Shown here piece by piece: positions 1 to 60,893 of a DNA stretch of 60,893 nt; position 1 is the stretch's first letter, and the number at the start of each line of letters is the position of its first letter. Source of the DNA: Tissierellales bacterium (lineage in GTDB: Bacteria; Bacillota; Clostridia; Tissierellales; Dethiosulfatibacteraceae); contig JAFGVC010000107.1 in the NCBI GenBank assembly GCA_016938195.1, positions 1 to 60,893 of the forward strand, in the 5' to 3' direction. Below the pieces are notes generated by a model. That model ran no database searches, had not been told where the DNA came from, and worked only from the letters and a program-made list of their open reading frames with translations. Made by a program: the position numbers and the translations under genes.

Positions 1-1
1 G

Positions 2-910
2 ACGGCCCTCAATGAACTCCGAAACCAATGTGCAGAGTATTCTGCGGTGTTTGATATGATGGGAAAAATATCTTCGTATACGAGCCGAAGGGAAGTCATA
101 GGTAAAATAAAAGAACTATTTTTGTTTATTTTTGGCGCACAAGACTTTAAGTTTTGGAGCGAGGAATCTGAGAAATTACCAAAAGAAATTGAAATACTCA
201 AGGTTAAGAAGGAGGATTTCTATTTATTCTTAAAAGAAGAAAATAGATTTTGTCTAAAAATTGAATGGGATGGCATTCATTATGGAATCATAGACGCAAA
301 GGGCTTTATGTTTCCTCGATATATTGAAAAATATTTGAATCTAGCGATAGAGATTGCAAAATTCAGTGGATTGGTATTACACAACAATCAGCAATATGAA
401 ATCATTAAGGCTTCGGAGAAAGAATTGATGCATCTAAGCTTTCATGATACGATGACAGGGTTGCATAACAGAACCTACATCAATCGTCTATTATCTGAAA
501 ATGTAAAAGATTGCAAAACCATTGTTTTTATGTTTGATATCGATCGACTAAAATATGTCAATGATCATTATGGGCATGCTGAAGGTGATCAACTGATTAA
601 TAGCTTTGCTATGATTTTAGCAAAAAGCTTTAGGGAAACAGATATTGTCGCAAGAATTGGCGGGGATGAATTTGCTGCTGTCTTATATGATGCAGATGCT
701 CAAACTGCTGAAATAATTAAACATAGAATCATAGAAGAGATCAAGGTAAATAATGAAAATTTAGAAAAAAAATTCTTGGCTCTTAGCGTTTCTATTGGAT
801 ATGCTATTCCACAGAGTGAAAAAGACTCTATAGAAGAATTAATGAAAAAAGCCGATGCTTTAATGTATGAAGATAAAATGAGCAAAAGAACAAAGGAATC
901 TCGTATCTAA
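2..910 (+). CDS. GGDEF-domain diguanylate cyclase, 5' end cut off by the window edge
   Basis: The C-terminal half is a GGDEF domain that would make cyclic di-GMP from two GTP. The GGDEF signature is intact about 205 codons after the GTG at 47, and the product-inhibition I-site RETD stands exactly five residues before it. The upstream ~100 residues look like a GAF-type or other sensory domain, but I cannot name it. A GTG at 47 could serve as a start, yet the same frame is open to the first base of the window with a coiled-coil-like sequence, and no ribosome site precedes the GTG. I therefore read it as the tail of a longer sensor cyclase. The next gene follows after 12 bases, probably in the same transcript. 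Confidence 0.85.
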   Translation, partial: TALNELRNQCAEYSAVFDMMGKISSYTSRREVIGKIKELFLFIFGAQDFKFWSEESEKLPKEIEILKVKKEDFYLFLKEENRFCLKIEWDGIHYGIIDAKGFMFPRYIEKYLNLAIEIAKFSGLVLHNNQQYEIIKASEKELMHLSFHDTMTGLHNRTYINRLLSENVKDCKTIVFMFDIDRLKYVNDHYGHAEGDQLINSFAMILAKSFRETDIVARIGGDEFAAVLYDADAQTAEIIKHRIIEEIKVNNENLEKKFLALSVSIGYAIPQSEKDSIEELMKKADALMYEDKMSKRTKESRI

Positions 911-922
911 GGGGGTGATTTC

Positions 923-1519
923 ATGAAAAGAGAACTTGGAAGAAAGCTATATTCAATTTCTGAATTGTATTGGATTTGTTATAAAGCAATGCGGACGATC
1001 AGGTATCTTTCAAAGGCAAAAAAAAGCAAGGACTTGGATGAGGGATTTATTGAAAGAATCATGTTAGCTGTCACCGAGGTCAACGGTTGTGCTATTTGTT
1101 CTTATGCACATAGCAAGATGGCATTAGAAGCCGGGATGAGTAACGAAGAAATACAGAAGATGCTCGCTGGAATTATGACAGATGCACCGCCTGAAGAAAT
1201 GTCAGCTGTCATGTTTGCGCAATACTACGCAGAAAGTCGCGGGAACCCTTCAGCTGAGGCTTGGAATCGCATTGTGGAGATATACGGCTTATCCAAGGCA
1301 AGGGGGATACTCGGAGCTATTCGTATTATTATGTTAGGAAATGCTTATGGTATACCTTGGAGTTCTTTTTTTGAAAGATTTAAAGGAAAGCCTGATGTTC
1401 GAAGCAATATTTTATATGAGACGGCTGTGATTATCATTGGAAGCTTGCTTTTGCCGGTCGCTATGATTCATGCTGTCGTCTCGAATCTGCTGGGATTACC
1501 TATCAATACATTTCGATGA
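923..1519 (+). CDS. AhpD-like / carboxymuconolactone decarboxylase family protein
   Basis: A 198-residue protein with the alkylhydroperoxidase-D core: the redox motif CAICSYAH (Cys-x-x-Cys followed by a His three residues on) near residues 57-64, inside an all-helical domain. Family members reduce peroxides or handle thiol redox exchange. The substrate here is unknown. After the core there is a hydrophobic segment at about residues 155-190 that could anchor the protein in the membrane, which is unusual for small AhpD proteins. The start ATG has a good ribosome site (AAGGGGGTGA). It follows the diguanylate cyclase by 12 bases. Confidence 0.75.
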   Translation: MKRELGRKLYSISELYWICYKAMRTIRYLSKAKKSKDLDEGFIERIMLAVTEVNGCAICSYAHSKMALEAGMSNEEIQKMLAGIMTDAPPEEMSAVMFAQYYAESRGNPSAEAWNRIVEIYGLSKARGILGAIRIIMLGNAYGIPWSSFFERFKGKPDVRSNILYETAVIIIGSLLLPVAMIHAVVSNLLGLPINTFR

Positions 1520-1630
1520 GATAGTTGTTTTATTGAATCATTAATTATGGAAAAACTAAGCAGTTATATAAAAACTTCATTAATCGATTAAAAAAAGCGA
1601 TGATTGATGATTGGAAATGGAGGATATTTT

Positions 1631-2515
1631 ATGTCAGAATATTTATTAACCTGCTGTTCAACAGCTGATATGCCATTGGAATATTTAAAAGGGAGAAATA
1701 TTCCGTTCGTCTGTTTTCACTATCAGATGGATGGGATTGAATATCCCGACGATTTGGGACAGACGATGTCGTTGGAAGATTTTTATACAAGAGTTGAAAA
1801 TGGAGCGATGCCTACAACCTCGCAAGTAAATGTTGGCGAATTCATTGCTTTTTTCGAACCCTTTTTGAAAGCTGGACAGGACATTTTACATATTTCACTT
1901 TCAAGTGGATTGTCGGGTTCATATCAGTCGGCTCAAATGGCACGTGAGGAGCTTTTAAAAAAGTATCCCGGCAGAAAACTTATGATTGTCGATTCGCTTG
2001 GTGCTTCATCAGGCTACGGTCTGTTGGTGGATACGGCAGCAGATTTGCGAGATCGTGGCGAGGAACTCGAGAAAACTTATGATTATTTATTGGAGCAAAG
2101 ATTATACGTCCACCACTGGTTTTTTTCGACGAACTTGGCACATTACAAACGAGGAGGACGAATATCAGCCACATCTGCGGCTTTGGGTACGATGCTAAAC
2201 ATGTGTCCCTTGATGAATGTTGATAATATGGGGAAATTAATTCCAAGGGCAAAAATAAGAGGCAAAAAACACGTGATTAACGAAATGGTAAAAAAAATGG
2301 AAGCTCACGCACAATCAGGGAGTCAATATTCCGGGAAATGTTTTATTTCTCATTCTGCATGTGGTGAGGACGCTCATGCGTTAGCTAGGTTGCTTGAAGA
2401 GAATTTTCCGAAAATTAAACAGGCCATTCACATCAATAATATCGGAACTGTGATTGGGTCTCACACAGGTCCGGGAACGGTTGCACTTTTCTTTTATGGA
2501 GATCAACGCGAGTAG
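1631..2515 (+). CDS. DegV family fatty-acid-binding protein
   Basis: DegV/FakB-type protein of 294 residues. In Firmicutes such proteins bind a fatty acid and present it to a fatty-acid kinase for phosphorylation and entry into phospholipids. The N-terminal TCCSTADMP loop, the SSGLSGSYQSA motif near residue 90 and a C-terminal H-T-G-P-G-T motif are family hallmarks. The longer frame begins at a TTG at 1604, but ATG 1631 is preceded by ATGGAGGAT seven bases upstream and gives the usual DegV N-terminus, so I chose it. No fakA gene is adjacent, so the partner kinase must be elsewhere. Confidence 0.88.
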   Translation: MSEYLLTCCSTADMPLEYLKGRNIPFVCFHYQMDGIEYPDDLGQTMSLEDFYTRVENGAMPTTSQVNVGEFIAFFEPFLKAGQDILHISLSSGLSGSYQSAQMAREELLKKYPGRKLMIVDSLGASSGYGLLVDTAADLRDRGEELEKTYDYLLEQRLYVHHWFFSTNLAHYKRGGRISATSAALGTMLNMCPLMNVDNMGKLIPRAKIRGKKHVINEMVKKMEAHAQSGSQYSGKCFISHSACGEDAHALARLLEENFPKIKQAIHINNIGTVIGSHTGPGTVALFFYGDQRE

Positions 2516-2518
2516 CTC

Positions 2519-2547
2519 TTAACAAAACAAAGGTTTGATGGTATAAT
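2519..2547 (+). promoter_or_regulatory. Sigma-A promoter of the Y-family polymerase gene
   Basis: TTAACA at 2519-2524 and TATAAT at 2542-2547 are separated by 17 bases. Only one base departs from consensus in the two boxes. The start site would fall around 2554, inside the LexA-type box. Confidence 0.75.
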
Positions 2548-2552
2548 AAAAT

Positions 2553-2566
2553 CAAACTAATGTTCG
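2553..2566 (+). promoter_or_regulatory. Probable LexA (SOS) box
   Basis: CAAACTAATGTTCG matches the Gram-positive LexA/DinR consensus CGAAC-N4-GTTCG at nine of ten fixed positions. It overlaps the predicted transcription start of the DNA polymerase gene, where LexA bound there would block transcription. Binding is inferred from the match and its position. Confidence 0.65.
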
Positions 2567-2580
2567 GTTAGGAGGTCTTT

Positions 2581-3834
2581 ATGTCAAAAAAAAATATTAT
2601 GCACCTTGATGTCAACTCAGCTTTTTTATCATGGCATGGGGCTTATTTAAGACAGCTAGGACAGGAAGATGATTTAATGAACATTCCTTGTGTCATAGGG
2701 GGCAACGAGAAAAAACGACATGGCATTGTCCTAGCTAAATCCATTCCGGCCAAAAAAAGAGGGGTTAAAACAGGACAGTCTTTGATGGAAGCTAGACAAC
2801 ATTGCCCTGACTTGAAAGTGATTCCGCCAAGATACGATGTTTATGTCAAGGCTAGCCAAGCGCTTATAGAATTGTTAAAGACGTATACGCCCAAGGTAGA
2901 TGTTTTCAGTATTGACGAGTGCTTTATGGATATGACAGGGACAGAGGGGATACATGGAGATTTATTGACATTTGCGTTTTCTTTAAAAGAAAAAATTAAA
3001 AACGATTTCGGATATACGGTTAACATAGGATTATCTGAAAATAAGTTGCTTGCAAAGCAAGCCAGTGAATTTGAAAAGCCTGATCGTGTACATACGCTTT
3101 ATCCTTCTGAAATAGAAACAAAGCTTTGGCCGTTGCCGGTAGGTGAACTTTTTATGGTGGGAACCAAAACGAGAGCCAAATTAAAAAAGATAGGGATTGA
3201 GACGATAGGAGACCTTGCTAAAACGGATAGAGGCCTATTGAAAAGTCTTTTGAAATCGCATGGCGAGCTCATTCATGATTATGCTCGCGGAATTGATCAA
3301 TCTGGATTTGAGGTTGTTCAAGCACTCCTTTTTAAAGGTGTCGGGAATGGCAGTACATTGCCCTTTGATGTTGAGGATTTGGACGTGGCTGGGAAAATTA
3401 TTTTTAGCTTGGTCGAATCAGCGGCAAAAAGACTTAGGGAGGCCTGTTTACAGGCGCAAGTTATATCGGTTGGCTTTAAGGATGAAGAGTTTATGTACCT
3501 TGCAAGACAGAGAAAATTACCTTATCATACCAGTTGCACACAGGACTTGTATATACAAACTTATCAACTGTTTGTTGAATTTTGGGATGGGAGGCCGATA
3601 AGACATATGAATGTTAGATTCACTGAATTATGTCCGTCGAAAGAAAAGCAAATGCATTTATTTCAAAGTCAGCAAATTCAAAAGATGGATCATCTAGACG
3701 CAACGATAGATGCAATTCGGAAAAAATACGGTGTTGAAGCTATTGTCAGAGGCACGTATCTTGAATCCGGACTCAGACCGATTTTAGGAGGTTATCCGGA
3801 TGATGAATATCCAAATATGAGAAGTATTTTATAA
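2581..3834 (+). CDS. dinB: Y-family DNA polymerase (DNA polymerase IV, DinB)
   Basis: A translesion polymerase of 417 residues, the usual DinB/PolY length. The first catalytic aspartate is D10 in HLDVNSAF, and the second acidic pair is D112-E113 in SIDECFMDM. The steric-gate region and a helix-hairpin-helix thumb (around GELFMVGTKTRAKLKKIGI) follow, and the C-terminal little-finger domain is complete. GGAGGT lies directly upstream of the ATG. It would copy past damaged bases at low fidelity in the cytoplasm. The LexA-type box in its promoter predicts induction during SOS. It is probably a single-gene transcript, or is read through into the aldo/keto reductase gene. Confidence 0.93.
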   Translation: MSKKNIMHLDVNSAFLSWHGAYLRQLGQEDDLMNIPCVIGGNEKKRHGIVLAKSIPAKKRGVKTGQSLMEARQHCPDLKVIPPRYDVYVKASQALIELLKTYTPKVDVFSIDECFMDMTGTEGIHGDLLTFAFSLKEKIKNDFGYTVNIGLSENKLLAKQASEFEKPDRVHTLYPSEIETKLWPLPVGELFMVGTKTRAKLKKIGIETIGDLAKTDRGLLKSLLKSHGELIHDYARGIDQSGFEVVQALLFKGVGNGSTLPFDVEDLDVAGKIIFSLVESAAKRLREACLQAQVISVGFKDEEFMYLARQRKLPYHTSCTQDLYIQTYQLFVEFWDGRPIRHMNVRFTELCPSKEKQMHLFQSQQIQKMDHLDATIDAIRKKYGVEAIVRGTYLESGLRPILGGYPDDEYPNMRSIL

Positions 3835-3897
3835 TTGTCAATAGAACAATTGCGTGAAAAATGGCAGTGGATTGTTTAAGTATAAAAGGAGGAAGAT

Positions 3898-5019
3898 ATG
3901 GAGTATAGAAAGCTAGAAAAATTAAATGTTGCACCCTCACTTTTGGGATTTGGTTGTATGCGATTTCCAGTTACACCGGATCAACAAATAGATGAGGAAA
4001 AGGCAAAAGCTTTACTAGATCAATCGATAGCGAATGGAGTGACCTATATTGATACAGCCTATCCTTATCATGAGAAAAAAAGTGAAGCGTTTGTGGGACG
4101 TGCATTATCAAAATATAAAAGGGCGGATTATTTTTTAGCGACAAAATTACCCGTATGGATGATCACAGAGACTTCACAAGTCAGGGCTTATTTTGAAGAG
4201 CAATGCTTAAATTTACAGACGGACTACATCGATTTCTATTTATTTCACGCCTTAAATAAAGAACGATGGGAAAATATTAAAAAACTCAAAATGATTGAAG
4301 AGGTCGAGAAATTAAGGGAAGAAAAAAAGATTCGATTCATAGGCTTTTCTTTTCACGATGAGTATCCTATATTTGAAGAGATACTGACCTATAAAGATTG
4401 GGACTTTTGTCAAATCCAGTTAAATTATGTCGACACGAATATTCAACAAGGACTGAAGGGATATGACTTAGCCACTGAACGGGGCGTTCCTGTCATTATT
4501 ATGGAGCCTGTAAAGGGAGGCGCTTTAGCGAAGCTACCTGATGAGATGGAAAAAGTTTTTAAAGGTATACATCCTGAACGTTCGGTTGCTTCTTGGGCTT
4601 TTCGATACGTTGCTTCTTTAAATAATGTCAAGGTAGTGCTATCCGGCATGTCGGATATGCAGCAGGTAGAAGATAATTTAAAAACCTTCACTGATTTTAA
4701 ACCATTGAATACCAAAGAAATGTTAGCTGTGGAACAGGTGACAAAGATATATAACAGTCGTCAAATGAATGGATGCACAGGATGCAATTATTGTATGCCC
4801 TGCCCTTATGGGGTTGATATTCCGGGAAATTTTGCAATATGGAATAGAAGTGCTATCTATGAAGACATGAATAAAGGGCAAAGCAAATATGATGCATTGG
4901 ACGACAAGAAGAAAGCTAGTGCTTGTCAGACATGCGGAGTTTGTGAGAGCAAGTGTCCACAGTCAATTACCATTATTGAAGATCTAAAAAAAGTATCTAA
5001 GCTTTTCGAAAAAAAATAA
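3898..5019 (+). CDS. Aldo/keto reductase with C-terminal ferredoxin domain
   Basis: The N-terminal ~280 residues form an aldo/keto reductase barrel, with catalytic-type D52 and Tyr at 55/57 in IDTAYPYH and a lysine in ATKLP. The C-terminal ~90 residues carry two Fe-S type cysteine clusters, one from C293 (CTGCNYCMPCPYG) and one from C343 (CQTCGVCESKCP). This is the common clostridial ferredoxin-linked branch of the family. It presumably reduces a carbonyl substrate using ferredoxin-type electrons, but the substrate is unknown. The start ATG has AGGAGG five bases upstream. No terminator is evident before it. Confidence 0.88.
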   Translation: MEYRKLEKLNVAPSLLGFGCMRFPVTPDQQIDEEKAKALLDQSIANGVTYIDTAYPYHEKKSEAFVGRALSKYKRADYFLATKLPVWMITETSQVRAYFEEQCLNLQTDYIDFYLFHALNKERWENIKKLKMIEEVEKLREEKKIRFIGFSFHDEYPIFEEILTYKDWDFCQIQLNYVDTNIQQGLKGYDLATERGVPVIIMEPVKGGALAKLPDEMEKVFKGIHPERSVASWAFRYVASLNNVKVVLSGMSDMQQVEDNLKTFTDFKPLNTKEMLAVEQVTKIYNSRQMNGCTGCNYCMPCPYGVDIPGNFAIWNRSAIYEDMNKGQSKYDALDDKKKASACQTCGVCESKCPQSITIIEDLKKVSKLFEKK

Positions 5020-5074
5020 AAGCGTTGCTAAAATCATAATTTGCCAAAAAAAAACGTGAAATATATTTTTTTGG

Positions 5075-5083
5075 TGTTATAAT
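5075..5083 (+). promoter_or_regulatory. Extended -10 promoter before the SEC-C gene
   Basis: TG at 5075-5076, one base, then TATAAT at 5078-5083 form an extended -10 element. No good -35 box is seen. Confidence 0.5.
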
Positions 5084-5115
5084 GATAACTGATTAAATAC
5101 AGAAAGGAAAATACG

Positions 5116-5619
5116 ATGTCACTATATACAGAATGGCAAGCTCTTTCTACAAAAGAGCGAACTCAAGAACAATACGATCAATTTTGGGGAGAATATTTAC
5201 CGAAAGAGCAAGCAATTTATGAGCAAATACTTTTGGAGAATCAAAAAGCTATAGAAGGGTCGTTAGCTTTTTTAGCTGAAAAATTTGAAATGTCTGAAAC
5301 TGTCTTTTGTGGTTTTATGGATGGTATTAATACGAGTTTAATGGAAGAAATTGACTTGGAGTTTTTGACCGGTGAGAGTTTCATTAAGCTAGAGGTGAAT
5401 TTTGAAAAATTATACTACAATATGATGGCTGCACAAGCGGAGTGGCTTTACAACTTATCTCAGTGGGATGATATTTTGACACTTGAACAGCGAAAAAACA
5501 TCAAGAAAGAGTATAATAAATCAAAGATAGTGGTTAAAGGAAAAAAAATTGGTCGTAATGATTTATGCCCATGTGGCAGTGGAAAAAAATATAAACATTG
5601 CTGTTTAAATAAAGCTTAA
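5116..5619 (+). CDS. SEC-C motif protein
   Basis: A 167-residue acidic, mostly helical protein ending in a SEC-C zinc-binding motif: [18 protein letters not shown], with the C-x-C-(x8)-CC zinc ligands at the extreme C-terminus. The same motif ends SecA and many small proteins and is used for protein or ribosome binding. The N-terminal part is not recognised. An AGAAAGGAAA ribosome site precedes the ATG. Its function cannot be stated beyond a likely protein-binding role. Confidence 0.75.
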
Positions 5620-5689
5620 ATATAAAAAAATGCTCCAATGCTTAGAACCCTAATTGGTGCAGGTTACATTAGAATACTGGGAGCTAATT

Positions 5690-6241
5690 ATGGGAATTCT
5701 AGAGTTAGGGATTATTGCCATAGGTTTATCTATGGATGCTTTTGCAGTATCTGTATGCAAAGGCCTTTCAATGAAAAATCATTATATCAAAAATGCACTG
5801 ATAATAGGTTTATTTTTTGGAGGATTTCAAGCCATAATGCCTATTATTGGTTACACCGCAGGATGGAAGTTTAAAGCTTATATTGTGTCCTTTGATCACT
5901 GGATTGCTTTTTTCGCATTATCAGCTATTGGGATTAAAATGATTGTGGATTCAAAAAAAACTTGTCCGGTCCAAGATGGCGACATTTGCTTGAAAACACT
6001 CACATTGCTAGCGATAGCAACGAGTATTGATGCTTTGATAGTGGGCATTACGCTATCGTTTTTAGAGGTTAACTTGCTTGAAGCTATCGGAATCATCGGG
6101 ATTATCACATTTATTCTTTCTGTGGTAGGCGTGGGCATCGGACATAAATTCGGAAGTCGCTTTAATATGAAAACAGAATTGATTGGAGGCTTGACGTTGA
6201 TTGTTATGGGGACCAAGATTTTGATTGAGCATCTCATATAA
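5690..6241 (+). CDS. mntP: MntP manganese efflux pump
   Basis: A 183-residue membrane protein with six predicted helices and the two DUF204 repeat motifs, SMDAFAVSVCKG near the N-terminus and SIDALIVGITLSF in the middle. Each contains the conserved Asp of the Mn2+ path. MntP exports manganese from the cytoplasm. The open frame reaches back to 5654, but ATG 5690 has GGGAG six bases upstream and gives the standard N-terminus. No Mn2+ riboswitch (yybP-ykoY) could be recognised in the 70-base leader. It sits between the SEC-C and flavodoxin genes with short gaps. Confidence 0.9.
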   Translation: MGILELGIIAIGLSMDAFAVSVCKGLSMKNHYIKNALIIGLFFGGFQAIMPIIGYTAGWKFKAYIVSFDHWIAFFALSAIGIKMIVDSKKTCPVQDGDICLKTLTLLAIATSIDALIVGITLSFLEVNLLEAIGIIGIITFILSVVGVGIGHKFGSRFNMKTELIGGLTLIVMGTKILIEHLI

Positions 6242-6260
6242 AAACATGGGGAGAATTAGG

Positions 6261-6812
6261 ATGGGTAAGACAATAGTGATTTTTAAGTCAAAAACGGGCT
6301 TTACACAAAAGTATGCGGAGTGGATTGGAGAAGAACTTCAATGCGAAGTAATGGATTTAGCAAGCGCAAAAAAACATGATTTAGAACCATATGATACGTT
6401 TATATATGGAGGAAGTTTGTACGCTTCAGGCATTTTAGGATTAAAAGAAATGATGAAAAAAATGGATGCATACCATGAAAAAAATCTAATCATATTTGCT
6501 GTTGGAGCGACACCGTATACAGACACGCTGGAAGAAGAGCTTGCAAATAAAAATATCCCTCAGGCAAGAAAACATGATACGAGAATCTTCTATTTCAGGG
6601 GAGGATTTAATTTAGAAAAGCTGAATATGATTGATAGAAAACTCATGCTGATGATGAAAAAAATTATCAGCAAAAAACCGGAAAATCAAAGAACAGATGA
6701 TGAAATAGGTCTATTGGAAGCTTTTGACCAACCTGTTGACTTTACAAACAGAGATGAGATTAAGAGGCTTTTGGAATACCATCAAGCCTGCTCTAGAAGT
6801 ACTGATGCCTAA
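6261..6812 (+). CDS. Flavodoxin-domain protein (protoporphyrinogen-oxidase-like)
   Basis: A flavodoxin fold of 183 residues with the FMN phosphate loop FKSKTGFTQKYA at the N-terminus and YGGSLYASGILG as the second flavin loop. It resembles the HemG-like/flavodoxin_5 family rather than small electron-carrier flavodoxins. ATG 6261 is favoured over the upstream TTG 6225 and ATG 6246 because GGGGAG lies seven bases before it. The gene overlaps the following LysE-type gene by 8 bases, which suggests coupled translation. Its redox partner is unknown. Confidence 0.8.
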   Translation: MGKTIVIFKSKTGFTQKYAEWIGEELQCEVMDLASAKKHDLEPYDTFIYGGSLYASGILGLKEMMKKMDAYHEKNLIIFAVGATPYTDTLEEELANKNIPQARKHDTRIFYFRGGFNLEKLNMIDRKLMLMMKKIISKKPENQRTDDEIGLLEAFDQPVDFTNRDEIKRLLEYHQACSRSTDA

Positions 6813-7386
6813 TCTATTGGCTTTTTTATCTTATGTGATTATGACCACCTTTACACCTGGTCCTAATAATATCATGTCTATGTCAAACGCAAGCCGACAC
6901 GGTATGCGAAAGAGTATTGGTTTCAATTTTGGCGTATTTGCCGGGTTCTTAATCATTATTGCATTGAGCAGCTTGTTTAGCGAGATGATTTATCAAATGA
7001 TGCCGTCAGTAAAGCCTTATATGACTTACATAGGCGCTGCTTATATTTTATGGCTTGCGTGGAAGACTTATAAGAGTAAACCTCATGAAGACAATAACGA
7101 AAAAAGAAAAACCAATACCTTTAAAGCAGGGCTGATGCTTCAATTTGTCAATCCAAAGGTGATTCTTTATTGCATTACTATAACGGCAACATTTATCACG
7201 CCTTATTATAACGGCGTGATGGCTATTGCAGGATTTGCGGTGTTTCTAGCATCGGTGGGTTTATTATCTACTTGTGTATGGGGATTGTTTGGGTCTTTAT
7301 TTCAATTATTTCTTGCTAAAAATTACAGGACTGTTAATACCATCATGGCGTTGCTGCTTGTCTACTGTGCAGCTTCTTTATTTTAA
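6805..7386 (+). CDS. LysE-family amino acid exporter
   Basis: A 193-residue LysE/RhtB-type exporter. The N-terminal signature TPGPNN lies in the first helix, about six hydrophobic segments follow, and NPKVILY in the middle is a second family landmark. Proteins of this family export amino acids or related small solutes; the substrate cannot be told from sequence. The open frame starts at 6724, but ATG 6805 gives the normal LysE N-terminus (MPNLLAFLSYV). Its ribosome site is weak (AGAAG), so translation is probably coupled to the overlapping flavodoxin gene. Confidence 0.85.
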   Translation: MPNLLAFLSYVIMTTFTPGPNNIMSMSNASRHGMRKSIGFNFGVFAGFLIIIALSSLFSEMIYQMMPSVKPYMTYIGAAYILWLAWKTYKSKPHEDNNEKRKTNTFKAGLMLQFVNPKVILYCITITATFITPYYNGVMAIAGFAVFLASVGLLSTCVWGLFGSLFQLFLAKNYRTVNTIMALLLVYCAASLF

Positions 7387-7479
7387 GGTTATTTTCAAAA
7401 AAAAGAACCATTTGCGTTTCAAAGTGTTATAATATGATAAAATACATTATTGACATATAATTATCAAAGAGTCAATTGA

Positions 7480-7503
7480 AATTGTTAACATTTTGTAACA
7501 ATT
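7480..7503. repeat. Perfect 8-base inverted repeat before the lactate regulator gene
   Basis: AATTGTTA (7480-7487) and TAACAATT (7496-7503) flank an 8-base spacer and end just before the AAGGAGG ribosome site. This could be an operator or an RNA hairpin controlling access to the start. It does not match the TTGGT-N3-ACCAA box found downstream. Confidence 0.5.
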
Positions 7504-7516
7504 AAGGAGGCCGCGG

Positions 7517-8218
7517 ATGTTTCATGAGGTTATACCGGGGAAAATATATCAGCAAATCAATAAACAGATTCAAGAACTCATATTAGGGGGAGCCTTAAAA
7601 AAGGGAGACAAACTGCCACCTGAAAGACAGCTGGCCGAAGCTCTTAACGTGTCAAGAGCTTCTATACGCGAATCGTTTCGTTCACTTGAAATCATGGGAT
7701 TGATCGAGAGCCGGCCCGGAGAAGGAAATTTTATCGCTAGCTGCGATAATGCCATTATTTTTGAGCCGCTTTCGATCATGTTTAAACTTAATAATGGTAA
7801 GTTTAGAGACATATTAGAAATTAGAATGATACTTGAGGTTGAAGCAGCTGGTCTGGCCGCAGAAAGAATAACAGATGATCAACTCGAATTGCTTCAAACC
7901 TTGATGGAAGACCTTGAACAGAGTGATAATGAAAACCATAGTGTTGAAATTGACAAGAAAATTCACTATCTGATTGCCGAGTCAACGGGAAATTTTCTGA
8001 TTATCACAATGTTGGATGCCATCTCTTCACTAATGACAGATTTCATTGCAAATGCAAGGTTAATTATAGCAAAGAATATTTCAGAGCAAGGCAGGCTTAC
8101 CAAAATCCATAAAGATGTCGTCAAGGCATTATGTCAAAAAAATCCTCGATTAGCTCAGGACGCAATGAGGAGACATTTTTATTCCGTATGGGAAAGCATC
8201 GAAAACGAAGAAATGTAA
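7517..8218 (+). CDS. FadR/LldR-type GntR-family transcriptional regulator of lactate genes
   Basis: A 233-residue regulator. Residues ~8-75 form a GntR winged helix (KLPPERQLAEALNVSRASIRES), and the rest is an all-helical FCD ligand domain with the metal-site pattern of Asp and His residues. It precedes the etf-ldh-lactate permease genes, and two boxes of the PdhR/LldR type (TTGGT-N3-ACC) lie between it and them. The simplest reading is a repressor released by lactate or a related acid, as for LldR and for LctA of acetogens. An AAGGAGG site precedes the ATG, and a terminator follows the stop. Confidence 0.85.
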   Translation: MFHEVIPGKIYQQINKQIQELILGGALKKGDKLPPERQLAEALNVSRASIRESFRSLEIMGLIESRPGEGNFIASCDNAIIFEPLSIMFKLNNGKFRDILEIRMILEVEAAGLAAERITDDQLELLQTLMEDLEQSDNENHSVEIDKKIHYLIAESTGNFLIITMLDAISSLMTDFIANARLIIAKNISEQGRLTKIHKDVVKALCQKNPRLAQDAMRRHFYSVWESIENEEM

Positions 8219-8239
8219 GGACTCGCATAGAGTCCTTTT
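8217..8239 (+). terminator. Rho-independent terminator after the regulator gene
   Basis: AAGGACTC (8217-8224) pairs with GAGTCCTT (8230-8237) across a 5-base loop, followed by a short U run. The stem begins in the stop codon. It separates the regulator transcript from the lactate operon. Confidence 0.7.
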
Positions 8240-8299
8240 ACTTTGTGAAAAATTAAATAATTGTTTCTTTTTTTACGAAAAAGTGATAAATTTAATTCA

Positions 8300-8312
8300 T
8301 TGGTAAGACCAA
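8300..8312. promoter_or_regulatory. Operator 1, PdhR/LldR type
   Basis: TTGGTAAGACCAA is a perfect TTGGT-N3-ACCAA palindrome, the established recognition pattern of PdhR/LldR-type GntR regulators. It lies about 150 bases before the etfB start. Confidence 0.75.
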
Positions 8313-8376
8313 AATAATTTAATCATCGCCGATATACCTAGGAAAACGATTATTGAGAAAGAATAATCCGTATTTT

Positions 8377-8405
8377 TTGGCATAAACTTCCTAAAAGTAT
8401 ATTTT
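8377..8405 (+). promoter_or_regulatory. Possible sigma-A promoter of the lactate operon
   Basis: TTGGCA (8377-8382), 17 bases, then TATTTT (8400-8405). The -10 is poor. The position, just before operator 2, fits repression of initiation or early elongation. Confidence 0.4.
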
Positions 8406-8415
8406 TTTAGATTAC

Positions 8416-8428
8416 TTGGTCAGACCGT
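8416..8428. promoter_or_regulatory. Operator 2, PdhR/LldR type (imperfect)
   Basis: TTGGTCAGACCGT matches TTGGT-N3-ACCAA except for the last two bases. It is 24 bases before the etfB ATG. Paired with operator 1 about 116 bases upstream, it could support looping. Confidence 0.65.
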
Positions 8429-8451
8429 AAGACCGTATACAGGAGGTAATT

Positions 8452-9249
8452 ATGAACATTGTTGTACCAATTAAACAAGTACCGGAAACAAGCAACGTAA
8501 AGATGGATCCCGAAACAGGTACCATGATCCGCGACGGCGTAGAAAGCATCATAAATCCTTTGGATTTATATGCTATCGAAATAGCCATCCAGTTAAAGGA
8601 AAAATTTGGGGGGAAAGTAACTGCCGTTACTATGGGACCACCAGCGGCTAACAAAGCACTTAAAGAGGCCATTGCCATGGGATGTGATGAGGGTGTTTTG
8701 GTTTCGGATAGAAAGTTTGCCGGGGCAGATACCTGGTCAACGGCTTATGTCCTTGTCAAGGCAATTGAAAGGATTGGAGAAGTTGATTTGGTAGTAGCAG
8801 GCGAAAGAGCGACTGATGGCGACACAGGACAAGTAGGTCCAAATATTGCTGCGGCCATGAATCTTCCTCTAGCAACTTATGTTAGCAAAGTTGAGTCCTT
8901 GACAGAAAACTCTATGACCGTAGAAAGATTGACTGAAGAAGGATATGAAAAACTACAGCTACCTTTGCCGGCATTATTGACAGTGGTAAAAGAAATTAGT
9001 TATCCAAGACTTCCTACGTTGAGAGGAAAGCAAAGAGCAAAGATAACGGATATACCGACTTATACAGTAGCAGATTTAGATGTGGAAGAAAACAATCTCG
9101 GATTAAAAGGTTCACCGACTAGAGTCGTTAAAATTGAAACACCTAAGGTTACGAGAGGCGGAAAAATTTTAAAAGTGGTTGATGATCAAAGTCTAAATGA
9201 AGCAGTGGATAATTTAATTGCATTTATGAAAATGAAAGAGATTATATAG
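8452..9249 (+). CDS. lctB: Electron transfer flavoprotein beta subunit of the lactate dehydrogenase complex
   Basis: EtfB of 265 residues. The nucleotide-binding region has the motif GERATDGDTGQVGPNIA near residues 122-138. The DGDT-x-QVGP form is typical of Etfs that bind FAD here and deal with NAD(H), including bifurcating ones. Mitochondrial-type Etfs carry DDD-x-x-QTG instead. With EtfA and the FAD-dependent dehydrogenase just downstream it matches the LctBCD lactate dehydrogenase of Acetobacterium woodii. That enzyme oxidises lactate with NAD+ while oxidising ferredoxin. An AGGAGG site precedes the ATG. The etfA start follows after 9 bases. Confidence 0.9.
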   Translation: MNIVVPIKQVPETSNVKMDPETGTMIRDGVESIINPLDLYAIEIAIQLKEKFGGKVTAVTMGPPAANKALKEAIAMGCDEGVLVSDRKFAGADTWSTAYVLVKAIERIGEVDLVVAGERATDGDTGQVGPNIAAAMNLPLATYVSKVESLTENSMTVERLTEEGYEKLQLPLPALLTVVKEISYPRLPTLRGKQRAKITDIPTYTVADLDVEENNLGLKGSPTRVVKIETPKVTRGGKILKVVDDQSLNEAVDNLIAFMKMKEII

Positions 9250-9258
9250 GAGGTTGGC

Positions 9259-10257
9259 ATGGAATATAAAGGAGTCTGGACAATAGCAGAAGCCTATGAA
9301 GGCGATTTGAAAGCTGTATCCTTTGAACTGCTGTCACGAGGAAGAAAATTAGCGGACGAGTTGAATGAGGAATTAGTTTCAGTTTTGATAGGTGGAAAGG
9401 TAAAAGAAGAACGAGTCAATGAGTTAATTAAAAGAGGAGCTGATCGCGTCATAATTGTCGAAGATCAGTTGCTAGACAGGTTTATTGTAGAAACATATAG
9501 TAATGTGTTAATCGATTTAATCAAAAGCAAGAAGCCGGAGATTGTTTTGTCGGCAGCGACGGTTAATGGAAGGACATTAATGCCACATGTAGCGATGAAA
9601 ATCCATGCAGGATTGACAGCAGACTGTACAGAATTAGGCATTGAAGAAAAAACAGGAAATTTATTGCAGACAAGACCGGCTATTGGAGGCAATATACTGG
9701 CGACCATCAAATCTCCGGATTCCAGACCTCAAATGGCAACTGTAAGACCTAAATCGTCAAGACCACTTGAGATAGATGAAACACGTACAGGTGTGATTGA
9801 AAGAGTTGCTTTCCAAAAAAATCTCTTTGACAGCAGAGTTAAGCATCTTGAAACCATCATTGGTGGAGAGGATGACGTCAACATTCAAGAGTCTGACATT
9901 GTCGTTTCAGGTGGAAAAGGCATGAAGAAAAGCGATAATTTTAAAATGTTATATGATCTTGCGCATATGTTGGGTGGTGTTGTGGGCGCGTCGCGTGATG
10001 CCGTGGACCGTGGCTGGGCAAAGTATCCGCAGCAAGTAGGATTGAGTGGAAAAACAGTTACACCTAATGTATATTTTGCTTTTGGTATTTCTGGTGCCAT
10101 TCAACATTTGGCCGGTATGAAAACGGCAGAAACTATTATTTCTGTCAATACAGATGAAGACGCTACTATTTTTCAAGTCTCTGATTTTGGGATAGTAGGA
10201 GATTTATTTGAAGTTTTGCCGTTGTTGAATGAAAAATTGGCGAAGGAGGTTAAGTAG
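9259..10257 (+). CDS. lctC: Electron transfer flavoprotein alpha subunit of the lactate dehydrogenase complex
   Basis: EtfA of 332 residues. The C-terminal FAD domain is complete, with VGASRDAVDRGW, the Q-V-G-x-x-G-K segment and GISGAIQHLAGMK at about residues 237-290. The N-terminus starts straight into the Etf domain (GVWTIAEAYEGDL) with no cysteine-rich extension. LctC of A. woodii has an extra ferredoxin-like N-terminal domain that is missing here. The stop codon abuts the start of the dehydrogenase gene, so the three subunits are clearly translated together. Confidence 0.9.
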   Translation: MEYKGVWTIAEAYEGDLKAVSFELLSRGRKLADELNEELVSVLIGGKVKEERVNELIKRGADRVIIVEDQLLDRFIVETYSNVLIDLIKSKKPEIVLSAATVNGRTLMPHVAMKIHAGLTADCTELGIEEKTGNLLQTRPAIGGNILATIKSPDSRPQMATVRPKSSRPLEIDETRTGVIERVAFQKNLFDSRVKHLETIIGGEDDVNIQESDIVVSGGKGMKKSDNFKMLYDLAHMLGGVVGASRDAVDRGWAKYPQQVGLSGKTVTPNVYFAFGISGAIQHLAGMKTAETIISVNTDEDATIFQVSDFGIVGDLFEVLPLLNEKLAKEVK

Positions 10258-11676
10258 ATGAAATATGGCAAAGTTACAAAGGAGATTATTGAACAATTAG
10301 TTAATATATTGGGAGAAAAGAACGTTTTTTCAGATGAGGAGAAAATGGAAAGCTACTCTCATGATGAAACACCTATCGAGCAGTATCAAAGCATGCCTGA
10401 AGTTGTTATAACACCGACATCAGCTCAGCAAATTTCTGAAGTTATGAAGCTGGCAAACCGATATCTAATTCCGGTTACCCCAAGAGGAGCAGGATCAGGG
10501 TTATCAGGCGGAGCAATCCCTTTATTTGGTGGGATTTTGCTGTCAGTGGAAAAGATGAATAAAGTGATAGAAATAGATTATGAGAACATGATGATTGTTG
10601 TAGAACCAGGTCTTGTCACCAATGAAATAAATGGACTGGTTGCTGAGAAGGGATTATTCTTCGCAGGCTACCCCATGAGTCTTGAAACTTGCTATGTAGG
10701 CGGCAATATTGCAGAGAATGCCGGCGGTGGAAAAGCTGTTAAGTATGGTGTTACCGGACAATATATTGTCGGAATGGAAATTGTTTCACCTATTGGCGAA
10801 ATCATAGAACTAGGCGGAAAAATCATAAAAGATGTAACGGGATATGATTTAAAAAGACTAATTGTAGGATCAGAAGGAACACTTGGAATCGTAACAAAAG
10901 CGATTATTAAATTATCTCCTCTTCCAAAATTCAGAACAAACCTACTGGTTCTTTTTGAAGATGTAGATTCAGCTATTTCTACCGTTCCTAAAATCATGTC
11001 TGAAGGAGGAATTGTACCGACTTCAATTGAATTTATGGACAAGCTTTCCGTACATACAGCATGTAATTATCTAAACGAACATTTACCATATCAAAAGGCA
11101 GGATCCATGTTATTGCTTGAGGTTGACGGAACGAAGCAAAGTCAGGTAGATGAAGACGCAGAGGTTATCGGAGAGCTTTGCCTTGAAAATGGTGCGATAG
11201 AAGTTTACGTGGCCGACAACTATACAACACAAGAGAGAGTATGGTCTGTCCGAAGAAATATAGCTGAGGCTTTCAAAGTATACTCACCACATCAAAGTCT
11301 GGAAGATATTGTAGTGCCTATTAGTTCTATCACGAAATTAATGCCGATGATTGAAAAAATAGCGGCTAAATACGACATTAAAATGCCATCATATGGACAT
11401 GCGGGAGATGGGAATCTACATACCACATTAGTTAAAAATCCTGATTCGACTATGGAAGAATGGTATGATATAGAAGAAAAAGCTTTACTTGAGCTTTATG
11501 AGGCTGTCAAGGTACTTGGAGGAAAAATTAGCGGTGAGCATGGTATCGGAGCAAAACGAAAGAAATATATGGATGATTTGGTTGGACCTGGAGAAATGGC
11601 TATGATGAGAACAATTAAAAAGGCATTGGATCCAAATAATATCATGAATCCAGGAAAAATATTTGATTTAAAATAA
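10258..11676 (+). CDS. lctD: FAD-linked lactate dehydrogenase (GlcD/LctD family)
   Basis: A 472-residue FAD oxidoreductase of the vanillyl-alcohol-oxidase/GlcD family. The PCMH-type FAD domain shows PRGAGSGLSGG near residue 78, and the substrate-side motifs SYGHAGDGNLHTT and GEHGIGAKRKKY lie in the C-terminal third. Next to etfB and etfA, and followed by a lactate permease gene, it is best read as D- or L-lactate dehydrogenase passing electrons to the Etf. Glycolate or 2-hydroxyacid oxidation is the main alternative. It starts one base after the etfA stop. Confidence 0.88.
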   Translation: MKYGKVTKEIIEQLVNILGEKNVFSDEEKMESYSHDETPIEQYQSMPEVVITPTSAQQISEVMKLANRYLIPVTPRGAGSGLSGGAIPLFGGILLSVEKMNKVIEIDYENMMIVVEPGLVTNEINGLVAEKGLFFAGYPMSLETCYVGGNIAENAGGGKAVKYGVTGQYIVGMEIVSPIGEIIELGGKIIKDVTGYDLKRLIVGSEGTLGIVTKAIIKLSPLPKFRTNLLVLFEDVDSAISTVPKIMSEGGIVPTSIEFMDKLSVHTACNYLNEHLPYQKAGSMLLLEVDGTKQSQVDEDAEVIGELCLENGAIEVYVADNYTTQERVWSVRRNIAEAFKVYSPHQSLEDIVVPISSITKLMPMIEKIAAKYDIKMPSYGHAGDGNLHTTLVKNPDSTMEEWYDIEEKALLELYEAVKVLGGKISGEHGIGAKRKKYMDDLVGPGEMAMMRTIKKALDPNNIMNPGKIFDLK

Positions 11677-11744
11677 TTCGGACTGTGCATTTTTTATAAA
11701 CCAAATAAACAAAAGATTATAAAAAAAGAGGAGGACAAACAAAG

Positions 11745-13397
11745 ATGTATGCATTAATCGCTTTTTTACCTATTTTAGCAACAATAGTGCTGATGATTGG
11801 TATGAACTGGGGGGCAAAAAAAGCACTTCCCGTTTCCTGGGTAGTAGCCGTTGTGGTTGCACTCGTTTTCTGGAAAATGGACTTTGGCAGTATCATTGGT
11901 TTTTCTGTATTTGGTGTTTTTAAAGCATTTGATGTTTTGATCATTATTTTTGGAGCTATTTTAATTTTGAATACTCTCAAGCAATCTGGTGCTATGGCAA
12001 CAATCAATAATGGCTTTAGTGGGATTACGAAAGATAAAAGAATCCAGGTTTTAATCATAGCATGGATGTTTGAAGCTTTCATCGAAGGTGCTGCTGGATT
12101 TGGAACACCTGCCGCTTTAGCGGGACCTTTACTGGTTGGATTGGGATTTCCAGCGTTAGCGGCTGCAATGGTTGCATTGATAATGAACTCAACACCGGTG
12201 GCATTTGGAGCGGTTGGAACGCCAATATTCGGTGCCATGAGTACCATATCAGGTAATCTACAAGCAATTGGTGGAGACGCTACTGCTTTTCAAATGGTTT
12301 TAACGCAATGGGTTGCGATTGTTCACGGAATAGTAGGTACGTTCGTACCACTGTTGGCAGTCGTGTTGATGACAAAATTTTTCGGCAAAAACAAAAGCAT
12401 TAAAGAAGGATTGCAAGTCGCTCCGTTTGCAATATTCGCTGGACTTTCCTTTACAATCCCTTATGTTGTGATTGCATCCTTGTTTGGACCGGAATTGCCT
12501 TCATTGGTAGGTGCGTTTATAGGATTAGGAATCGTGGTTTTTGCGGCTCAAAAAGGATTTTTGATGCCTAAACAGGATTGGGATTTTCCTTCAAAGGACA
12601 CTTGGGAATCAGACTGGAGCTCAAATGAAGATTTAGGAGCGACCAAAGAATCCAACATGTCATTATTAATGGCATGGACACCCTATGCATTAATAGCGAT
12701 TTTGTTAGTTGTTACGAGAATACCGGCACTAGGCTTAAAGGGGTTGCTTGCAGCTCAGAAAATTGTAGTACCAAATGTCATGGGTACCGGACTCAATTAT
12801 GCACTTAGTTGGGCGTATTTACCAGGAATTATTCCTTTTACACTCGTTGCAATCTTTACACATTTTTTACATAAAATGGATATGGAAAGCGTTAAAACGG
12901 CATGGAAGAGCACATTTAAACAGATCAGCGGAGCAGCTATTGCACTGTTCGCCGGAATTGCGATGGTGCAATTGATGCTTAATTCAGGAGTTAACGGTGC
13001 GGGATTGGATAGTATGTTGACTGAGATGGCTAAAGCATTAGCTAGCGCTGCAGGAAAAGGCTATGTGTTTGTTGCTCCTTTCATTGGTGTTTTAGGGGCA
13101 TTCATGTCAGGATCTAATACAGTTTCAAATATTTTGTTCTCTTCTCTACAATTTGAGACAGCAACAATCCTTGAATTGCCGCAGGTATTGATTGTTACAC
13201 TTCAAGTTATTGGAGGCGGTATCGGAAATATGGTCTGCATCAATAACGTAGTAGCCGTTGCCGCCACAGTTGGCGTAATCGGAATGGAAGGGAAACTTAT
13301 TCGAAGAAATGCAATCCCGATGGTTATTTATTCTTTGGCTGCGGCTTTGATTGTAGCTCTATTAATTATGAGTGGCGTCAATCCATTGCCTCTATAA
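11745..13397 (+). CDS. lctP: L-lactate permease (LctP/LldP family)
   Basis: A 550-residue integral membrane protein with about 12-14 hydrophobic segments and the LctP-family motif [19 protein letters not shown] near residues 110-128. A second conserved stretch, [17 protein letters not shown], lies near 445. The family takes up lactate (and glycolate) with protons. It is the last gene of the lactate operon, 68 bases after the dehydrogenase with no terminator between, and is followed by a clear terminator. No lactate racemase gene follows, unlike in A. woodii. Confidence 0.92.
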
Positions 13398-13422
13398 AAA
13401 TTAAAATTTAACCCTATCATCC

Positions 13423-13454
13423 AAACGATATCTGATTCTAGGTATCGTTTTTTT
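13423..13454 (+). terminator. Terminator of the lactate operon
   Basis: AAACGATA (13423-13430) pairs with TATCGTTT (13443-13450), followed by an uninterrupted run of T to 13454. It stands between convergent genes and reads well only in the + direction. Confidence 0.8.
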
Positions 13455-15450
13455 ATGTCATAGAGATGGAATGGGTGTTGTTAATTTGACATCCTTTTCG
13501 ACCGACTGAAACTGATATAAATTTTTTTTCGCTCAGCCTATTAATGGCAAGTCTGATTTTTTTCTCTGAAATCACATAGTATTTTTTGCAAAATTCTTCA
13601 TAGATGGAACGCCTTCCTGTTCCTAGACCTCTTTCGGAACGGCTTTGTATTATTTTCATAACAAAATTTTCTAAATCTTCATCACTACCAGTTGATAAAC
13701 ATTCGTTTTTTTTCAAATGTGTTGGTAGGTTTTCGACTTTTAAAGCATCACTTGAAGTATGAGTCATATATTCGATAGTGTTTCTTAATTCCCTAATATT
13801 TCCCATCCAGTCATATTTTTCGCAGAACTGCGAAAAATTATGATCAATATCTCTTGAACAGTTGAAATTTTTGAGGAAATATTGTATTAGCTGAGGAATA
13901 TCGGATTTGTGTTCTCGAAGGGGAGGTAGATCAATTTGGAAGACGTTGAGGCGATAGAATAGGTCTTCGCGGAAAATTTTTTTTTGTACCATCTCAAATA
14001 AGTTTTTGTTGGACGCTGCAATAATTCTTACATCTACAGGGATAATTGAATCGCCACCAATCCGCATAATCTCATTCTCTTGAAGGGCTCTTAACAATCT
14101 GGCTTGAAGATTGATAGGTAGATCCCCTACCTCATCAAGGAAAAGAGTGCCCTTATGAGCTTTTTCAAAAACACCCATTTTGCCTCCTTTTAATGCACCG
14201 GTGAAAGACCCTTCCTCATAGCCAAAAAGCTCGGATTCCAGAAGATTTTCGGGCAATGCCGCACAATTAACAGCAATAAATGGCTTGTATTTTCTGTCTG
14301 AATAATTATGGATAGATCCTGCGAAAAGCTCTTTGCCCGTTCCGCTTTCTCCGGTTAATAAAACTGTTGAAGAAGAGTTAGCAATTCTTTTGCAAATCTT
14401 AATGACATGAGCTATTTTTGGATGAGAGCCTTGAATAGCACTAAAAGTATATTTTGAATAATAGCCTTTTCCCATCAGCTTTGCATGAAGCTTTTGTTGA
14501 GTGGATAAAAGATCCTGATAAAATTTTAGGGAGATAAGTTTGCCAAAGCAAACATCTTCATAAATAATTTTTTTAACGTTAACGACCAATTTTTTCTGTT
14601 TATAATCTATTATTTCATCGTAGATTTCTTCATTTGTTGCTAAAATTTTTAAATAGGGATTTCTTTCAATGAGATGTTCGAGATAGTCCTGTTGAACAAA
14701 TTCCTTTTGAACCTCCAATATTTCACTTGCTTTGCTATTTGCAAGTAATATGAGCCCTGTTTCATCACAAAGAATAACGCCATTGTCGAATTCATTGAGC
14801 ACAACATCTAATTGCCCGGAAAGCATTTTTTTGTCGTATAACGTGCTTTTTAATCCTTTCCAATAAGTAGGTACAAGCGGCAGATATTTTTTGATGATTT
14901 TTTCTGAGAGCTTCCTATTAACATTGAGATAAGCAATAATATCCAAAACAGTCGATATTTCAAAAAGACGGTTTCCAATGTCGATGATTTCACTATCTAG
15001 ATTGGGAAGATCTTCGAATTCGTTGGGAGTGATGATATAATCCACGGTTTTTATCGGTTTAAAACCTGGATAAAAAGGAAATAATCTTATATTTTTAATG
15101 CCTAAGCTATAAAGATCGGCCAAGGTTTCATTGGACATAAAACTATTGATATTGAAAACATAAGCGCTTTTTCCCTTATCTAATGCTAGTAATTTTTCAA
15201 TTGATTGCCTAGAAATTGTTCTTTTCATCATTAGAATAGGCGCATCACATTTGATGTACTGAGTCATCTCAATGAGAATGCTAGGATCTGTATATAAGAT
15301 GAGATCTGTTTCGTGTATAAATGGTTTATAAGACATGCGAGGCGTTAAATAATCAATCTCAAGTGTGTTCTCAAAGATATATTTTAATTCTTCGGTTAAG
15401 TAGTTTCCTATTTTATCCTCAATGACGAATAGTGTAATTTTTTTTCTCAT
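13453..15450 (-). CDS. Sigma-54-dependent transcriptional activator
   Basis: A 665-residue enhancer-binding protein. The N-terminal ~200 residues are an unrecognised sensory region, residues ~215-330 look like a PAS domain, and the AAA+ domain follows with Walker A GESGTGKE, the sigma-54-contacting loop as GSFTGA and Walker [10 protein letters not shown]. The C-terminus lacks the usual Fis-type helix-turn-helix and instead looks like a winged helix (residues ~600-655). It diverges from a glutamine-synthetase gene that has a textbook -24/-12 promoter, so that gene is its likely target. CGGAGGA precedes the ATG on the minus strand. Confidence 0.88.
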
Positions 15451-15476
15451 AGAATGTTCCTCCGTTTACTGATACT

Positions 15477-15485
15477 ATCATACCA
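15477..15485 (-). promoter_or_regulatory. Extended -10 promoter of the sigma-54 activator
   Basis: On the minus strand, TGG-TATGAT forms an extended -10 element. Its -35 zone overlaps one arm of the 15495-15540 inverted repeat, which would allow autoregulation. Confidence 0.4.
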
Positions 15486-15494
15486 CTGATTTAA

Positions 15495-15540
15495 TTTAAT
15501 GGGAATAAAATAATTAAAAACTAATAAATATCCCATTTAA
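15495..15540. promoter_or_regulatory. Inverted repeat, candidate enhancer site for the sigma-54 activator
   Basis: TTTAATGGGA (15495-15504) and TCCCATTTAA (15531-15540) are inverted copies with one mismatch and a 26-base AT-only spacer. The pair sits 81-126 bases upstream of the -24/-12 promoter, the normal distance for an activator-binding site. Confidence 0.5.
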
Positions 15541-15620
15541 GCGTTGAAAAAAATTTAGCTCAAAATTGGCTTTATGAGAATAGGGAACGAACATATCAAT
15601 ATAAATGGAAGGTTAATTAA

Positions 15621-15637
15621 TTGGCACGACAATTGCT
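15621..15637 (+). promoter_or_regulatory. Sigma-54 (-24/-12) promoter of the glutamine synthetase gene
   Basis: TTGGCACGACAATTGCT matches the sigma-54 consensus YTGGCACG-R-N3-TTGCW at every fixed position. The start site would be near 15648, some 37 bases before the ATG. Confidence 0.88.
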
Positions 15638-15684
15638 AAAGATAATGAGTGAACGACATTAATTAATTTAAATCGGAGGTTAAA

Positions 15685-17115
15685 ATGTTTAAAAATTTTT
15701 TGGAAGCTAAGGAGTATATTTTAGGTAAAGACATACAAATTATTGATTTTAAAATAGTTGATATGAGAGGAAGATGGCATCATCTGACAATCCCCGCATC
15801 AAGATTTGATGAAAAATTGATGAGGGAGGGCATTGGTTTTGACGCGTCTAGTTATGGATTTTTAACAGTTGAGAAATCAGATATGGTGTTTATCCCTGAT
15901 TTATCCACTGCTTTTACGGCCCCTTTCTCTAAAATACCAACACTGACGATGATTGGCAATATATATGAAATAAAAAAAGAAAGAGAAAGATTCCAAGATG
16001 ACCCTAGATATCTTGTTGAAAAAGCAAAAAAACTGATGATAGAAAAAGGTGTTGCGGATACGGCACTGATTGGACCGGAATTCGAATTTTACATTCTAGA
16101 CCAAGTTTCTGTGAAGAATGACGTGAATCATATGGAAGTTTTTATTGATTCCAAGCAAGGGGAATGGAATGCAAGCCGAAAAGAGATAACAAATAAAGGG
16201 TTAAATATTTTTAGCCACAATAGTTATCATCTCGATAAACCCTATGATAGTAGCGCTGATTTTAGGGATCATGTTTCTTTATGTCTTGAAGAGAATAATA
16301 TTCCTGTTAAATATCATCATTGTGAGAATGGAGGTCCAGGTCAAGTCGAGATAGAGGTGTGTCACGGAGATATTGTGGAAATGGCGGACCGTACCATGAA
16401 ATTAAAATACATTTTACGTAGTTATGCCAATGAATATGGTAAAACAGTTACTTTTATGCCAAAACCGTTTAATGGTGAACCAGGAAATGGATTCCACATG
16501 CACCTACATCTTTTTAAAGACGGAAACCCGTTATTTTATGATGCAGAAGGTTATTCCGGCATGAGTCAGACGGCTTTATTTGCCATGGGAGGATTATTGA
16601 AGCATGCACCGGCGCTAATGCCTTTCACGAATCCTAGCACAAATTCTTATAAACGCTTAATTCCGGGATATGAGGCTCCGGTGAGTTTATGCTTTGCTAC
16701 GGCTAACAGAAGCGCCGTCATCAGAATTCCGGCGTACGCCACTGACCCGATGGACAAAAGATTTGAAATCAGATTCCCGGATGCAACATGCAATCCTTAT
16801 TACGCCTATTCAGCCGTTTTAATGGCAATGATTGACGGGATAGAAAACCGGATTGATCCGGTAAAGGAAGGATACGGTCCTTGCGATTTTAATCTTTATC
16901 ATATGACAGAAGATCAAAAAATAAAAATCAAAGGACTTCCGGAAAATTTAATTGAAGCTGCAAAGGCACTAGAAAGTGATTATGATTTTTTGCTTCGCGG
17001 GAATGTTTTTAGTGAAACAATCATCAAAAATCAAATTTTAAAAATAACGAGTGATCACAGAAAAATCAATCAGATGCCTCATCCGGAGGAGTTTATGATG
17101 TATTATAATTTGTAG
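15685..17115 (+). CDS. glnA: Glutamine synthetase (type I) or close relative
   Basis: A 476-residue GS-I protein. Catalytic landmarks are present: GIGFDASS for the N-terminal loop, GPEFEFY, GNGFHMHLHLF, NPSTNSYKRLIPGYEAP, NRSAVIRIP and EIRFPDATCNPY. The adenylylation-site region reads NLYHMTEDQ instead of the classical NLYDLPPEE, so control by adenylylation is unlikely. It normally makes glutamine from glutamate and ammonia with ATP. Some relatives use other amines, and its lone sigma-54 promoter and dedicated activator leave that possible. An ATCGGAGG ribosome site precedes the ATG. Confidence 0.85.
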   Translation: MFKNFLEAKEYILGKDIQIIDFKIVDMRGRWHHLTIPASRFDEKLMREGIGFDASSYGFLTVEKSDMVFIPDLSTAFTAPFSKIPTLTMIGNIYEIKKERERFQDDPRYLVEKAKKLMIEKGVADTALIGPEFEFYILDQVSVKNDVNHMEVFIDSKQGEWNASRKEITNKGLNIFSHNSYHLDKPYDSSADFRDHVSLCLEENNIPVKYHHCENGGPGQVEIEVCHGDIVEMADRTMKLKYILRSYANEYGKTVTFMPKPFNGEPGNGFHMHLHLFKDGNPLFYDAEGYSGMSQTALFAMGGLLKHAPALMPFTNPSTNSYKRLIPGYEAPVSLCFATANRSAVIRIPAYATDPMDKRFEIRFPDATCNPYYAYSAVLMAMIDGIENRIDPVKEGYGPCDFNLYHMTEDQKIKIKGLPENLIEAAKALESDYDFLLRGNVFSETIIKNQILKITSDHRKINQMPHPEEFMMYYNL

Positions 17116-17144
17116 AAAAGAGCTATGTGAAAGTGTTGCTACTC

Positions 17145-17173
17145 TTGTCAAGGATAATCATCTATTATATACT
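17145..17173 (+). promoter_or_regulatory. Sigma-A promoter of the M18 aminopeptidase gene
   Basis: TTGTCA (17145-17150), 17 bases, TATACT (17168-17173). Confidence 0.65.
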
Positions 17174-17215
17174 GATTGTAGATGTAAAAAAATTGATAGT
17201 ATTCAGGAGGATCAT

Positions 17216-18646
17216 ATGTCTCTACAATTAGATGGAAAAGAACTTCAAAAGCTTCTGACTCATAAGTGGCAAAATGCTTGGGAAGCGATAGAAGGTAATG
17301 AATCACAAGAGGTATTCACTTTCAATGAAGGATATAAGAAATTTTTGGATAGAGGTAAAACTGAAAGAGAAGCAACCAAAGAAATTATTCGCATCGCCAA
17401 AGATAACGGATTTATACCCCTAGAATCCATTAGAAAAAACAGTGTTTCGATTGTACCGGGCATGAAAATTTACGCCGACAACAAGGGAAAAGGTGTGGCT
17501 TTATTTGTACTGGGAAAAGAAGACCTGGAAAAGGGAATGAATATTATAGGCTCACATCTCGATTCTCCACGCTTGGACTTAAAACAGCACCCTATCTATG
17601 AAGAAGCTGAATTCGCGATGCTCAAGACCCATTATTATGGCGGTGTCAAGAAGTATCAATGGGTAACATTGCCCCTTGCTTTGCATGGCGTGGTCATTGG
17701 AACCGATGGCGAAAGACATGATATTGTGATTGGTGAGGATGAACAAGACCCTGTATTTTTCATTACCGACCTTTTGCCACATTTAGCAAAAGACCAAATG
17801 GAGAAAAAAATGTCTGAAGGGATAACAGGAGAAGGACTCAATATTCTGTTTGGTAGCATTCCTTTTAAAGACAAGGACCTTAGTGAAAAGGTTAAATTGA
17901 ACGTATTAAATATTTTACATGAAAAATATGGCATTAAAGAAATAGATTTTACGACAGCAGAATTCGAAGTAGTTCCTGCCGGACAAGCTAGGGATGTGGG
18001 AATTGACAGAAGCATGGTCGGTGGATATGGACAGGATGATAGTGCTTGTGCCTATACCTCGCTTAGAGCGATTCTGGAAATAGAGCTTCCTGAAAAAACT
18101 GCGGTTGCTTTGTTTGTCGACAAAGAAGAAATTGGGAGCGTGGGAAATACGGGTATGGAGTCAAGATTTTTTGAAAATATGATTTCAGAGATTTATGACT
18201 TGATGGATAACAACTATTCTGAATTGAAGGTTAGAAGGGCTCTAGCTCATTCAAATGTCTTGTCAGCGGATACATTGGCAGGATTTGATCCTAACTATCC
18301 CGAAGTCATGGATAAATTAAATGCTCCTTTTATCGGTAAAGGGATTACATTGGTTAAATATACCGGTTCTCGTGGTAAAAGTGGTAGCAATGACGCTAAT
18401 GCCGAATACTTGAACAAAATAAGGACAATATTTGAAAAAAATAAGATAGTTTGGCAAATGGGAGAACTAGGAAAGGTCGATCAAGGTGGTGGCGGCACGA
18501 TTGCTTACATGCTTGCGGCATATGGAATGGAGGTAGTTGATTGCGGAGTATCATTATTAAGCGTTCACGGCCCTTATGAAATTTCCAGTAAAATAGATAT
18601 ATTTATGACATACAAAGGATATCAAGCCTTTTATAATGAGGCTTAA
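17216..18646 (+). CDS. M18-family aminopeptidase
   Basis: A 476-residue zinc aminopeptidase of family M18. Zinc-ligand and catalytic regions are visible: GSHLDSPRLDLK near residue 108, DDSACAYTSL, VDKEEIGSVGNTG with the catalytic Glu pair, and the C-terminal MLAAYGMEVVDCG...SVHGPYEISSK segments carrying the last His. Such enzymes remove N-terminal residues (often acidic or neutral) from peptides in the cytoplasm and form large tetrahedral oligomers. Its promoter follows the glnA stop closely, with TCAGGAGG before the ATG. It appears to be a single-gene transcript. Confidence 0.9.
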   Translation: MSLQLDGKELQKLLTHKWQNAWEAIEGNESQEVFTFNEGYKKFLDRGKTEREATKEIIRIAKDNGFIPLESIRKNSVSIVPGMKIYADNKGKGVALFVLGKEDLEKGMNIIGSHLDSPRLDLKQHPIYEEAEFAMLKTHYYGGVKKYQWVTLPLALHGVVIGTDGERHDIVIGEDEQDPVFFITDLLPHLAKDQMEKKMSEGITGEGLNILFGSIPFKDKDLSEKVKLNVLNILHEKYGIKEIDFTTAEFEVVPAGQARDVGIDRSMVGGYGQDDSACAYTSLRAILEIELPEKTAVALFVDKEEIGSVGNTGMESRFFENMISEIYDLMDNNYSELKVRRALAHSNVLSADTLAGFDPNYPEVMDKLNAPFIGKGITLVKYTGSRGKSGSNDANAEYLNKIRTIFEKNKIVWQMGELGKVDQGGGGTIAYMLAAYGMEVVDCGVSLLSVHGPYEISSKIDIFMTYKGYQAFYNEA

Positions 18647-18884
18647 GCCAATCAATACTTTCAAACATGTATTTAAATTACACACAAATGTATTTTGCCC
18701 ATGTATTTGTATAAAAACCAATAAGTTCAATGTGTAAGCCATAGAAAAATTTTTCTCTTTTTCTTTAAAATCATCTTTACATTTGGTCAAAAAACAATAT
18801 AATAATATATTTATATGAATTAATAAATATTGGCGTACGAATGTATTTGAGATACGCACATTTTGACAGATGGAGAAGAATACC
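18647..18884. other. AT-rich intergenic region with four ATGTATTT repeats
   Basis: There is no gene in this 238-base gap. ATGTATTT occurs at 18667, 18688, 18701 and 18841 in the same orientation. A promoter is present at 18776-18803. No clear terminator for the upstream peptidase gene could be found. Confidence 0.4.
18776..18803 (+). promoter_or_regulatory. Sigma-A promoter of the aminotransferase gene
   Basis: TTTACA (18776-18781), 16 bases, TATAAT (18798-18803). Confidence 0.65.
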
Positions 18885-20078
18885 ATGAAAGGTTTACAGT
18901 TTGCACAAAGACTTAACAATTTAGAAGGAGAGGCTGCATTTTCAGTTCTAGCTAAGTCGAAAGAGCTCGAGGCGCAAGGAAGAAATATCATACATTTTGA
19001 AGTTGGAGAGCCGGATTTTCAGACTCCAAAGAATATTCGAGAAGCCGGTATAGCTGCAATTGAAAAAGGAATGACTTTTTACGCGCCCGCTCAAGGATAT
19101 ATGCCGTTTAGAGAAGCTATATCAAGACATGTAAAAAAATATAAAAATATTGATGCAACACCGGACAGGATTGTGGTTACACCCGGTGGCAAGTCTATGA
19201 TTTTCTTTACCTTGATGAGCTTGGTTAATCCGGGCGATGAAGTCATATATCCAGATCCCGGGTATCCGGCTTATCGTTCCATGATTAAATTCACCGGAGG
19301 TATTCCGGTTCCGGTCGCTTTGGTAGAAGAGAATAATTTTAGATTTGATTTAGATGAGCTTGAATCAAAAATCACATCAAAAACAAAATTGATTATACTA
19401 AATTCTCCGGGAAATCCGACTGGAGGCGTCTTAACGCCATCGGATATAGACCGCATAGCTAATTTGATTGAGAAAAAAAGCATCTATGTTTTTTCGGACG
19501 AAATTTATGATCGCATCATTTATGAAGGAATCACAAAGTCGATAGGCTCAATTTCATCGGTGAAGGATCAGGTCATCGTTGCTGACAGTTTTTCAAAATC
19601 ATATGCAATGACAGGTTGGCGTTTAGGATATGGCATTATGAATTCTGAGCTGGCTCAAAAAATGACACTTATGCAAATTAATTGCAATTCATGCACGGCA
19701 ACCTTTACGCAGTTAGCCGGAATCGAGGCGCTCAATGGACCACAAGATGTTGTCGAAAATATGCGTCTTGAGTTCATGAAACGTAGGGATGCAGTGGTGG
19801 AGGGGTTGAATTCCATTCGTGGGTTTAGTTGTATGAAAACAGCCGGAGCTTTTTATGCCTTTCCAAATGTGAAATCTTCTGGATTTGAAAGCGGAGATCT
19901 TGCGGACATTATTTTACAAGAATCAGGTGTTGCATTGCTTGATGGAGCAGGTTTTGGAGATCAAGGCAAAGGCTATTTAAGAATATCTTATGCAAGTTCA
20001 ATGGAAAATATTTATGAGGCGCTTAATCGCATTGATATGTTGATGATTCGTCTTTTCAAAAAGACAACAGCTGTTTAG
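18885..20078 (+). CDS. Class I pyridoxal-phosphate aminotransferase
   Basis: A 397-residue fold-type I aminotransferase close to aspartate/aromatic aminotransferases. NSPGNPTGG binds substrate, SDEIYDRIIYEG holds the PLP aspartate, and SFSKSYAMTGWRLGY contains the Schiff-base lysine. The precise amino donor is not readable from sequence; aspartate, alanine or aromatic substrates are all possible. The longer ATG at 18870 is in frame, but GGAGAAG at 18872-18878 is the ribosome site for ATG 18885. It has its own promoter and is closed by a strong terminator. Confidence 0.88.
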   Translation: MKGLQFAQRLNNLEGEAAFSVLAKSKELEAQGRNIIHFEVGEPDFQTPKNIREAGIAAIEKGMTFYAPAQGYMPFREAISRHVKKYKNIDATPDRIVVTPGGKSMIFFTLMSLVNPGDEVIYPDPGYPAYRSMIKFTGGIPVPVALVEENNFRFDLDELESKITSKTKLIILNSPGNPTGGVLTPSDIDRIANLIEKKSIYVFSDEIYDRIIYEGITKSIGSISSVKDQVIVADSFSKSYAMTGWRLGYGIMNSELAQKMTLMQINCNSCTATFTQLAGIEALNGPQDVVENMRLEFMKRRDAVVEGLNSIRGFSCMKTAGAFYAFPNVKSSGFESGDLADIILQESGVALLDGAGFGDQGKGYLRISYASSMENIYEALNRIDMLMIRLFKKTTAV

Positions 20079-20094
20079 AAAAATTGTATTTTAT

Positions 20095-20137
20095 AGCCCG
20101 GAATACTGGACTAATATCCAAGTTTCCGGGCTTTTTG
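20095..20137 (+). terminator. Terminator after the aminotransferase gene
   Basis: AGCCCGGAA (20095-20103) pairs perfectly with TTCCGGGCT (20124-20132), followed by TTTT. Confidence 0.85.
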
Positions 20138-20158
20138 ACGGTAAGATCAGCACTTATT

Positions 20159-20188
20159 TTGCCCGCCCTTATTAAAACATGATATAAT
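20159..20188 (+). promoter_or_regulatory. Possible promoter of ppk2
   Basis: TTGCCC (20159-20164), 18 bases, TATAAT (20183-20188). The -35 is weak. Confidence 0.45.
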
Positions 20189-20220
20189 AAATCAAATAAA
20201 AATTGTGAGGGGTGTTTTAG

Positions 20221-21051
20221 ATGCAGAATATGACGAAAATTCCAAGAAAGATTTATGAAAAAGAGTTACTTGAGTGCCAGATTGAACTGGTTAAGCTGCA
20301 AAAGTGGATTATCGAAAAAAATCTAAAGCTAGTAGTCATTTTTGAGGGAAGAGATGCCGCAGGCAAGGGTGGCACCATTCAGAGAATTACGCAGCATCTA
20401 AATCCAAGACATTGTAAAATAGCGGCTTTGCCGACACCTACAGATAAAGAGAAGACCCAGTGGTATTTTCAAAGGTATGTAGCGCATCTTCCTTCAGCCG
20501 GAGAAATGGTTATGTTCGATAGAAGCTGGTATAACAGAGCCGGGGTAGAGCGCGTAATGGGGTTTTGCTCGGACGATGAATACTGGGAGTTTTTAAGAGC
20601 AGTTCCGCAGTTTGAAAACATGCTAATTAAATCAGGCATTATTCTTATCAAGTACTGGTTTTCAGTTAGTGATGAAGAACAGGAAAAAAGATTTAAAGAT
20701 CGGATTAATGATCCGACTAAGAGATGGAAACTCAGTGATATGGATATGGAGTCAAGAAGAAGATGGAATGAATATTCCAAAGCGAAGGATCTTATGTTTC
20801 AGCATACTGATGTCCCATACTCTCCTTGGTATGTGGTGGAGTCAGATATTAAGCGAAATGCACGGATCAATTGCATGACGCATTTGTTAAACCAGATTGA
20901 TTATAAGGAATTAAAACCAAGAGAGATTAAATTACCGAGTAAGCAAGAAGATAATGATTATGTGCGCACGCCTTACGATCGACAAAAGATAGTGCCGGAT
21001 GTGGCGAGCAGAATGGCTTTTAAACATACAAACAAGGATAAAAAAGATTGA
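20221..21051 (+). CDS. ppk2: Polyphosphate kinase 2 (PPK2)
   Basis: A 276-residue PPK2-family kinase. Walker A is GRDAAGKGG (residues 43-51), the Walker B region is FDRSWYNRAGVERVMG, and the lid contains the KRWKLSDMD segment. All are in the order of single-domain PPK2 enzymes. It transfers phosphate between polyphosphate and nucleotides in the cytoplasm, most likely polyphosphate to ADP or GDP; the class (ADP- or AMP-preferring) cannot be set by eye. A GTGAGGGG ribosome site precedes the ATG. The GNAT gene follows after 12 bases and probably shares the transcript. Confidence 0.92.
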   Translation: MQNMTKIPRKIYEKELLECQIELVKLQKWIIEKNLKLVVIFEGRDAAGKGGTIQRITQHLNPRHCKIAALPTPTDKEKTQWYFQRYVAHLPSAGEMVMFDRSWYNRAGVERVMGFCSDDEYWEFLRAVPQFENMLIKSGIILIKYWFSVSDEEQEKRFKDRINDPTKRWKLSDMDMESRRRWNEYSKAKDLMFQHTDVPYSPWYVVESDIKRNARINCMTHLLNQIDYKELKPREIKLPSKQEDNDYVRTPYDRQKIVPDVASRMAFKHTNKDKKD

Positions 21052-21063
21052 GGAGATGAAATA

Positions 21064-21576
21064 ATGTATTTAGAAACAGAAAGATTATTGTTGGTTCCTT
21101 TAAGCCTTGAAGAACTAAGAAGAGCTGTTGAAAGCAAGATGCAATTAGCAGAAGAGCTAGGGTATCAACTCTTCTCAGATGAGTTGGATGAAAAAATGAA
21201 ACAGATTTACGAGACGAAAATAACTAAAATTGAAAAAGACCCTGAGCACTATTTGTTCTATACGTTTTGGCAGCTCGTACTAAAAGAAGAAAGGATTATT
21301 ATTGGCGAGGTTGGTTTTAAAGGCTTAACAGAAGAGAGTGGCGTGATAGAAGTTGGATTTGGAACTGAAGAAAGATTCAGAAACAAAGGTTATATGACAG
21401 AGGCCTTGAGTGAATTGATTAAATGGGCTTTTAATCAGAAAAAGGTAGCGATAACAAAAATAACGGCTTCGACCCTTTCTGATAATCTCCCCTCTCAGAA
21501 GGTACTTCAAAAAGCAGGGTTGAAGTTTTCACATGAGGAAGGAAATATGCTCTTGTGGAATGTAGAAAAAATGTGA
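21064..21576 (+). CDS. GNAT-family N-acetyltransferase
   Basis: A 170-residue GNAT protein of the RimJ/RimL-like subgroup (TERLLLVPLSLEEL at the N-terminus). The acetyl-CoA loop appears as EERFRNKGYMTEAL around residues 101-114, and the C-terminal N-x-x-SQKVLQKAG segment is typical. The acceptor (protein N-terminus or small molecule) is unknown. Its last codons V-E-K-M-stop lie inside a perfect palindrome shared with the convergent ClC gene. Confidence 0.82.
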   Translation: MYLETERLLLVPLSLEELRRAVESKMQLAEELGYQLFSDELDEKMKQIYETKITKIEKDPEHYLFYTFWQLVLKEERIIIGEVGFKGLTEESGVIEVGFGTEERFRNKGYMTEALSELIKWAFNQKKVAITKITASTLSDNLPSQKVLQKAGLKFSHEEGNMLLWNVEKM

Positions 21577-21608
21577 GTCAGCTTAGGCTGACTCACATTT
21601 TTTCTACA
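21561..21608. terminator. Bidirectional terminator formed by a 22-base perfect palindrome
   Basis: The arms 21561-21582 and 21587-21608 are perfect inverted copies with a 4-base loop (TTAG), and an A/T run flanks the core on both sides. It can terminate both the GNAT (+) and ClC (-) transcripts and includes the last codons of both genes. Confidence 0.9.
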
Positions 21609-23179
21609 ATGGAATAATCGGTGATATAACCTAGCTTTTCCTTAATGTCTCCCGCTATCGTCTCATCCGTGATAAAAGTTAAAATATCAGCCGTACGCAA
21701 CTCGAAATCACCTGTTGGAATGATATCTTTGTTTTCGCGATTAATATTCACAATCAAGCATTTTCTAGGCCATTTTATATCGCGGATTTTGGAATGGTCA
21801 GCTAGCGAGTGGAGTGCGATGGTTTTTTCTATTAATATCTTTGCTTTTTCATTAGCGATATATTTTGTATCGCTGCTTTTGGTCACCCTTTCTAGAAAAG
21901 TGTCATAAATAGGCGGGCAGTTAAAAAATTCAGGAATTAAGTGTGAAATAATAACTACAATTGTAACCGGTAAAAAATGAGTAAATGAACCCGTCATTTC
22001 ACAAATCAATAGGCTACTGGTGATAGGAGCCCTAACAATTGCAGTCAGTAGTCCGGCCATTGAGAAAATAACCATGTTTTGAATATATAGGTTTTCCATA
22101 TTGAAAAACAAACTGAGAAATTGTCCATAAATCGAACCGGTCAAAGCACCTATAACGAGAATAGGAAGAAAGATTCCTCCGGGAGCACCTGTTCCGTAAG
22201 ATAGCAATGAAAAAATGAATTTTACCAGCAAAATGAGTAATAGAAACTTAATACCGTAATCCAGATGTACAATGGGTTCAATAATGTGGTGACCACCTCT
22301 TGTGACTTCAGGCAAGAAGACAACCAATAATCCGGAAAGGATAAAAACGGGAAATATTTTGTAATTTTTATGGATAAGCCGGTTGCTAGAGAAAAAATTA
22401 AGTGATTTAACGATGAGACGGTTGTAAAGAACGCCAAATAATCCTAAAATAACGCCGAGTACAATGATGAAACCATAATAGTGTAAGGGAAGAGAATCAA
22501 CAATATCAAAGTCTAATACCGGACTTGAACCATAAAATGATTCGGAGACAAATTCAGCACTGATGGTTGTCGCTAAAACCGTAATTACAATGAAAGGCGA
22601 AAAATTTTTATGAAGCTCTTCCAAAGCGAATATAACGCCTGCGAGAGGAGCATTAAAGGCTGCAGCAAGGCCTGCACCTGCACCGCCGGTGACATAATAT
22701 TTTTTTTCAAAATTTTCTCTTTTAAATAATTCGGAAAATCCTTTTCCGACAGCCGCTCCTATTTGAATAGACGGGCCTTCTCTACCTAGAGACAATCCTG
22801 CACCTGCTGATAAAATACCCCCCAAAAACTTAAAAATCAGAATATTTTTCCAAGGCATTTTCATGATACGGAAAATATACCCTTTAACTTGAGGAATACC
22901 GCTACCCGAAGAAAAAGGTTCATATGCTATGATTTTTTTTACGAGATAAGCACAGAGAATCAAGACAAAAAAGGTCAATAAAACAGACATTGGGTTTGTC
23001 CAATAGATAAAGACATATTGATCAAACCATTTTGCTGCAAAATCAAGCAAAAAACGGTAAGCTGAAACGAATAGACCTACAAAGACACCAAGAACTAGAC
23101 ATTGACCTATAATTAAGGTTTTAGCGCCGTATAAATGATTTATGATTGTTGAGGCTGTATTGTGATTAGTATCCTTCAA
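21593..23179 (-). CDS. ClC-type chloride/proton antiporter with TrkA-C domain
   Basis: A 528-residue ClC protein. The selectivity motifs are GSGIP (residues 92-96), GREGP with the gating glutamate E135, and a downstream GSFTHF segment. The ALEE motif at 185-188 supplies the inner proton glutamate, as in exchanger-type ClCs. About 440 residues of membrane domain are followed by a ~75-residue TrkA-C/RCK-C ligand-binding domain. It would swap Cl- (or F- or other anions) for protons across the membrane. On the minus strand it starts with an AAGTGATT-type weak ribosome site. Confidence 0.9.
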   Translation of the reverse strand: MKDTNHNTASTIINHLYGAKTLIIGQCLVLGVFVGLFVSAYRFLLDFAAKWFDQYVFIYWTNPMSVLLTFFVLILCAYLVKKIIAYEPFSSGSGIPQVKGYIFRIMKMPWKNILIFKFLGGILSAGAGLSLGREGPSIQIGAAVGKGFSELFKRENFEKKYYVTGGAGAGLAAAFNAPLAGVIFALEELHKNFSPFIVITVLATTISAEFVSESFYGSSPVLDFDIVDSLPLHYYGFIIVLGVILGLFGVLYNRLIVKSLNFFSSNRLIHKNYKIFPVFILSGLLVVFLPEVTRGGHHIIEPIVHLDYGIKFLLLILLVKFIFSLLSYGTGAPGGIFLPILVIGALTGSIYGQFLSLFFNMENLYIQNMVIFSMAGLLTAIVRAPITSSLLICEMTGSFTHFLPVTIVVIISHLIPEFFNCPPIYDTFLERVTKSSDTKYIANEKAKILIEKTIALHSLADHSKIRDIKWPRKCLIVNINRENKDIIPTGDFELRTADILTFITDETIAGDIKEKLGYITDYSIVEKM

Positions 23180-23310
23180 TTAATCACTTCCTTGTGGTTA
23201 TTTTTTTGTCACACTAGAATAATAATACAAAATCTGAGGAATATCAACAAAACATAACTATTTATAGACACACATTTAATCTTTTTTTAATCATATAGAA
23301 AAATATTTGC

Positions 23311-23319
23311 TGTTATAAT
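23311..23319 (+). promoter_or_regulatory. Extended -10 promoter of the YbjQ gene
   Basis: TG, one base, TATAAT (23314-23319). The -35 region is AT-rich without a clear box. Confidence 0.5.
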
Positions 23320-23360
23320 GAAATAAAGGATTATCTATAAGAAAATAAGGAGGAAAACAA

Positions 23361-23684
23361 ATGATTATCACAACAACCCCATCGATTGAGGGTAAAGAAG
23401 TACTCGCTTACAAAGGTATTGTTTTTGGAGAAGTGGTGGCAGGAATTGATTTTATCAAAGATTTTGCCGCTGGACTTAGCAATTTTTTTGGAGGAAGGTC
23501 AGGCTCTTATGAGGGTGAATTAATTCAGGCCAGAGAAAATGCCATTAAAGAAATGGAAAAACGAGCCATAAAGCTTGGCGCAAATGCGGTTGTGGGCGTA
23601 GATCTAGATTATGAGGTTCTAGGACAAGCCAATAACATGATTATGGTAACAGCGTCCGGAACGGCAATCGTGATCAGAGAGTAA
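23361..23684 (+). CDS. YbjQ/UPF0145 family protein
   Basis: A 107-residue protein of the YbjQ (DUF74) family. It shows the conserved order of [12 protein letters not shown], a Gly/Arg-rich turn [10 protein letters not shown], the helix [13 protein letters not shown] and the strand [13 protein letters not shown]. The fold forms pentameric dodecin-like or heavy-metal-domain-like rings in solved members. Function is not established. AAGGAGG lies just before the ATG, and the gene looks like its own short transcript. Confidence 0.85.
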
Positions 23685-23713
23685 AGATTAATGAAAAATA
23701 TTATCAAATGATG

Positions 23714-23742
23714 TTGACAATCAAAATCAGCTGTGGTATTCT
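23714..23742 (+). promoter_or_regulatory. Strong sigma-A promoter in the gap before cobQ
   Basis: TTGACA (23714-23719), 17 bases, TATTCT (23737-23742). The next coding start is 240 bases away, and a terminator stands between. Confidence 0.7.
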
Positions 23743-23748
23743 TTTACT

Positions 23749-23848
23749 AAGACCAAGACAAAACGTTAATTCATAACAACCCTCTTAAAGATATTAGAAC
23801 CATAATTAACACTAAAACAGAAGCTTTCCCCAGAGCTTCTGTTTTTTT
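23749..23848 (+). ncRNA. Candidate ~100-nt small RNA ending in a terminator with a C-rich loop
   Basis: It is bounded by the promoter at 23714-23742 and by a terminator (ACAGAAGCT 23817-23825, AGCTTCTGT 23834-23842, T run to 23848). The frame holds no start codon with a ribosome site. The terminator loop is UUCCCCAG, and an unpaired AACAACCCUCUU occurs upstream. Both could pair with Shine-Dalgarno GGGG/GAGGG. It could alternatively be an attenuator leader of cobQ, but I see no antiterminator partner and cobQ has a separate -10. Confidence 0.5.
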
Positions 23849-23903
23849 GATTTTTGTAATGGAACCGAGAATAGTTTAAAAATCTCAAAACCTGAAAATC
23901 TCA

Positions 23904-23932
23904 TGGAAAACTGCGTTCAATGATGATATAAT
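23904..23932 (+). promoter_or_regulatory. Possible promoter of the cobQ operon
   Basis: TATAAT (23927-23932) with a weak -35 TGGAAA (23904-23909) at 17 bases. No cobalamin riboswitch is seen between it and the start codon, 50 bases on. Confidence 0.4.
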
Positions 23933-23981
23933 GAAAATGTTTTTGAGAGTGTTTAGTAAAAGTAGATAATCGAGGTATAAA

Positions 23982-25469
23982 ATGAAAAATATTATGATAC
24001 AGGGAACAAGTTCTGATTCTGGAAAAAGTTATATTACAACGGCACTATGTCGTGTCTTATCCAACAGAGGCTATAGGGTAGCACCGTTCAAATCACAAAA
24101 TATGTCTAATAATTCCTATGCCACTCAGGATGGTCTCGAGATATCAAGAGCTCAAGGCGTACAGGCTGAAGCTGCTAGAGCAGTACCCACTGTATATATG
24201 AATCCGATTTTGTTGAAACCAACGCGTGATACGGAAAGCGAGGTTGTACTATTTGGCAAGGTGTTTAATAAGTACTCTGGATTTAGTTATAGAGAAAACT
24301 TTGCTTTGAATCAAGGGGTGCAAGCCATAAAAGAGGCTATAGATAAGCTTTCTGTTGATTATGAAGCGCTTGTAATAGAAGGAGCTGGATCACCGGCGGA
24401 AGTGAATCTGAATGATAAGGAAATTGTTAATATGCGTGTTGCAGAATTAGCAAACGCCGGTGTGATATTAGTGACGGATATAGATAGAGGAGGCTCTTTT
24501 GCCAGTGTGGTTGGAACCCTTGAATTATTAAAAGAACATCGCCACCGATTTAAAGGTGTCATTTTCAATAAGTTCAGAGGGGATGTCCGTCTTTTGCAAG
24601 ACGGATTGGATTGGCTTGAACAACGATACGACATTAAAGTTTTAGGCGTGATGCCCTATTTTAATGATATATATATTGAAACAGAAGACGCTCAAAGTAA
24701 ACAGCTGCTTTTTCAATATGAGGTTGCAAATCCGATAGATATTGCAGTTATCCATCTGGAAAGAGTAAGTAATAATACTGATGTTGAACCATTTATTCAT
24801 GAACCTGACGTCAGTGTCAGAATTGTTAAAGACCCAAAAGAATTTGGCAATCCGGATGCCGTCATTATACCGGGAACAAAAAGTACGATTGAAGATCTAC
24901 AATCACTTATAAATACAGGGATGAATAATAAATTAATAGAATATAATCTAAGAGGTGGCATTATCGCAGGCATTTGCGGAGGATATCAAATCCTTGGCCG
25001 AGTGATTACAGACCCTTTAATGGTAGATAATGCTCATTCAATAGAAGTAAAAGGATTAAACATACTTCCTGTCAGCACTACTTTTTCAGGCGTAAAAACG
25101 GTTAGACAGATTAAGGGAACGACAAGTGCAACCTTTATAAAGTCACCCATCATTGGTTATGAAATTCATCTGGGAAAAACAGATATAGAACTGGGCGCAA
25201 CCTCTTTTTCTATCCTAGAGGATCAAACAGAAGATGGATGCAGTCTTGATGAAGGAAGAGTTTTTGGAACTTATCTTCACAATATTTTTCACAACGATGT
25301 CTTTAGAAACCATTGGCTCAATAAAATTAGAAATAAAAGAAATATGGCAGAACAAAAACCAATAGATACTTACAAGATTAAAGAAGAATCCTACCAAAAG
25401 CTTGCGAAAAGAGCAGAAGAATATCTGGATATAGAATACATAATAAAATTGATGAATAATGAGGTTTGA
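23982..25469 (+). CDS. cobQ: Cobyric acid synthase
   Basis: CobQ/CbiP of 495 residues. The N-terminal P-loop-like ATPase domain has GTSSDSGKSYITTAL and PFKSQNMSNNSY. The C-terminal class-I glutamine amidotransferase-like domain has its nucleophile in GICGGYQILG (C332) and its histidine in GTYLHNIFHND. It amidates four side chains of the corrin ring using glutamine and ATP. It is the first gene of a three-gene late-corrinoid operon; cbiB follows with a 2-base gap. The ribosome site is weak (ATCGAGG). Confidence 0.94.
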   Translation: MKNIMIQGTSSDSGKSYITTALCRVLSNRGYRVAPFKSQNMSNNSYATQDGLEISRAQGVQAEAARAVPTVYMNPILLKPTRDTESEVVLFGKVFNKYSGFSYRENFALNQGVQAIKEAIDKLSVDYEALVIEGAGSPAEVNLNDKEIVNMRVAELANAGVILVTDIDRGGSFASVVGTLELLKEHRHRFKGVIFNKFRGDVRLLQDGLDWLEQRYDIKVLGVMPYFNDIYIETEDAQSKQLLFQYEVANPIDIAVIHLERVSNNTDVEPFIHEPDVSVRIVKDPKEFGNPDAVIIPGTKSTIEDLQSLINTGMNNKLIEYNLRGGIIAGICGGYQILGRVITDPLMVDNAHSIEVKGLNILPVSTTFSGVKTVRQIKGTTSATFIKSPIIGYEIHLGKTDIELGATSFSILEDQTEDGCSLDEGRVFGTYLHNIFHNDVFRNHWLNKIRNKRNMAEQKPIDTYKIKEESYQKLAKRAEEYLDIEYIIKLMNNEV

Positions 25470-25471
25470 CA

Positions 25472-26413
25472 ATGATTAAGCTTGCAATTGCTTTGATGCT
25501 TGACCTAATGCTTGGTGACAGATGTTTTTATAGACATCCGGTTATTCTTATTGGTCATGCTATCTCTTATTTTGAGAAAAAGTTTTATGCCTTGTCAAAT
25601 AAAAAATTAGGGGGTCTATTTCTTCTGATTTCTTCATTAGCCTCGGTAGCTTTTACGGTAACGGTTATTGAATTTGTTTTTTCTTTTAATAAGTGGGTCG
25701 AATTTTTGGTGTCGCTTTATTTCATGTATTTGATTCCGTCTGCAAAAACACTTCAAATGTTGACTAATGAAGTTAGAAAAACACTTGAAGCGAATGATAT
25801 CGAGGGTGCCAGAAAAAAGTTATCTTATCTAGTGGGCCGAGATACTATGGTGCTTGACGAGGAAGGTATTTCACGCGCTACTGTAGAGACGATTGCAGAA
25901 AATACGGTGGATGGATTGATTGCTCCCGTATTCTATATCATCATTGGACAGTTTTTTGGCTATGGTTTGTTGTTTGGATATTTATATAAGACAGTCAATA
26001 CACTGGATTCAATGGTAGGTTATAAAAATAAAAAATATATTGATTTTGGTTATTTTTCGGCTAAAACAGATGATGTTTTAAATTTTATTCCGGCTAGAAT
26101 AGGAAGTTTAATCATGATTGGATCAGGATTTTTATTAAGATATGACTGGAAGCATGCTTTGAAAATATTCATGCGAGATCGCAAAAATCATAGCAGTCCA
26201 AATTCAGCACATCCTGAAAGTGTTGTTGCTGGGCTTTTGAATATATGTTTAGGCGGTAGTAGCCGTTATTTTGGAAATGTGGTCGAAAAACCATACATTG
26301 GAGAAGCTAATAGAAAAATACAGCCTAAAGATATTGATTTTACAAATAATATTCTTATAGCAACTGATTTTATTTTAATTGGAATTGTGCTTGTGGGAGG
26401 CTTGATATGTTGA
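25472..26413 (+). CDS. cbiB: Adenosylcobinamide-phosphate synthase (CbiB/CobD type)
   Basis: A 313-residue membrane protein with four to five hydrophobic segments and the family motifs DLMLGDR near the start, AENTVDGLIAPVFY and NSAHPESVVAG. It joins aminopropanol phosphate (or a related linker) to adenosylcobyric acid. A TTG at 25466 is in frame, but ATG 25472 has GAGG seven bases upstream. It overlaps the next start codon by 7 bases, so the three cob genes are translationally coupled. Confidence 0.92.
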   Translation: MIKLAIALMLDLMLGDRCFYRHPVILIGHAISYFEKKFYALSNKKLGGLFLLISSLASVAFTVTVIEFVFSFNKWVEFLVSLYFMYLIPSAKTLQMLTNEVRKTLEANDIEGARKKLSYLVGRDTMVLDEEGISRATVETIAENTVDGLIAPVFYIIIGQFFGYGLLFGYLYKTVNTLDSMVGYKNKKYIDFGYFSAKTDDVLNFIPARIGSLIMIGSGFLLRYDWKHALKIFMRDRKNHSSPNSAHPESVVAGLLNICLGGSSRYFGNVVEKPYIGEANRKIQPKDIDFTNNILIATDFILIGIVLVGGLIC

Positions 26414-27426
26414 ATAGAATGCATGGGGCAAATCCTGAAAAAATATATGCTGACCTTGGAATTAAAATGCCTGAGCGTATCATTGATTTTAGTACAAATA
26501 CAAATGTAGTTCCTTTTAAATCATTTGAGCCGATGGAAATTCAATCTCTGGTTTCATCGTACCCCGATGATGAATGTCTAGAGCTAAAATCAATTATTTC
26601 TCAAAGAGAAAATTGTGAGATCAATCGGATAATGGTTTGTAACGGCACCAACGAATTTATTTATTTAATAGCTTCATTAAAACAATACAAGAGAGTGGCT
26701 TTGCTTCACCCGCTATATTCTGAATATGAGAGAGCGCTGAAGGCCTATAATAGAGAAATCCTTCATTTATATTCAGAGGAAGAGATAGGTCATCTTACTG
26801 ATGTTAATTTGTTATATATATGCAATCCAAACAATCCTACGGGAAAAAATATGAGCGAACAGAAAATAAGAGAAATTATTCATTTATGCAAGAAAAAGCG
26901 AATAGACGTTGTCATTGATGAAGCCTATTCTTTTTTTCTGCAAAATGAAAATAATACGGGCCGTCTGATTGAGGGCTATAATAATCTATATATTATGAAA
27001 TCTTTAACAAAGATTTACAATCTTTCAGGTATAAGAATTGGATATATCTTATCTTCAAAGGAAAAAATTGAAGCCCTGCATGTCGTTCAACCTACTTGGA
27101 GCGTCAATGCGCTAGCTCAAAAGCTTGCTATGATGTATTTAAAAGAGGAGGATTATCTAATGCAAACCAAGGCATATTATCGTAATGAGTACAAATGGTT
27201 TGTAGCTGCTATTCATTCAATTGGTTACGAGACAACGCCTTCAGACACTAATTTTTTTCTTATGAAGGTCAAAAACGACGAAGCCTTTATATTGGGGATG
27301 TTAAAAAAAGGTATTGTGGTAAGACATACTAGAAATTTCAAGACATTGTCAGGAAAATATGTTAGAATAGCTATAAAAACACGAGAAGAAAATGAAATTT
27401 TTATAGAGGCTTTAAAAGGACTATGA
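26407..27426 (+). CDS. cobD: Threonine-phosphate decarboxylase (CobD-like aminotransferase fold)
   Basis: A 339-residue PLP enzyme of the histidinol-phosphate aminotransferase family. The N-terminal HGANP motif and DFSTNTN segment are features of CobD/CobC. ICNPNNPTG binds the cofactor, the PLP aspartate is in VIDEAYSFF, and the Schiff-base lysine is K202 in SLTKIYNLSGIRIGY. It would make the (R)-1-amino-2-propanol phosphate linker for CbiB from threonine phosphate. Histidinol-phosphate aminotransferase is the alternative, but context favours corrinoid synthesis. Confidence 0.88.
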   Translation: MLNRMHGANPEKIYADLGIKMPERIIDFSTNTNVVPFKSFEPMEIQSLVSSYPDDECLELKSIISQRENCEINRIMVCNGTNEFIYLIASLKQYKRVALLHPLYSEYERALKAYNREILHLYSEEEIGHLTDVNLLYICNPNNPTGKNMSEQKIREIIHLCKKKRIDVVIDEAYSFFLQNENNTGRLIEGYNNLYIMKSLTKIYNLSGIRIGYILSSKEKIEALHVVQPTWSVNALAQKLAMMYLKEEDYLMQTKAYYRNEYKWFVAAIHSIGYETTPSDTNFFLMKVKNDEAFILGMLKKGIVVRHTRNFKTLSGKYVRIAIKTREENEIFIEALKGL

Positions 27427-27455
27427 TTGACAATAAATTAACAATATGTTATTAT
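27427..27455 (+). promoter_or_regulatory. Strong sigma-A promoter of the DRTGG/hydrogenase-like operon
   Basis: TTGACA (27427-27432), 17 bases, TATTAT (27450-27455). It begins right at the cobD stop and gives the following signalling genes their own transcript. Confidence 0.75.
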
Positions 27456-27492
27456 TTTAACAAAGTAATCGTTGAAGTTAATGGAGGCAATC

Positions 27493-27858
27493 ATGAAAGT
27501 ACATGAAATAAGAGAGTTGTTGAATGCTAAGCTGTATGTCGGCGAGGGGCTTTTAGATAAAGAGATTATTGGCGCATATGCATCGGATTTGATGAGTGAT
27601 GTTTTGGCTTCAAATTATTTGGATGAAAAAGCGGTTTTAGTATCGGGTCTAAACAATGTCCAGTTGATAAGAACGGCTGAAATGTTAGATTTATCCGTAA
27701 TCGTCTTAGTCAGAGGCAAAACCCCCCATCCGGAGGTGGTCGAAATGGCAAGAGAGAACGGAATAGCACTGATGACAACAACCCTCAATATGTATAATTC
27801 TTGTGGAATATTGTATGCTCAAGGAGTGAAGGGTTTTAGCAATGAGAGAGCTGATTAA
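27493..27858 (+). CDS. DRTGG-domain protein 1
   Basis: A 121-residue protein that is almost only a DRTGG domain, a small regulatory fold found beside CBS domains and in phosphotransacetylase-like proteins. It opens with EIRELLNAKLYVGEGLLDKEI and ends in a TTTLNMYNSCGILY segment. No catalytic motif is visible. ATG 27493 with GGAGG five bases upstream is preferred over in-frame codons at 27472. It overlaps the ATPase gene by 17 bases. A paralogue lies four positions further at 29535. Such proteins are often encoded beside [FeFe]-hydrogenase genes in clostridia; a ligand-sensing or partner-binding role is inference. Confidence 0.75.
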   Translation: MKVHEIRELLNAKLYVGEGLLDKEIIGAYASDLMSDVLASNYLDEKAVLVSGLNNVQLIRTAEMLDLSVIVLVRGKTPHPEVVEMARENGIALMTTTLNMYNSCGILYAQGVKGFSNERAD

Positions 27859-28267
27859 ACGATATGTGTTTCAGGTTCAGGCAAACGATTTCGATAATGC
27901 GGGAGCTGCATCTAGCACCATAAAAAGAAACTTGAAGACAATAGCTATAAATCCAAGTATTGTAAGGAAAGTAGCGGTGGCTTCTTATGAGGCGGAGATA
28001 AATATTATTATCCATTCAAATGGCGGCGAGATGGTGCTTGAAATTTACGAAGATATGATTTCAATTAAAGCCAATGATAAAGGTCCTGGCATCCAGGATG
28101 TCGATTTAGCGATGTCAGAAGGGTTTTCTACTGCATCCAATGCGGCAAGAGAATTGGGCTTTGGAGCGGGCATGGGTCTTCCTAACATAAAAAAATATTC
28201 TGATAATTTTAAGATTACTTCAAATGAAAAAGGAACCCGACTAACGATAGATATTATGATTGAATAG
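27842..28267 (+). CDS. RsbT/RsbW-like anti-sigma-type ATP-binding protein
   Basis: A 141-residue GHKL ATPase of the serine-kinase/anti-sigma type. The N-box analogue is in VASYEAEINIIIHSNGG, G1 is NDKGPGIQDVDLAM, and a G2-like loop is GFGAGMGLPNIKKYSD. It could phosphorylate a partner protein or bind a sigma factor, but no anti-anti-sigma or sigma gene is next to it. Its place directly before the hydrogenase-like gene, with 11 bases between, suggests a sensor-output role. The function is inferred from family and context. Confidence 0.8.
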   Translation: MRELIKRYVFQVQANDFDNAGAASSTIKRNLKTIAINPSIVRKVAVASYEAEINIIIHSNGGEMVLEIYEDMISIKANDKGPGIQDVDLAMSEGFSTASNAARELGFGAGMGLPNIKKYSDNFKITSNEKGTRLTIDIMIE

Positions 28268-28278
28268 AGGTGGAAGAT

Positions 28279-29535
28279 TTGCAGAGAGCTTTTGATTTAG
28301 ACGTTGATAATTGTAAAGGTTGTACCAACTGTATGAGAAAATGCCCGACTGAAGCCATTAGAGTAGTAAATAATAAAGCAATCATCAATGACGATAAGTG
28401 TATCCACTGTGGAGAATGTATTAGAGTTTGTCCATATAATGCCTATCATGCCATTTCAGATAAGATTCAAAAGATTAACAAAGAAAAATTTTCCGTGGCT
28501 ATTCCATCTATTGCAGTTTACGGCCAATTTCATTTAGGAACTGAAGTCTGTAAGATTCATCATGCCTTATTGGCACTAGGCTTTGATTATGTCTATGATG
28601 AGACTTGGGGAGCGGAATTAGCTGCAAAAGCACTCATGAAAAAATTGAATGAAAGCAAGACGCCGAAGCCTGCCATTAATTCCAATTGCCCTGCGGTTGT
28701 TCGACTAATTAAGGTAAAATATCCTTCTTTAATGGACCATATTCTTGAAATTCAAACGCCGATGGAGATTTCAGCTATACTTGCCAGAAGAAAAATCAAA
28801 GAGATTTTTGGCTTGGAAGGCAATGAAATAGAGGTCTATTATATATCGCCTTGTCCGGCTAAATCGATTAGTGTTCATCGTCCAATTGGAACAAATCATT
28901 CAAATATCAATAAAATTATTTCTTTAAAGGAAATATACGGTGATTTAGTCAGAGAAATGAAAATCAAAAAGGAATTATGTACATCCACCCCTTCTAAAAC
29001 AGGATTAAAATGGGTTCTGTCCGGGGGACAGTGTGAAGCTGCATGTATAGAAAACAGTATCGCCGTATCCGGACTTGAAAATGTGATGAATATTCTTGAT
29101 GAAATTGAAATTGGAAAACTGGACCACATTGATTTTATTGAATTAATGTCATGTAACGAGAGCTGTGTGGGAGGTCCATTCAATTTTGAGAATCCCTTTG
29201 TAGCTAAGAATAATATAAATTACATTATTAAAAACACAGAAAATTCTCTTATTCTTAATGATGATTTGGATAAATTTGAGCAACTATATGATGAGGGGTT
29301 CTTTGACTCGGACATTAAACTAATCAGAGATCATCAGAGTCACCATACAAGTCTCAAAGAAGCAATAAAAAAACTTGAAGAAGTGGAAAAAGTGTATCAT
29401 AGCTTACCGAAGCTTGACTGTGGATCATGTGGAGCACCAACTTGCAGGGCATTAGCAGAGGATATAATTGACGGACTGAAAACAATAGACGAGTGTGTTA
29501 TATTAAAGGTAAAAAATAACGGGAGCAAATCATAA
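28279..29535 (+). CDS. [FeFe]-hydrogenase-like (HydS-type) iron-sulfur protein, putative redox/H2 sensor
   Basis: N-terminal double 4Fe-4S ferredoxin (CKGCTNCMRKCP, CIHCGECIRVCP), then an [FeFe]-hydrogenase H-domain, then a C-terminal RnfB-type FeS motif (CGSCGAPTC...C). Counting from the TTG start, H-cluster ligands map to C137 (SNCPA), C192 (SPCPAK), C292 and C296 (MSCNESC), and K195 of the L2 motif is kept. The usual proton-relay Cys of TSCCP is Asn136. Such changes mark the low-activity sensory groups (C/D). TTG 28279 is chosen over GTG 28270 because GAGGTG lies six bases before it. The next gene overlaps by one base. Confidence 0.85.
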   Translation: MQRAFDLDVDNCKGCTNCMRKCPTEAIRVVNNKAIINDDKCIHCGECIRVCPYNAYHAISDKIQKINKEKFSVAIPSIAVYGQFHLGTEVCKIHHALLALGFDYVYDETWGAELAAKALMKKLNESKTPKPAINSNCPAVVRLIKVKYPSLMDHILEIQTPMEISAILARRKIKEIFGLEGNEIEVYYISPCPAKSISVHRPIGTNHSNINKIISLKEIYGDLVREMKIKKELCTSTPSKTGLKWVLSGGQCEAACIENSIAVSGLENVMNILDEIEIGKLDHIDFIELMSCNESCVGGPFNFENPFVAKNNINYIIKNTENSLILNDDLDKFEQLYDEGFFDSDIKLIRDHQSHHTSLKEAIKKLEEVEKVYHSLPKLDCGSCGAPTCRALAEDIIDGLKTIDECVILKVKNNGSKS

Positions 29536-29864
29536 TGAAAATAAGTGAAATAAGAGAAACACTGAAGTTAACTGACGCAATAGCATGTAAATCGGATAAT
29601 GAGGTACAAGGTGTTTACATAGGCGATTTATTAAGTCTAGTTATGGCAAAAGCAAAGCCGGCAGATTTATGGCTTACGATACAGACGCATATCAATATAA
29701 TTGCTGTGGCCGATTTGATTGAAATAAGTGGTATTGTGATCTTGGAAGACATGGCCATAGATGAAGACACCTTGCAAAAGGCTGTTGAAATAGGAATTCC
29801 TATTTTCAGAACAAAATTATCGGCTTATGAAATGGCTTGCCAGCTACATGACTTAGGGCTGTGA
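29535..29864 (+). CDS. DRTGG-domain protein 2
   Basis: A 109-residue DRTGG-domain protein, a paralogue of the one at 27493. The same opening pattern KISEIRETLKLT is followed by GVYIGDLLSLVMAKA and the closing IFRTKLSAYEMACQL. Its first base is the last base of the hydrogenase-like gene's stop codon, and its own stop overlaps the PHP start, so all three are made together. No enzymatic motif is seen. Two DRTGG proteins in one operon might form a heteromer. Confidence 0.75.
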   Translation: MKISEIRETLKLTDAIACKSDNEVQGVYIGDLLSLVMAKAKPADLWLTIQTHINIIAVADLIEISGIVILEDMAIDEDTLQKAVEIGIPIFRTKLSAYEMACQLHDLGL

Positions 29865-30550
29865 TGAAGTTTTATTATGATTTTCACATTCATTCAGACC
29901 TTTCTCCTTGTGCCGATGGTGAGATGACGCCAAACAATATTGTAAAAATGGCTAAACTTAAAGAATTAAACATTATTTCCGTAACAGACCATAATGCAAT
30001 CGACAATTTTCCGGCACTAGAAAAAGTAGCTTATCAAGAAGGGTTGTATATTTTGCCTGGGATCGAAATTACTGCCAGAGAAAATGTTCACTTGCTCGCT
30101 TATTTCAGAGAATATGAAGAGGCTAAAGGTGTCGCTGATATTATATACGCGCATCTTCCAAACATAAAAAATAAACCTTCTATCTTTGGAGAACAAAATA
30201 TTTATGATGAAAACGACGTCAAAACGGACCACTTGGAGAAGTTACTGATAAATGCAACGGATTTATCGATTAAAGAAATTACATCTTTAGTCTCCGGAGC
30301 TAATGGCATTTTGATTCCGGCACATGTTGATAAAATATCTTATGGCATAATTGGGGTACTTGGATTTATACCAAAAGCCTACTCTTTTAGATATATCGAA
30401 GTGTTTAACAAAAAAATGACTGAGGATGGTCTTGAACAGTATGAAATATTGCATAACTCTGATGCACACAAGCTAGCGGATATATCTGAAGCCGAAAATT
30501 TTCTAGAGGGAAATGACATTGAGGATATAATGAAAAAGCTAGGTCTATAA
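29864..30550 (+). CDS. PHP-domain phosphoesterase
   Basis: A 228-residue PHP protein. Metal-binding motifs are FHIHSDLSPCADG near the N-terminus, VTDHNAIDNF, PGIEITARENVH and a late LHNSDAHKL. This is the full metal-site set of a small PHP hydrolase such as a histidinol-phosphatase or nucleotide phosphatase. The substrate is unknown. In this operon it could turn over a signalling molecule or phosphoprotein; that is inference. ATG 29864 overlaps the preceding TGA by one base. A weak hairpin with a T run follows the stop. Confidence 0.85.
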   Translation: MKFYYDFHIHSDLSPCADGEMTPNNIVKMAKLKELNIISVTDHNAIDNFPALEKVAYQEGLYILPGIEITARENVHLLAYFREYEEAKGVADIIYAHLPNIKNKPSIFGEQNIYDENDVKTDHLEKLLINATDLSIKEITSLVSGANGILIPAHVDKISYGIIGVLGFIPKAYSFRYIEVFNKKMTEDGLEQYEILHNSDAHKLADISEAENFLEGNDIEDIMKKLGL

Positions 30551-30577
30551 AAAAGGAATTCGTTAGTTCCTTTTTTT
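30549..30577 (+). terminator. Weak terminator after the PHP gene
   Basis: AAAAAAGGAA (30549-30558) pairs with TTCCTTTTTT (30567-30576) across an 8-base loop, ending in T residues. The stem is mostly A-U, so it may only reduce read-through into the next gene. Confidence 0.5.
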
Positions 30578-30645
30578 ATTAAAAAAAATTAAGGAGAGCC
30601 ATCCAACTCTGTCATTAAGAGGATCATTGGGTTAAACTTAACAAA

Positions 30646-31194
30646 ATGAAAGAATTATCATTGCATATACTTGATATTGCGCAAAATTCAATTGAAGCGA
30701 ACGCTACATTAATAGAAATAAATATAAATGAAGATATCCTAAACAATAAACTGAGTATTGTGATTCATGATAATGGCCACGGCATGACAGAAATTGAAAC
30801 TGAAAGGGCAATTAATCCTTTTTATACGAGCCGATTGACCAGAAAAATTGGATTAGGTATCCCATTGCTTAAAAGCGCAGCTGAAAGATGCAAGGGTTCC
30901 TTTACCATTCAATCAACTCTTCATGTTGGGACCATAGTTAGTTGCGAATTCGAATACAATCATATCGATCGTGCACCAATCGGAAAAATTGAAGACACCT
31001 TATTGGTCTTGCTTAATAGTGCGGAAAAGGTTGATATCCATTATACGCACAAGTACAATAATCAGGTATTTCAATTTGACACGAGGGAAATAAAGAAAAT
31101 TATGGAGGGCACATCGCTTGCTAATCCTGATGTTCTTATGTGGATCAAGGAATACATCAAGGATCATATTGTTGCAATAAAAAGTAATGCTTAA
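30646..31194 (+). CDS. GHKL ATP-binding protein associated with hydrogenase/Rnf genes
   Basis: A 182-residue HATPase_c protein without any dimerisation/phosphoacceptor domain. The N-box is LHILDIAQNSIEAN, G1 is HDNGHGM and G2 is RKIGLGIPLLKSAAE. The last ~70 residues are extra and unrecognised. Similar proteins are encoded with electron-bifurcating hydrogenase genes in clostridia, where they are often called histidine-kinase-like. There is no proper ribosome site before the ATG (AAGAGGA is 24 bases away), although the N-terminus MKELSLHILDIAQNS fits the family. It lies between the PHP gene and the rnf operon. Confidence 0.75.
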   Translation: MKELSLHILDIAQNSIEANATLIEININEDILNNKLSIVIHDNGHGMTEIETERAINPFYTSRLTRKIGLGIPLLKSAAERCKGSFTIQSTLHVGTIVSCEFEYNHIDRAPIGKIEDTLLVLLNSAEKVDIHYTHKYNNQVFQFDTREIKKIMEGTSLANPDVLMWIKEYIKDHIVAIKSNA

Positions 31195-31206
31195 TGCGTA
31201 AATTAG

Positions 31207-31236
31207 TTAACATATTTTTTAGATATATGATATAAT
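31207..31236 (+). promoter_or_regulatory. Sigma-A promoter of the rnf operon
   Basis: TTAACA (31207-31212), 18 bases, TATAAT (31231-31236). The rnf genes can thus be transcribed separately from the upstream signalling genes. Confidence 0.7.
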
Positions 31237-31305
31237 TGATTGTCTAATTCTGTATACAATAAACATAGCCAGTATGAAACTAATAAACAAGAGGTGATTT
31301 TTTTA

Positions 31306-32631
31306 ATGAGCAAGGTAGGGTTAACGTTTAAAGGCGGTATTCATCCACCGCATTTTAAAGGACAGACAGAACATAAAGCCATTGAAGCAGCTCCTGTTCC
31401 AAAGGTTGTTGTCATTCCTTTAGTTCAACACATAGGCGCTCCGTGCGAAGCATTGGTGAGTAAAGGCGATCAAGTGAAAGTAGGACAAAAAATCGGAGAA
31501 TCAAAAGGATTTGTTTCAGCGCCGATACACGCCAGCGTCTCAGGAAAGGTAGTAAAAATAGAAGCAAGACCGACACCGTCTGGGTCTAGGATTAATAGTA
31601 TTATTATTGAGACGGATGGGGAACAAACAATCGATGAAAGTGTCAAACCAAGGGGAAGTCTTGACAGCTTGTCACCGAATGATATTAAAGCCATTATAAA
31701 AGATAGTGGTATCACAGGTATGGGTGGTGCCGGATTTCCTACACATGTAAAATTGAGTCCTCCCCAGGAAAAAAACATTGATATCGTCATTATCAATGGG
31801 GCAGAATGCGAGCCTTATTTAACCTCCGACCATCGTATAATGCTTGAAATGCCTGAAAAAGTTTTGTTTGGTACAAAAGCCGTCATGAAAGTCTTGGGTG
31901 TTAAAAAAGGAATTATTGGAATCGAGGCTAATAAACCTGATGCCATTGAAACGATGAAAAAAGCGGCAGAAAATGAGCCGGAAATAGAAGTTGTACAGCT
32001 TCAGACGAAGTACCCGCAAGGTGGAGAAAAAAGTCTAATTTATGCTGTGACAAAGCGCGAAGTACCTTCCGGTGGCTTGCCGATGGACGTGGGTGCTGTG
32101 GTTCAAAATATTGGTACGGTTGTGGCAATAAGTGATGCTATCCAAATAGGAATGCCGGTCGTTGAAAGAGTGGTTACAATTACGGGAAGCGCTGTAAAAG
32201 AACCTAAGAATTTAATGGTGAAAATAGGCACAAGCTTCAGAGATGTGATTGAATATTGTGGTGGTTATTCCGAACATCCCGCAAAATTAATTAATGGCGG
32301 TCCGATGATGGGAATTGCTCAATATTCAGACGACGTGCCAGTTATTAAAGGGACTTCCGGAATACTGATTCTTAATGAGGATGATGCTAAAACGCCTGAA
32401 GCTTCAAATTGTATTAGATGTGCAAAATGTGTTGATATTTGCCCAAGTGGATTACAGCCTCTTACAATTAGCAAGTTTTCACTTTTAGGAAAATTTGAAG
32501 AAGCTGAAGCTTTTAATGCGATGGACTGCATCGAATGCGGATCTTGTTCTTTTGTATGTCCTTCGAAGAGACCATTGGTTGATTCTATCCGAATAGCAAA
32601 AAAAGAAATCTTAGCTAAAAGAAAAAAGTAG
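31306..32631 (+). CDS. rnfC: Rnf complex subunit RnfC
   Basis: RnfC of 441 residues, the peripheral subunit that exchanges electrons with NAD(H) through FMN and two 4Fe-4S clusters. It opens with the lipoyl-like KGGIHPPHFKG segment. The NADH/FMN region has GMGGAGFPTHVKL and NGAECEPYLTSDHR, and the two C-terminal clusters are CIRCAKCVDICP and CIECGSCSFVCP. The reading frame reaches 22 codons further upstream, but ATG 31306 has GAGGTGA eight bases before it and gives the normal start. It is the first gene of the rnfCDGEAB order typical of clostridia and acetogens. Confidence 0.95.
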   Translation: MSKVGLTFKGGIHPPHFKGQTEHKAIEAAPVPKVVVIPLVQHIGAPCEALVSKGDQVKVGQKIGESKGFVSAPIHASVSGKVVKIEARPTPSGSRINSIIIETDGEQTIDESVKPRGSLDSLSPNDIKAIIKDSGITGMGGAGFPTHVKLSPPQEKNIDIVIINGAECEPYLTSDHRIMLEMPEKVLFGTKAVMKVLGVKKGIIGIEANKPDAIETMKKAAENEPEIEVVQLQTKYPQGGEKSLIYAVTKREVPSGGLPMDVGAVVQNIGTVVAISDAIQIGMPVVERVVTITGSAVKEPKNLMVKIGTSFRDVIEYCGGYSEHPAKLINGGPMMGIAQYSDDVPVIKGTSGILILNEDDAKTPEASNCIRCAKCVDICPSGLQPLTISKFSLLGKFEEAEAFNAMDCIECGSCSFVCPSKRPLVDSIRIAKKEILAKRKK

Positions 32632-32650
32632 AGGGGAGGCAGTAAGATTT

Positions 32651-33598
32651 ATGGAAAATAAAATGATAGCATCTTCATCACCGCATATTCGTTCAACAGA
32701 TACGACGACATCGGTTATGCTTGATGTATTGATAGCACTAATACCCGCTTTAATTGCCAGCATGTATTACTTTGGTTTTAAAGCTATGCTCGTAGTAGCT
32801 TTGTCAGTGGGCTCAGCGGTAGGTACAGAAGCAGCTATTCAAAAGCTTACAAAAAAGAGAGTCACCATCAATGACTTAAGCGCAGTGGTTACAGGCTTAT
32901 TATTGGCATTTAATTTACCGGTTTCCGTTCCTTGGTGGATACCAGTCATAGGTTCGGCTGTGGCTATAGCCATTGGCAAACAGGTTTTTGGAGGCCTAGG
33001 CAATAACTTTATTAACCCCGCTTTAGCCGGACGTGCTTTTTTAGTAGCTTCATGGCCGGTTGAAATGACCTTCTGGACGACTCCGGGTGCACTTACTGAT
33101 ACAATTGCCGCGGCAACGCCATTGGCTATGCTGAAGACATCTTCTCCAGCTTTGTCTCCATTATCCGATGTTTTTTTAGGTAGAATACCGGGCTGTTTAG
33201 GTGAGACTTCAGCTATTCTTTTGCTCTTAGGTGGCGCATATTTGATTTATAAAAAAGTAATTTCTTGGCGGATTCCGGGAACTTATATCGCAACGGTAGC
33301 TATCATAGCCCTAATAACCAACGGATTTGACTTTACGGGGATGGCTTACCATGTTTTTGGAGGAGGATTGATGATTGGCGCTATTTTTATGGCAACTGAT
33401 TATTCTTCTAGCCCAGTGACACCTAAAGGTAAAATCATTTTTGGCATAGGCGCCGGAGTTCTGACTATGCTGATTAGATTATATAGTAGCTCCGCTGAAG
33501 GGGTTTCATATTCCATATTATTTATGAATGTAGCAACACCGTTAATTGAAAAATATACCGCTCCAAGAGTATTTGGTACTGGGGGTGTAAAAAAATGA
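32651..33598 (+). CDS. rnfD: Rnf complex subunit RnfD
   Basis: A 315-residue integral membrane subunit with eight to ten hydrophobic segments. The N-terminal SSSPHIRS motif and the covalent-FMN region around AAATPLA (the conserved Thr of the S-G-A-T type motif) fit RnfD/NqrB. The GNNFINPALAGRAFL segment is also diagnostic. It takes part in sodium or proton translocation coupled to ferredoxin:NAD+ electron flow. It overlaps the rnfG start by four bases. Confidence 0.94.
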   Translation: MENKMIASSSPHIRSTDTTTSVMLDVLIALIPALIASMYYFGFKAMLVVALSVGSAVGTEAAIQKLTKKRVTINDLSAVVTGLLLAFNLPVSVPWWIPVIGSAVAIAIGKQVFGGLGNNFINPALAGRAFLVASWPVEMTFWTTPGALTDTIAAATPLAMLKTSSPALSPLSDVFLGRIPGCLGETSAILLLLGGAYLIYKKVISWRIPGTYIATVAIIALITNGFDFTGMAYHVFGGGLMIGAIFMATDYSSSPVTPKGKIIFGIGAGVLTMLIRLYSSSAEGVSYSILFMNVATPLIEKYTAPRVFGTGGVKK

Positions 33599-34698
33599 AA
33601 AATGAAATTGTTCGATTAGGAATAATACTCTTTTTAATTACAGCTATAGCTGCAGGCATACTAGCTGTATCAAATGATATTACAGCCGAGATTATTGTAA
33701 AGACCGAAGAGGAAGCGAGTTCAGGACCAGAGGTAGCCGGAGCTGTGATTCCCGGAGCAGTGAAATTTGAAGCGTTAGACGCTGAAATTATTTCGAAAAT
33801 TGCGGCAGCCAACGAAAAATTTGTAGATGCTAAAATTGTGCTTGATTCTGCTGGAAAGCAGCTAGGATATGCTATCAGAACATTGAGCGTAGTGCCTGGG
33901 TACGGCGGAGATATGGAATTGTATGTGGGTCTGTCTATGGATGGCAAGCTTGAAGGAATCAAGGTTTTAGCGCTCCAAGAAACACCTGGTTTAGGAACTA
34001 ATGTTGAAAAGAAATCATTCCAGGACCAATTTGTTGGAAAGACGTCAGATATGGTATTGCAAGTGGTAAAAGTTCCTTCATCCAATGAGAATGAAATCAA
34101 TGCACTTGCAGGCGCTACTTTTTCAACTCTTTCATTTACAAGTGCTGTCAATAATGCCATGTCTATATACGAAAACTTTATAAAGCAAGGATCAGATGCT
34201 TCTGAAATCGAAGCTGAAAAGGAATTAACTGAAGCCGAAATGGCGGCACTATTGGTGCCGAATGGTTTTAGCTTTGAAGCGGTGGATAGTGCTTTGCTTG
34301 AAACCATAAAATTGACAAACGAGAAATTTATAAATCTTCAAATGGTTAAAGATGAAGCTGGGAATCACGTAGGATATGCGATTTCTACACTGAGCCAATC
34401 AAAAGGCTATAATGGAGATATGGAAATTACCGTTGGCATTGACTTATCTGATTTGATTACCGGAATAATGGTTGATAAAACAAATGAAACCCCGGGGTTA
34501 GGGACGAAAGTTGGAGAAAAGGAATTTAAGGGTCAATTTATTGGAAAAGAGTCGTCTAATCAATTTAAGATTGTATTAAACAATGCATTTTCTGATGAAG
34601 AAATTGACACGGTTGCAGGAGCGACAATGTCATCTAATTCTTTTACGAGTGCTGTCAACAATGCCTTGTCAATCTATGCTGAATTTATAAAAAAATAA
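33595..34698 (+). CDS. rnfG: Rnf complex subunit RnfG with two tandem FMN-binding domains
   Basis: A 367-residue protein, almost twice the usual ~200 residues. One N-terminal membrane helix is followed by two copies of the FMN-binding domain. Copy 1 ends in AGATFSTLSFTSAVNNAM and copy 2 in AGATMSSNSFTSAVNNAL. In both, the Thr of the GAT motif is the expected site of covalent FMN attachment. Shared features in each copy include the ETPGLGT segment and GY(G/N)GDME. A charged linker (~residues 200-225) joins the copies. The gene sits in the normal rnfG position; no flavin transferase gene (apbE) is nearby. It would pass electrons on the outer face. Confidence 0.92.
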   Translation: MKNEIVRLGIILFLITAIAAGILAVSNDITAEIIVKTEEEASSGPEVAGAVIPGAVKFEALDAEIISKIAAANEKFVDAKIVLDSAGKQLGYAIRTLSVVPGYGGDMELYVGLSMDGKLEGIKVLALQETPGLGTNVEKKSFQDQFVGKTSDMVLQVVKVPSSNENEINALAGATFSTLSFTSAVNNAMSIYENFIKQGSDASEIEAEKELTEAEMAALLVPNGFSFEAVDSALLETIKLTNEKFINLQMVKDEAGNHVGYAISTLSQSKGYNGDMEITVGIDLSDLITGIMVDKTNETPGLGTKVGEKEFKGQFIGKESSNQFKIVLNNAFSDEEIDTVAGATMSSNSFTSAVNNALSIYAEFIKK

Positions 34699-34710
34699 GG
34701 AGGGTGAGAT

Positions 34711-35307
34711 ATGGATTATTTAAAAATATTTAAAAACGGTTTAGTGGATGAAAACCCTACCTTTGCTCAATTGCTAGGCATGTGTCCGACTCTTGCCGTT
34801 ACGACTTCGGCAATTAATGGAATGGGCATGGGTCTTGCAACAACAACGGTTTTAATTGGGTCAAATCTTGCAATATCTTTATTGAGAAAGGTAATACCTG
34901 ATAAAATTAGGATTCCGGCTTTTGTGGTTGTCATTGCAACCTTTGTTACAATCATTGATATGTTTATGCATGCCTATGCCTTTGATTTGTACAAATCATT
35001 GGGTTTGTTTATCCCTCTAATAGTTGTAAACTGTTTGATTTTGGGAAGGGCGGAGGCCTATGCTTCTAAAAATTCTATTGTTCCTTCCATTGTGGATGCA
35101 GTCGGTATGGGTTTGGGTTTCACGATTGCTTTGACTGTTCTGGGTGCGATTCGAGAAATTTTGGGAGCAGGAAGCATTTTTGGATTCAATATGCTGGGTG
35201 AAGCTTTTAAACCGGTATTGGTTATGATATTACCGCCGGGAGCGTTTCTTGCTTTGGGACTGTTGATCGGACTGGTCAATGTGATTTCCAAAAAGAAACC
35301 AGCCTAA
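34711..35307 (+). CDS. rnfE: Rnf complex subunit RnfE
   Basis: A 198-residue membrane protein with six hydrophobic segments, homologous to RnfA and Nqr[21 protein letters not shown] at the N-terminus and the cysteine in this segment are typical; with RnfA it holds an intramembrane iron-sulfur site in solved relatives. AAGGAGGGTGA precedes the ATG. It is followed by rnfA after 15 bases. Confidence 0.94.
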
Positions 35308-35322
35308 ATGGGAGGTAAATAG

Positions 35323-35898
35323 ATGGGATTGTTTAGTATATTTATGGGCGCGGCACTAGTTAACAATTATGTGCTGTCAAAATTTTTAGGAATCTGTCCT
35401 TTTTTGGGAGTTTCTAAAAAAGTAGACACTTCATTGGGTATGGGCATAGCGGTAACTTTTGTTATGACGCTAGCCTCAATCATTACATATCTTGTACAAG
35501 TTGCGGTTCTCGAACGATTGGGACTGCAATATCTTCAGACCATAGCCTTTATTTTGGTCATAGCCGCTTTAGTTCAGTTTGTAGAAATGTTTTTAAAGAA
35601 GTCAAGTCCTTCGTTATATGAAGCGCTAGGTGTTTATCTTCCTTTGATTACAACGAATTGTGCGGTTTTAGGTTTAGCGATTATCAATATTCAGGAAGGC
35701 TATAATCTTCTTGAAACCATTGTGAATTCTTTAGGAGCAGCCATAGGATTTACAGTAGCCATTGTGCTGTTTGCAGGAATTAGAGAAAGACTCGAAACAG
35801 CAGATGTACCTGAAGCTTTAAAAGGATTTCCGATAGCTCTGATAACCGCGGGTTTGATGTCTATTGCCTTTTTAGGTTTTTCAGGTTTGTCATTATAG
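35323..35898 (+). CDS. rnfA: Rnf complex subunit RnfA
   Basis: A 191-residue membrane protein with six hydrophobic segments, homologous to RnfE with inverted topology. The N-terminal [19 protein letters not shown] contains the conserved Cys, and the TTNCAVLG segment carries the second. Together with RnfE it forms the central cation and electron path of the Rnf complex. A GGGAGG ribosome site lies before the ATG. The next gene, rnfB, starts 12 bases on. Confidence 0.95.
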
Positions 35899-35910
35899 GA
35901 GGTACGCGAG

Positions 35911-36882
35911 ATGAATGTATTAAAAGCAGTGGGAGCACTCGGAGCATTGGGGCTTGCTTTTGGAGTGATTTTGGCTTTCGCGTCAAAAGTGTTTCATGTA
36001 GTGGTTGATCCGAAAATTACACAAGTAAGAGAAGCATTGCCGGGAGCCAATTGCGGTGCATGTGGTCTACCGGGATGTGACGCATTAGCCAAAGCGATTG
36101 CAGCAGGAGACGCACCAATCACAGCCTGTCCGGTAGGTGGTGCATCAACGGTCGAGGCTATCAGCAAAATTATGGGTATTGAGGCATACGCCGGTGAAAA
36201 AATGGTGGCGCGTGTTTTATGTAAAGGAAATTATGACAGAACCAATAAAAAATATATTTATCAAGGGATTATGGATTGTAAGGCTTCGGCAATGATTCAA
36301 GGCGGAGATAAAGCTTGTGAATATGGCTGTTTGGGAAATGGTTCTTGTCAGGCTGTTTGTCCATTTGATGCAATTCATGTGGTGAATGGTGTTGCAGTTG
36401 TTGACCCGGAAAAATGTACAGCTTGCGGAAAATGCATTGTGGAATGTCCGAAACATATTATCGAGCTCGTTCCTTATAAGCAACAGGTTGTTGTAGATTG
36501 TTCAAATCATTTATTTGGAAAAGCGGTCAAGGATGATTGTAAGGTGGGTTGCATAGGATGCAAAATATGCGAAAAAGCATGCCCGTTCGATGCTATCCAC
36601 GTTGTAGATAATATTGCCAGGATTGATTATGAAAAATGTACAAACTGCATGGTATGTGCTGAAAAATGCCCTACTAAGGCCATTACTGCATTACTTGAAG
36701 ATAGAAAAAAAGCTTATATTTTACCGGATAAATGTATTGGTTGCACGATTTGTGCAAAGAATTGTCCAGTTCAGTGTATATCCGGAGAGCTTAAGCAATT
36801 ACATGTAGTTGACGAAGAACATTGTATCGGATGCGGTGTCTGCTATGAAAAGTGCCCTAAGGATGCCATTATTATGAAATAG
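35911..36882 (+). CDS. rnfB: Rnf complex subunit RnfB, polyferredoxin
   Basis: A 323-residue ferredoxin-accepting subunit. It has an N-terminal membrane helix (residues ~1-28), then the RnfB FeS motif CGACGLPGC...C, then six further four-cysteine motifs arranged as three ferredoxin-like pairs (for example CTACGKCIVECP, CIGCKICEKACP, CTNCMVCAEKCP, CIGCTICAKNCP, CIGCGVCYEKCP). By motif count it could carry seven 4Fe-4S clusters. It takes electrons from reduced ferredoxin. It is the last rnf gene and is followed by a strong terminator. Confidence 0.94.
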   Translation: MNVLKAVGALGALGLAFGVILAFASKVFHVVVDPKITQVREALPGANCGACGLPGCDALAKAIAAGDAPITACPVGGASTVEAISKIMGIEAYAGEKMVARVLCKGNYDRTNKKYIYQGIMDCKASAMIQGGDKACEYGCLGNGSCQAVCPFDAIHVVNGVAVVDPEKCTACGKCIVECPKHIIELVPYKQQVVVDCSNHLFGKAVKDDCKVGCIGCKICEKACPFDAIHVVDNIARIDYEKCTNCMVCAEKCPTKAITALLEDRKKAYILPDKCIGCTICAKNCPVQCISGELKQLHVVDEEHCIGCGVCYEKCPKDAIIMK

Positions 36883-36893
36883 AAAGATAGGTT

Positions 36894-36926
36894 AACCGCC
36901 TTCCAAAATTAGGAAGGTGGTTTTTT
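36894..36926 (+). terminator. Terminator of the rnf operon
   Basis: AACCGCCTTCC (36894-36904) pairs with GGAAGGTGGTT (36912-36922), one G-U-type mismatch, followed by a T run. Confidence 0.85.
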
Positions 36927-37083
36927 ATTATAAAGAATTTTTAGAAATTTGTTTAGTATTTATAAACTAATTACTTATATTAAAATATTAAGTTTAAAAT
37001 AATCGAAAAATACAGGCTAAAAACATTCAAAACACTATGTTTCAAAGTGATTTACAATAATTAAAAAAATATCAAAAACACTA
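36927..37083. other. AT-rich gap between rnf and speD
   Basis: No gene is present. It is almost entirely A/T, with two similar stretches TCAAAACACTAT (near 37028) and TCAAAAACACTATT (near 37071). Nothing else is recognised. Confidence 0.3.
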
Positions 37084-37111
37084 TTGACTTTTCATGAAAT
37101 AATGTTATATT
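37084..37111 (+). promoter_or_regulatory. Sigma-A promoter of speDE
   Basis: TTGACT (37084-37089), 16 bases, TATATT (37106-37111). Confidence 0.65.
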
Positions 37112-37167
37112 TAGTATTGTTAAATTAAATGATTAGTTTTACTAAACTTATGATAGGGAGGATTGAA

Positions 37168-37590
37168 ATGAAAACTGAACAATTGGGAAGACATATCCTT
37201 GTTGAATACTACAACTGTGACGAGGATATTTTAAATAATCATAAGCTCATTGAGAAATTAATGGTTGACGCTGCAAAAAAAGCAAAGGCAACAGTTGTTG
37301 AGAGTGTATTTCACATGTTTAATCCGTACGGAGTCAGTGGCGCCGTCGTTATATCCGAATCACATCTGACCATACACACGTGGCCTGAATTTGGATATGC
37401 GTCGGTGGACTTGTTTACTTGTGGCAGTCACGTAAATCCTTGGATTGCATTTGATTATTTGTTGGAAGGACTTAAGGCTGAGAAAAGTGAATCAACAGAG
37501 ATTGCGAGAGGTATGGTTGACAAAATCAGAAGGTATTCAAATAAAGATTTAGGGAATATCACTTATAAGCCTGAAGAAGAGATAGCGTAG
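37168..37590 (+). CDS. speD: S-adenosylmethionine decarboxylase proenzyme
   Basis: A 140-residue bacterial-type AdoMet decarboxylase. The self-cleavage site is in [12 protein letters not shown]: cleavage between E64 and S65 turns S65 into the pyruvoyl group. The downstream FTCGSH holds the catalytic Cys and His. The product, decarboxylated AdoMet, feeds the spermidine synthase encoded next. The frame extends upstream to 37129, but ATG 37168 follows GGGAGG by six bases and gives the usual [12 protein letters not shown] start. Confidence 0.95.
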
Positions 37591-37600
37591 GAGACAAGCG

Positions 37601-38446
37601 ATGGAATTATGGTTTACAGAAAAGCATGCTGATAATGTTAGGTTTAGCATTAGGATAAAAAAACAGCTACATAGTGAAAAGAGCGAGTTTCAGCAGATAG
37701 ATGTTTTTGACACTTATGAGTTTGGAAAGATTCTAACGATTGACGGGATTGTGATGATTACAGAAAAAGATGAATTTGTTTATCATGAAATGATAGTACA
37801 CGTACCCATGGCTTCAAATCCAAATATTAAGGATGTATTGGTCATAGGTGGAGGTGACGGAGGTACAGTAAGAGAACTGACTCGATATTCAAATATACAA
37901 AGAATTGATATGGTAGAAATTGACCAAGTGGTTGTTGAACTTTCGAAAGCATATTTCCAACAAACCTCTTGCAAGTTAGATGATAAAAGAGTGACATTAT
38001 TTTATGAAGATGGCATTGAATTTATGAAAGATAAAAAGGATGTCTATGATCTAATCATTATTGATTCAACCGATCCCATTGGTCCTGGAGAAGGATTATT
38101 TACGGAAGAATTCTACAAAAATTGTTATTTTGCACTCAAAAAAAACGGTATCATGGTGAATCAAAACGAAAGCCCTTATTACGACAAAGAAAAAAGAGAA
38201 TTTATTCGTGCAAACAAAAAAATCAGAAAAATATTTCCTGTCGCAAGGGTTTATCAGTTACACATTCCTACTTATCCTTCAGGTCACTGGCTTTTTGGAT
38301 TCAATTCGAAGGGTATTGATCCCGTAAATAATGATAATGTTGATGGATGGGTAAAAAACAATCTTGAAACACAATACTATAATACTGAAATTCATCGAGG
38401 GTCCTTTATGCTACCTAATTTTGTGAAATCAATGATTTCACAGTAA
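37601..38446 (+). CDS. speE: Spermidine synthase
   Basis: A 281-residue polyamine aminopropyltransferase. The N-terminal LWFTEKHADNVRFSIRI is followed by the dcAdoMet site GGGDGGTVRELTRY, DMVEIDQVVVELS, and the catalytic-loop IIIDSTDPIGPGEGLFTEEFY. It makes spermidine from putrescine and decarboxylated AdoMet. It follows speD after 10 bases as a two-gene operon. Whether it prefers putrescine or a longer acceptor cannot be told. Confidence 0.94.
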   Translation: MELWFTEKHADNVRFSIRIKKQLHSEKSEFQQIDVFDTYEFGKILTIDGIVMITEKDEFVYHEMIVHVPMASNPNIKDVLVIGGGDGGTVRELTRYSNIQRIDMVEIDQVVVELSKAYFQQTSCKLDDKRVTLFYEDGIEFMKDKKDVYDLIIIDSTDPIGPGEGLFTEEFYKNCYFALKKNGIMVNQNESPYYDKEKREFIRANKKIRKIFPVARVYQLHIPTYPSGHWLFGFNSKGIDPVNNDNVDGWVKNNLETQYYNTEIHRGSFMLPNFVKSMISQ

Positions 38447-38457
38447 AATTTGCAACA

Positions 38458-38480
38458 ATGGTATTATCATTTAATACCAT
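38458..38480. repeat. Hairpin after speE
   Basis: ATGGTATTA (38458-38466) and TAATACCAT (38472-38480) pair perfectly with a 5-base loop but lack a T run. It may stabilise the mRNA end upstream of the true terminator. Confidence 0.5.
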
Positions 38481-38508
38481 AATAATTAAGATTTTGTCAG
38501 CAAACTGG

Positions 38509-38534
38509 CAGACTATTTATAAGTCTGTTTTTTT
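38509..38534 (+). terminator. Terminator of speDE
   Basis: CAGACT (38509-38514) pairs with AGTCTG (38522-38527), followed by seven to eight T. Confidence 0.7.
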
Positions 38535-38552
38535 GTATATCACTATTGTAAA

Positions 38553-38581
38553 TTGTAGATTTGACAACTTGTCAATATAAT
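38553..38581 (+). promoter_or_regulatory. Promoter of the envelope block, with operator-like palindrome
   Basis: TTGTAG (38553-38558), 17 bases, TATAAT (38576-38581). The spacer contains the perfect palindrome TTGACA-ACT-TGTCAA (38561-38575), well placed for a repressor. Confidence 0.5.
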
Positions 38582-38612
38582 GTATTGATGATAAACTAAT
38601 AACGGTGAGTTT

Positions 38613-38984
38613 ATGACAAAATATGATAAAATATTAATCGGCATTATCTTTTTAGCAAGCATAGCAGCGCTTTACCTCATACAAAATCAGACGCTTAATT
38701 CCGAAGGTCAATACATAGTCATTACCGTTGATAATGAGATTTTTAGAACGTACTCAATTGATAAAAAGCTTAATGAAGAAATAGAGATTAAGACAAAGCA
38801 TGGGATCAATATCGTTCATATTGAAGACGGATTTGTTTATATGGAAAGTAGCACTTGTAGAGATCAGATTTGCGTGCTACACGGAAAAATATGCCGTCCC
38901 GGGGAAATGATTGTTTGTCTGCCTAATAAGATTGTCATAGAAGTGACTGGGATAGATAGTGACTTGGATGTCATTAGCCATTGA
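38613..38984 (+). CDS. NusG domain II-containing protein
   Basis: A 123-residue protein with one N-terminal membrane helix (residues ~6-24) and an extracytoplasmic NusG-II domain. The conserved STCRDQICVLHGKICRPGE cysteine segment and VCLPNKIVIEV end are the signature of this family. The three nearby Cys are probably functional. In many Firmicutes the gene precedes a Gx transporter gene, and both are often near quinone/isoprenoid or electron-transport genes. Its function is not established. Confidence 0.85.
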   Translation: MTKYDKILIGIIFLASIAALYLIQNQTLNSEGQYIVITVDNEIFRTYSIDKKLNEEIEIKTKHGINIVHIEDGFVYMESSTCRDQICVLHGKICRPGEMIVCLPNKIVIEVTGIDSDLDVISH

Positions 38985-38994
38985 TGGAGGTTAA

Positions 38995-39513
38995 ATGAAA
39001 AACACAAGAGAATTTGTTTTATTATCTTTGTTGACTTCAATGGCGTTGGTGTTAAGTGTCTTGGAAAGCATGATTCCTTTTCCATTTATTGCACCGGGTG
39101 CGAAATTAGGCTTACCCAATATGGTGACATTGGCTGTACTCGTTGTTTTTGGATTTAGGCGCGGTATGACAATCGCTATTCTTAGGACGATTCTTTTTAT
39201 GTTGGTTGCGGGCAATCCTGTAGGTTTTATGTACGCCATCTCAGGTGCTTTCACCAGCACAATTGTCATGTATTTTGTTTATAAATACTTTAGTCAATAT
39301 TTTAGCTTGATTGGGGTAAGCCTATTTGGAGCGTTCGCTCACAACACAACTCAGGCGTGTGTTGCCGCACTCATGTTACAAAACGTGCGCATATTATATT
39401 ATCTTCCAATCATGTATATTGTCGGAATATTTACCGGCTGTTTTGTAGGATATGCATCAATTTTTATTATAAAAAATCTAGAGTTAAAAATTAACTTGGT
39501 AAAATGGAGTTAA
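38995..39513 (+). CDS. Gx transporter family protein (heptaprenyl-diphosphate-synthase component I-like)
   Basis: A 172-residue membrane protein with five to six hydrophobic segments. The pattern IAPGAKLGLPNMVTL and the GNPVGFMYAISGAF stretch match the small Gx family, which resembles ECF-transporter S components. The old name refers to heptaprenyl diphosphate synthase component I. The substrate is unknown. It overlaps nothing and is 10 bases after the NusG-II gene, which it normally accompanies. Confidence 0.82.
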   Translation: MKNTREFVLLSLLTSMALVLSVLESMIPFPFIAPGAKLGLPNMVTLAVLVVFGFRRGMTIAILRTILFMLVAGNPVGFMYAISGAFTSTIVMYFVYKYFSQYFSLIGVSLFGAFAHNTTQACVAALMLQNVRILYYLPIMYIVGIFTGCFVGYASIFIIKNLELKINLVKWS

Positions 39514-39514
39514 T

Positions 39515-39763
39515 ATGAAAAGAGGCAAAAGTACCATTATTTGGATTTTTATTATTTCAGCAGGTTCTATTATCGGCAACATTATTGGAGAAGCGCTTTC
39601 AGGGCTATTGCCAATACTTAAAATCTCTCAGCATCTTGGCTTTGGACCGGCGGTATTGGATCTCAACTTTTTTAATGTAACCTTTGGATTTGGATTTGAT
39701 ATGAATCTTGCAGGATTAATCGGCATCATTACAGTGATGCTAATTTTCAGAAAATGGCAATAG
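39515..39763 (+). CDS. DUF4321-type small membrane protein
   Basis: An 82-residue protein with two hydrophobic helices and a Gly-rich turn (SAGSIIGNIIGEALSGLLP). The order, two bases after the Gx gene and just before maf, matches the DUF4321 family member usually found there in Firmicutes. No biochemical role is known. TGGAG before the ATG is an adequate ribosome site. Confidence 0.7.
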   Translation: MKRGKSTIIWIFIISAGSIIGNIIGEALSGLLPILKISQHLGFGPAVLDLNFFNVTFGFGFDMNLAGLIGIITVMLIFRKWQ

Positions 39764-39779
39764 GAAATAGGTAAATCAA

Positions 39780-40361
39780 ATGAAAGAAAGATTAATATTA
39801 GCTTCGAAATCACCTAGAAGAATAGAAATGTTAAGTAAATATGGTGCTATTGACATTTTGTCTCCTGATTTGGAGGAAAAAATAAGCTGTGCTCTTTCAG
39901 TGGAGGAGACGGTCATGTCATTAGCTTTGAAAAAAGCCCTTTGCGTACTTGAGTCTTATCAACCGAGGCATTCTATTATATTATCTGCGGATACGGTTGT
40001 GTTTTATAAGGGTATTTTAGGGAAACCGATAGATAAAGAAGATGCGCGGAAGATGCTTATAAAATTAAGCGGTAAAGCGCATGAGGTATATACCGGATAC
40101 GCACTTGTTCATAGTGAAAGCCGAAAAAAAGTGATTGATTTTGAGAAAACGCAAGTGGTTTTCAACGAAATTGGGGAGGATATTATCGATCGATATCTTG
40201 ATAAAAATGAATTTCATGATAAAGCAGGAGCTTATGCTATTCAGGGATTTGGAGAATTATTGGTTAAAGAAATAATAGGTTCGTATTCTAATGTTGTCGG
40301 CCTACCTATTAGCAGCATTAACAAACATTTAAAAAGCAATTTTGACTATAACTTGATATAA
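39780..40361 (+). CDS. maf: Maf nucleoside-triphosphate pyrophosphatase
   Basis: A 193-residue Maf protein. SKSPRRIEML at residues 8-17 binds nucleotide. LSADTVVFYKG carries the catalytic Asp, and KEDARKMLIKLSGKAHEVYTG and KAGAYAIQGFG are conserved. It hydrolyses modified or non-canonical NTPs (dTTP/UTP-type for the YhdE group) and is linked to septum control. It stands at its usual place just before radC and mreB. Confidence 0.93.
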   Translation: MKERLILASKSPRRIEMLSKYGAIDILSPDLEEKISCALSVEETVMSLALKKALCVLESYQPRHSIILSADTVVFYKGILGKPIDKEDARKMLIKLSGKAHEVYTGYALVHSESRKKVIDFEKTQVVFNEIGEDIIDRYLDKNEFHDKAGAYAIQGFGELLVKEIIGSYSNVVGLPISSINKHLKSNFDYNLI

Positions 40362-40374
40362 TAGGGAGAACATA

Positions 40375-41067
40375 ATGGATCACTCAGAATACACAATAAA
40401 AAGCATCCCAAAAGACGAAAGACCCAGAGAAAAGCTCATTAAATACGGTGCTTCAACACTTTCCAATTCGGAATTATTGGCAATTATCTTAAGAGTGGGA
40501 AGCAATAAAGATACAGCCATTACATTGTCACAAAAAATACTGAATTTTGAAGAAAAAGGATTAAGAAATATTGCCTCTACAAGTCCGGAATCATTATTAT
40601 CATTTCACGGTATCAGTGATGCAAAAGCGGCACAAATAATGGCCGCGGTTGAAATTGGCAGAAGGGTCTCAAGGATAGAAAAGGAAGAGCGATTTAAAAT
40701 AACTTCTCCACAGGACATTTCTTCCTATGTTATGGACGAGATGAGATATCTAAAAAAAGAATATTTCAAGATTATTCTCCTAGACACAAAAAACAAAGTT
40801 ATTGAAGTGGTGACTATATCGATTGGTAGTTTGAATTCTTCGATTGTGCACCCTAGGGAAGTATTTCTTGAGGCTATAAGAAAGTCAGCAGCTTCAATTA
40901 TACTCGTACATAATCATCCAAGTGGAGATACTCAGCCAAGCAGAGAAGACATCTCTATTACAAAGAGATTGATTGAAGCGGGAGACATTTTGGGAGTTAA
41001 GGTTTTAGACCATCTTATTATTGGAGATGGTGTTTATTATAGCTTTAAAGAAGAAAAGATTATCTAA
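40375..41067 (+). CDS. radC: RadC family JAB-domain protein
   Basis: A 230-residue RadC/YsxA protein. An N-terminal helix-hairpin-helix (ISDAKAAQIMAAVEIGRR) is followed by a metalloprotease-like JAMM domain with VHNHPSGDTQPSREDIS, which holds the two His and the Asp. The biochemical role is unsettled. AGGGAGAA lies before the ATG. The gene sits between maf and mreB as in most Firmicutes. Confidence 0.94.
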   Translation: MDHSEYTIKSIPKDERPREKLIKYGASTLSNSELLAIILRVGSNKDTAITLSQKILNFEEKGLRNIASTSPESLLSFHGISDAKAAQIMAAVEIGRRVSRIEKEERFKITSPQDISSYVMDEMRYLKKEYFKIILLDTKNKVIEVVTISIGSLNSSIVHPREVFLEAIRKSAASIILVHNHPSGDTQPSREDISITKRLIEAGDILGVKVLDHLIIGDGVYYSFKEEKII

Positions 41068-41078
41068 CGGAGGTAAAA

Positions 41079-42098
41079 ATGTCTTTATTTGATGGGATCT
41101 CGAAAAAAATCGGAATTGATCTTGGAACGGCGAACACTCTGGTTTATATAAAGGGGAAGGGAATTCTCATCAACGAACCGTCGGTTGTAGCATTAAGACG
41201 CGGAACAGGGGAGATTATTGCGATAGGTGAAAGTGCCAAAGATATGATTGAAAAAACATCTTTGGATATTATCACAATTAGACCATTAAAGGAAGGGGTC
41301 ATTGCGGATTTTGAGATGACAAAGGCTATGTTAAAGTACTTTATTCAGAAGACGTTAAGCCGATATCAAATTATTCGTCCTATTGTGGTCATCGGCATTC
41401 CGTCTAAAGTTACCTCTGTTGAAAAAAGAGCTGTCGAAGAGGCAGCGGTATCTTCAGGTGCAAAAAAAGCAATATTGATTGATGAGCCTGTCGCAGCTGC
41501 AATTGGATCGGGGATTAATATTTATGAGCCTGTTGGAAATATGGTGGTGGATGTTGGAGGAGGAACAACAGATACAGCCATTCTGTCGTTGGGAGGTATC
41601 GTTAGCAGCGAATCCTTAAAAGTAGCTGGAGACAAAATGGATGAAGCCATACAAGCTTTTTTTAGATTCAAATACAATGCCCTGATCGGAATTAAAACTG
41701 CGGAAAGAGTAAAAATGATTCTCGGAAACGTGAATTCAGGAATTAAATCGGATGAAATTCAATCGATGGATGTGACGGGAAGAGATCTTTTATCGGGATT
41801 GCCAAAAAAAATAAATGTTAAAGATTATGAAATTAAAGAAGCCATCAATGAACCAATCCAAGCTATTTTGGCGTCTATAAAAAGGGTTTTGGAGATGGCG
41901 CCTCCCGAATTAGCTTCAGATGTGTTTTTAAATGGGATGACTTTAACTGGCGGCGGAGCCATGTTAAAGGGGTTTGATGATTTCATACAAACGGAAACGG
42001 GTGTAAGAGTTAAAATAGCTCAGGACCCTTTGAATAGTGTTGTTAAGGGAACCGGAATGGTATGTGAAAATTTGGAAAAGTATCCAAATATTTATTGA
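41079..42098 (+). CDS. mreB: Rod shape-determining protein MreB
   Basis: A 339-residue bacterial actin. Phosphate-1 loop DLGTANTLVYIKGKGI, phosphate-2 DVGGGTTDTAIL and the adenosine loop TGGGAMLKGFDD are all present. It forms membrane-bound filaments that steer side-wall peptidoglycan synthesis, so the cell is presumably rod-shaped. CGGAGGTAAA precedes the ATG. mreC follows within 14 bases. Confidence 0.97.
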   Translation: MSLFDGISKKIGIDLGTANTLVYIKGKGILINEPSVVALRRGTGEIIAIGESAKDMIEKTSLDIITIRPLKEGVIADFEMTKAMLKYFIQKTLSRYQIIRPIVVIGIPSKVTSVEKRAVEEAAVSSGAKKAILIDEPVAAAIGSGINIYEPVGNMVVDVGGGTTDTAILSLGGIVSSESLKVAGDKMDEAIQAFFRFKYNALIGIKTAERVKMILGNVNSGIKSDEIQSMDVTGRDLLSGLPKKINVKDYEIKEAINEPIQAILASIKRVLEMAPPELASDVFLNGMTLTGGGAMLKGFDDFIQTETGVRVKIAQDPLNSVVKGTGMVCENLEKYPNIY

Positions 42099-42111
42099 GA
42101 AGAGGAACGTT

Positions 42112-42948
42112 TTGATTAAACATGGGAAATTAATTAATTTGACAGTCATAATTTTAGCACTCACATTGCTAGTAACAATAGGAGTGACGACCTCAGGTCA
42201 TTCAACCTTTTTTGAAGGGACTGGATTTGGAAACATTGTAGCGCCCATACAAAAGGTTTTTTATTCTGTGGGTCAGATTTTCTCCAATTCATTCGAGTCG
42301 CTTTTTAGCATCTCGAAAATTAGAGAAGAAAATAACCAACTAAAAGAGGAATTGTATAAAATCCGGGATGAGAATTTAGACATGAAACGTATCATCAACA
42401 ATTCTGAGGCGCTAAAGCTTGAGTATGAAATAATACAGAATATGCAATATGATTATGTGAAGAGTAGGATTATTTCGAGAGACCCCGGAAATTGGTTTGG
42501 AAGATTCACGATTGATAAGGGGTCAAGTGATGGTGTTAAACCGGATGACATTGTGATTGAAGCCATTGCTACGGATGAAGGAGTTGCGAAAATTGGACTC
42601 GTTGGCAAAGTAACGGATGTAGGTTATAATTGGGCAAAGGTGATTGCGATTAATGATATTAATAGCAGTGTCAGCTTTAACGTTGTAAGAAACAATGAAA
42701 GTGGCGTGCTAAAAGGTAAAATAGATGGTATTATTGAGGGCTATTTTTTCAGCATGACAGAAGATTTGAGAATTGGAGATGAGGTAGTGACTTCAGGTCT
42801 TGGTGAAGTCTACGTTCCAAATTTATTCATTGGAAAAATATCTAAAATAGAAAAAACATCTGATCTCTTGACTGAAGAGATTACAGTGGAGCCGGCGATT
42901 AACTTTGAAAAGCTTTTTGAGGTCTATATTATTAAGGTGAGTCGATAA
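42112..42948 (+). CDS. mreC: Rod shape-determining protein MreC
   Basis: A 278-residue protein with an N-terminal cytoplasmic tip, one membrane helix (residues ~8-26), a coiled coil (~residues 65-100) and the two-lobed beta domain with RDPGNWFGRFTIDKGSSDGV. It links MreB to the wall-synthesis enzymes. The open frame overlaps mreB back to 42037, but TTG 42112 has AGAGGA five bases upstream and gives a normal MreC start after the mreB stop. The stop overlaps the mreD start. Confidence 0.92.
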   Translation: MIKHGKLINLTVIILALTLLVTIGVTTSGHSTFFEGTGFGNIVAPIQKVFYSVGQIFSNSFESLFSISKIREENNQLKEELYKIRDENLDMKRIINNSEALKLEYEIIQNMQYDYVKSRIISRDPGNWFGRFTIDKGSSDGVKPDDIVIEAIATDEGVAKIGLVGKVTDVGYNWAKVIAINDINSSVSFNVVRNNESGVLKGKIDGIIEGYFFSMTEDLRIGDEVVTSGLGEVYVPNLFIGKISKIEKTSDLLTEEITVEPAINFEKLFEVYIIKVSR

Positions 42949-43442
42949 TGAAAAAGACAGCTTGGCTTTTTGCCATCATGATATTATGTTTTATACTTCA
43001 ATCTTCAATTATTCACTTTTTCCGGATTAACGGAGTGGCTGTCAACCTAGTATTAGTGGTATTAATTGTGGTATCACTACAAACAAACGAATTGGTCGGA
43101 GCAAGCTGTGGCATTCTGGTCGGAATTTTATGGGATGTTTTTTATACCAGTGGATTTGGTATTAACACATTAATTCTGATGCTCATAGGATTTGTAAGTG
43201 GAAAATTATCAGAGCGCGTCTACAAAGCAGATTTTTTAACAAATCTTTATTTTACAGTTTTGGGGACTGTTTTTTATCATTTTATTTTTTTTATAATCCA
43301 TTATTTTTTGAAATTAGAGGCTTCATCCATCTTGTATATGGGTAAGAGCATTATAATTGAAATGGTATTAAACATTATGATCCTTTATCCGGTATATAGA
43401 GTCAAAGGCTATTTTTTAAGGAAATATAAAGTAAAATATTAG
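42948..43442 (+). CDS. mreD: Rod shape-determining protein MreD
   Basis: A 164-residue membrane protein with five hydrophobic segments and the family pattern GVAVNLVLVVLIVVSL and GILVGILWDVFYTSGFG. It is a partner of MreC in the elongation machinery. It begins on the last base of mreC (TAATG), so translation is coupled. The PBP2 gene follows after seven bases. Confidence 0.92.
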   Translation: MKKTAWLFAIMILCFILQSSIIHFFRINGVAVNLVLVVLIVVSLQTNELVGASCGILVGILWDVFYTSGFGINTLILMLIGFVSGKLSERVYKADFLTNLYFTVLGTVFYHFIFFIIHYFLKLEASSILYMGKSIIIEMVLNIMILYPVYRVKGYFLRKYKVKY

Positions 43443-43449
43443 TGAAGGT

Positions 43450-46400
43450 GTGATTACAATCAGCATTTTTAGTTTAAAGAATCGATATAACATTTTATAT
43501 ATTTTGATTTTGCTCATGTTATCGTTGCTTGTTTTTAGGTTGGCGGAATTGACTATTATACAGGGAGAAGCTTATCGAGCGGTAGCGGATGTTAAAACCA
43601 TAAGAGATATACCTATTAAATCACCGAGAGGCAACATTTATGATCGAAATGGTGTTTTATTGGCTGGAAATCTCCCTAGCTTCACGGTACAGATTAGAAA
43701 AGACGATATTAAATCAAAAGATTTTAATGAAATGGCGTTGCTATTAGCGACGATTCTTGACCAGAAAAACGAGCGGATTATTGATGAATTTCCTATTATT
43801 CTTAACAGTATTGTATTTGACTCCGATGTGCTAGAGTCTGATTATTTTTATCCGGAGGAACTGGTTGAAAACATTATCATAGAGAACAATCTCATGCAAC
43901 AAATATTTTCAAAAATGAATGACAGAGAGGCCGTGATTGATTTAAAAGAGAGAATGCTGTTGATTTTGAGCAGGGAAATTCAAGATATCCCTGTAGGTTA
44001 TGATGGGATGTCCTATTTATTTGTTAACAGCGATATGACATATAACTCACCCGAGGAATATTTAACAGAACTGATTTATCAAAACAGCCATTTGATTAGA
44101 AAATTGCTGGCTAATTCAGAGATTCGAAAATTTATATATGAGATAATAGATGAAAATGACTTGGCTGAGGATCTAAAGTTATTGCCCTATACCTACACTT
44201 ATGATAACGAATATAATCAGATAAAAAAAGACCTTATCAAAAAATCAGATGCCATTAATTTTCAAACGGACGCAAAATCAGATTTTTCGCACCTTGTGAG
44301 ACTTTATTGCAAGGACTATTTCTTTAGAAAAATTTTTTATAATAATGAGATTATGGTTTTGCCCGGAGTGATGCTTTATGAGAGGGTTTTATCTGAATAC
44401 CCGGAGCTTCCCATTGTCTATTTAGTAGATGAGGGTGCTCAATCGATATTCTTTAATTTCACCAGCAATGAGGAAAAAACATCATTTATTCAAGAAAACG
44501 GTTATACGGATGATATCACGGCATATAGTATATTGATAGAATATGCATTAAAAAGTGATGAGGATTTTGATGTGATTACATCCGATGATGTCAAGTTTTT
44601 TGCTCAATCTGAACTGTTATCCTATATCAATCCTTCCATTTCTGTTTCTAGCTGGGAATACACGGCTATTATAAAAAAAGAAAATTGGATTAAAGCGAAC
44701 ACCTCGCATAACACTCAAAAATTAGAGGCTCAAGACGTTTTCCTGCAAATAAAAGAAGCGTCCGAGTTAAATGATGAAATCAGTGATTATCTAGCAAGGA
44801 ATGTTTTTGTTATAAAAGAGAGATATATTAAACAGGGATATCTCGCTTATCATCCTATAGATATTAGCTATAATGTGTCTGAAAAAACAGTTGCATTACT
44901 TTCTGAAAACAAAGAGAAGCTTACCGGCGTTGAAATAGTTGTGCAACCTCTACGCGATTATCCTCAAGGGAGCTCAGCGGCACATATACTAGGCTATTTG
45001 GGCAAAATTTCTCAAGATTATGAAATCGTTCGATACATTGATCAGCAAGGATATGCTCCGGATGATCTGATTGGAAAGACGGGGATTGAAGAAAGCTTTG
45101 AGCTTATGTTAAGTGGTGTAAAAGGGAAAGAAACATTAAAAGTAGATGTTTACGGCAATAGAATTGGGACAGTAGAAACGGAAGAACCGGAACCGGGTGA
45201 CAATCTCTACCTTACCATTGATATTGAGCTTCAAAAAAAAGCCGAAACTTATATGCAAAAAGCGCTTGAAGAAATTAGAAAGGGAGGCTCTTTTGAAAGT
45301 AAATGGGGGGACTTTGATTTTGACCACACTTATAAAAATGCTTATTCTGGGGCGTTAGTTGCGCTAGATGTTAATACGGGAGAAGTGTTAGCAATGGTGA
45401 ACTATCCTTCCTATGATCCCAATTTGTTTTCATCCGGTATTTCTCAGGAGGATTGGCAGAGCTTGTTGAATGAATCCAAAGATCTCCTTGCACCGAGACC
45501 TTTATACAATATTGCAATGTTGACCGCTGTCCAACCGGGTTCAACATTTAAAATGGTAACGGCACTAGCAGCTCTCGAAAAGGGCATTTCACCGACAGAG
45601 CGCATTTATTGTGCAGGCTATATGGAGATTGGAAGCCAAACTTTTGGATGTTGGATATGGAACATGTATAAATCGCGACATGGATACGAAAATATGTATG
45701 AAGCTATTAGAGACTCATGTAATTTTTACTTCTATACATTAGTGCTTGGAGAAAATAAAGTGACAGGAGAAAAAACATCTGTCAAGGTTGATTTACAGGA
45801 TATTTTATCTATCGCAGAACAATTAGGTTTAAATCAAAAGACCGGTATTGAAATCAATATTCCGAATGAAGCGTCAGGCGGTATCCCAGACCCTAAAATG
45901 AAAATTAGCAACATAAAGTATTTCTTAAGAAATTATCTAGATAAAAGCATTGAGCAGTTTTATCCTATTGGTTATACATTCAACGAAGATGAAAAAGCAC
46001 AACTAATAAATGAAATAGTATCATGGGTGAACGGTAACGAACCTTTAACGCGAACACAGGTTTATGAAAATTTAAAAAAAATAAGGCTCAATCCTGATAA
46101 AATGGACGAAAATGGCATTCCGCTTGTTGATTTAATTAAGTACTCTTATTTAAATCAAGCTGTATGGAATGATGGAGACACTCTAAATATTAGCATCGGA
46201 CAAGGGAACAACTCATATACACCTCTTCAGATGGCCAATTATATTGCTACTATTGCAAATGGAGGATATCTTCATAATATCAGTGTCATATCAAAAGCGA
46301 CTTCTTATGATGGTCAAACAACTACCTATGAGCCAGACAGAATAACCGATAGAATTTTGCTTAAAGATTATGGGTTCCTTGATGAGGTCACAAAAGGAAT

Positions 46401-46674
46401 GATGATGGTATCTGAAGACTCAAAATCGTATAAGAATTTTCCGGTTGAAGTGGCTTCTAAAACCGGAACGGCTGAAAAAGATGGGCTAAATCCTGAAACA
46501 GGAGAGCCTTATGATGAATTTGCTTGGTATGTTGCCTTTGCACCGGCTAAGAATCCACAAATAGCAGTTGCAGCTGTCATTTTTCAAGGAGGGTCCGGCA
46601 GATTTCCAGCTCCCGTGGTACGAGAAGTCATTGGGGATTATTTGAAGCTTGAACCGGAAACAGTTCAACAATAG
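43450..46674 (+). CDS. mrdA: Penicillin-binding protein 2 (MrdA), unusually long
   Basis: A 1074-residue class B transpeptidase. It has a membrane helix at ~13-33, the PBP dimer motif PRGNIYDRNG at ~60, then a ~400-residue insertion before the usual PLRDYPQGSSAAHILGYLG. The transpeptidase domain has STFK with S698 as nucleophile, SCN at S756 and KTG at K1004. Typical PBP2s are 600-950 residues. It cross-links new side-wall peptidoglycan with MreBCD. The GTG at 43450 is the only usual start, but its AAGGTG ribosome-site-like sequence overlaps it, so an ATT or ATC start a few codons later is possible. Confidence 0.92.
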   Translation: MITISIFSLKNRYNILYILILLMLSLLVFRLAELTIIQGEAYRAVADVKTIRDIPIKSPRGNIYDRNGVLLAGNLPSFTVQIRKDDIKSKDFNEMALLLATILDQKNERIIDEFPIILNSIVFDSDVLESDYFYPEELVENIIIENNLMQQIFSKMNDREAVIDLKERMLLILSREIQDIPVGYDGMSYLFVNSDMTYNSPEEYLTELIYQNSHLIRKLLANSEIRKFIYEIIDENDLAEDLKLLPYTYTYDNEYNQIKKDLIKKSDAINFQTDAKSDFSHLVRLYCKDYFFRKIFYNNEIMVLPGVMLYERVLSEYPELPIVYLVDEGAQSIFFNFTSNEEKTSFIQENGYTDDITAYSILIEYALKSDEDFDVITSDDVKFFAQSELLSYINPSISVSSWEYTAIIKKENWIKANTSHNTQKLEAQDVFLQIKEASELNDEISDYLARNVFVIKERYIKQGYLAYHPIDISYNVSEKTVALLSENKEKLTGVEIVVQPLRDYPQGSSAAHILGYLGKISQDYEIVRYIDQQGYAPDDLIGKTGIEESFELMLSGVKGKETLKVDVYGNRIGTVETEEPEPGDNLYLTIDIELQKKAETYMQKALEEIRKGGSFESKWGDFDFDHTYKNAYSGALVALDVNTGEVLAMVNYPSYDPNLFSSGISQEDWQSLLNESKDLLAPRPLYNIAMLTAVQPGSTFKMVTALAALEKGISPTERIYCAGYMEIGSQTFGCWIWNMYKSRHGYENMYEAIRDSCNFYFYTLVLGENKVTGEKTSVKVDLQDILSIAEQLGLNQKTGIEINIPNEASGGIPDPKMKISNIKYFLRNYLDKSIEQFYPIGYTFNEDEKAQLINEIVSWVNGNEPLTRTQVYENLKKIRLNPDKMDENGIPLVDLIKYSYLNQAVWNDGDTLNISIGQGNNSYTPLQMANYIATIANGGYLHNISVISKATSYDGQTTTYEPDRITDRILLKDYGFLDEVTKGMMMVSEDSKSYKNFPVEVASKTGTAEKDGLNPETGEPYDEFAWYVAFAPAKNPQIAVAAVIFQGGSGRFPAPVVREVIGDYLKLEPETVQQ

Positions 46675-46682
46675 GAGGAAAA

Positions 46683-47348
46683 ATGGATCGTTTTATTATG
46701 ATAACTTCATGTGAGGAAAAACAAGGTAAAACTACTTTATGCTTTGAAGTGTCTAAAATGCTATCAAAGGATAAAAAGGTTTTGTTAATAGACCTTTCAA
46801 AATCATTCGATTATTCATCACTGCAATTAGAATGCCTAGAGAACACAATTTTTGATTATGTTGATTTAGTTGATGATGCATGTACACTTGAAGAGGCCGT
46901 TGTTTCGGTCGTTATTGAAGAGGCTAAGTTTGACTTTATCCCTTCACCTAGAATTGATAATAAGCTCAGCAATAGCTCGAAAATATTCGGAAAGCTGTTT
47001 ATGCTAGTTAGCAATAAGTATGATTATGTTATCATTGATGGCTACGCGCTTTACAATAGCAAAAGATTTTTAGATTATGGGATTTTGGATAAGATCATTT
47101 TGATTTCAGAAAGCAAAATTGAAGATTTGAATAAGCTAAAAACCTGTTTGAATTTATTGGGCAAAGAAAGCTTTAGCAACGTAAGGTGTATTATCAATAA
47201 CTACCATAAAAAGCTCAAGAAAAAAGGGCTGTTATTTTCGCCTATAGAAATGCAAGAAATGGTTAATGTCAAAATATTAGAAGACATTAGTTATTCAACT
47301 GGATCCGACGTTAAAAAAATTGCGAGTAAACTAATAGAACAATGGTAA
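46683..47348 (+). CDS. MinD/BY-kinase-like P-loop ATPase of unknown function
   Basis: A 221-residue SIMIBI-type ATPase. Walker A is SCEEKQGKTTL near residues 9-19, and an A'-like VLLIDLSKSF and Walker B DYVIIDG follow. The signature lysine of MinD/ParA (five residues before the catalytic Lys) is replaced by Glu, and the pattern is closer to tyrosine-kinase-type (CpsD) loops. It holds no Tyr-rich tail. It takes the place where minC/minD usually follow PBP2. No FtsZ-regulating partner is next to it; the role is open. Confidence 0.7.
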   Translation: MDRFIMITSCEEKQGKTTLCFEVSKMLSKDKKVLLIDLSKSFDYSSLQLECLENTIFDYVDLVDDACTLEEAVVSVVIEEAKFDFIPSPRIDNKLSNSSKIFGKLFMLVSNKYDYVIIDGYALYNSKRFLDYGILDKIILISESKIEDLNKLKTCLNLLGKESFSNVRCIINNYHKKLKKKGLLFSPIEMQEMVNVKILEDISYSTGSDVKKIASKLIEQW

Positions 47349-47372
47349 GAACCGCTTAGGCGGTTCTTTTTA
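47348..47372 (+). terminator. Terminator of the mre-PBP2-ATPase block
   Basis: AGAACCGC (47348-47355) pairs with GCGGTTCT (47360-47367), a 4-base loop, then five T. Confidence 0.88.
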
Positions 47373-47438
47373 TTTAAGGAGAAGTAAAGAATTTTTTATT
47401 ATAATCAATCTATCATAGGACAGGAGGTCATTAAAAAG

Positions 47439-49073
47439 ATGGCGAATAAAAAAAATAAAAAAAAGACAAGAGTAATAGTGGCAGTTATTTTGGTTATTAT
47501 TCTTATTGTAGCTTTTTTCGTTTATCAGAAAATAGATGAGATTAGAAAAACACAGCAAGAAAGTGCACAAATGGCATTAAAAGAATATACAGTGGAATAT
47601 GGCAGTATTAATAAAACTATCACGGGTAGCGGAAGCATCCAACCTTCAGATACTAGGATTGTTCTATCAGAAAAAGAAGGCGTGATAGATCAAATTTTTG
47701 TTGAAGAAGGACAATGGGTGTCTGTGGATGAGGTATTGTCATTATTTGAAGTAGAAAGCGACGATGAAAGCGAACAACTTAAAATAGATACCGCACAGTA
47801 TAATTTGGAAAAAGCACAAAAGAATTTAAACGATCTATATCAAATTCAGGAAGATCTAAAAATATATGCCACTGAAAGCGGAACGTTGAAAAAGTATGTC
47901 GAAGAGGGAGATGATGTTGGTAAAAATTTCAAAATGTTTGATTTGGTAGAAGTCAATGTCCTAAGAATAGAATCCTTTTTCTCAAAAAGTCAGATTGACC
48001 TGATTTCAACAGGAGACGAAGCCGAGGTTTTTCTTTCGGATTATCTTTTGACGCTTTTCGGACAAGTGACTAGCGTGGATTTCACACCCGTAGCGCTTGG
48101 AGGCGGAACAGTTGGTTATAAAGTAACCGTTGACATTGAATATAATGGTGCATTGGTTGAAGGGACGAGTGCTAAGGTTACGGTCATTAACTCTCAAGGC
48201 AGAATGCTATCACCCTTTACAGGCCTATCAGCAAAAAATAATGTCACAACCCTATATTCAGAATATGAAGCAACTGTCAAGTCCATTAATTACAATAATG
48301 GAGATTATGTGGATAAGGGTAGTCTTATAGCTGTATTGCAAAGCGACGACTTAATTTATGATATAGAGCAACAAGAATTGCAGGTGCAATCTAAAAGACT
48401 AGATTTGGAAAATTTAAACGATGATGATTTTTCCGTTGCAACACCCATTGATGGAACTGTTCTAACGGTTTTAGTGGATGAAAAAAGCTATGTAGATAAA
48501 GGAACCCAACTATTTAAAATTGCTAATCTAGATACAATGGAAGTTAAAATCAATATTGATGAGCTTGATATCATGGATATAAAAAAGGGACAACAGGTCT
48601 CCATTTTATCAGATGCTTTTGAAGATCAAAAATTTAGCGGAAAGGTTAAATCTGTTTCGCTGAGTGGTGTCAATCAAAATGGTGTAACGACATATGAAGT
48701 AACCATTTCAATAGAAGACCGTAAAGACTTGATGTCGGGGATGAATGTGGATGTTGAGATAATGGTAGCCAACAAAGAAAATGCATTGATTGTTCCTATT
48801 GGAGCCGTTTCAAAAGTAGCCGGAAAATATGTTGTAACGACAAAGGACGAAGAAGGAAATCCAGTTCTAAGCTCAATAAAAGCAGGTATTGTGACAGATC
48901 ATATTGTAGAAGTATTAGAAGGTCTAAAGCAAGGTGATGCAGTTTATTATACTGAGGTACAAAGTTCGACGGCATCAAATGAAAATGGCATGGTATTTCC
49001 AATGACTGCACAGCCGGTTCCAGGTACAGGACAAGGGAAAGGCCGGATACCTACTGACGGGGGTGGCAATTAA
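47439..49073 (+). CDS. Periplasmic-adaptor-like (HlyD/MacA) protein with duplicated domains
   Basis: A 544-residue membrane-fusion protein. An N-terminal Lys-rich stretch and one helix (~residues 12-30) anchor it. Lipoyl/barrel-like segments occur twice: GVIDQIFVEEGQWV and SGTLKKYVEEGDDV in the first half, then ATVKSINYNNGDYV and GTVLTVLVDEKSYV in the second. A MacA-type barrel and membrane-proximal domain (VPIGAVSKVAGKYVV) end the protein. Typical adaptors are ~370-420 residues. It works with the ATPase and permease encoded next to export a peptide, toxin or lipid. AGGAGG lies 11 bases before the ATG. Confidence 0.85.
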   Translation: MANKKNKKKTRVIVAVILVIILIVAFFVYQKIDEIRKTQQESAQMALKEYTVEYGSINKTITGSGSIQPSDTRIVLSEKEGVIDQIFVEEGQWVSVDEVLSLFEVESDDESEQLKIDTAQYNLEKAQKNLNDLYQIQEDLKIYATESGTLKKYVEEGDDVGKNFKMFDLVEVNVLRIESFFSKSQIDLISTGDEAEVFLSDYLLTLFGQVTSVDFTPVALGGGTVGYKVTVDIEYNGALVEGTSAKVTVINSQGRMLSPFTGLSAKNNVTTLYSEYEATVKSINYNNGDYVDKGSLIAVLQSDDLIYDIEQQELQVQSKRLDLENLNDDDFSVATPIDGTVLTVLVDEKSYVDKGTQLFKIANLDTMEVKINIDELDIMDIKKGQQVSILSDAFEDQKFSGKVKSVSLSGVNQNGVTTYEVTISIEDRKDLMSGMNVDVEIMVANKENALIVPIGAVSKVAGKYVVTTKDEEGNPVLSSIKAGIVTDHIVEVLEGLKQGDAVYYTEVQSSTASNENGMVFPMTAQPVPGTGQGKGRIPTDGGGN

Positions 49074-49747
49074 TGATTAAGTTGGATGATGTGACCAAAA
49101 TATACCAAATGGGAGAAATCCAGCTTGAGGTTTTGAAAGGCATTTCCCTTAAAGTTGATGAAGGCGAATTTATGTCTATTATAGGTCCATCTGGATCTGG
49201 AAAATCAACATTGATGAACATTTTAGGATGTTTAGATGTGCCCACATCGGGTGAATATTATCTGGAAGGAAAAGAAATCAGCACCTATCATGAAAATGCA
49301 CTTGCTAAAATAAGAAATGAAAAAATAGGATTTATTTTTCAAAAATTCAATTTGTTATCTAAACTTAATGCATTGGAAAATGTGGAGTTACCAATGGTGT
49401 ATAGAGGAATAAAAAGCAAAGAGAGAAGAAGGAGAGCAGAGGAGGTTCTTGAAATTGTGGGATTGGAGGATAGAATGCACCATAAGCCCACAGAACTTTC
49501 CGGTGGTCAACAGCAGAGAGTAGCCATCGCAAGAGCTTTAGTTGGAAATCCTTCGGTTCTTTTAGCGGATGAGCCTACCGGAAATCTAGACACAAAGTCA
49601 GGTATTGAAATCCTCAGGATTATAGAAAAATTAAATAATGAGGGGAAGACAATCATTATCATCACGCATGATACTGAGGTGGCGGAGATGTCGAGGACGG
49701 TCATTACCATTCGAGACGGAATCATTATAGACAAGAAGGTGAGATAA
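49073..49747 (+). CDS. MacB/LolD-type ABC transporter ATPase
   Basis: A 224-residue ATPase with Walker A GPSGSGKST, Q-loop FQKFNLL, signature LSGGQQQRVAIARAL and Walker B VLLADEPTGNLD. It powers the FtsX-like permease encoded immediately after it, which starts one base past the ATPase stop. The start overlaps the adaptor stop (TAATG). The family drives export or mechanotransmission rather than classical uptake. Confidence 0.94.
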   Translation: MIKLDDVTKIYQMGEIQLEVLKGISLKVDEGEFMSIIGPSGSGKSTLMNILGCLDVPTSGEYYLEGKEISTYHENALAKIRNEKIGFIFQKFNLLSKLNALENVELPMVYRGIKSKERRRRAEEVLEIVGLEDRMHHKPTELSGGQQQRVAIARALVGNPSVLLADEPTGNLDTKSGIEILRIIEKLNNEGKTIIIITHDTEVAEMSRTVITIRDGIIIDKKVR

Positions 49748-50920
49748 ATGAATATTAGCATTAAAAATACTTTGAAAATGGCTTTGCAATCGATTATGTC
49801 AAATAAGATGAGAACTTTTCTGACTATGTTGGGAATTATCATAGGTGTTTTTTCGGTCATTGTTATGGTATCCATAGGACAAGGGGCTACTTCAAGTGTC
49901 ACCTCGAGTATTGAAGGGATGGGCTCAAATTTAATTACGATTAATATAACAGATAAGAATAAAAGTTTGAAAACATCGGATTTAAGTGAACTTGAAATTC
50001 TGGAAGGCGTTGACAAGCTGTCTCCAAGCGTGAGCTGGTCAACAACTGCGAAATTTGCTCTTTATAGTGAAGAAAATAGGTCTGTAATGGGTGTAAATGA
50101 AAATTATACAGCTATTAATAACTATGAATTGGCGGAAGGAAGATGGATTTCTCCGCTAGATGTTGAAAACAGAAATAAGGTTGTGCTTATCGGGTCAGAA
50201 ATGGCCGAAAATTTTTTCGGAGCATTTAGTCCTATCGGAGAAGAAATAGGGATCAATGGTGTGAAGTTTACGGTTGTGGGAATGCTCAAAGAGAAAGAAG
50301 GTACATTGTCAGGCAATAGCAACGATATTGCATTAATACCGTATACAACAGGAATGAGACAGTTTAAAACAAACGCTATCAGCAATCTTGTCATTCAAGG
50401 CGAGGCTTCTGATGATATAGAAGGCACACAAAAAAGGCTTGAAGTCTATTTGAATGAAGTATTTGGCAGTGACACTTCATATCGAATTTTTAATCAAGAA
50501 GAGCTTTTATCTACTTTAGCGGATATTACAGGAACACTGACGCTGATGTTGGGGGGTATTGCAGGGATTTCACTTTTTGTAGGTGGGATTGGTATCATGA
50601 ATATCATGTTGGTAACAGTGACTGAAAGAACACGAGAAATAGGAATAAGAAAAGCGATAGGAGCGAGAAGAAGTAATATTTTGACACAATTTTTAATAGA
50701 ATCTTCTGTGATTAGTTGCATTGGTGGGGTGATAGGGATTATACTTGGGTTAGCGGTAAATGTGATTCTAAGCAAATCATTAGGGTTGACGGCTTCTGCA
50801 GATTATAAAGTCATATTGATATCTTTTGGATTTTCGCTTTTTGTTGGGATATTTTTCGGAATGTATCCTGCCAATAAGGCGTCTAAACTTAAGCCGGTGG
50901 ATGCGCTGAGGTATGAATAA
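49748..50920 (+). CDS. MacB-type ABC transporter permease
   Basis: A 390-residue MacB-family permease: first helix at ~20-42, a ~220-residue extracytoplasmic domain, then three helices including the GGIGIMNIMLVTVTERTREIGIRKAIGA hallmark in the cytosolic coupling region. It pairs with the preceding ATPase and adaptor as a tripartite-like efflux unit in a Gram-positive cell. Substrates of related systems are antimicrobial peptides and signal peptides; the one here is unknown. Confidence 0.92.
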   Translation: MNISIKNTLKMALQSIMSNKMRTFLTMLGIIIGVFSVIVMVSIGQGATSSVTSSIEGMGSNLITINITDKNKSLKTSDLSELEILEGVDKLSPSVSWSTTAKFALYSEENRSVMGVNENYTAINNYELAEGRWISPLDVENRNKVVLIGSEMAENFFGAFSPIGEEIGINGVKFTVVGMLKEKEGTLSGNSNDIALIPYTTGMRQFKTNAISNLVIQGEASDDIEGTQKRLEVYLNEVFGSDTSYRIFNQEELLSTLADITGTLTLMLGGIAGISLFVGGIGIMNIMLVTVTERTREIGIRKAIGARRSNILTQFLIESSVISCIGGVIGIILGLAVNVILSKSLGLTASADYKVILISFGFSLFVGIFFGMYPANKASKLKPVDALRYE

Positions 50921-50941
50921 AAATATTGAAGAGGTGTAGGA

Positions 50942-51610
50942 TTGAAAATCTTGATTGTTGAAGATGAAGTGAAGTTGACTGAAGCCCTGTCTTTTCTTTT
51001 TAAAAAGCAAAAAATTGATGTAGAAATAGCAAATGACGGGGAAGAAGGCATGATTATGGCACAAAAGGATATATATGATGTGATTGTTTTGGACATCATG
51101 TTGCCAATTATTAACGGATTAGACATTTTGAAGAAAATTCGAGATAAAGGCGTAAAAACACCTGTGTTGCTTCTAACGGCTAAGGATACCATTGATGATA
51201 AGGTGACTGGACTAGACAGCGGAGCGGATGATTACCTAGTGAAGCCATTTGCTACTAAAGAATTGATTGCGCGTGTCAAGGCGCTTTCTCGGAGAAAAGA
51301 TGTTCCTTTCATTAGCCATGGAATCAAGTTTAACGACATAGTTTATGATCCTGATAGCTTTGAACTGACAGTGCGAGAAACTTCTGTGAAGATTCCTAAA
51401 AAAGAAGGTGATTTGATGGAGTTGCTCATTACGAGACCTAATCAAGTGTTTACGCGCGATCAGATTGTAGACAGATTATGGGGATTGGAATCAGATGTGC
51501 TAGAAAACAATATTGAAATATATATTCATCATTTGCGAAAAAGATTAGAAGAATCAGATACTAAAATAGAAACGATTAGAGGTGTTGGTTATATTCTTAA
51601 AGAAAAATGA
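50942..51610 (+). CDS. OmpR-family response regulator
   Basis: A 222-residue regulator. The receiver domain shows the acidic pair ED at 7-9, phospho-acceptor Asp in IVLDIMLP near residue 51, and the K in VKPF. The C-terminal winged helix is of the OmpR/PhoB class (VFTRDQIVDRLWG). The TTG start has GAGGTG four bases before it. It is followed directly by its histidine kinase and preceded by the MacAB-like transporter, which it probably controls. Confidence 0.93.
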   Translation: MKILIVEDEVKLTEALSFLFKKQKIDVEIANDGEEGMIMAQKDIYDVIVLDIMLPIINGLDILKKIRDKGVKTPVLLLTAKDTIDDKVTGLDSGADDYLVKPFATKELIARVKALSRRKDVPFISHGIKFNDIVYDPDSFELTVRETSVKIPKKEGDLMELLITRPNQVFTRDQIVDRLWGLESDVLENNIEIYIHHLRKRLEESDTKIETIRGVGYILKEK

Positions 51611-51611
51611 A

Positions 51612-52910
51612 ATGTTCAGACAACTGAGATTAAAATTTACTTTTTCAATATTGCTGGTGCTACTTGTTTTTTTATCTTTTTTATCATCAGGATTATACTT
51701 TGGGACAAAGACAATCATTAGCACATCCTCGAAAGGCATTTTAGAAAAATCGGCTGAAGATATCATCTACGGCAATGTCCAAGGTCTCGACTATTTTGGT
51801 ATCCCTCCGATTCCTAACAGGAAAAATATTTTTGATTCAGTAAAAGATCGTTTGATGTTTAACGGCTCAAAGTTAAAATTGAGTTATGCTATATACGATC
51901 AAAGCTTGGATTTGGTTTATGTAAAAAACAATAGTGATATTTCTTTTGATAAATTTGAACAGTACGTTTTGACTGCCTATCGGGACAAGAATAATAGCTT
52001 CATCACGGATACGATTGATGATGTGGAATATCGGATTTACACCGTTTTTTTCAATCATCAGAGTCAAGTTGGTGTTATTCAGTTATATCAAGATATTAGC
52101 ATGGAGATTTTTATTTTGAATCATCTCAAAAGAAATTTGATTATTATGTCTGGGATTAGTCTTCTCATTCTGACTCTAATTTCTTGGTTTTTGGCAGGAA
52201 TCAGTATAAAACCTGTACAGAAATCATGGGAAAATCAAAAGTCTTTTCTTGCGGATGCTTCTCATGAATTACGAACGCCGATAGCTATTATTCAGACGAA
52301 TCTTGACGCGGCGATGTCTGACCCTGACGGAACCATTTCCGAAAATGAAAGATGGATTAATAATGCTTATTCAGAATCTCAATTGATGGGTAAACTGGTA
52401 GGAGAGCTATTGACTTTAGCACAAATAGACGCGAATCAGGTACCAATCACAATGCAGGACATGGATTTATCTGAAGTATGTGCCAATACAATTGAAAAAT
52501 TTGATTTAAAAGCTAATGAAAAACAAATAGATTTGATTCAAAATCTAGAAAAAAGCTTGATTGTTTTAGGTGATTCACCAAAAATTAGCCAACTCGTCAC
52601 AATCTTAATTGATAATGCAATTAAATATTCGCACATAGGCGGGGAAATTAGAGTGACCTTAAAAAAAGAAAAGGGATATGCAAGGTTAATAGTTGAAGAT
52701 GATGGTATTGGACTTGACCCAAAGGATCACGATAAAATTTTTGAACGGTTTTATCGTGCGGACCAGGCAAGACATCGCGAAGACGGGGGCACAGGATTGG
52801 GACTGAGTATTGCAAAGTGGATTGTTGAAAATCATAAAGGACATATTGATGTGAATGGACATTTAGGAAAAGGAACAAGATTTACAATTGAAATTCCTTT
52901 ATCTAACTGA
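51612..52910 (+). CDS. Sensor histidine kinase
   Basis: A 432-residue membrane kinase: helix 1 at ~8-30, an extracytoplasmic sensing domain of ~150 residues, helix 2 at ~175-200. The H-box is ADASHELRTPIA, the N-box is LIDNAIKYSH, and G boxes are VEDDGIGL and GGTGLGLSIAKW. The ATG at 51612 lies one base past the response-regulator stop; an upstream GTG at 51582 is in frame but would overlap. The pair resembles bacitracin-sensing-type systems next to ABC exporters, but the cue is not known. Confidence 0.92.
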   Translation: MFRQLRLKFTFSILLVLLVFLSFLSSGLYFGTKTIISTSSKGILEKSAEDIIYGNVQGLDYFGIPPIPNRKNIFDSVKDRLMFNGSKLKLSYAIYDQSLDLVYVKNNSDISFDKFEQYVLTAYRDKNNSFITDTIDDVEYRIYTVFFNHQSQVGVIQLYQDISMEIFILNHLKRNLIIMSGISLLILTLISWFLAGISIKPVQKSWENQKSFLADASHELRTPIAIIQTNLDAAMSDPDGTISENERWINNAYSESQLMGKLVGELLTLAQIDANQVPITMQDMDLSEVCANTIEKFDLKANEKQIDLIQNLEKSLIVLGDSPKISQLVTILIDNAIKYSHIGGEIRVTLKKEKGYARLIVEDDGIGLDPKDHDKIFERFYRADQARHREDGGTGLGLSIAKWIVENHKGHIDVNGHLGKGTRFTIEIPLSN

Positions 52911-52933
52911 AGTCCATTTATTTAACCGAAACG

Positions 52934-52956
52934 AGACTGTTTTTTTATAGTCTTTT
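52934..52956 (+). terminator. Weak terminator-like hairpin after the histidine kinase gene
   Basis: AGACT (52934-52938) pairs with AGTCT (52949-52953) across a T-rich loop, followed by TTT. The short stem makes this uncertain. Confidence 0.35.
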
Positions 52957-52996
52957 ATGGTAACATATAGACATCAATTTTTTTGGAGGATAAATT

Positions 52997-54340
52997 TTGG
53001 GAAAATTATTTGGAACAGATGGGGTTAGAGGTGTTGCAAACAGTGAACTATCTAGTGAACTGGCCTATCAGATTGGGAGAACAGGGGGTTTTTTATTAAC
53101 GAATGAAATTGAAAGACCTAAGGTTGTAGTTGGAATGGACACAAGAATTTCAGGGGCTATGCTGGAAGGAGCGGTTTCTGCCGGGCTGTGTTCGTCAGGG
53201 ATAGATGTATTATATGCCGGTGTGATTCCTACCCCAGCTATTGCTTATCTTGTTAGAAAGCTTGGAGCTCAAGGCGGTGTAATGATTTCAGCTTCACATA
53301 ATCCGGTTGAATATAACGGCATAAAGTTTTTTGACCAAAACGGTTACAAATTATCGGATGAAATGGAAGAATCAATCGAAAAAATGATTGAAGAGGGAGG
53401 TTCTGAATATTATCCGACAGGGAGTGGTGTTGGAAGAAAAATAAATATTGAGAATCCTTCAGAACTATATATGGAATTTTTGACTGGTACGATAGAGTCA
53501 GACTTGTCGGGAATTAAAATTGCAGTAGATTGTGCCAATGGATCAGCCTATGATGTGGCTCCTAAGCTATTGCAAAGACTAGGCGCTACCGTATATGTGA
53601 CACATAATTTTCCGAATGGTCTTAACATTAATGTCAATTGTGGCTCGACTTATCCAGCCGTTATTTCTCAATTTGTTAAGGATACAGGAGCTGACATAGG
53701 ACTCGCTTTTGATGGAGATGCAGATCGCTTGATTGCCACAGATGAAAATGGATGTCTTATAGACGGAGACCATATTATGGCAATATGTGGTATTCATATG
53801 AAAAATCAAGGTAGACTTTTTGATAACACCATTGTTGGAACTGTTATGAGCAATATGGGATTGGGACTTTGCCTGAGTGAAAACAATATTCATCTCGTGA
53901 AAACACCTGTCGGAGACCGTTACGTGCTTGAAGAGATGAAAGGCAAAAGCTTTTCATTAGGTGGAGAGCAATCAGGACACATCATTTTTTTAGACTATAA
54001 TACGACAGGTGACGGCTTGCTAACAGCTTTGCAACTGTTGAGAGTGTTAAAAGAACAAAATAAGCCGATTTCTCAGCTATCATCCGTTATGAAAGATTAT
54101 CCTCAAGTTTTACTTAATGCAAAAGTCAACAATGCCAATAAATTTAATTTTTTAGATGACGATAGGATTAGGTTTTCTATTGAGGAATTGGAATCGGAAT
54201 TTATGGGAAGAGGAAGAGTTCTTATTAGGCCTTCAGGAACAGAACCTTTGGTAAGAGTAATGTTGGAAGGGGAAAATGAATTTGAAATTAGGCAAAAGGC
54301 CACAATATTAAAAGATTTGATAGAAGAAAGATTAAATTAG
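52997..54340 (+). CDS. glmM: Phosphoglucosamine mutase
   Basis: A 447-residue enzyme that converts glucosamine-6-phosphate to glucosamine-1-phosphate for peptidoglycan. FGTDGVRGVAN at the N-terminus, catalytic S100 in ISASHNP, the metal loop DGDADR and the C-terminal phosphate loop RPSGTEPLVRVM are present. The start is TTG with TTGGAGGA upstream. Its stop is only two bases from that of the convergent zinc-ribbon gene, so both transcripts must read into each other. Confidence 0.96.
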   Translation: MGKLFGTDGVRGVANSELSSELAYQIGRTGGFLLTNEIERPKVVVGMDTRISGAMLEGAVSAGLCSSGIDVLYAGVIPTPAIAYLVRKLGAQGGVMISASHNPVEYNGIKFFDQNGYKLSDEMEESIEKMIEEGGSEYYPTGSGVGRKINIENPSELYMEFLTGTIESDLSGIKIAVDCANGSAYDVAPKLLQRLGATVYVTHNFPNGLNINVNCGSTYPAVISQFVKDTGADIGLAFDGDADRLIATDENGCLIDGDHIMAICGIHMKNQGRLFDNTIVGTVMSNMGLGLCLSENNIHLVKTPVGDRYVLEEMKGKSFSLGGEQSGHIIFLDYNTTGDGLLTALQLLRVLKEQNKPISQLSSVMKDYPQVLLNAKVNNANKFNFLDDDRIRFSIEELESEFMGRGRVLIRPSGTEPLVRVMLEGENEFEIRQKATILKDLIEERLN

Positions 54341-54342
54341 CG

Positions 54343-54567
54343 TCAAACGATTCGATTCACCTTTTTAACCCAGTAATCTCTTTCCGTGATGCCACAAATC
54401 GGACATTTTTTGACGCCTAAAGCTTTGTCTTTAACAAAAATAACCTTATTGGAGCAATAAGGACACCATAATTGCCTGCCGGATAAAGAAATACAATCCG
54501 GTATTTTTTTGTCCGGCGTATGATTAAACTTTAGTAGCTTAAATAGAGTGAGCTGTTCGTTTTTCAA
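54343..54567 (-). CDS. Small zinc-ribbon protein, uncharacterised
   Basis: A 74-residue protein with CPYC at residues ~35-38 and CPIC at ~55-58, a treble or ribbon zinc site with a 16-residue gap. The flanks are basic and end in KKVNRIV. The start TTG has an excellent AGGAGG five bases upstream, which argues that it is real. No family is recognised. It is transcribed against glmM, with its 5' end 167 bases from the LacI-type gene in a divergent layout. Confidence 0.65.
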   Translation of the reverse strand: MKNEQLTLFKLLKFNHTPDKKIPDCISLSGRQLWCPYCSNKVIFVKDKALGVKKCPICGITERDYWVKKVNRIV

Positions 54568-54650
54568 ATTAACCTCCTAAGTTATTTTATAATACTGGAG
54601 AGTTAAACACAAGGTAAATGTTCAAAACACTTGAATGATGCAAAAAAACA

Positions 54651-54678
54651 TTGAAAAATGATTACAAAAGTGTATAAT
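54651..54678 (+). promoter_or_regulatory. Sigma-A promoter of the LacI-type gene
   Basis: TTGAAA (54651-54656), 16 bases, TATAAT (54673-54678). A small palindrome TTCAA-N5-TTGAA lies just upstream (54621-54635). Confidence 0.65.
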
Positions 54679-54734
54679 GAAAGAAAAACAGGAAAACAAA
54701 ATAAAAAATAGGAAAACAGGAAAAGAGGGAGAAT

Positions 54735-55736
54735 ATGGTTACAATAAAAGATGTAGCAAGATTATCAGGCGTTTCAATATCGACCGTTTCAAGAGTTATC
54801 AATGATTCGAAGCCTGTCAGTCCTGAAATCAGAAAGAATGTATTGAAAGTGATTGAAGAAACAGGATACAGACCGAATGACGTAGCTAGAAGCTTAGTAA
54901 CCAAAAGATCATATCTTATTGGTGTTATAGTCAACGATTTGTCGAATTCTTACGTGGCTGAAATGGTGAAGGGCGTTGAAGAGATTGGAAAAATGTACAA
55001 TTTTGACATATTACTTTGTAGCTCGTATTATGATAAAGACGCACAGATTAATTATTTGTCGTTATTGAACAGGAAGCAGGCGGAAGGTATTATTTTGATT
55101 GGTTATCACTTTGATCCTGTTATCATTGAGACAGTTAATAAGTACAACAAGCATGCAATCTACTTTACACGTGATATCCTTGATGAAAAAGCAGATTACG
55201 TTAGGATTGATGGCTATGCCGCTTCTTATGAAATGACAGGTTATTTAATCAAGAAAGGGCATAAAAAAATTGCATTCATGACAGACTTCGATGAAAAATC
55301 AGTTTATGAGACCAAAAAAATTGCAGGCTATAAACAAGCCTTAGAAGAAAAAGAAATTAGTTTTTCGAAAATATATACAGCAGGTGGTCGACGTTATCAG
55401 CATGGTTATGACGCGGCGGTTCAAATAATTCCAGACTTGAATGAAATCAGTGCGATTTTTTGCACGAACGATGAGCTAGCCATCGGATTGATCAACCATC
55501 TTTATGACAAAGGCTTTAAAGTGCCTGAGGATGTGTCGATAGTCGGATACGGCGGATATAAAGAAAGTCAGTTCGTAAGACCTACCTTGACGACTATTTC
55601 AGAGCCATATTATGATATTGGTGCCGTTTGTATTAGAACATTGATTAAAAAAATTGAAGGGGATAAAAGCTTTAATTCAAAGATTGAATTACCTTTTAGC
55701 TTTGTTAAACGCAATAGTGTAAAAGAGTTAGTTTAG
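54735..55736 (+). CDS. LacI-family transcriptional regulator
   Basis: A 333-residue regulator with the N-terminal helix-turn-helix TIKDVARLSGVSISTVSRVIN and hinge YRPNDVARSLVTKRS, followed by a periplasmic-binding-protein-like sugar domain. No sugar transport or catabolic genes are nearby, so the target genes are probably elsewhere. Effector and operator are unknown. It has its own promoter; the small DUF896 gene follows after 18 bases. Confidence 0.9.
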   Translation: MVTIKDVARLSGVSISTVSRVINDSKPVSPEIRKNVLKVIEETGYRPNDVARSLVTKRSYLIGVIVNDLSNSYVAEMVKGVEEIGKMYNFDILLCSSYYDKDAQINYLSLLNRKQAEGIILIGYHFDPVIIETVNKYNKHAIYFTRDILDEKADYVRIDGYAASYEMTGYLIKKGHKKIAFMTDFDEKSVYETKKIAGYKQALEEKEISFSKIYTAGGRRYQHGYDAAVQIIPDLNEISAIFCTNDELAIGLINHLYDKGFKVPEDVSIVGYGGYKESQFVRPTLTTISEPYYDIGAVCIRTLIKKIEGDKSFNSKIELPFSFVKRNSVKELV

Positions 55737-55754
55737 TTTTGGGGAGGGGATTCT

Positions 55755-55925
55755 GTGGTTTCAAAAGATAAAATAGAAAGAATAAATTTTCTGGCCAGAA
55801 AATCAAAAGGCGAGGGCTTGACAGAGCATGAAAAAAATGAGCAAAAAAAACTTAGAGAAGAATATCTGCGAAATTTAAGAACATCAGTTAAAAATCAATT
55901 GGATGGGATAGAAATTATTGATTAA
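55755..55925 (+). CDS. DUF896/YnzC family small protein
   Basis: A 56-residue protein starting at GTG with GGGGAGGGG five bases upstream. The helical hairpin with KIERINFLARKSKGEGLTE, the EKNEQKKLREEYL helix and the end RTSVKNQLDGIEI match the YnzC/DUF896 family, whose founding member in Bacillus is SOS-linked or cytosolic with no known activity. It is too short for many gene finders. A terminator follows the stop. Confidence 0.88.
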   Translation: MVSKDKIERINFLARKSKGEGLTEHEKNEQKKLREEYLRNLRTSVKNQLDGIEIID

Positions 55926-55953
55926 AAGTGGATATTCAGACCACTTTTATTTT
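55924..55953 (+). terminator. Terminator after the DUF896 gene
   Basis: AAAAGTGG (55924-55931) pairs with CCACTTTT (55941-55948), then ATTTTT. Confidence 0.75.
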
Positions 55954-55972
55954 TCTGTTAGCGGATACTTTC

Positions 55973-56001
55973 TTGATACTAGACGGATGCTATTATATAA
56001 T
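55973..56001 (+). promoter_or_regulatory. Sigma-A promoter of gltX
   Basis: TTGATA (55973-55978), 17 bases, TATAAT (55996-56001). Confidence 0.75.
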
Positions 56002-56059
56002 AAATAGACATTAAATGTATAAAAATCAACTATTCATAAAACATCTTTTGGAGGATTAA

Positions 56060-57538
56060 ATGGAGACAAGAGTAAGATTTGCACCTAGCCCTACAGGGTA
56101 TGTTCATATAGGAAGTTTAAGGACGGCATTATATAATTATTTGTTTGCTAAGGCAAACAAAGGAAAATATATATTGAGAATAGAGGATACGGATCAGACC
56201 CGATTGGTAGAAGGGGCACTTGAAAATCTTATTCATTCATTAGAATGGGCGGGTTTACAACATGATGAAGGCGTTTTTATTGAAAATGGCAACATTGTTC
56301 AAAAGGGAGATTGTGGGCCCTACATTCAATCTGAGAGACTTCATATATACAAACAATACATTCAGACGCTGATAGATAAAGGATATGCATATCCTTGCTT
56401 TTGTTCGAAGGAACGACTTGAGGAGGTTCGCGAAAATCAAAAATCAGAAGGCAAAACACCGATGTATGATCGTCATTGCTTGCATCTTTCAAAAGAAGAA
56501 GTACTGAACCGAATAAACAATGGAGAAGAACACGTTATCAGGCTCAAGGTACCGAATAATAGAGAGATAAAATTCAGAGATGCCGTGAGAGGAGAAATTT
56601 CAATTCATTCTTCAGAAATTGATGATCAGGTGCTCATTAAATCAGATGGGTTTCCCACCTATCACTTTGCGGTGGTAGTCGATGATCATCTCATGGGTAT
56701 TTCTCATGTTGTCCGAGGAGAAGAATGGTTGACTTCAACGCCTAAGCAGGCTGTCCTTTATGAATATTATGGATGGGATATTCCGGAGTTTGTCCATTTG
56801 CCGACGGTTCTCAATAAAGATAAGAAAAAACTAAGCAAGAGACAGGGAGATGTGTCTGTGTCGGATTACATTGCTAAGGGCTATCTTGCTGAAGGATTGG
56901 TCAATTATCTAGCTTTGGTAGGCTGGAGCCCAAAAGAAAATAAAGAATTATTTACGTTGGAAGAGCTAATCGAAGAATTTTCTTTTGATCGGGTATCAAG
57001 TGCCGGGGGTGTTTTTGATATAGATAAACTGAATTGGATTAATGCGCATTACATAAAAAAAGCAGATTTAGATTTACTTTTCTCACTGGCTAGGCCACAT
57101 ATTGTTCAGCGAGGATTAATGACTGAAGACGAAATAGAATCTAATAAAGAATGGGTCAAGACGATTATTAGCGTGTTGAGAGATAAAATCAGCCATGTTT
57201 CTGAAATAACATTGCACATGGATATCTTTTTTGGAGACGAAGTTGCTTTTGAAAGTGAAGAGGTTATTGAAACATTGCAACAAAACCATGTAGGAAGGCT
57301 GCTGAACGCATTCAAAGCTAAATTATCTGAAGTAGAAACAGTTGATTCTGTGTTTGCAGGCGGCATTTTAGGGGAGCTAAAAAACGAAACCGGTGCCAAG
57401 GGAAAGGCATTATTTATGCCGGTTAGAGCAGCTGTCACGGGGCAATTACACGGACCGGATTTAGAGACGGTATTCATGATTTTAGGCAAGGAGCTTTTGC
57501 TGAAAAGGATTGATTACGTCATGAAGATATTAAGTTAG
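56060..57538 (+). CDS. gltX: Glutamate--tRNA ligase
   Basis: A 492-residue class I synthetase. The HIGH-type motif is PSPTGYVHIGSLRTA near residue 8, the KMSKS-type motif is KLSKR (257-261), and FCSKERLEE and RIEDTDQTR are family marks. It charges tRNA-Glu, and may also charge tRNA-Gln for the transamidation route usual in Firmicutes. No T-box leader is seen. It heads a block with cysS, mrnC, rlmB and yacP. Confidence 0.97.
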   Translation: METRVRFAPSPTGYVHIGSLRTALYNYLFAKANKGKYILRIEDTDQTRLVEGALENLIHSLEWAGLQHDEGVFIENGNIVQKGDCGPYIQSERLHIYKQYIQTLIDKGYAYPCFCSKERLEEVRENQKSEGKTPMYDRHCLHLSKEEVLNRINNGEEHVIRLKVPNNREIKFRDAVRGEISIHSSEIDDQVLIKSDGFPTYHFAVVVDDHLMGISHVVRGEEWLTSTPKQAVLYEYYGWDIPEFVHLPTVLNKDKKKLSKRQGDVSVSDYIAKGYLAEGLVNYLALVGWSPKENKELFTLEELIEEFSFDRVSSAGGVFDIDKLNWINAHYIKKADLDLLFSLARPHIVQRGLMTEDEIESNKEWVKTIISVLRDKISHVSEITLHMDIFFGDEVAFESEEVIETLQQNHVGRLLNAFKAKLSEVETVDSVFAGGILGELKNETGAKGKALFMPVRAAVTGQLHGPDLETVFMILGKELLLKRIDYVMKILS

Positions 57539-57553
57539 GAAGGTTGAGTCCAA

Positions 57554-58945
57554 TTGAAAATATATAATACACTTACAAGGCAAAAAGAAGAATTTATCCC
57601 CATTGAAGAGAATAAGGTTAAAATGTATGTATGCGGTCCCACGGTGTACAACTACATTCATGTCGGTAATGCAAGACCGGCTGTTATTTTTGATACGCTG
57701 AGAAGATATTTTAAATATAAAGGCTACGAGGTTTTATACGTTGTAAATTTTACGGATATCGATGATAAATTGATTAATAAAGCTATAGAAGAAGGAACGA
57801 CGGTTACGAAGTTAGCTGAAAAATATATCCATGAATATATTACGGATGTTAAGGGACTCAATATCCTAGAATCCGAAACCATTCATCCAAGAGCTACTGA
57901 ACACATCGGAAACATTATCAAGTTTGTCAAAGAGCTTGAAAACAAAGGCTTTGCTTACAATGTGGAAGGAAATGTTTATTTTGACACATCTAAGCTTGAA
58001 GATTATGGGAAATTATCAAAAAAGAACATGGAAGATTTAATCTCAGGTGCTCGAGTAGAAGTAAGCGATGAAAAAAAGACACCATCAGATTTTGCGCTTT
58101 GGAAAAAAGAAAAAGTTGGAGAGCCTTCTTGGGGAAGTCCTTGGGGAAAAGGAAGGCCTGGTTGGCATATCGAATGCTCGGTGATGGCAAGGGAAATACT
58201 TGGAGATACAATTGATATTCATGCAGGTGGTGAAGACCTTCAATTTCCACATCATGAAAACGAAATTGCTCAAAGTGAGGCTCTAACAGGAAAGCCTTTT
58301 GCACATTATTGGATGCATAATGGTATGATTAATGTTGAAAATCAAAAGATGAGCAAATCACTTAATAATTTCTTTACAGTTCGTGATGTCAGTATAGAGT
58401 ATGATCTTGAAATATTGAGGTTTTTTATTTTATCAGGGCACTACAGGAAACCTATCAATTATAGTCGGGAAACCATCAAACAGGCAGAAGCTTCATTGCA
58501 GAGGCTTTATAATGGCAAGAAAAAACTCTTGTCTTTGTTAGAAACAGCATCAGAGGGTGTTCTGGACAACGAAATCTCATCTAAGCTTAGTCAATTCAGG
58601 GATCAGTTTGAATCAGCCATGGACGATGATTTAAATACAGCAGACGCGGTGACAGCATTATTTGAATTGGTCAGATATGTGAATTCATATTTCAATGAAT
58701 TCACATCAAAGGAAACGGTTGGTTGTGCCTACGAGATATTAACAAAATTGGCTGATGTGCTAGGTATTTTATATAAAACGACAGAGGAAGAAATATCAGA
58801 GGAAGTCATGGCGTTAATAAACGAACGGTCAGAAGCCAGAAAACAAAAGGACTTTGCACGAGCTGACATCCTAAGAGATAAGCTGTTGCAGCTTGGGATA
58901 GAGGTTGAGGATACGAGAGATGGAGCAAAATGGAAAAGAATTTAA
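57554..58945 (+). CDS. cysS: Cysteine--tRNA ligase
   Basis: A 463-residue class I synthetase. YVCGPTVYNYIHVGNARP holds the zinc Cys and the HIGH motif (HVGN), and QKMSKSLNN is the KMSKS loop. Other zinc ligands are in WHIECSVM and the HHENE segment. The start is TTG (57554) with GGAAGG upstream; no ATG occurs near the conserved start. Its stop lies inside the mrnC gene, so the two overlap by 16 bases. Confidence 0.96.
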   Translation: MKIYNTLTRQKEEFIPIEENKVKMYVCGPTVYNYIHVGNARPAVIFDTLRRYFKYKGYEVLYVVNFTDIDDKLINKAIEEGTTVTKLAEKYIHEYITDVKGLNILESETIHPRATEHIGNIIKFVKELENKGFAYNVEGNVYFDTSKLEDYGKLSKKNMEDLISGARVEVSDEKKTPSDFALWKKEKVGEPSWGSPWGKGRPGWHIECSVMAREILGDTIDIHAGGEDLQFPHHENEIAQSEALTGKPFAHYWMHNGMINVENQKMSKSLNNFFTVRDVSIEYDLEILRFFILSGHYRKPINYSRETIKQAEASLQRLYNGKKKLLSLLETASEGVLDNEISSKLSQFRDQFESAMDDDLNTADAVTALFELVRYVNSYFNEFTSKETVGCAYEILTKLADVLGILYKTTEEEISEEVMALINERSEARKQKDFARADILRDKLLQLGIEVEDTRDGAKWKRI

Positions 58946-59328
58946 CCGGGAAAGACCCAAATCTTATGTCTCCTCTCCAATTAGCGTATATTGGAGACGC
59001 TGTCTTTGAATTGATGGTAAGATTGCACTTAGTGACAGTGCATGATATGAAAGTCGGCGATTTACACAAAGAAGCGGTGATTTTTGTAAAGGCAAAATCA
59101 CAGGCAATGATGGTCAAGCAATTAGAAGAGGATTTTACTGAAGAAGAGATGTCCATTATAAAGAGAGGACGCAATGCTAAAAGTGTGACAGTACCCAAAA
59201 ACGCAAAAATGATTGATTACAAATATGCTACTGGGTTTGAGGCGCTGTTGGGGTATTTATATATATCAGGTCGAATGGATAGAATAGATGCTATTTTTGA
59301 AAAAATAAAAAAGATGGATTTGAGGTAA
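58930..59328 (+). CDS. mrnC: Mini-ribonuclease 3
   Basis: A 132-residue RNase III-fold enzyme lacking the dsRNA-binding domain. LAYIGDAVFELMVR carries the catalytic Asp, and YATGFEALLGYLYISGR holds the second acidic cluster. It processes 23S rRNA precursors. It overlaps cysS and is followed immediately by rlmB, another 23S rRNA gene, which is a conserved order. Confidence 0.94.
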   Translation: MEKNLTGKDPNLMSPLQLAYIGDAVFELMVRLHLVTVHDMKVGDLHKEAVIFVKAKSQAMMVKQLEEDFTEEEMSIIKRGRNAKSVTVPKNAKMIDYKYATGFEALLGYLYISGRMDRIDAIFEKIKKMDLR

Positions 59329-59331
59329 ATG

Positions 59332-60066
59332 ATGAGGATTATAATAGGGAAAAATCCAGTATTTGAAGCTATTAAAAGCAATAAAAAAATTAGTCGCATC
59401 TATATTACAGATCGATTTAAAAGTAAAACCAATGAAAATGTGATAGAGCTTTTAAAAGAAAAAAACATAAACTTTGAATTTGTTAATTCAGGTAAATTGG
59501 ATGACCTTGCCAAAGGGGATAATCATCAAGGGATATTAGCTATGGCAGAAGATTTCAGGTATAGTACATTGGACGAAGTCATTGGCAATCATAAAATGGC
59601 AAATAAGAATTGCTTTTTGCTTTTGTTGGACGGCATAACGGATATTCATAATCTAGGGGCTATTATCAGGAGTGCTGAGTGTGCAGGTGTGAGTGGCGTT
59701 ATCATTCCCGAAAGAAGATCGGCACAGATAAATGATGTTGTTTCTAAAACCTCCGCAGGAGCATTGGAATATATGCCCGTTGTGCAAGTCAAAAATCTTA
59801 ATGCAACCGTAGATGAACTTAAAAAAAGAGGATTTTGGATTTATGGCGCCGATATGGATGGGGATGAAATATTTACCCGTGAAAAATATGAAGGGGCAAT
59901 CGCTTTGGTGATTGGAAGCGAAGGGAAAGGACTCGGTAGGCTTTTGAGAGAAAAATGTGATAAAATTATTGAAATTCCAATGTTTGGAAGAGTAAACTCG
60001 CTTAATGCTTCCTGTGCGGCTACCGTATTGATTTATGAAGTTGTCAGACAAAGAGGACTAACATGA
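59332..60066 (+). CDS. rlmB: 23S rRNA 2'-O-methyltransferase, RlmB/TrmH family
   Basis: A 244-residue SPOUT methyltransferase. The N-terminal substrate-binding domain (GKNPVFEAIK) is followed by the knotted domain with LDGITDIHNLGAIIRSAECAG, VIGSEGKGLGRL and PMFGRVNSLNASCAATVLIYE. The likely target is a 2'-O-methylguanosine in 23S rRNA. ATG 59332 has GAGGT at five bases and is preferred to ATG 59329. It overlaps the next start by four bases (ATGA). Confidence 0.92.
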   Translation: MRIIIGKNPVFEAIKSNKKISRIYITDRFKSKTNENVIELLKEKNINFEFVNSGKLDDLAKGDNHQGILAMAEDFRYSTLDEVIGNHKMANKNCFLLLLDGITDIHNLGAIIRSAECAGVSGVIIPERRSAQINDVVSKTSAGALEYMPVVQVKNLNATVDELKKRGFWIYGADMDGDEIFTREKYEGAIALVIGSEGKGLGRLLREKCDKIIEIPMFGRVNSLNASCAATVLIYEVVRQRGLT

Positions 60067-60596
60067 TAAAAAGCAAGGAATACTTATTTGTTGATGGATA
60101 TAATATCATCAATGCTTGGCCGGATCTAAAGGATTTAGCTTCTTTCAGCATAGAAGTAGCTAGACAGCGATTAATTGACATTATGATTGAATATCAATCC
60201 TATGTTGGATTGAATGTAATTATTGTGTTTGATGCCTACAAGGTGAAAGGAGCCAATCAGAAAAAAGAAAAATTTGGTGACCTGGAAGTGATTTACACCA
60301 AAGAAAACGAAACAGCGGATACTTACATCGAAAGGCGATTAGATGAGTTGGGAAGGTATAAAAAAGTGACTGTAGCTTCCTCCGATGGCATGTTGCAGCA
60401 AATGATTCTTTCAAGAGGCGGACTGAGAATCTCAGCGAGAGAATTCTATCATCTTGTGAGCGATACTGTTCAGGAGATAAAAAGAAAGCAGGAAAAAATG
60501 GTTTCATCAGGGTTCAGATACGCAGGCACATTAGATCAAAAGACAATCAGGAAACTTAATAGTCTAAAAAGAGACAAAATTAATGACGACCAATAA
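60063..60596 (+). CDS. rae1: NYN-domain ribosome-associated endoribonuclease (YacP/Rae1)
   Basis: A 177-residue NYN/PIN-like nuclease. LFVDGYNIINAWPDL gives the first catalytic Asp, IIVFDAYKV the second, ENETADTYIERRLDEL the third and VASSDGMLQQ the fourth. Bacillus YacP (Rae1) cuts mRNA on stalled ribosomes. It overlaps rlmB by four bases. In most clostridia the sigma-factor gene sigH follows, but here a tRNA and tuf follow instead. Confidence 0.92.
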   Translation: MIKSKEYLFVDGYNIINAWPDLKDLASFSIEVARQRLIDIMIEYQSYVGLNVIIVFDAYKVKGANQKKEKFGDLEVIYTKENETADTYIERRLDELGRYKKVTVASSDGMLQQMILSRGGLRISAREFYHLVSDTVQEIKRKQEKMVSSGFRYAGTLDQKTIRKLNSLKRDKINDDQ

Positions 60597-60637
60597 TCAG
60601 CTTTATAAGGTTGTTGAATAAATTTCTACGATTCTTG

Positions 60638-60666
60638 TTGACATAAAAAAACTATGATAGTAAAAT
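60638..60666 (+). promoter_or_regulatory. Strong sigma-A promoter of tRNA-Thr and tuf
   Basis: TTGACA (60638-60643), 17 bases, TAAAAT (60661-60666). Transcription would begin about 28 bases before the tRNA. Confidence 0.8.
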
Positions 60667-60700
60667 TATGTCGTTGACCAAATTAATTATCTCAAAAAAT

Positions 60701-60776
<76 letters not shown>

Positions 60777-60817
60777 CTAATGAAATTTATTTTAATATAT
60801 TTCCAGGGAGGAAAAAA

Positions 60818-60893
60818 ATGGCAAAAGCTAAGTTTGAAAGAAACAAACCTCACGTAAACATAGGAACGATAGGACACGTAGACCACGGTAAAA
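60818..60893 (+). CDS. tuf: Elongation factor Tu, 3' part beyond the window
   Basis: Only the first 25 codons are present, [20 protein letters not shown] and on into the first GTPase motif (GHVDHGK), which is enough to identify EF-Tu. GGGAGG lies six bases before the ATG. The remainder lies outside the window. Confidence 0.95.

Follow-up and report, generated by a model that had tools for sequence, protein, structure and literature searches.

A six-gene cassette centered on an [FeFe]-hydrogenase-like protein (HydS) lies directly upstream of the rnf genes in a Tissierellales bacterium and most of its HydS-bearing order-level relatives, and there is, in our estimate, about an even chance that HydS acts there as a redox sensor that uses Fe-S clusters and passes its signal to a GHKL/DRTGG/PHP relay near rnf, a reading that is favored over H2 sensing. 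A more specific version, in which the rnf-linked HydS is a diiron-less descendant of a hydrogenase and a pure ferredoxin redox sensor on a new type of phospho-relay controlling electron flow through Rnf, is a serious candidate that falls a little short of even. The cassette corresponds to one already known, that of the group D (M2e) sensory hydrogenases, which is usually located upstream of hydABC. Within the open-access literature searched, the wide conservation of the rnf linkage, the natural fusions, and the loss of diiron-pocket residues appear to be new; the rnf linkage was previously noted once, in Vallitalea (PMC6163223).

The window analyzed here, a stretch of 60,893 nucleotides, is from contig C6 of a 2.5 Mb genome (G000) with 97% completeness, and the six cassette genes and rnfCDGEAB are all on one strand (forward). 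The cassette promoter at 27427-27455 (TTGACA-17-TATTAT with TG before the -10 element) was recovered with 11 of 12 consensus matches, and a cob-type aminotransferase gene is directly upstream of it. The first gene, drtA (27493-27858), encodes a DRTGG-domain protein (PF07085, 28.4 bits, 1.5e-6, above the cut-off) starting from an ATG preceded by GGAGG, and overlaps by 17 bases with the rsbW-like gene (27842-28267), which encodes a GHKL ATPase of the SpoIIAB/RsbW type (Pfam HATPase_c, 1e-7, and HATPase_c_2, above cut-off; top NCBIfam match spIIAB, 8.8e-12, under the family cut-off). The gene hydS (28279-29535; PF02906, Fe_hyd_lg_C, 1.1e-32; PF04060, 1.8e-12) begins at a TTG behind AGAGGTGG, a start that was upheld over the GTG at 28270 because this GTG lies inside the ribosome-binding site; HydS residue numbers are nevertheless counted from GTG 28270. 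It is followed by drtB (29535-29864), encoding a second DRTGG-type protein that is below the PF07085 threshold in the window (18.5 vs. 25.2 bits) and exceeds the cut-off in the relative L103, by php (29864-30550), encoding a PHP-domain phosphoesterase (PF02811, 40 bits, 6e-10), and by ghkl2 (30646-31194), encoding a second GHKL ATPase (PF02518, HATPase_c, 3e-11, above cut-off). The identities of the six open reading frames and their overlapping arrangement agree with the original prediction, as does the location of rnfC, rnfD, rnfG, rnfE, rnfA, and rnfB (31306-36882; open reading frames, with rnfC matching TIGR01945 at 579 bits) directly after the cassette.

A single promoter had been proposed to drive the chain through ghkl2. 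This was not borne out in the window, where the 95-base gap between php and ghkl2 contains a terminator-like 12 bp hairpin followed by a T tract (30549-30576; predicted RNA fold of -9.6 kcal/mol, z -2.4), and a promoter-like site with 11 of 12 consensus matches is located upstream of rnfC (31207-31236). In relatives, php and ghkl2 are mostly within ~50 bases of each other or overlapping and ghkl2 is ~100-340 bases from rnfC, so that rnf looks like a separate unit. No riboswitch or structured RNA was found by Rfam within 26000-37500. Just downstream of the rnf promoter-like site is the palindrome TGTATACA (31251-31258), a candidate rnf operator that has a single copy in the window and occurs in 17 of 29 rnf-upstream regions of the same type (vs. 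0.36 expected) and in none of 28 drtA-upstream regions. The palindrome presumably resembles GntR-type operators, and nothing usable on this site was found in the literature searched. Within the rnf genes, RnfG (33595-34698) has 367 residues, approximately twice the 197 of L036, with an apparent tandem repeat of the FMN-binding region, and a long RnfG is also found in L034, L035, and L055.

This set of six genes, with rnfC after it, was found in 24 of the 25 HydS-bearing neighborhoods at the order level, nearly all of which also have rnfD and rnfG within the contig, and the gene-order survey suggested with the original prediction is in this way borne out. Exceptions among the order relatives are L054, which lacks rnf, and L059, a second HydS copy standing alone; across the rnf-linked relatives, HydS identity is 38-68%. 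At the level of the phylum, HydS was found in 160 of 398 sampled genomes. A wider survey comprised 186 HydS loci, and among the 153 with enough flanking sequence for cassette counts, drtA is present at 123, the rsbW-like gene at 139, drtB at 127, php at 129, and ghkl2 at 109. Because the six-gene order recurs across the order and is largely preserved across the phylum, the cassette is more than a chance association. Downstream of the cassette there is usually hydB/hydA of a bifurcating hydrogenase, elsewhere rnf, and sometimes both. The order in T. wiegelii (L102) is drtA-rsbW-hydS-drtB-php-ghkl2-hydC-hydB-hydA, and published tables agree with this cassette before hydCBA (PMC3561251, PMC8163306). 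At three loci (L124, L138, and L156), hydC-hydB without hydA is located between ghkl2 and rnfC, possibly an intermediate between the hyd-linked and rnf-linked forms. At L036, a transporter-like gene (6922-7857; DMT type by eye) is located between php and ghkl2, and ghkl2 still adjoins rnf.

HydS consists of two N-terminal 4Fe-4S motifs, an H-domain, and a C-terminal [4Fe-4S] domain, and no PAS domain was found in the window protein by Pfam. Its AlphaFold model (pLDDT 88) has the hydrogenase fold, with Z scores of 28-33 against solved hydrogenases (33 to CbA5H and 31.3 over 353 residues to CpI, 4xdc). Alignment places the four H-cluster cysteines at C140, C195, C295, and C299 and the L2 lysine at K198, as had been read from the sequence alone. 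These four cysteines are kept in all 186 HydS proteins, and those of the C-terminal Cx2Cx4Cx16C motif (C384, C387, C392, and C409 in the window) in 185; E289 of TamHydS is retained in the window HydS as well. In a tree of 94 rows built by a quick method, the window HydS is inside group D and nested, within a larger set supported by an SH-aLRT of 95, among rows linked to hydABC, T. wiegelii being one of them, and the group C outgroup is far outside, with an end branch of 4.9 changes per column.

The window HydS shares its domain order, the C-terminal Cx2Cx4Cx16C, the lack of a PAS domain, E289, and, as in T. wiegelii, the flanking cassette with TamHydS, the group D (M2e) protein of Thermoanaerobacter (PMC8163306, PMC10407848). 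It differs from TamHydS by E252 to Q254, D265 to S267, A137 to N139, and the P231 equivalent to Ile (TamHydS numbers at the pocket motifs being those of the window HydS minus two), and its cassette is located by rnf rather than by hydABC. The H-domain fold, cubane cysteines, domain order, and tree position are those of group D, whereas the relay residue, Glu in that group, is Gln. TmHydS of T. maritima, a group C (M2f) protein, is similar in having lost the group A relay cysteine, in the sensory role proposed for it, and in the regulator genes nearby (PMC10055695), but the window HydS has no PAS domain and is distant from group C in the tree.

The replacement of the proton-relay cysteine of the TSCCP motif by asparagine is confirmed (N139, codon 28684-28686, at the position of CpI Cys299 and TamHydS A137). 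This change by itself is no proof of a sensor; in most group C/D enzymes, Ala occupies this position (PMC10407848). The group D proton relay, residue 252 of TamHydS (Q254 in the window, codon 29029-29031), is Glu in 141 (“E type”) and Gln in 43 (“Q type”) of the 186 proteins, and in TamHydS, substitution of E252 lowers the activity strongly (PMC10407848). The Pro231 equivalent, present in the solved enzymes aligned, is found in 140 of the 141 E-type vs. 4 of the 43 Q-type proteins, and the Ala230 equivalent is also mostly lost in the Q type; in the window, the pair corresponding to CpI A230-P231 is S80-I81 (28507-28512). At the CpI Cys299 position, 28 of 29 rnf-only Q loci have L, N, H, Y, F, or M, and 70 of 74 hydB/A-linked loci have A or S. 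A scan of all positions identified only seven sites that are conserved in the E type yet changed in the main Q clade (59, 80, 81, 110, 111, 191, and 254 in window numbering), including A230, P231, and E252, the last by definition of the groups. CpI A230-P231 presumably lines the diiron site, and no literature on P231/A230 at this site was found among the open-access papers searched.

The two types are distributed by genomic context: loci with rnf alone are 29 Q and 1 E, those with rnf and hydB without hydA are 3 Q, those with rnf and hydBA are 16 E, and those with hydB/A alone are 69 E, 3 Q, 1 A, and 1 D. For the three Q loci with hydB/A alone, the contigs end within 5 kb and rnf could therefore follow. 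On the tree, the Q type amounts to three changes, and one clade of 39 rows, with a modest support of 89, holds nearly all of it; hence the rnf link is essentially one event plus two hints, without independent replication. With three changes and two independent pairs on the tree, the association between context and residue was dropped as independent evidence.

None of the maturases HydE, HydF, and HydG was found above cut-off in the window genome. They were also undetected in eight cassette-bearing order relatives (G003, G006, G007, G004, G020, G025, G034, and G038) and in G001, an rnf-bearing genome without the cassette HydS. In family f55, none was above cut-off either, and the three genomes searched there encode no PF02906 protein other than HydS, whose L2 lysine is replaced by Gln. 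The last five of the eight relatives encode further H-domain proteins whose motifs are canonical, and the absence of maturases may therefore be a detection or binning problem. With canonical hydrogenases kept, and with 11 of the 73 E-type loci supplied by HydF-less genomes, this absence was dropped as stand-alone proof. Pocket deviations are commoner where HydF is absent at the remaining loci of the E/D type (7 of 12 HydF-absent vs. 5 of 62 HydF-present cases, counted by eye with no correction for kinship). Canonical group A/B/C hydrogenase motifs (L286-L298) were also observed in genomes at 97-99% completeness without detectable HydE, HydF, or HydG, reflecting either another maturation route or missing DNA. 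The window genome encodes two A. woodii-type HydA proteins with a TSCSP motif (L061 and L062, on C147 and C34); this motif was rejected as a sign of H-cluster loss because A. woodii HydA1 (7q4v), which we take to be an active enzyme, has TSCSP too.

Natural fusions join HydS to the products of its neighboring genes. At L247, a single open frame of 601 residues encodes both the RsbW-like ATPase and HydS, and at L190 and L204, a DRTGG domain is appended to HydS and drtB gives no match of its own at either locus; the Pfam domains were found in the fused proteins checked, and the three frames have no ambiguous bases. These fusions suggest that the GHKL ATPase, HydS, and the DRTGG proteins touch or form one complex. 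They also suggest a way in which a HydS without a PAS domain could pass on its signal, a question raised in the literature for group D HydS proteins (PMC8163306). The RsbW-like protein has the GHKL serine-kinase fold with the N-box Glu and Asn, and E50, N54, and H58 of the N-box are invariant in all 174 sequences, while the PHP residues H9, H11, D43, H44, E69, H77, H155, D201, and H203 are kept in nearly all of 157. Both DRTGG proteins have an invariant Ser, which was set aside as a phospho-site because DRTGG domains in general may have it. The partner-switching modules (SpoIIAB/RsbW, STAS, PP2C) likewise contain a small, kinase-like GHKL ATPase in which the N-box Glu and Asn are conserved, but neither an STAS anti-anti-sigma partner nor a PP2C phosphatase was found among the six cassette genes by Pfam and NCBIfam, and DRTGG and PHP proteins are in their place. 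The RsbW-like ATPase of L234 (9773-10681) is fused to two CBS domains identified by Pfam. CBS pairs usually bind adenine nucleotides, and the pair on this protein hints at an adenine-nucleotide input.

In the mechanism proposed here, HydS would retain the cubane [4Fe-4S] site of the H-cluster along with three accessory [4Fe-4S] sites, and the diiron pocket of the rnf-linked form would be remodeled, probably with no [2Fe] subsite and no H2 turnover. The clusters may report the reduction state of ferredoxin, and HydS, in physical contact with the RsbW-like ATPase and the DRTGG proteins, would have its state relayed by kinase or partner-switch chemistry, which the PHP enzyme may reset by dephosphorylation or by hydrolysis of a nucleotide signal. 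The output of the relay would tune electron flow through the adjoining Rnf (ferredoxin:NAD+ oxidoreductase). From the features described above, we infer that the diiron site has been lost, that ferredoxin is the input, and which way the signal runs; cassette control of rnf, the putative target, is suggested by position.

The sensory-hydrogenase reading in the original prediction stands as far as a sensory-type fold with kinase-like and phosphoesterase-like partners is concerned, whereas H2 sensing as put forward there is only partly supported, and it is the altered pocket together with the missing maturases that leads us to prefer an Fe-S redox sensor. A genuine group D H2 sensor, with a full H-cluster tuned for binding over turnover and an H2-responsive control of Rnf, is rather unlikely. 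Such a sensor would fit the architecture and fold shared with TamHydS, which is active if slow (PMC8163306), the retention of all four cubane cysteines and K358, and the fact that HydF-positive genomes supply 18 of 30 Q-type loci. Regulation of rnf by H2 has also been proposed for Vallitalea guaymasensis L81, where a putative sensory hydrogenase and a histidine-kinase-like gene are directly by rnf, although this is a single genome and the protein was called HydDB group C1 and read as an H2 sensor (PMC6163223). However, the rnf-linked clade is without P231, A230, and E252 and has bulky residues at position 299, and HydE, HydF, and HydG are undetected in the window genome and the eight cassette-bearing relatives.

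That HydS is instead a remnant with a structural or scaffold role, in which this Fe-S protein would serve cluster delivery or electron transfer to Rnf and not signaling, is quite improbable, since it occurs together with a pair of GHKL ATPases, a pair of DRTGG proteins, and PHP, is also found by hydABC or by neither, and has partners with conserved catalytic residues. The constant rnf neighborhood is consistent with a remnant, as are the C-terminal Fe-S domain of HydS (PF04060), which belongs to a family also found in RnfB, and RnfB-family matches. The eukaryotic Nar1/IOP1 (CIAO3) provides a precedent as a diiron-less hydrogenase homolog with a proposed cluster-trafficking role, which has an H-domain with a cubane site but no [2Fe] in vivo, in an organism without maturases; unlike HydS, it acts in cytosolic Fe-S assembly and has no kinase cassette (PMC12621388). 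We give limited credence to the cassette being a general redox or energy regulator that acts elsewhere, with its rnf synteny merely inherited. The promoter and candidate operator of rnf, unrelated to the cassette, point in this direction, along with L054 and L114, where the six genes have no adjoining rnf, and family f55, where the cassette is present with no rnfC above cut-off, but the linkage is kept in nearly all order relatives despite the divergence of HydS, and ghkl2 stays beside rnf even with the insertion in L036.

For PAS-less group D HydS proteins, the fusions point to the RsbW-like ATPase and to the DRTGG protein as the likely signaling partners, which makes the question of their output testable with three proteins. 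If the diiron site has truly been dropped, the rnf-linked clade would be a bacterial counterpart of Nar1. The same cassette with and without H2 chemistry would then offer a natural contrast between H2 and redox sensing, and the clade would provide a candidate regulator of Rnf across many anaerobes.

Follow-up and report, generated by a model that had tools for sequence, protein, structure and literature searches.

Glutamine at the proton-relay position of group D [FeFe]-hydrogenase homologs encoded beside Rnf operons: a putative low-turnover sensing protein

A subset of group D [FeFe]-hydrogenase homologs is marked by two features: Gln replaces Glu at the ADT-facing proton-relay position, and the genes are linked to those of Rnf (or Nqr-like) pumps. 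One such protein, hereafter HydS, is encoded in the window, a 60,893-nucleotide stretch from a Tissierellales bacterium (assembly GCA_016938195.1, contig JAFGVC010000107.1), within a six-gene cassette directly upstream of rnfCDGEAB. On balance, we favor the view that HydS serves as the low-turnover or non-catalytic sensing part of the cassette, which would adjust Rnf expression or activity. Rnf is a main energy-conserving complex of anaerobes and its control is poorly understood; for the sensory hydrogenases of group D, neither a ligand nor an output is known. A natural Glu-to-Gln change at a residue essential in TamHydS, the group D protein of Thermoanaerobacter mathranii, and tied to Rnf, makes it possible to ask directly whether H2 sensing in group D depends on turnover. 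Genome G018, which encodes both an Rnf-linked copy (Met299/Gln252) and an unlinked copy (Ser299/Glu252), provides a ready comparison.

Domain Architecture and Placement in Group D

The hydS open reading frame is intact, opens with GTG, and encodes 421 amino acids (Table 1). An earlier sequence-only reading had identified the correct frame, with a start at 28279 that lies three codons inside it. The same reading described an H-domain preceded by a two-cluster ferredoxin domain and followed by a PF04060-type segment, and all of these pass their Pfam cut-offs. The eight Cys of the ferredoxin domain are invariant in Glu-type and Gln-type homologs alike, and the C-terminal motif reads C384-x2-C387-x4-C392-x16-C409. 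An AlphaFold2 model built from a 33-sequence alignment (mean pLDDT 88.4, pTM 0.87) was placed on [FeFe]-hydrogenases by Foldseek and VIA-align, with a Z score of 32.7 for CbA5H and of 30.9 for CpI (4xdc; 353 residues, rmsd 2.8), the latter comparison barely reaching past residue 358. These domain and fold matches are far beyond chance.

The published description of group D (M2e) comprises two N-terminal clusters, an H-domain that lacks Cys299, a Cx2Cx4Cx16C motif at the C terminus (reported for group C as well), and the absence of a PAS domain (PMC8163306). HydS has exactly this order of domains, from 2x[4Fe-4S] through the H-domain to Cx2Cx4Cx16C, with no PAS domain. Alignment of the L1, L2, and L3 motifs confirmed that the proton-relay Cys is missing, as noticed earlier under the number Asn136 (Asn139 in full numbering), and that the Met353 position, where group D has Ser or Thr, is occupied by Ser193. 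All four Cys ligands of the H-cluster are present and are invariant in 193/193 homologs: Cys140 (CpI C300) in L1, which reads NSNCP, C195 in L2, and C295 and C299 in L3, the last being the equivalent of the bridging cysteine CpI C503. Membership of groups A or B was rejected, as scores against NCBIfam models for groups A, A6, and B1 fell far under their cut-offs (TIGR04105, 134 bits against 450; NF040763, 100 against 765; TIGR02512, 99 against 406). In a 59-row IQ-TREE tree, group C split off with a support of 100, and HydS fell into one clade with L171, a Thermoanaerobacter wiegelii homolog, with a support of 99. L171 contains SGGEAFGTFT, as expected of TamHydS from the primers used for its mutagenesis, and matches published TamHydS numbering at A137, S191, S249, E252, D265, E289, L291, C379, E392, D393, and C404; thus, residues can be transferred from TamHydS to HydS.

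On these sequence features, we assign the window protein to group D (M2e), with a deviation at Glu252. The assignment stands despite Gln254 because Glu252 is a conserved trait of the studied members rather than part of the published definition. The PF04060 fusion and the loss of Cys299 were discarded as novelties, both being hallmarks of group D; the combination is the normal architecture of the group rather than a peculiarity of this gene. What is surprising is that a Gln-type, Rnf-linked subset exists. TamHydS and HydS share two N-terminal clusters, the absence of Cys299, Ser for Met353, Cx2Cx4Cx16C, conserved E289, E392, and D393, and HATPase gene neighbors. They differ in that TamHydS has Ala299 and Glu252, whereas HydS has Asn299, Gln252, and changed residues at CpI 230/231, and in that the TamHydS gene precedes bifurcating hydABC, as published, whereas hydS precedes Rnf. 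TmHydS of Thermotoga maritima (group C/M2f) likewise shares the N-terminal clusters, the missing Cys299, and a C-terminal FeS motif, but carries a fused PAS domain and sits on a separate branch of the tree. RnfB has the same Pfam domain with a similar Cys motif, which in HydS lies C-terminal to the H-domain.

Table 1. Features of the hydS cassette and the rnf operon (window positions)
Feature	Positions	Strand	Basis
Promoter-like site TTGACA-17-TATTAT, TG-extended, before cassette	27427..27455	+	11/12 consensus match
DRTGG-domain protein 1	27472..27858	+	PF07085, 28.2 bits, cut-off 25.2
HATPase, SpoIIAB/anti-sigma-like	27842..28267	+	PF13581 and PF02518 over cut-off
HydS-like group D [FeFe]-hydrogenase homolog, Gln-type	28270..29535	+	ORF, Pfam, alignment, AlphaFold2 model
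N-terminal two-[4Fe-4S] ferredoxin domain, residues 11-59	28300..28446	+	PF13237/PF00037
H-domain, residues 90-303	28537..29178	+	PF02906, 114 bits, cut-off passed
Asn139 codon (CpI Cys299/Tam Ala137 position)	28684..28686	+	Alignment, TamHydS numbering via L171
Gln254 codon (Tam Glu252/CpI Val423 position)	29029..29031	+	LSGGQ vs TamHydS SGGEAFGTFT
C-terminal PF04060 FeS motif, residues 379-410	29404..29499	+	47 bits vs cut-off 23
DRTGG-like protein 2	29535..29864	+	27% identity to DRTGG protein 1, conserved position
PHP-domain phosphoesterase-like protein	29861..30550	+	PF02811, 40 bits
Second HATPase	30646..31194	+	PF02518, 44 bits
Promoter-like site TTAACA-18-TATAAT before rnfC	31207..31236	+	11/12 consensus match
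rnfC, likely start ATG 31306	31240..32631	+	TIGR01945, 579 bits, cut-off 246
rnfD	32651..33598	+	Position, 57-81% identity to rnfD of relatives
rnfG, apparent internal duplication	33595..34698	+	Position, similarity
rnfE	34711..35307	+	Comparison with relatives' loci
rnfA	35323..35898	+	Comparison with relatives' loci
rnfB with own PF04060 domain	35911..36882	+	TIGR01944, 167 bits (over cut-off); PF04060, 50 bits
Terminator-like hairpin after rnfB	36894..36922	+	11-pair stem, T tail

The Cassette and Its Linkage to Rnf

The cassette runs DRTGG, HATPase, HydS, DRTGG, PHP, HATPase, with its first five genes overlapping or only a few bases apart. DRTGG protein 1, whose gene is a conserved neighbor in most group D loci, likely starts at ATG 27493, ahead of which stands a GGAGG-like site. 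Its counterpart downstream of hydS returned no Pfam match and resembles it at E 9e-9 (single comparison). The best NCBIfam match of the SpoIIAB-like HATPase is TIGR01925, anti-sigma F factor, at 45 bits and thus under the cut-off of 135; the second HATPase is of a type that also occurs in hydABC operons of relatives. The Rnf operon that follows is complete, rnfC and rnfB scoring over NCBIfam cut-offs and rnfD, G, E, and A being recognized by gene order. Of the promoter-like sites in the region, the two with the best matches stand immediately ahead of the cassette and of rnfC; the total number of such sites is near the shuffled mean, no more than chance, and the site before rnfC is weak evidence either way on a link between cassette and Rnf.

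The arrangement recurs widely. In 29/33 of the homolog loci first examined, the cassette is followed by rnf genes; of the remaining four loci, two are truncated by contig ends. Altogether, 34 loci from about 33 genomes (two loci come from one genome) and many families reach rnfC without hydA or hydB, 28 of them with an identical nine-gene order. Elsewhere in group D, the genes behind the cassette are mostly nuoE-HATPase-ferredoxin-hydB-hydA. A further arrangement, in which the cassette precedes nuoE-HATPase-ferredoxin-hydB without hydA and then rnf, was seen in L194, L208, L227, L253, L255, L275, L290, and L294; here, the gene order suggests that the hydB-type flavoprotein is apparently paired with Rnf in place of a hydrogenase. 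Two other loci, L302 (G320) and L315 (G262), place a Gln-type hydS homolog beside an NqrBCDEF-like operon with no DRTGG/HATPase/PHP cassette, and neither rnfC nor rnfB was recognized in them. In Vallitalea guaymasensis L81, a putative sensory hydrogenase and a histidine kinase have been reported beside rnf, as in the window, a likeness by description rather than by sequence from a report on one genome with no residue analysis (PMC6163223). The Gln signature, the relaxed pocket described below, and the breadth of the Rnf linkage were not found in the searchable literature.

Replacement of the Proton-Relay Glutamate

The missing Cys had been taken on its own to argue for very low catalytic rates. 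This argument fails: TamHydS, with Ala137 at that position, also lacks Cys299 and still turns over H2 via Glu252 (PMC10407848). A stronger reason to expect low turnover, beyond the loss of Cys, is Gln254 at the Glu252 position. In TamHydS, the changes E252D and E252V leave less than 0.01% of the H2 oxidation activity and 10-20% of the evolution activity, and Glu252 has been reported to be highly conserved in group D (PMC10407848). Among 193 group D homologs, 57 have Gln at this position. HydS lacks both protonatable residues that may stand by the ADT amine, Cys299 and Glu252, with Asn139 and Gln254 in their places. Position 299, usually Ala in group D, is Ala in 123/134 Glu-type proteins and otherwise Ser, and in Gln-type proteins is Leu, Asn, His, Tyr, Phe, Met, Ser, Thr, or Asp. 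Gln together with a water might still relay protons in these proteins.

Across the 193 loci, residue 252 and operon type go together. It is Glu in 72, Gln in 2, and Ala in 2 of the operons with hydA (n = 76), and Gln in 41 and Glu in 1 of those reaching Rnf without hydA (n = 42). The exceptions are L277 and L188 (Rnf-linked, Ala/Glu) and L281 and L288 (hydA present, Gln). Fisher's test gives p = 9e-28, a value that ignores kinship and is not to be taken literally. The tree requires about 2 changes for Glu/Gln and 4 for operon type, which leaves no more than 2-3 independent pairs; the association thus has almost no independent replicates, and we rejected it, at about two such pairs, as statistical proof that Gln tracks Rnf linkage. 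In the outgroup-rooted IQ-TREE tree, whose deep branches are poorly resolved, the earliest branches carry Glu, and the Gln types all fall within a single supported clade, together with some Glu types. Because Glu occupies the earliest branches and the Gln types are nested in one clade, Gln is probably the derived state; it perhaps arose more than once.

Relaxation extends beyond residue 252. In Glu-type proteins, 36 H-domain positions show conservation of 97% or higher; 10 of these fall below 85% in the Gln type, including CpI A230, P231, P354, K358, and V423 (mapped on the CpI sequence) and the T351 position, which has been assigned to the environment of the diiron site (PMC12138974). All 193 homologs share E289 and the C-terminal cysteines without exception, like the H-cluster cysteines, and the CpI K358 equivalent is still K or R in 56/57 Gln-type proteins. 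The relaxed positions comprise 5/7 non-Cys [2Fe] contacts vs 5/29 others (Fisher p = 0.01), where the positions counted as [2Fe] contacts follow in part from general background on CpI. A literature search on the roles of CpI K358, P354, and A230 gave nothing decisive. Invariant cluster cysteines and relaxed [2Fe]-facing positions together indicate that selection maintains cluster binding in HydS, while the environment of the catalytic iron pair has changed.

Maturases and Accompanying Hydrogenases

None of hydE, hydF, and hydG scored over cut-off in the window's assembly, a 97% complete draft in which a gap is possible. The sequence-only reading had named their absence as grounds for giving up its proposal; the outcome is ambiguous, as the genome (G000) also encodes two canonical group A hydrogenases with intact motifs. 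The three genes were not found in 5/7 same-family genomes, and all three were under cut-off in 18/56 related genomes carrying PF02906 genes. Genomes without them include G000, G001, G003, G004, G006, G007, G020, G025, G034, G038, G043, G044, and G049, among others; the G043 assembly consists of one contig and carries four PF02906 genes. HydG is present in 14 of the 16 single-contig class members with HydS that were tested, and G121 and G369 yielded neither HydG nor HydF. In G057 (C5:131944-134201; 97% complete, 20 contigs), hydE and hydF are adjacent and no hydG was found.

The absence of maturases is not confined to carriers of the Gln type, and those group A hydrogenases that were checked in genomes lacking maturases retain canonical motifs. 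It was therefore rejected as proof of a [2Fe]-free protein, and may reflect assembly gaps or an unrecognized maturation route. HydG could not be found in several acetogens (PMC9431212); a search of the literature on genomes lacking HydEFG otherwise gave nothing decisive.

Proposed Function and Alternatives

In the mechanism that we favor, the input would be the redox state of ferredoxin, or H2 or CO binding at the H-domain, and HydS would turn over little or no H2. A conformational change in HydS would be passed to its HATPase, DRTGG, and PHP partners, and the partner-switch-like cassette (two DRTGG proteins, two HATPases, a PHP protein, and HydS) would act on Rnf. We infer reduced or absent turnover because TamHydS loses H2 oxidation when E252 is changed and HydS has Gln254; the link between HydS and Rnf is drawn from gene order. 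A signaling role rather than bulk H2 turnover had been suggested before and agrees both with the putatively sensory nature of group D (PMC8163306) and with the regulatory cassette. The accompanying idea that the C-terminal cluster acts as electron relay or output finds no support in the one experiment on a relative, TamHydS, in which this cluster is not reduced by H2 (PMC13104023).

HydS could instead be an ordinary group D H2 sensor with a complete H-cluster and slow H2 oxidation, as in TamHydS; Gln would then be a tolerated change, and ambient H2 would set Rnf through the cassette. Its architecture and its invariant cluster ligands match those of TamHydS, and the V. guaymasensis genome authors proposed, on the basis of a single adjacency of this kind, that H2 controls Rnf (PMC6163223). 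We nevertheless regard this as rather unlikely, since even E252D abolishes nearly all H2 oxidation in TamHydS (PMC10407848), several further [2Fe]-facing residues are relaxed, and no maturases were found in the window genome. The concentration of that relaxation at [2Fe]-facing positions, beside invariant [4Fe-4S]H cysteines, and the retention of HydS in genomes without detectable hydE/F/G would also suit an H-domain devoid of the [2Fe] subsite, whose [4Fe-4S] clusters alone would form a redox switch like eukaryotic Nar1-type proteins. Such a protein appears distinctly unlikely: the bridging cysteine (window C299) and a basic residue at K358 are kept, and the survival of group A hydrogenases in maturase-less genomes makes the absence unspecific to the Gln type.

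HydS might also be an accessory of Rnf that carries electrons, its ferredoxin and PF04060 domains passing them between a donor and RnfB/RnfC. The PF04060 domain common to HydS and RnfB, the tight rnf linkage, and the Gln-type genes beside Nqr-like operons without the cassette (L302, L315) fit this idea. We consider it very improbable, as the cassette likewise stands before soluble hydABC where Rnf is absent, the C-terminal cluster of TamHydS does not accept electrons from H2, and, to our knowledge, known Rnf complexes have no such subunit.

A broader proposal, possible though doubtful, is that a widespread class of [FeFe]-hydrogenase homologs gave up H2 catalysis, and possibly the [2Fe] subsite, in becoming a redox switch for Rnf or Nqr in anaerobes.

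Two observations concern individual genes. The HydS homolog match at L014 (G007:C374:7336-8577) contains one TAG stop. The RnfG of the window is 367 amino acids long and consists of two similar halves, whereas most relatives have an RnfG of about 200 amino acids; that of L123 is similarly long.
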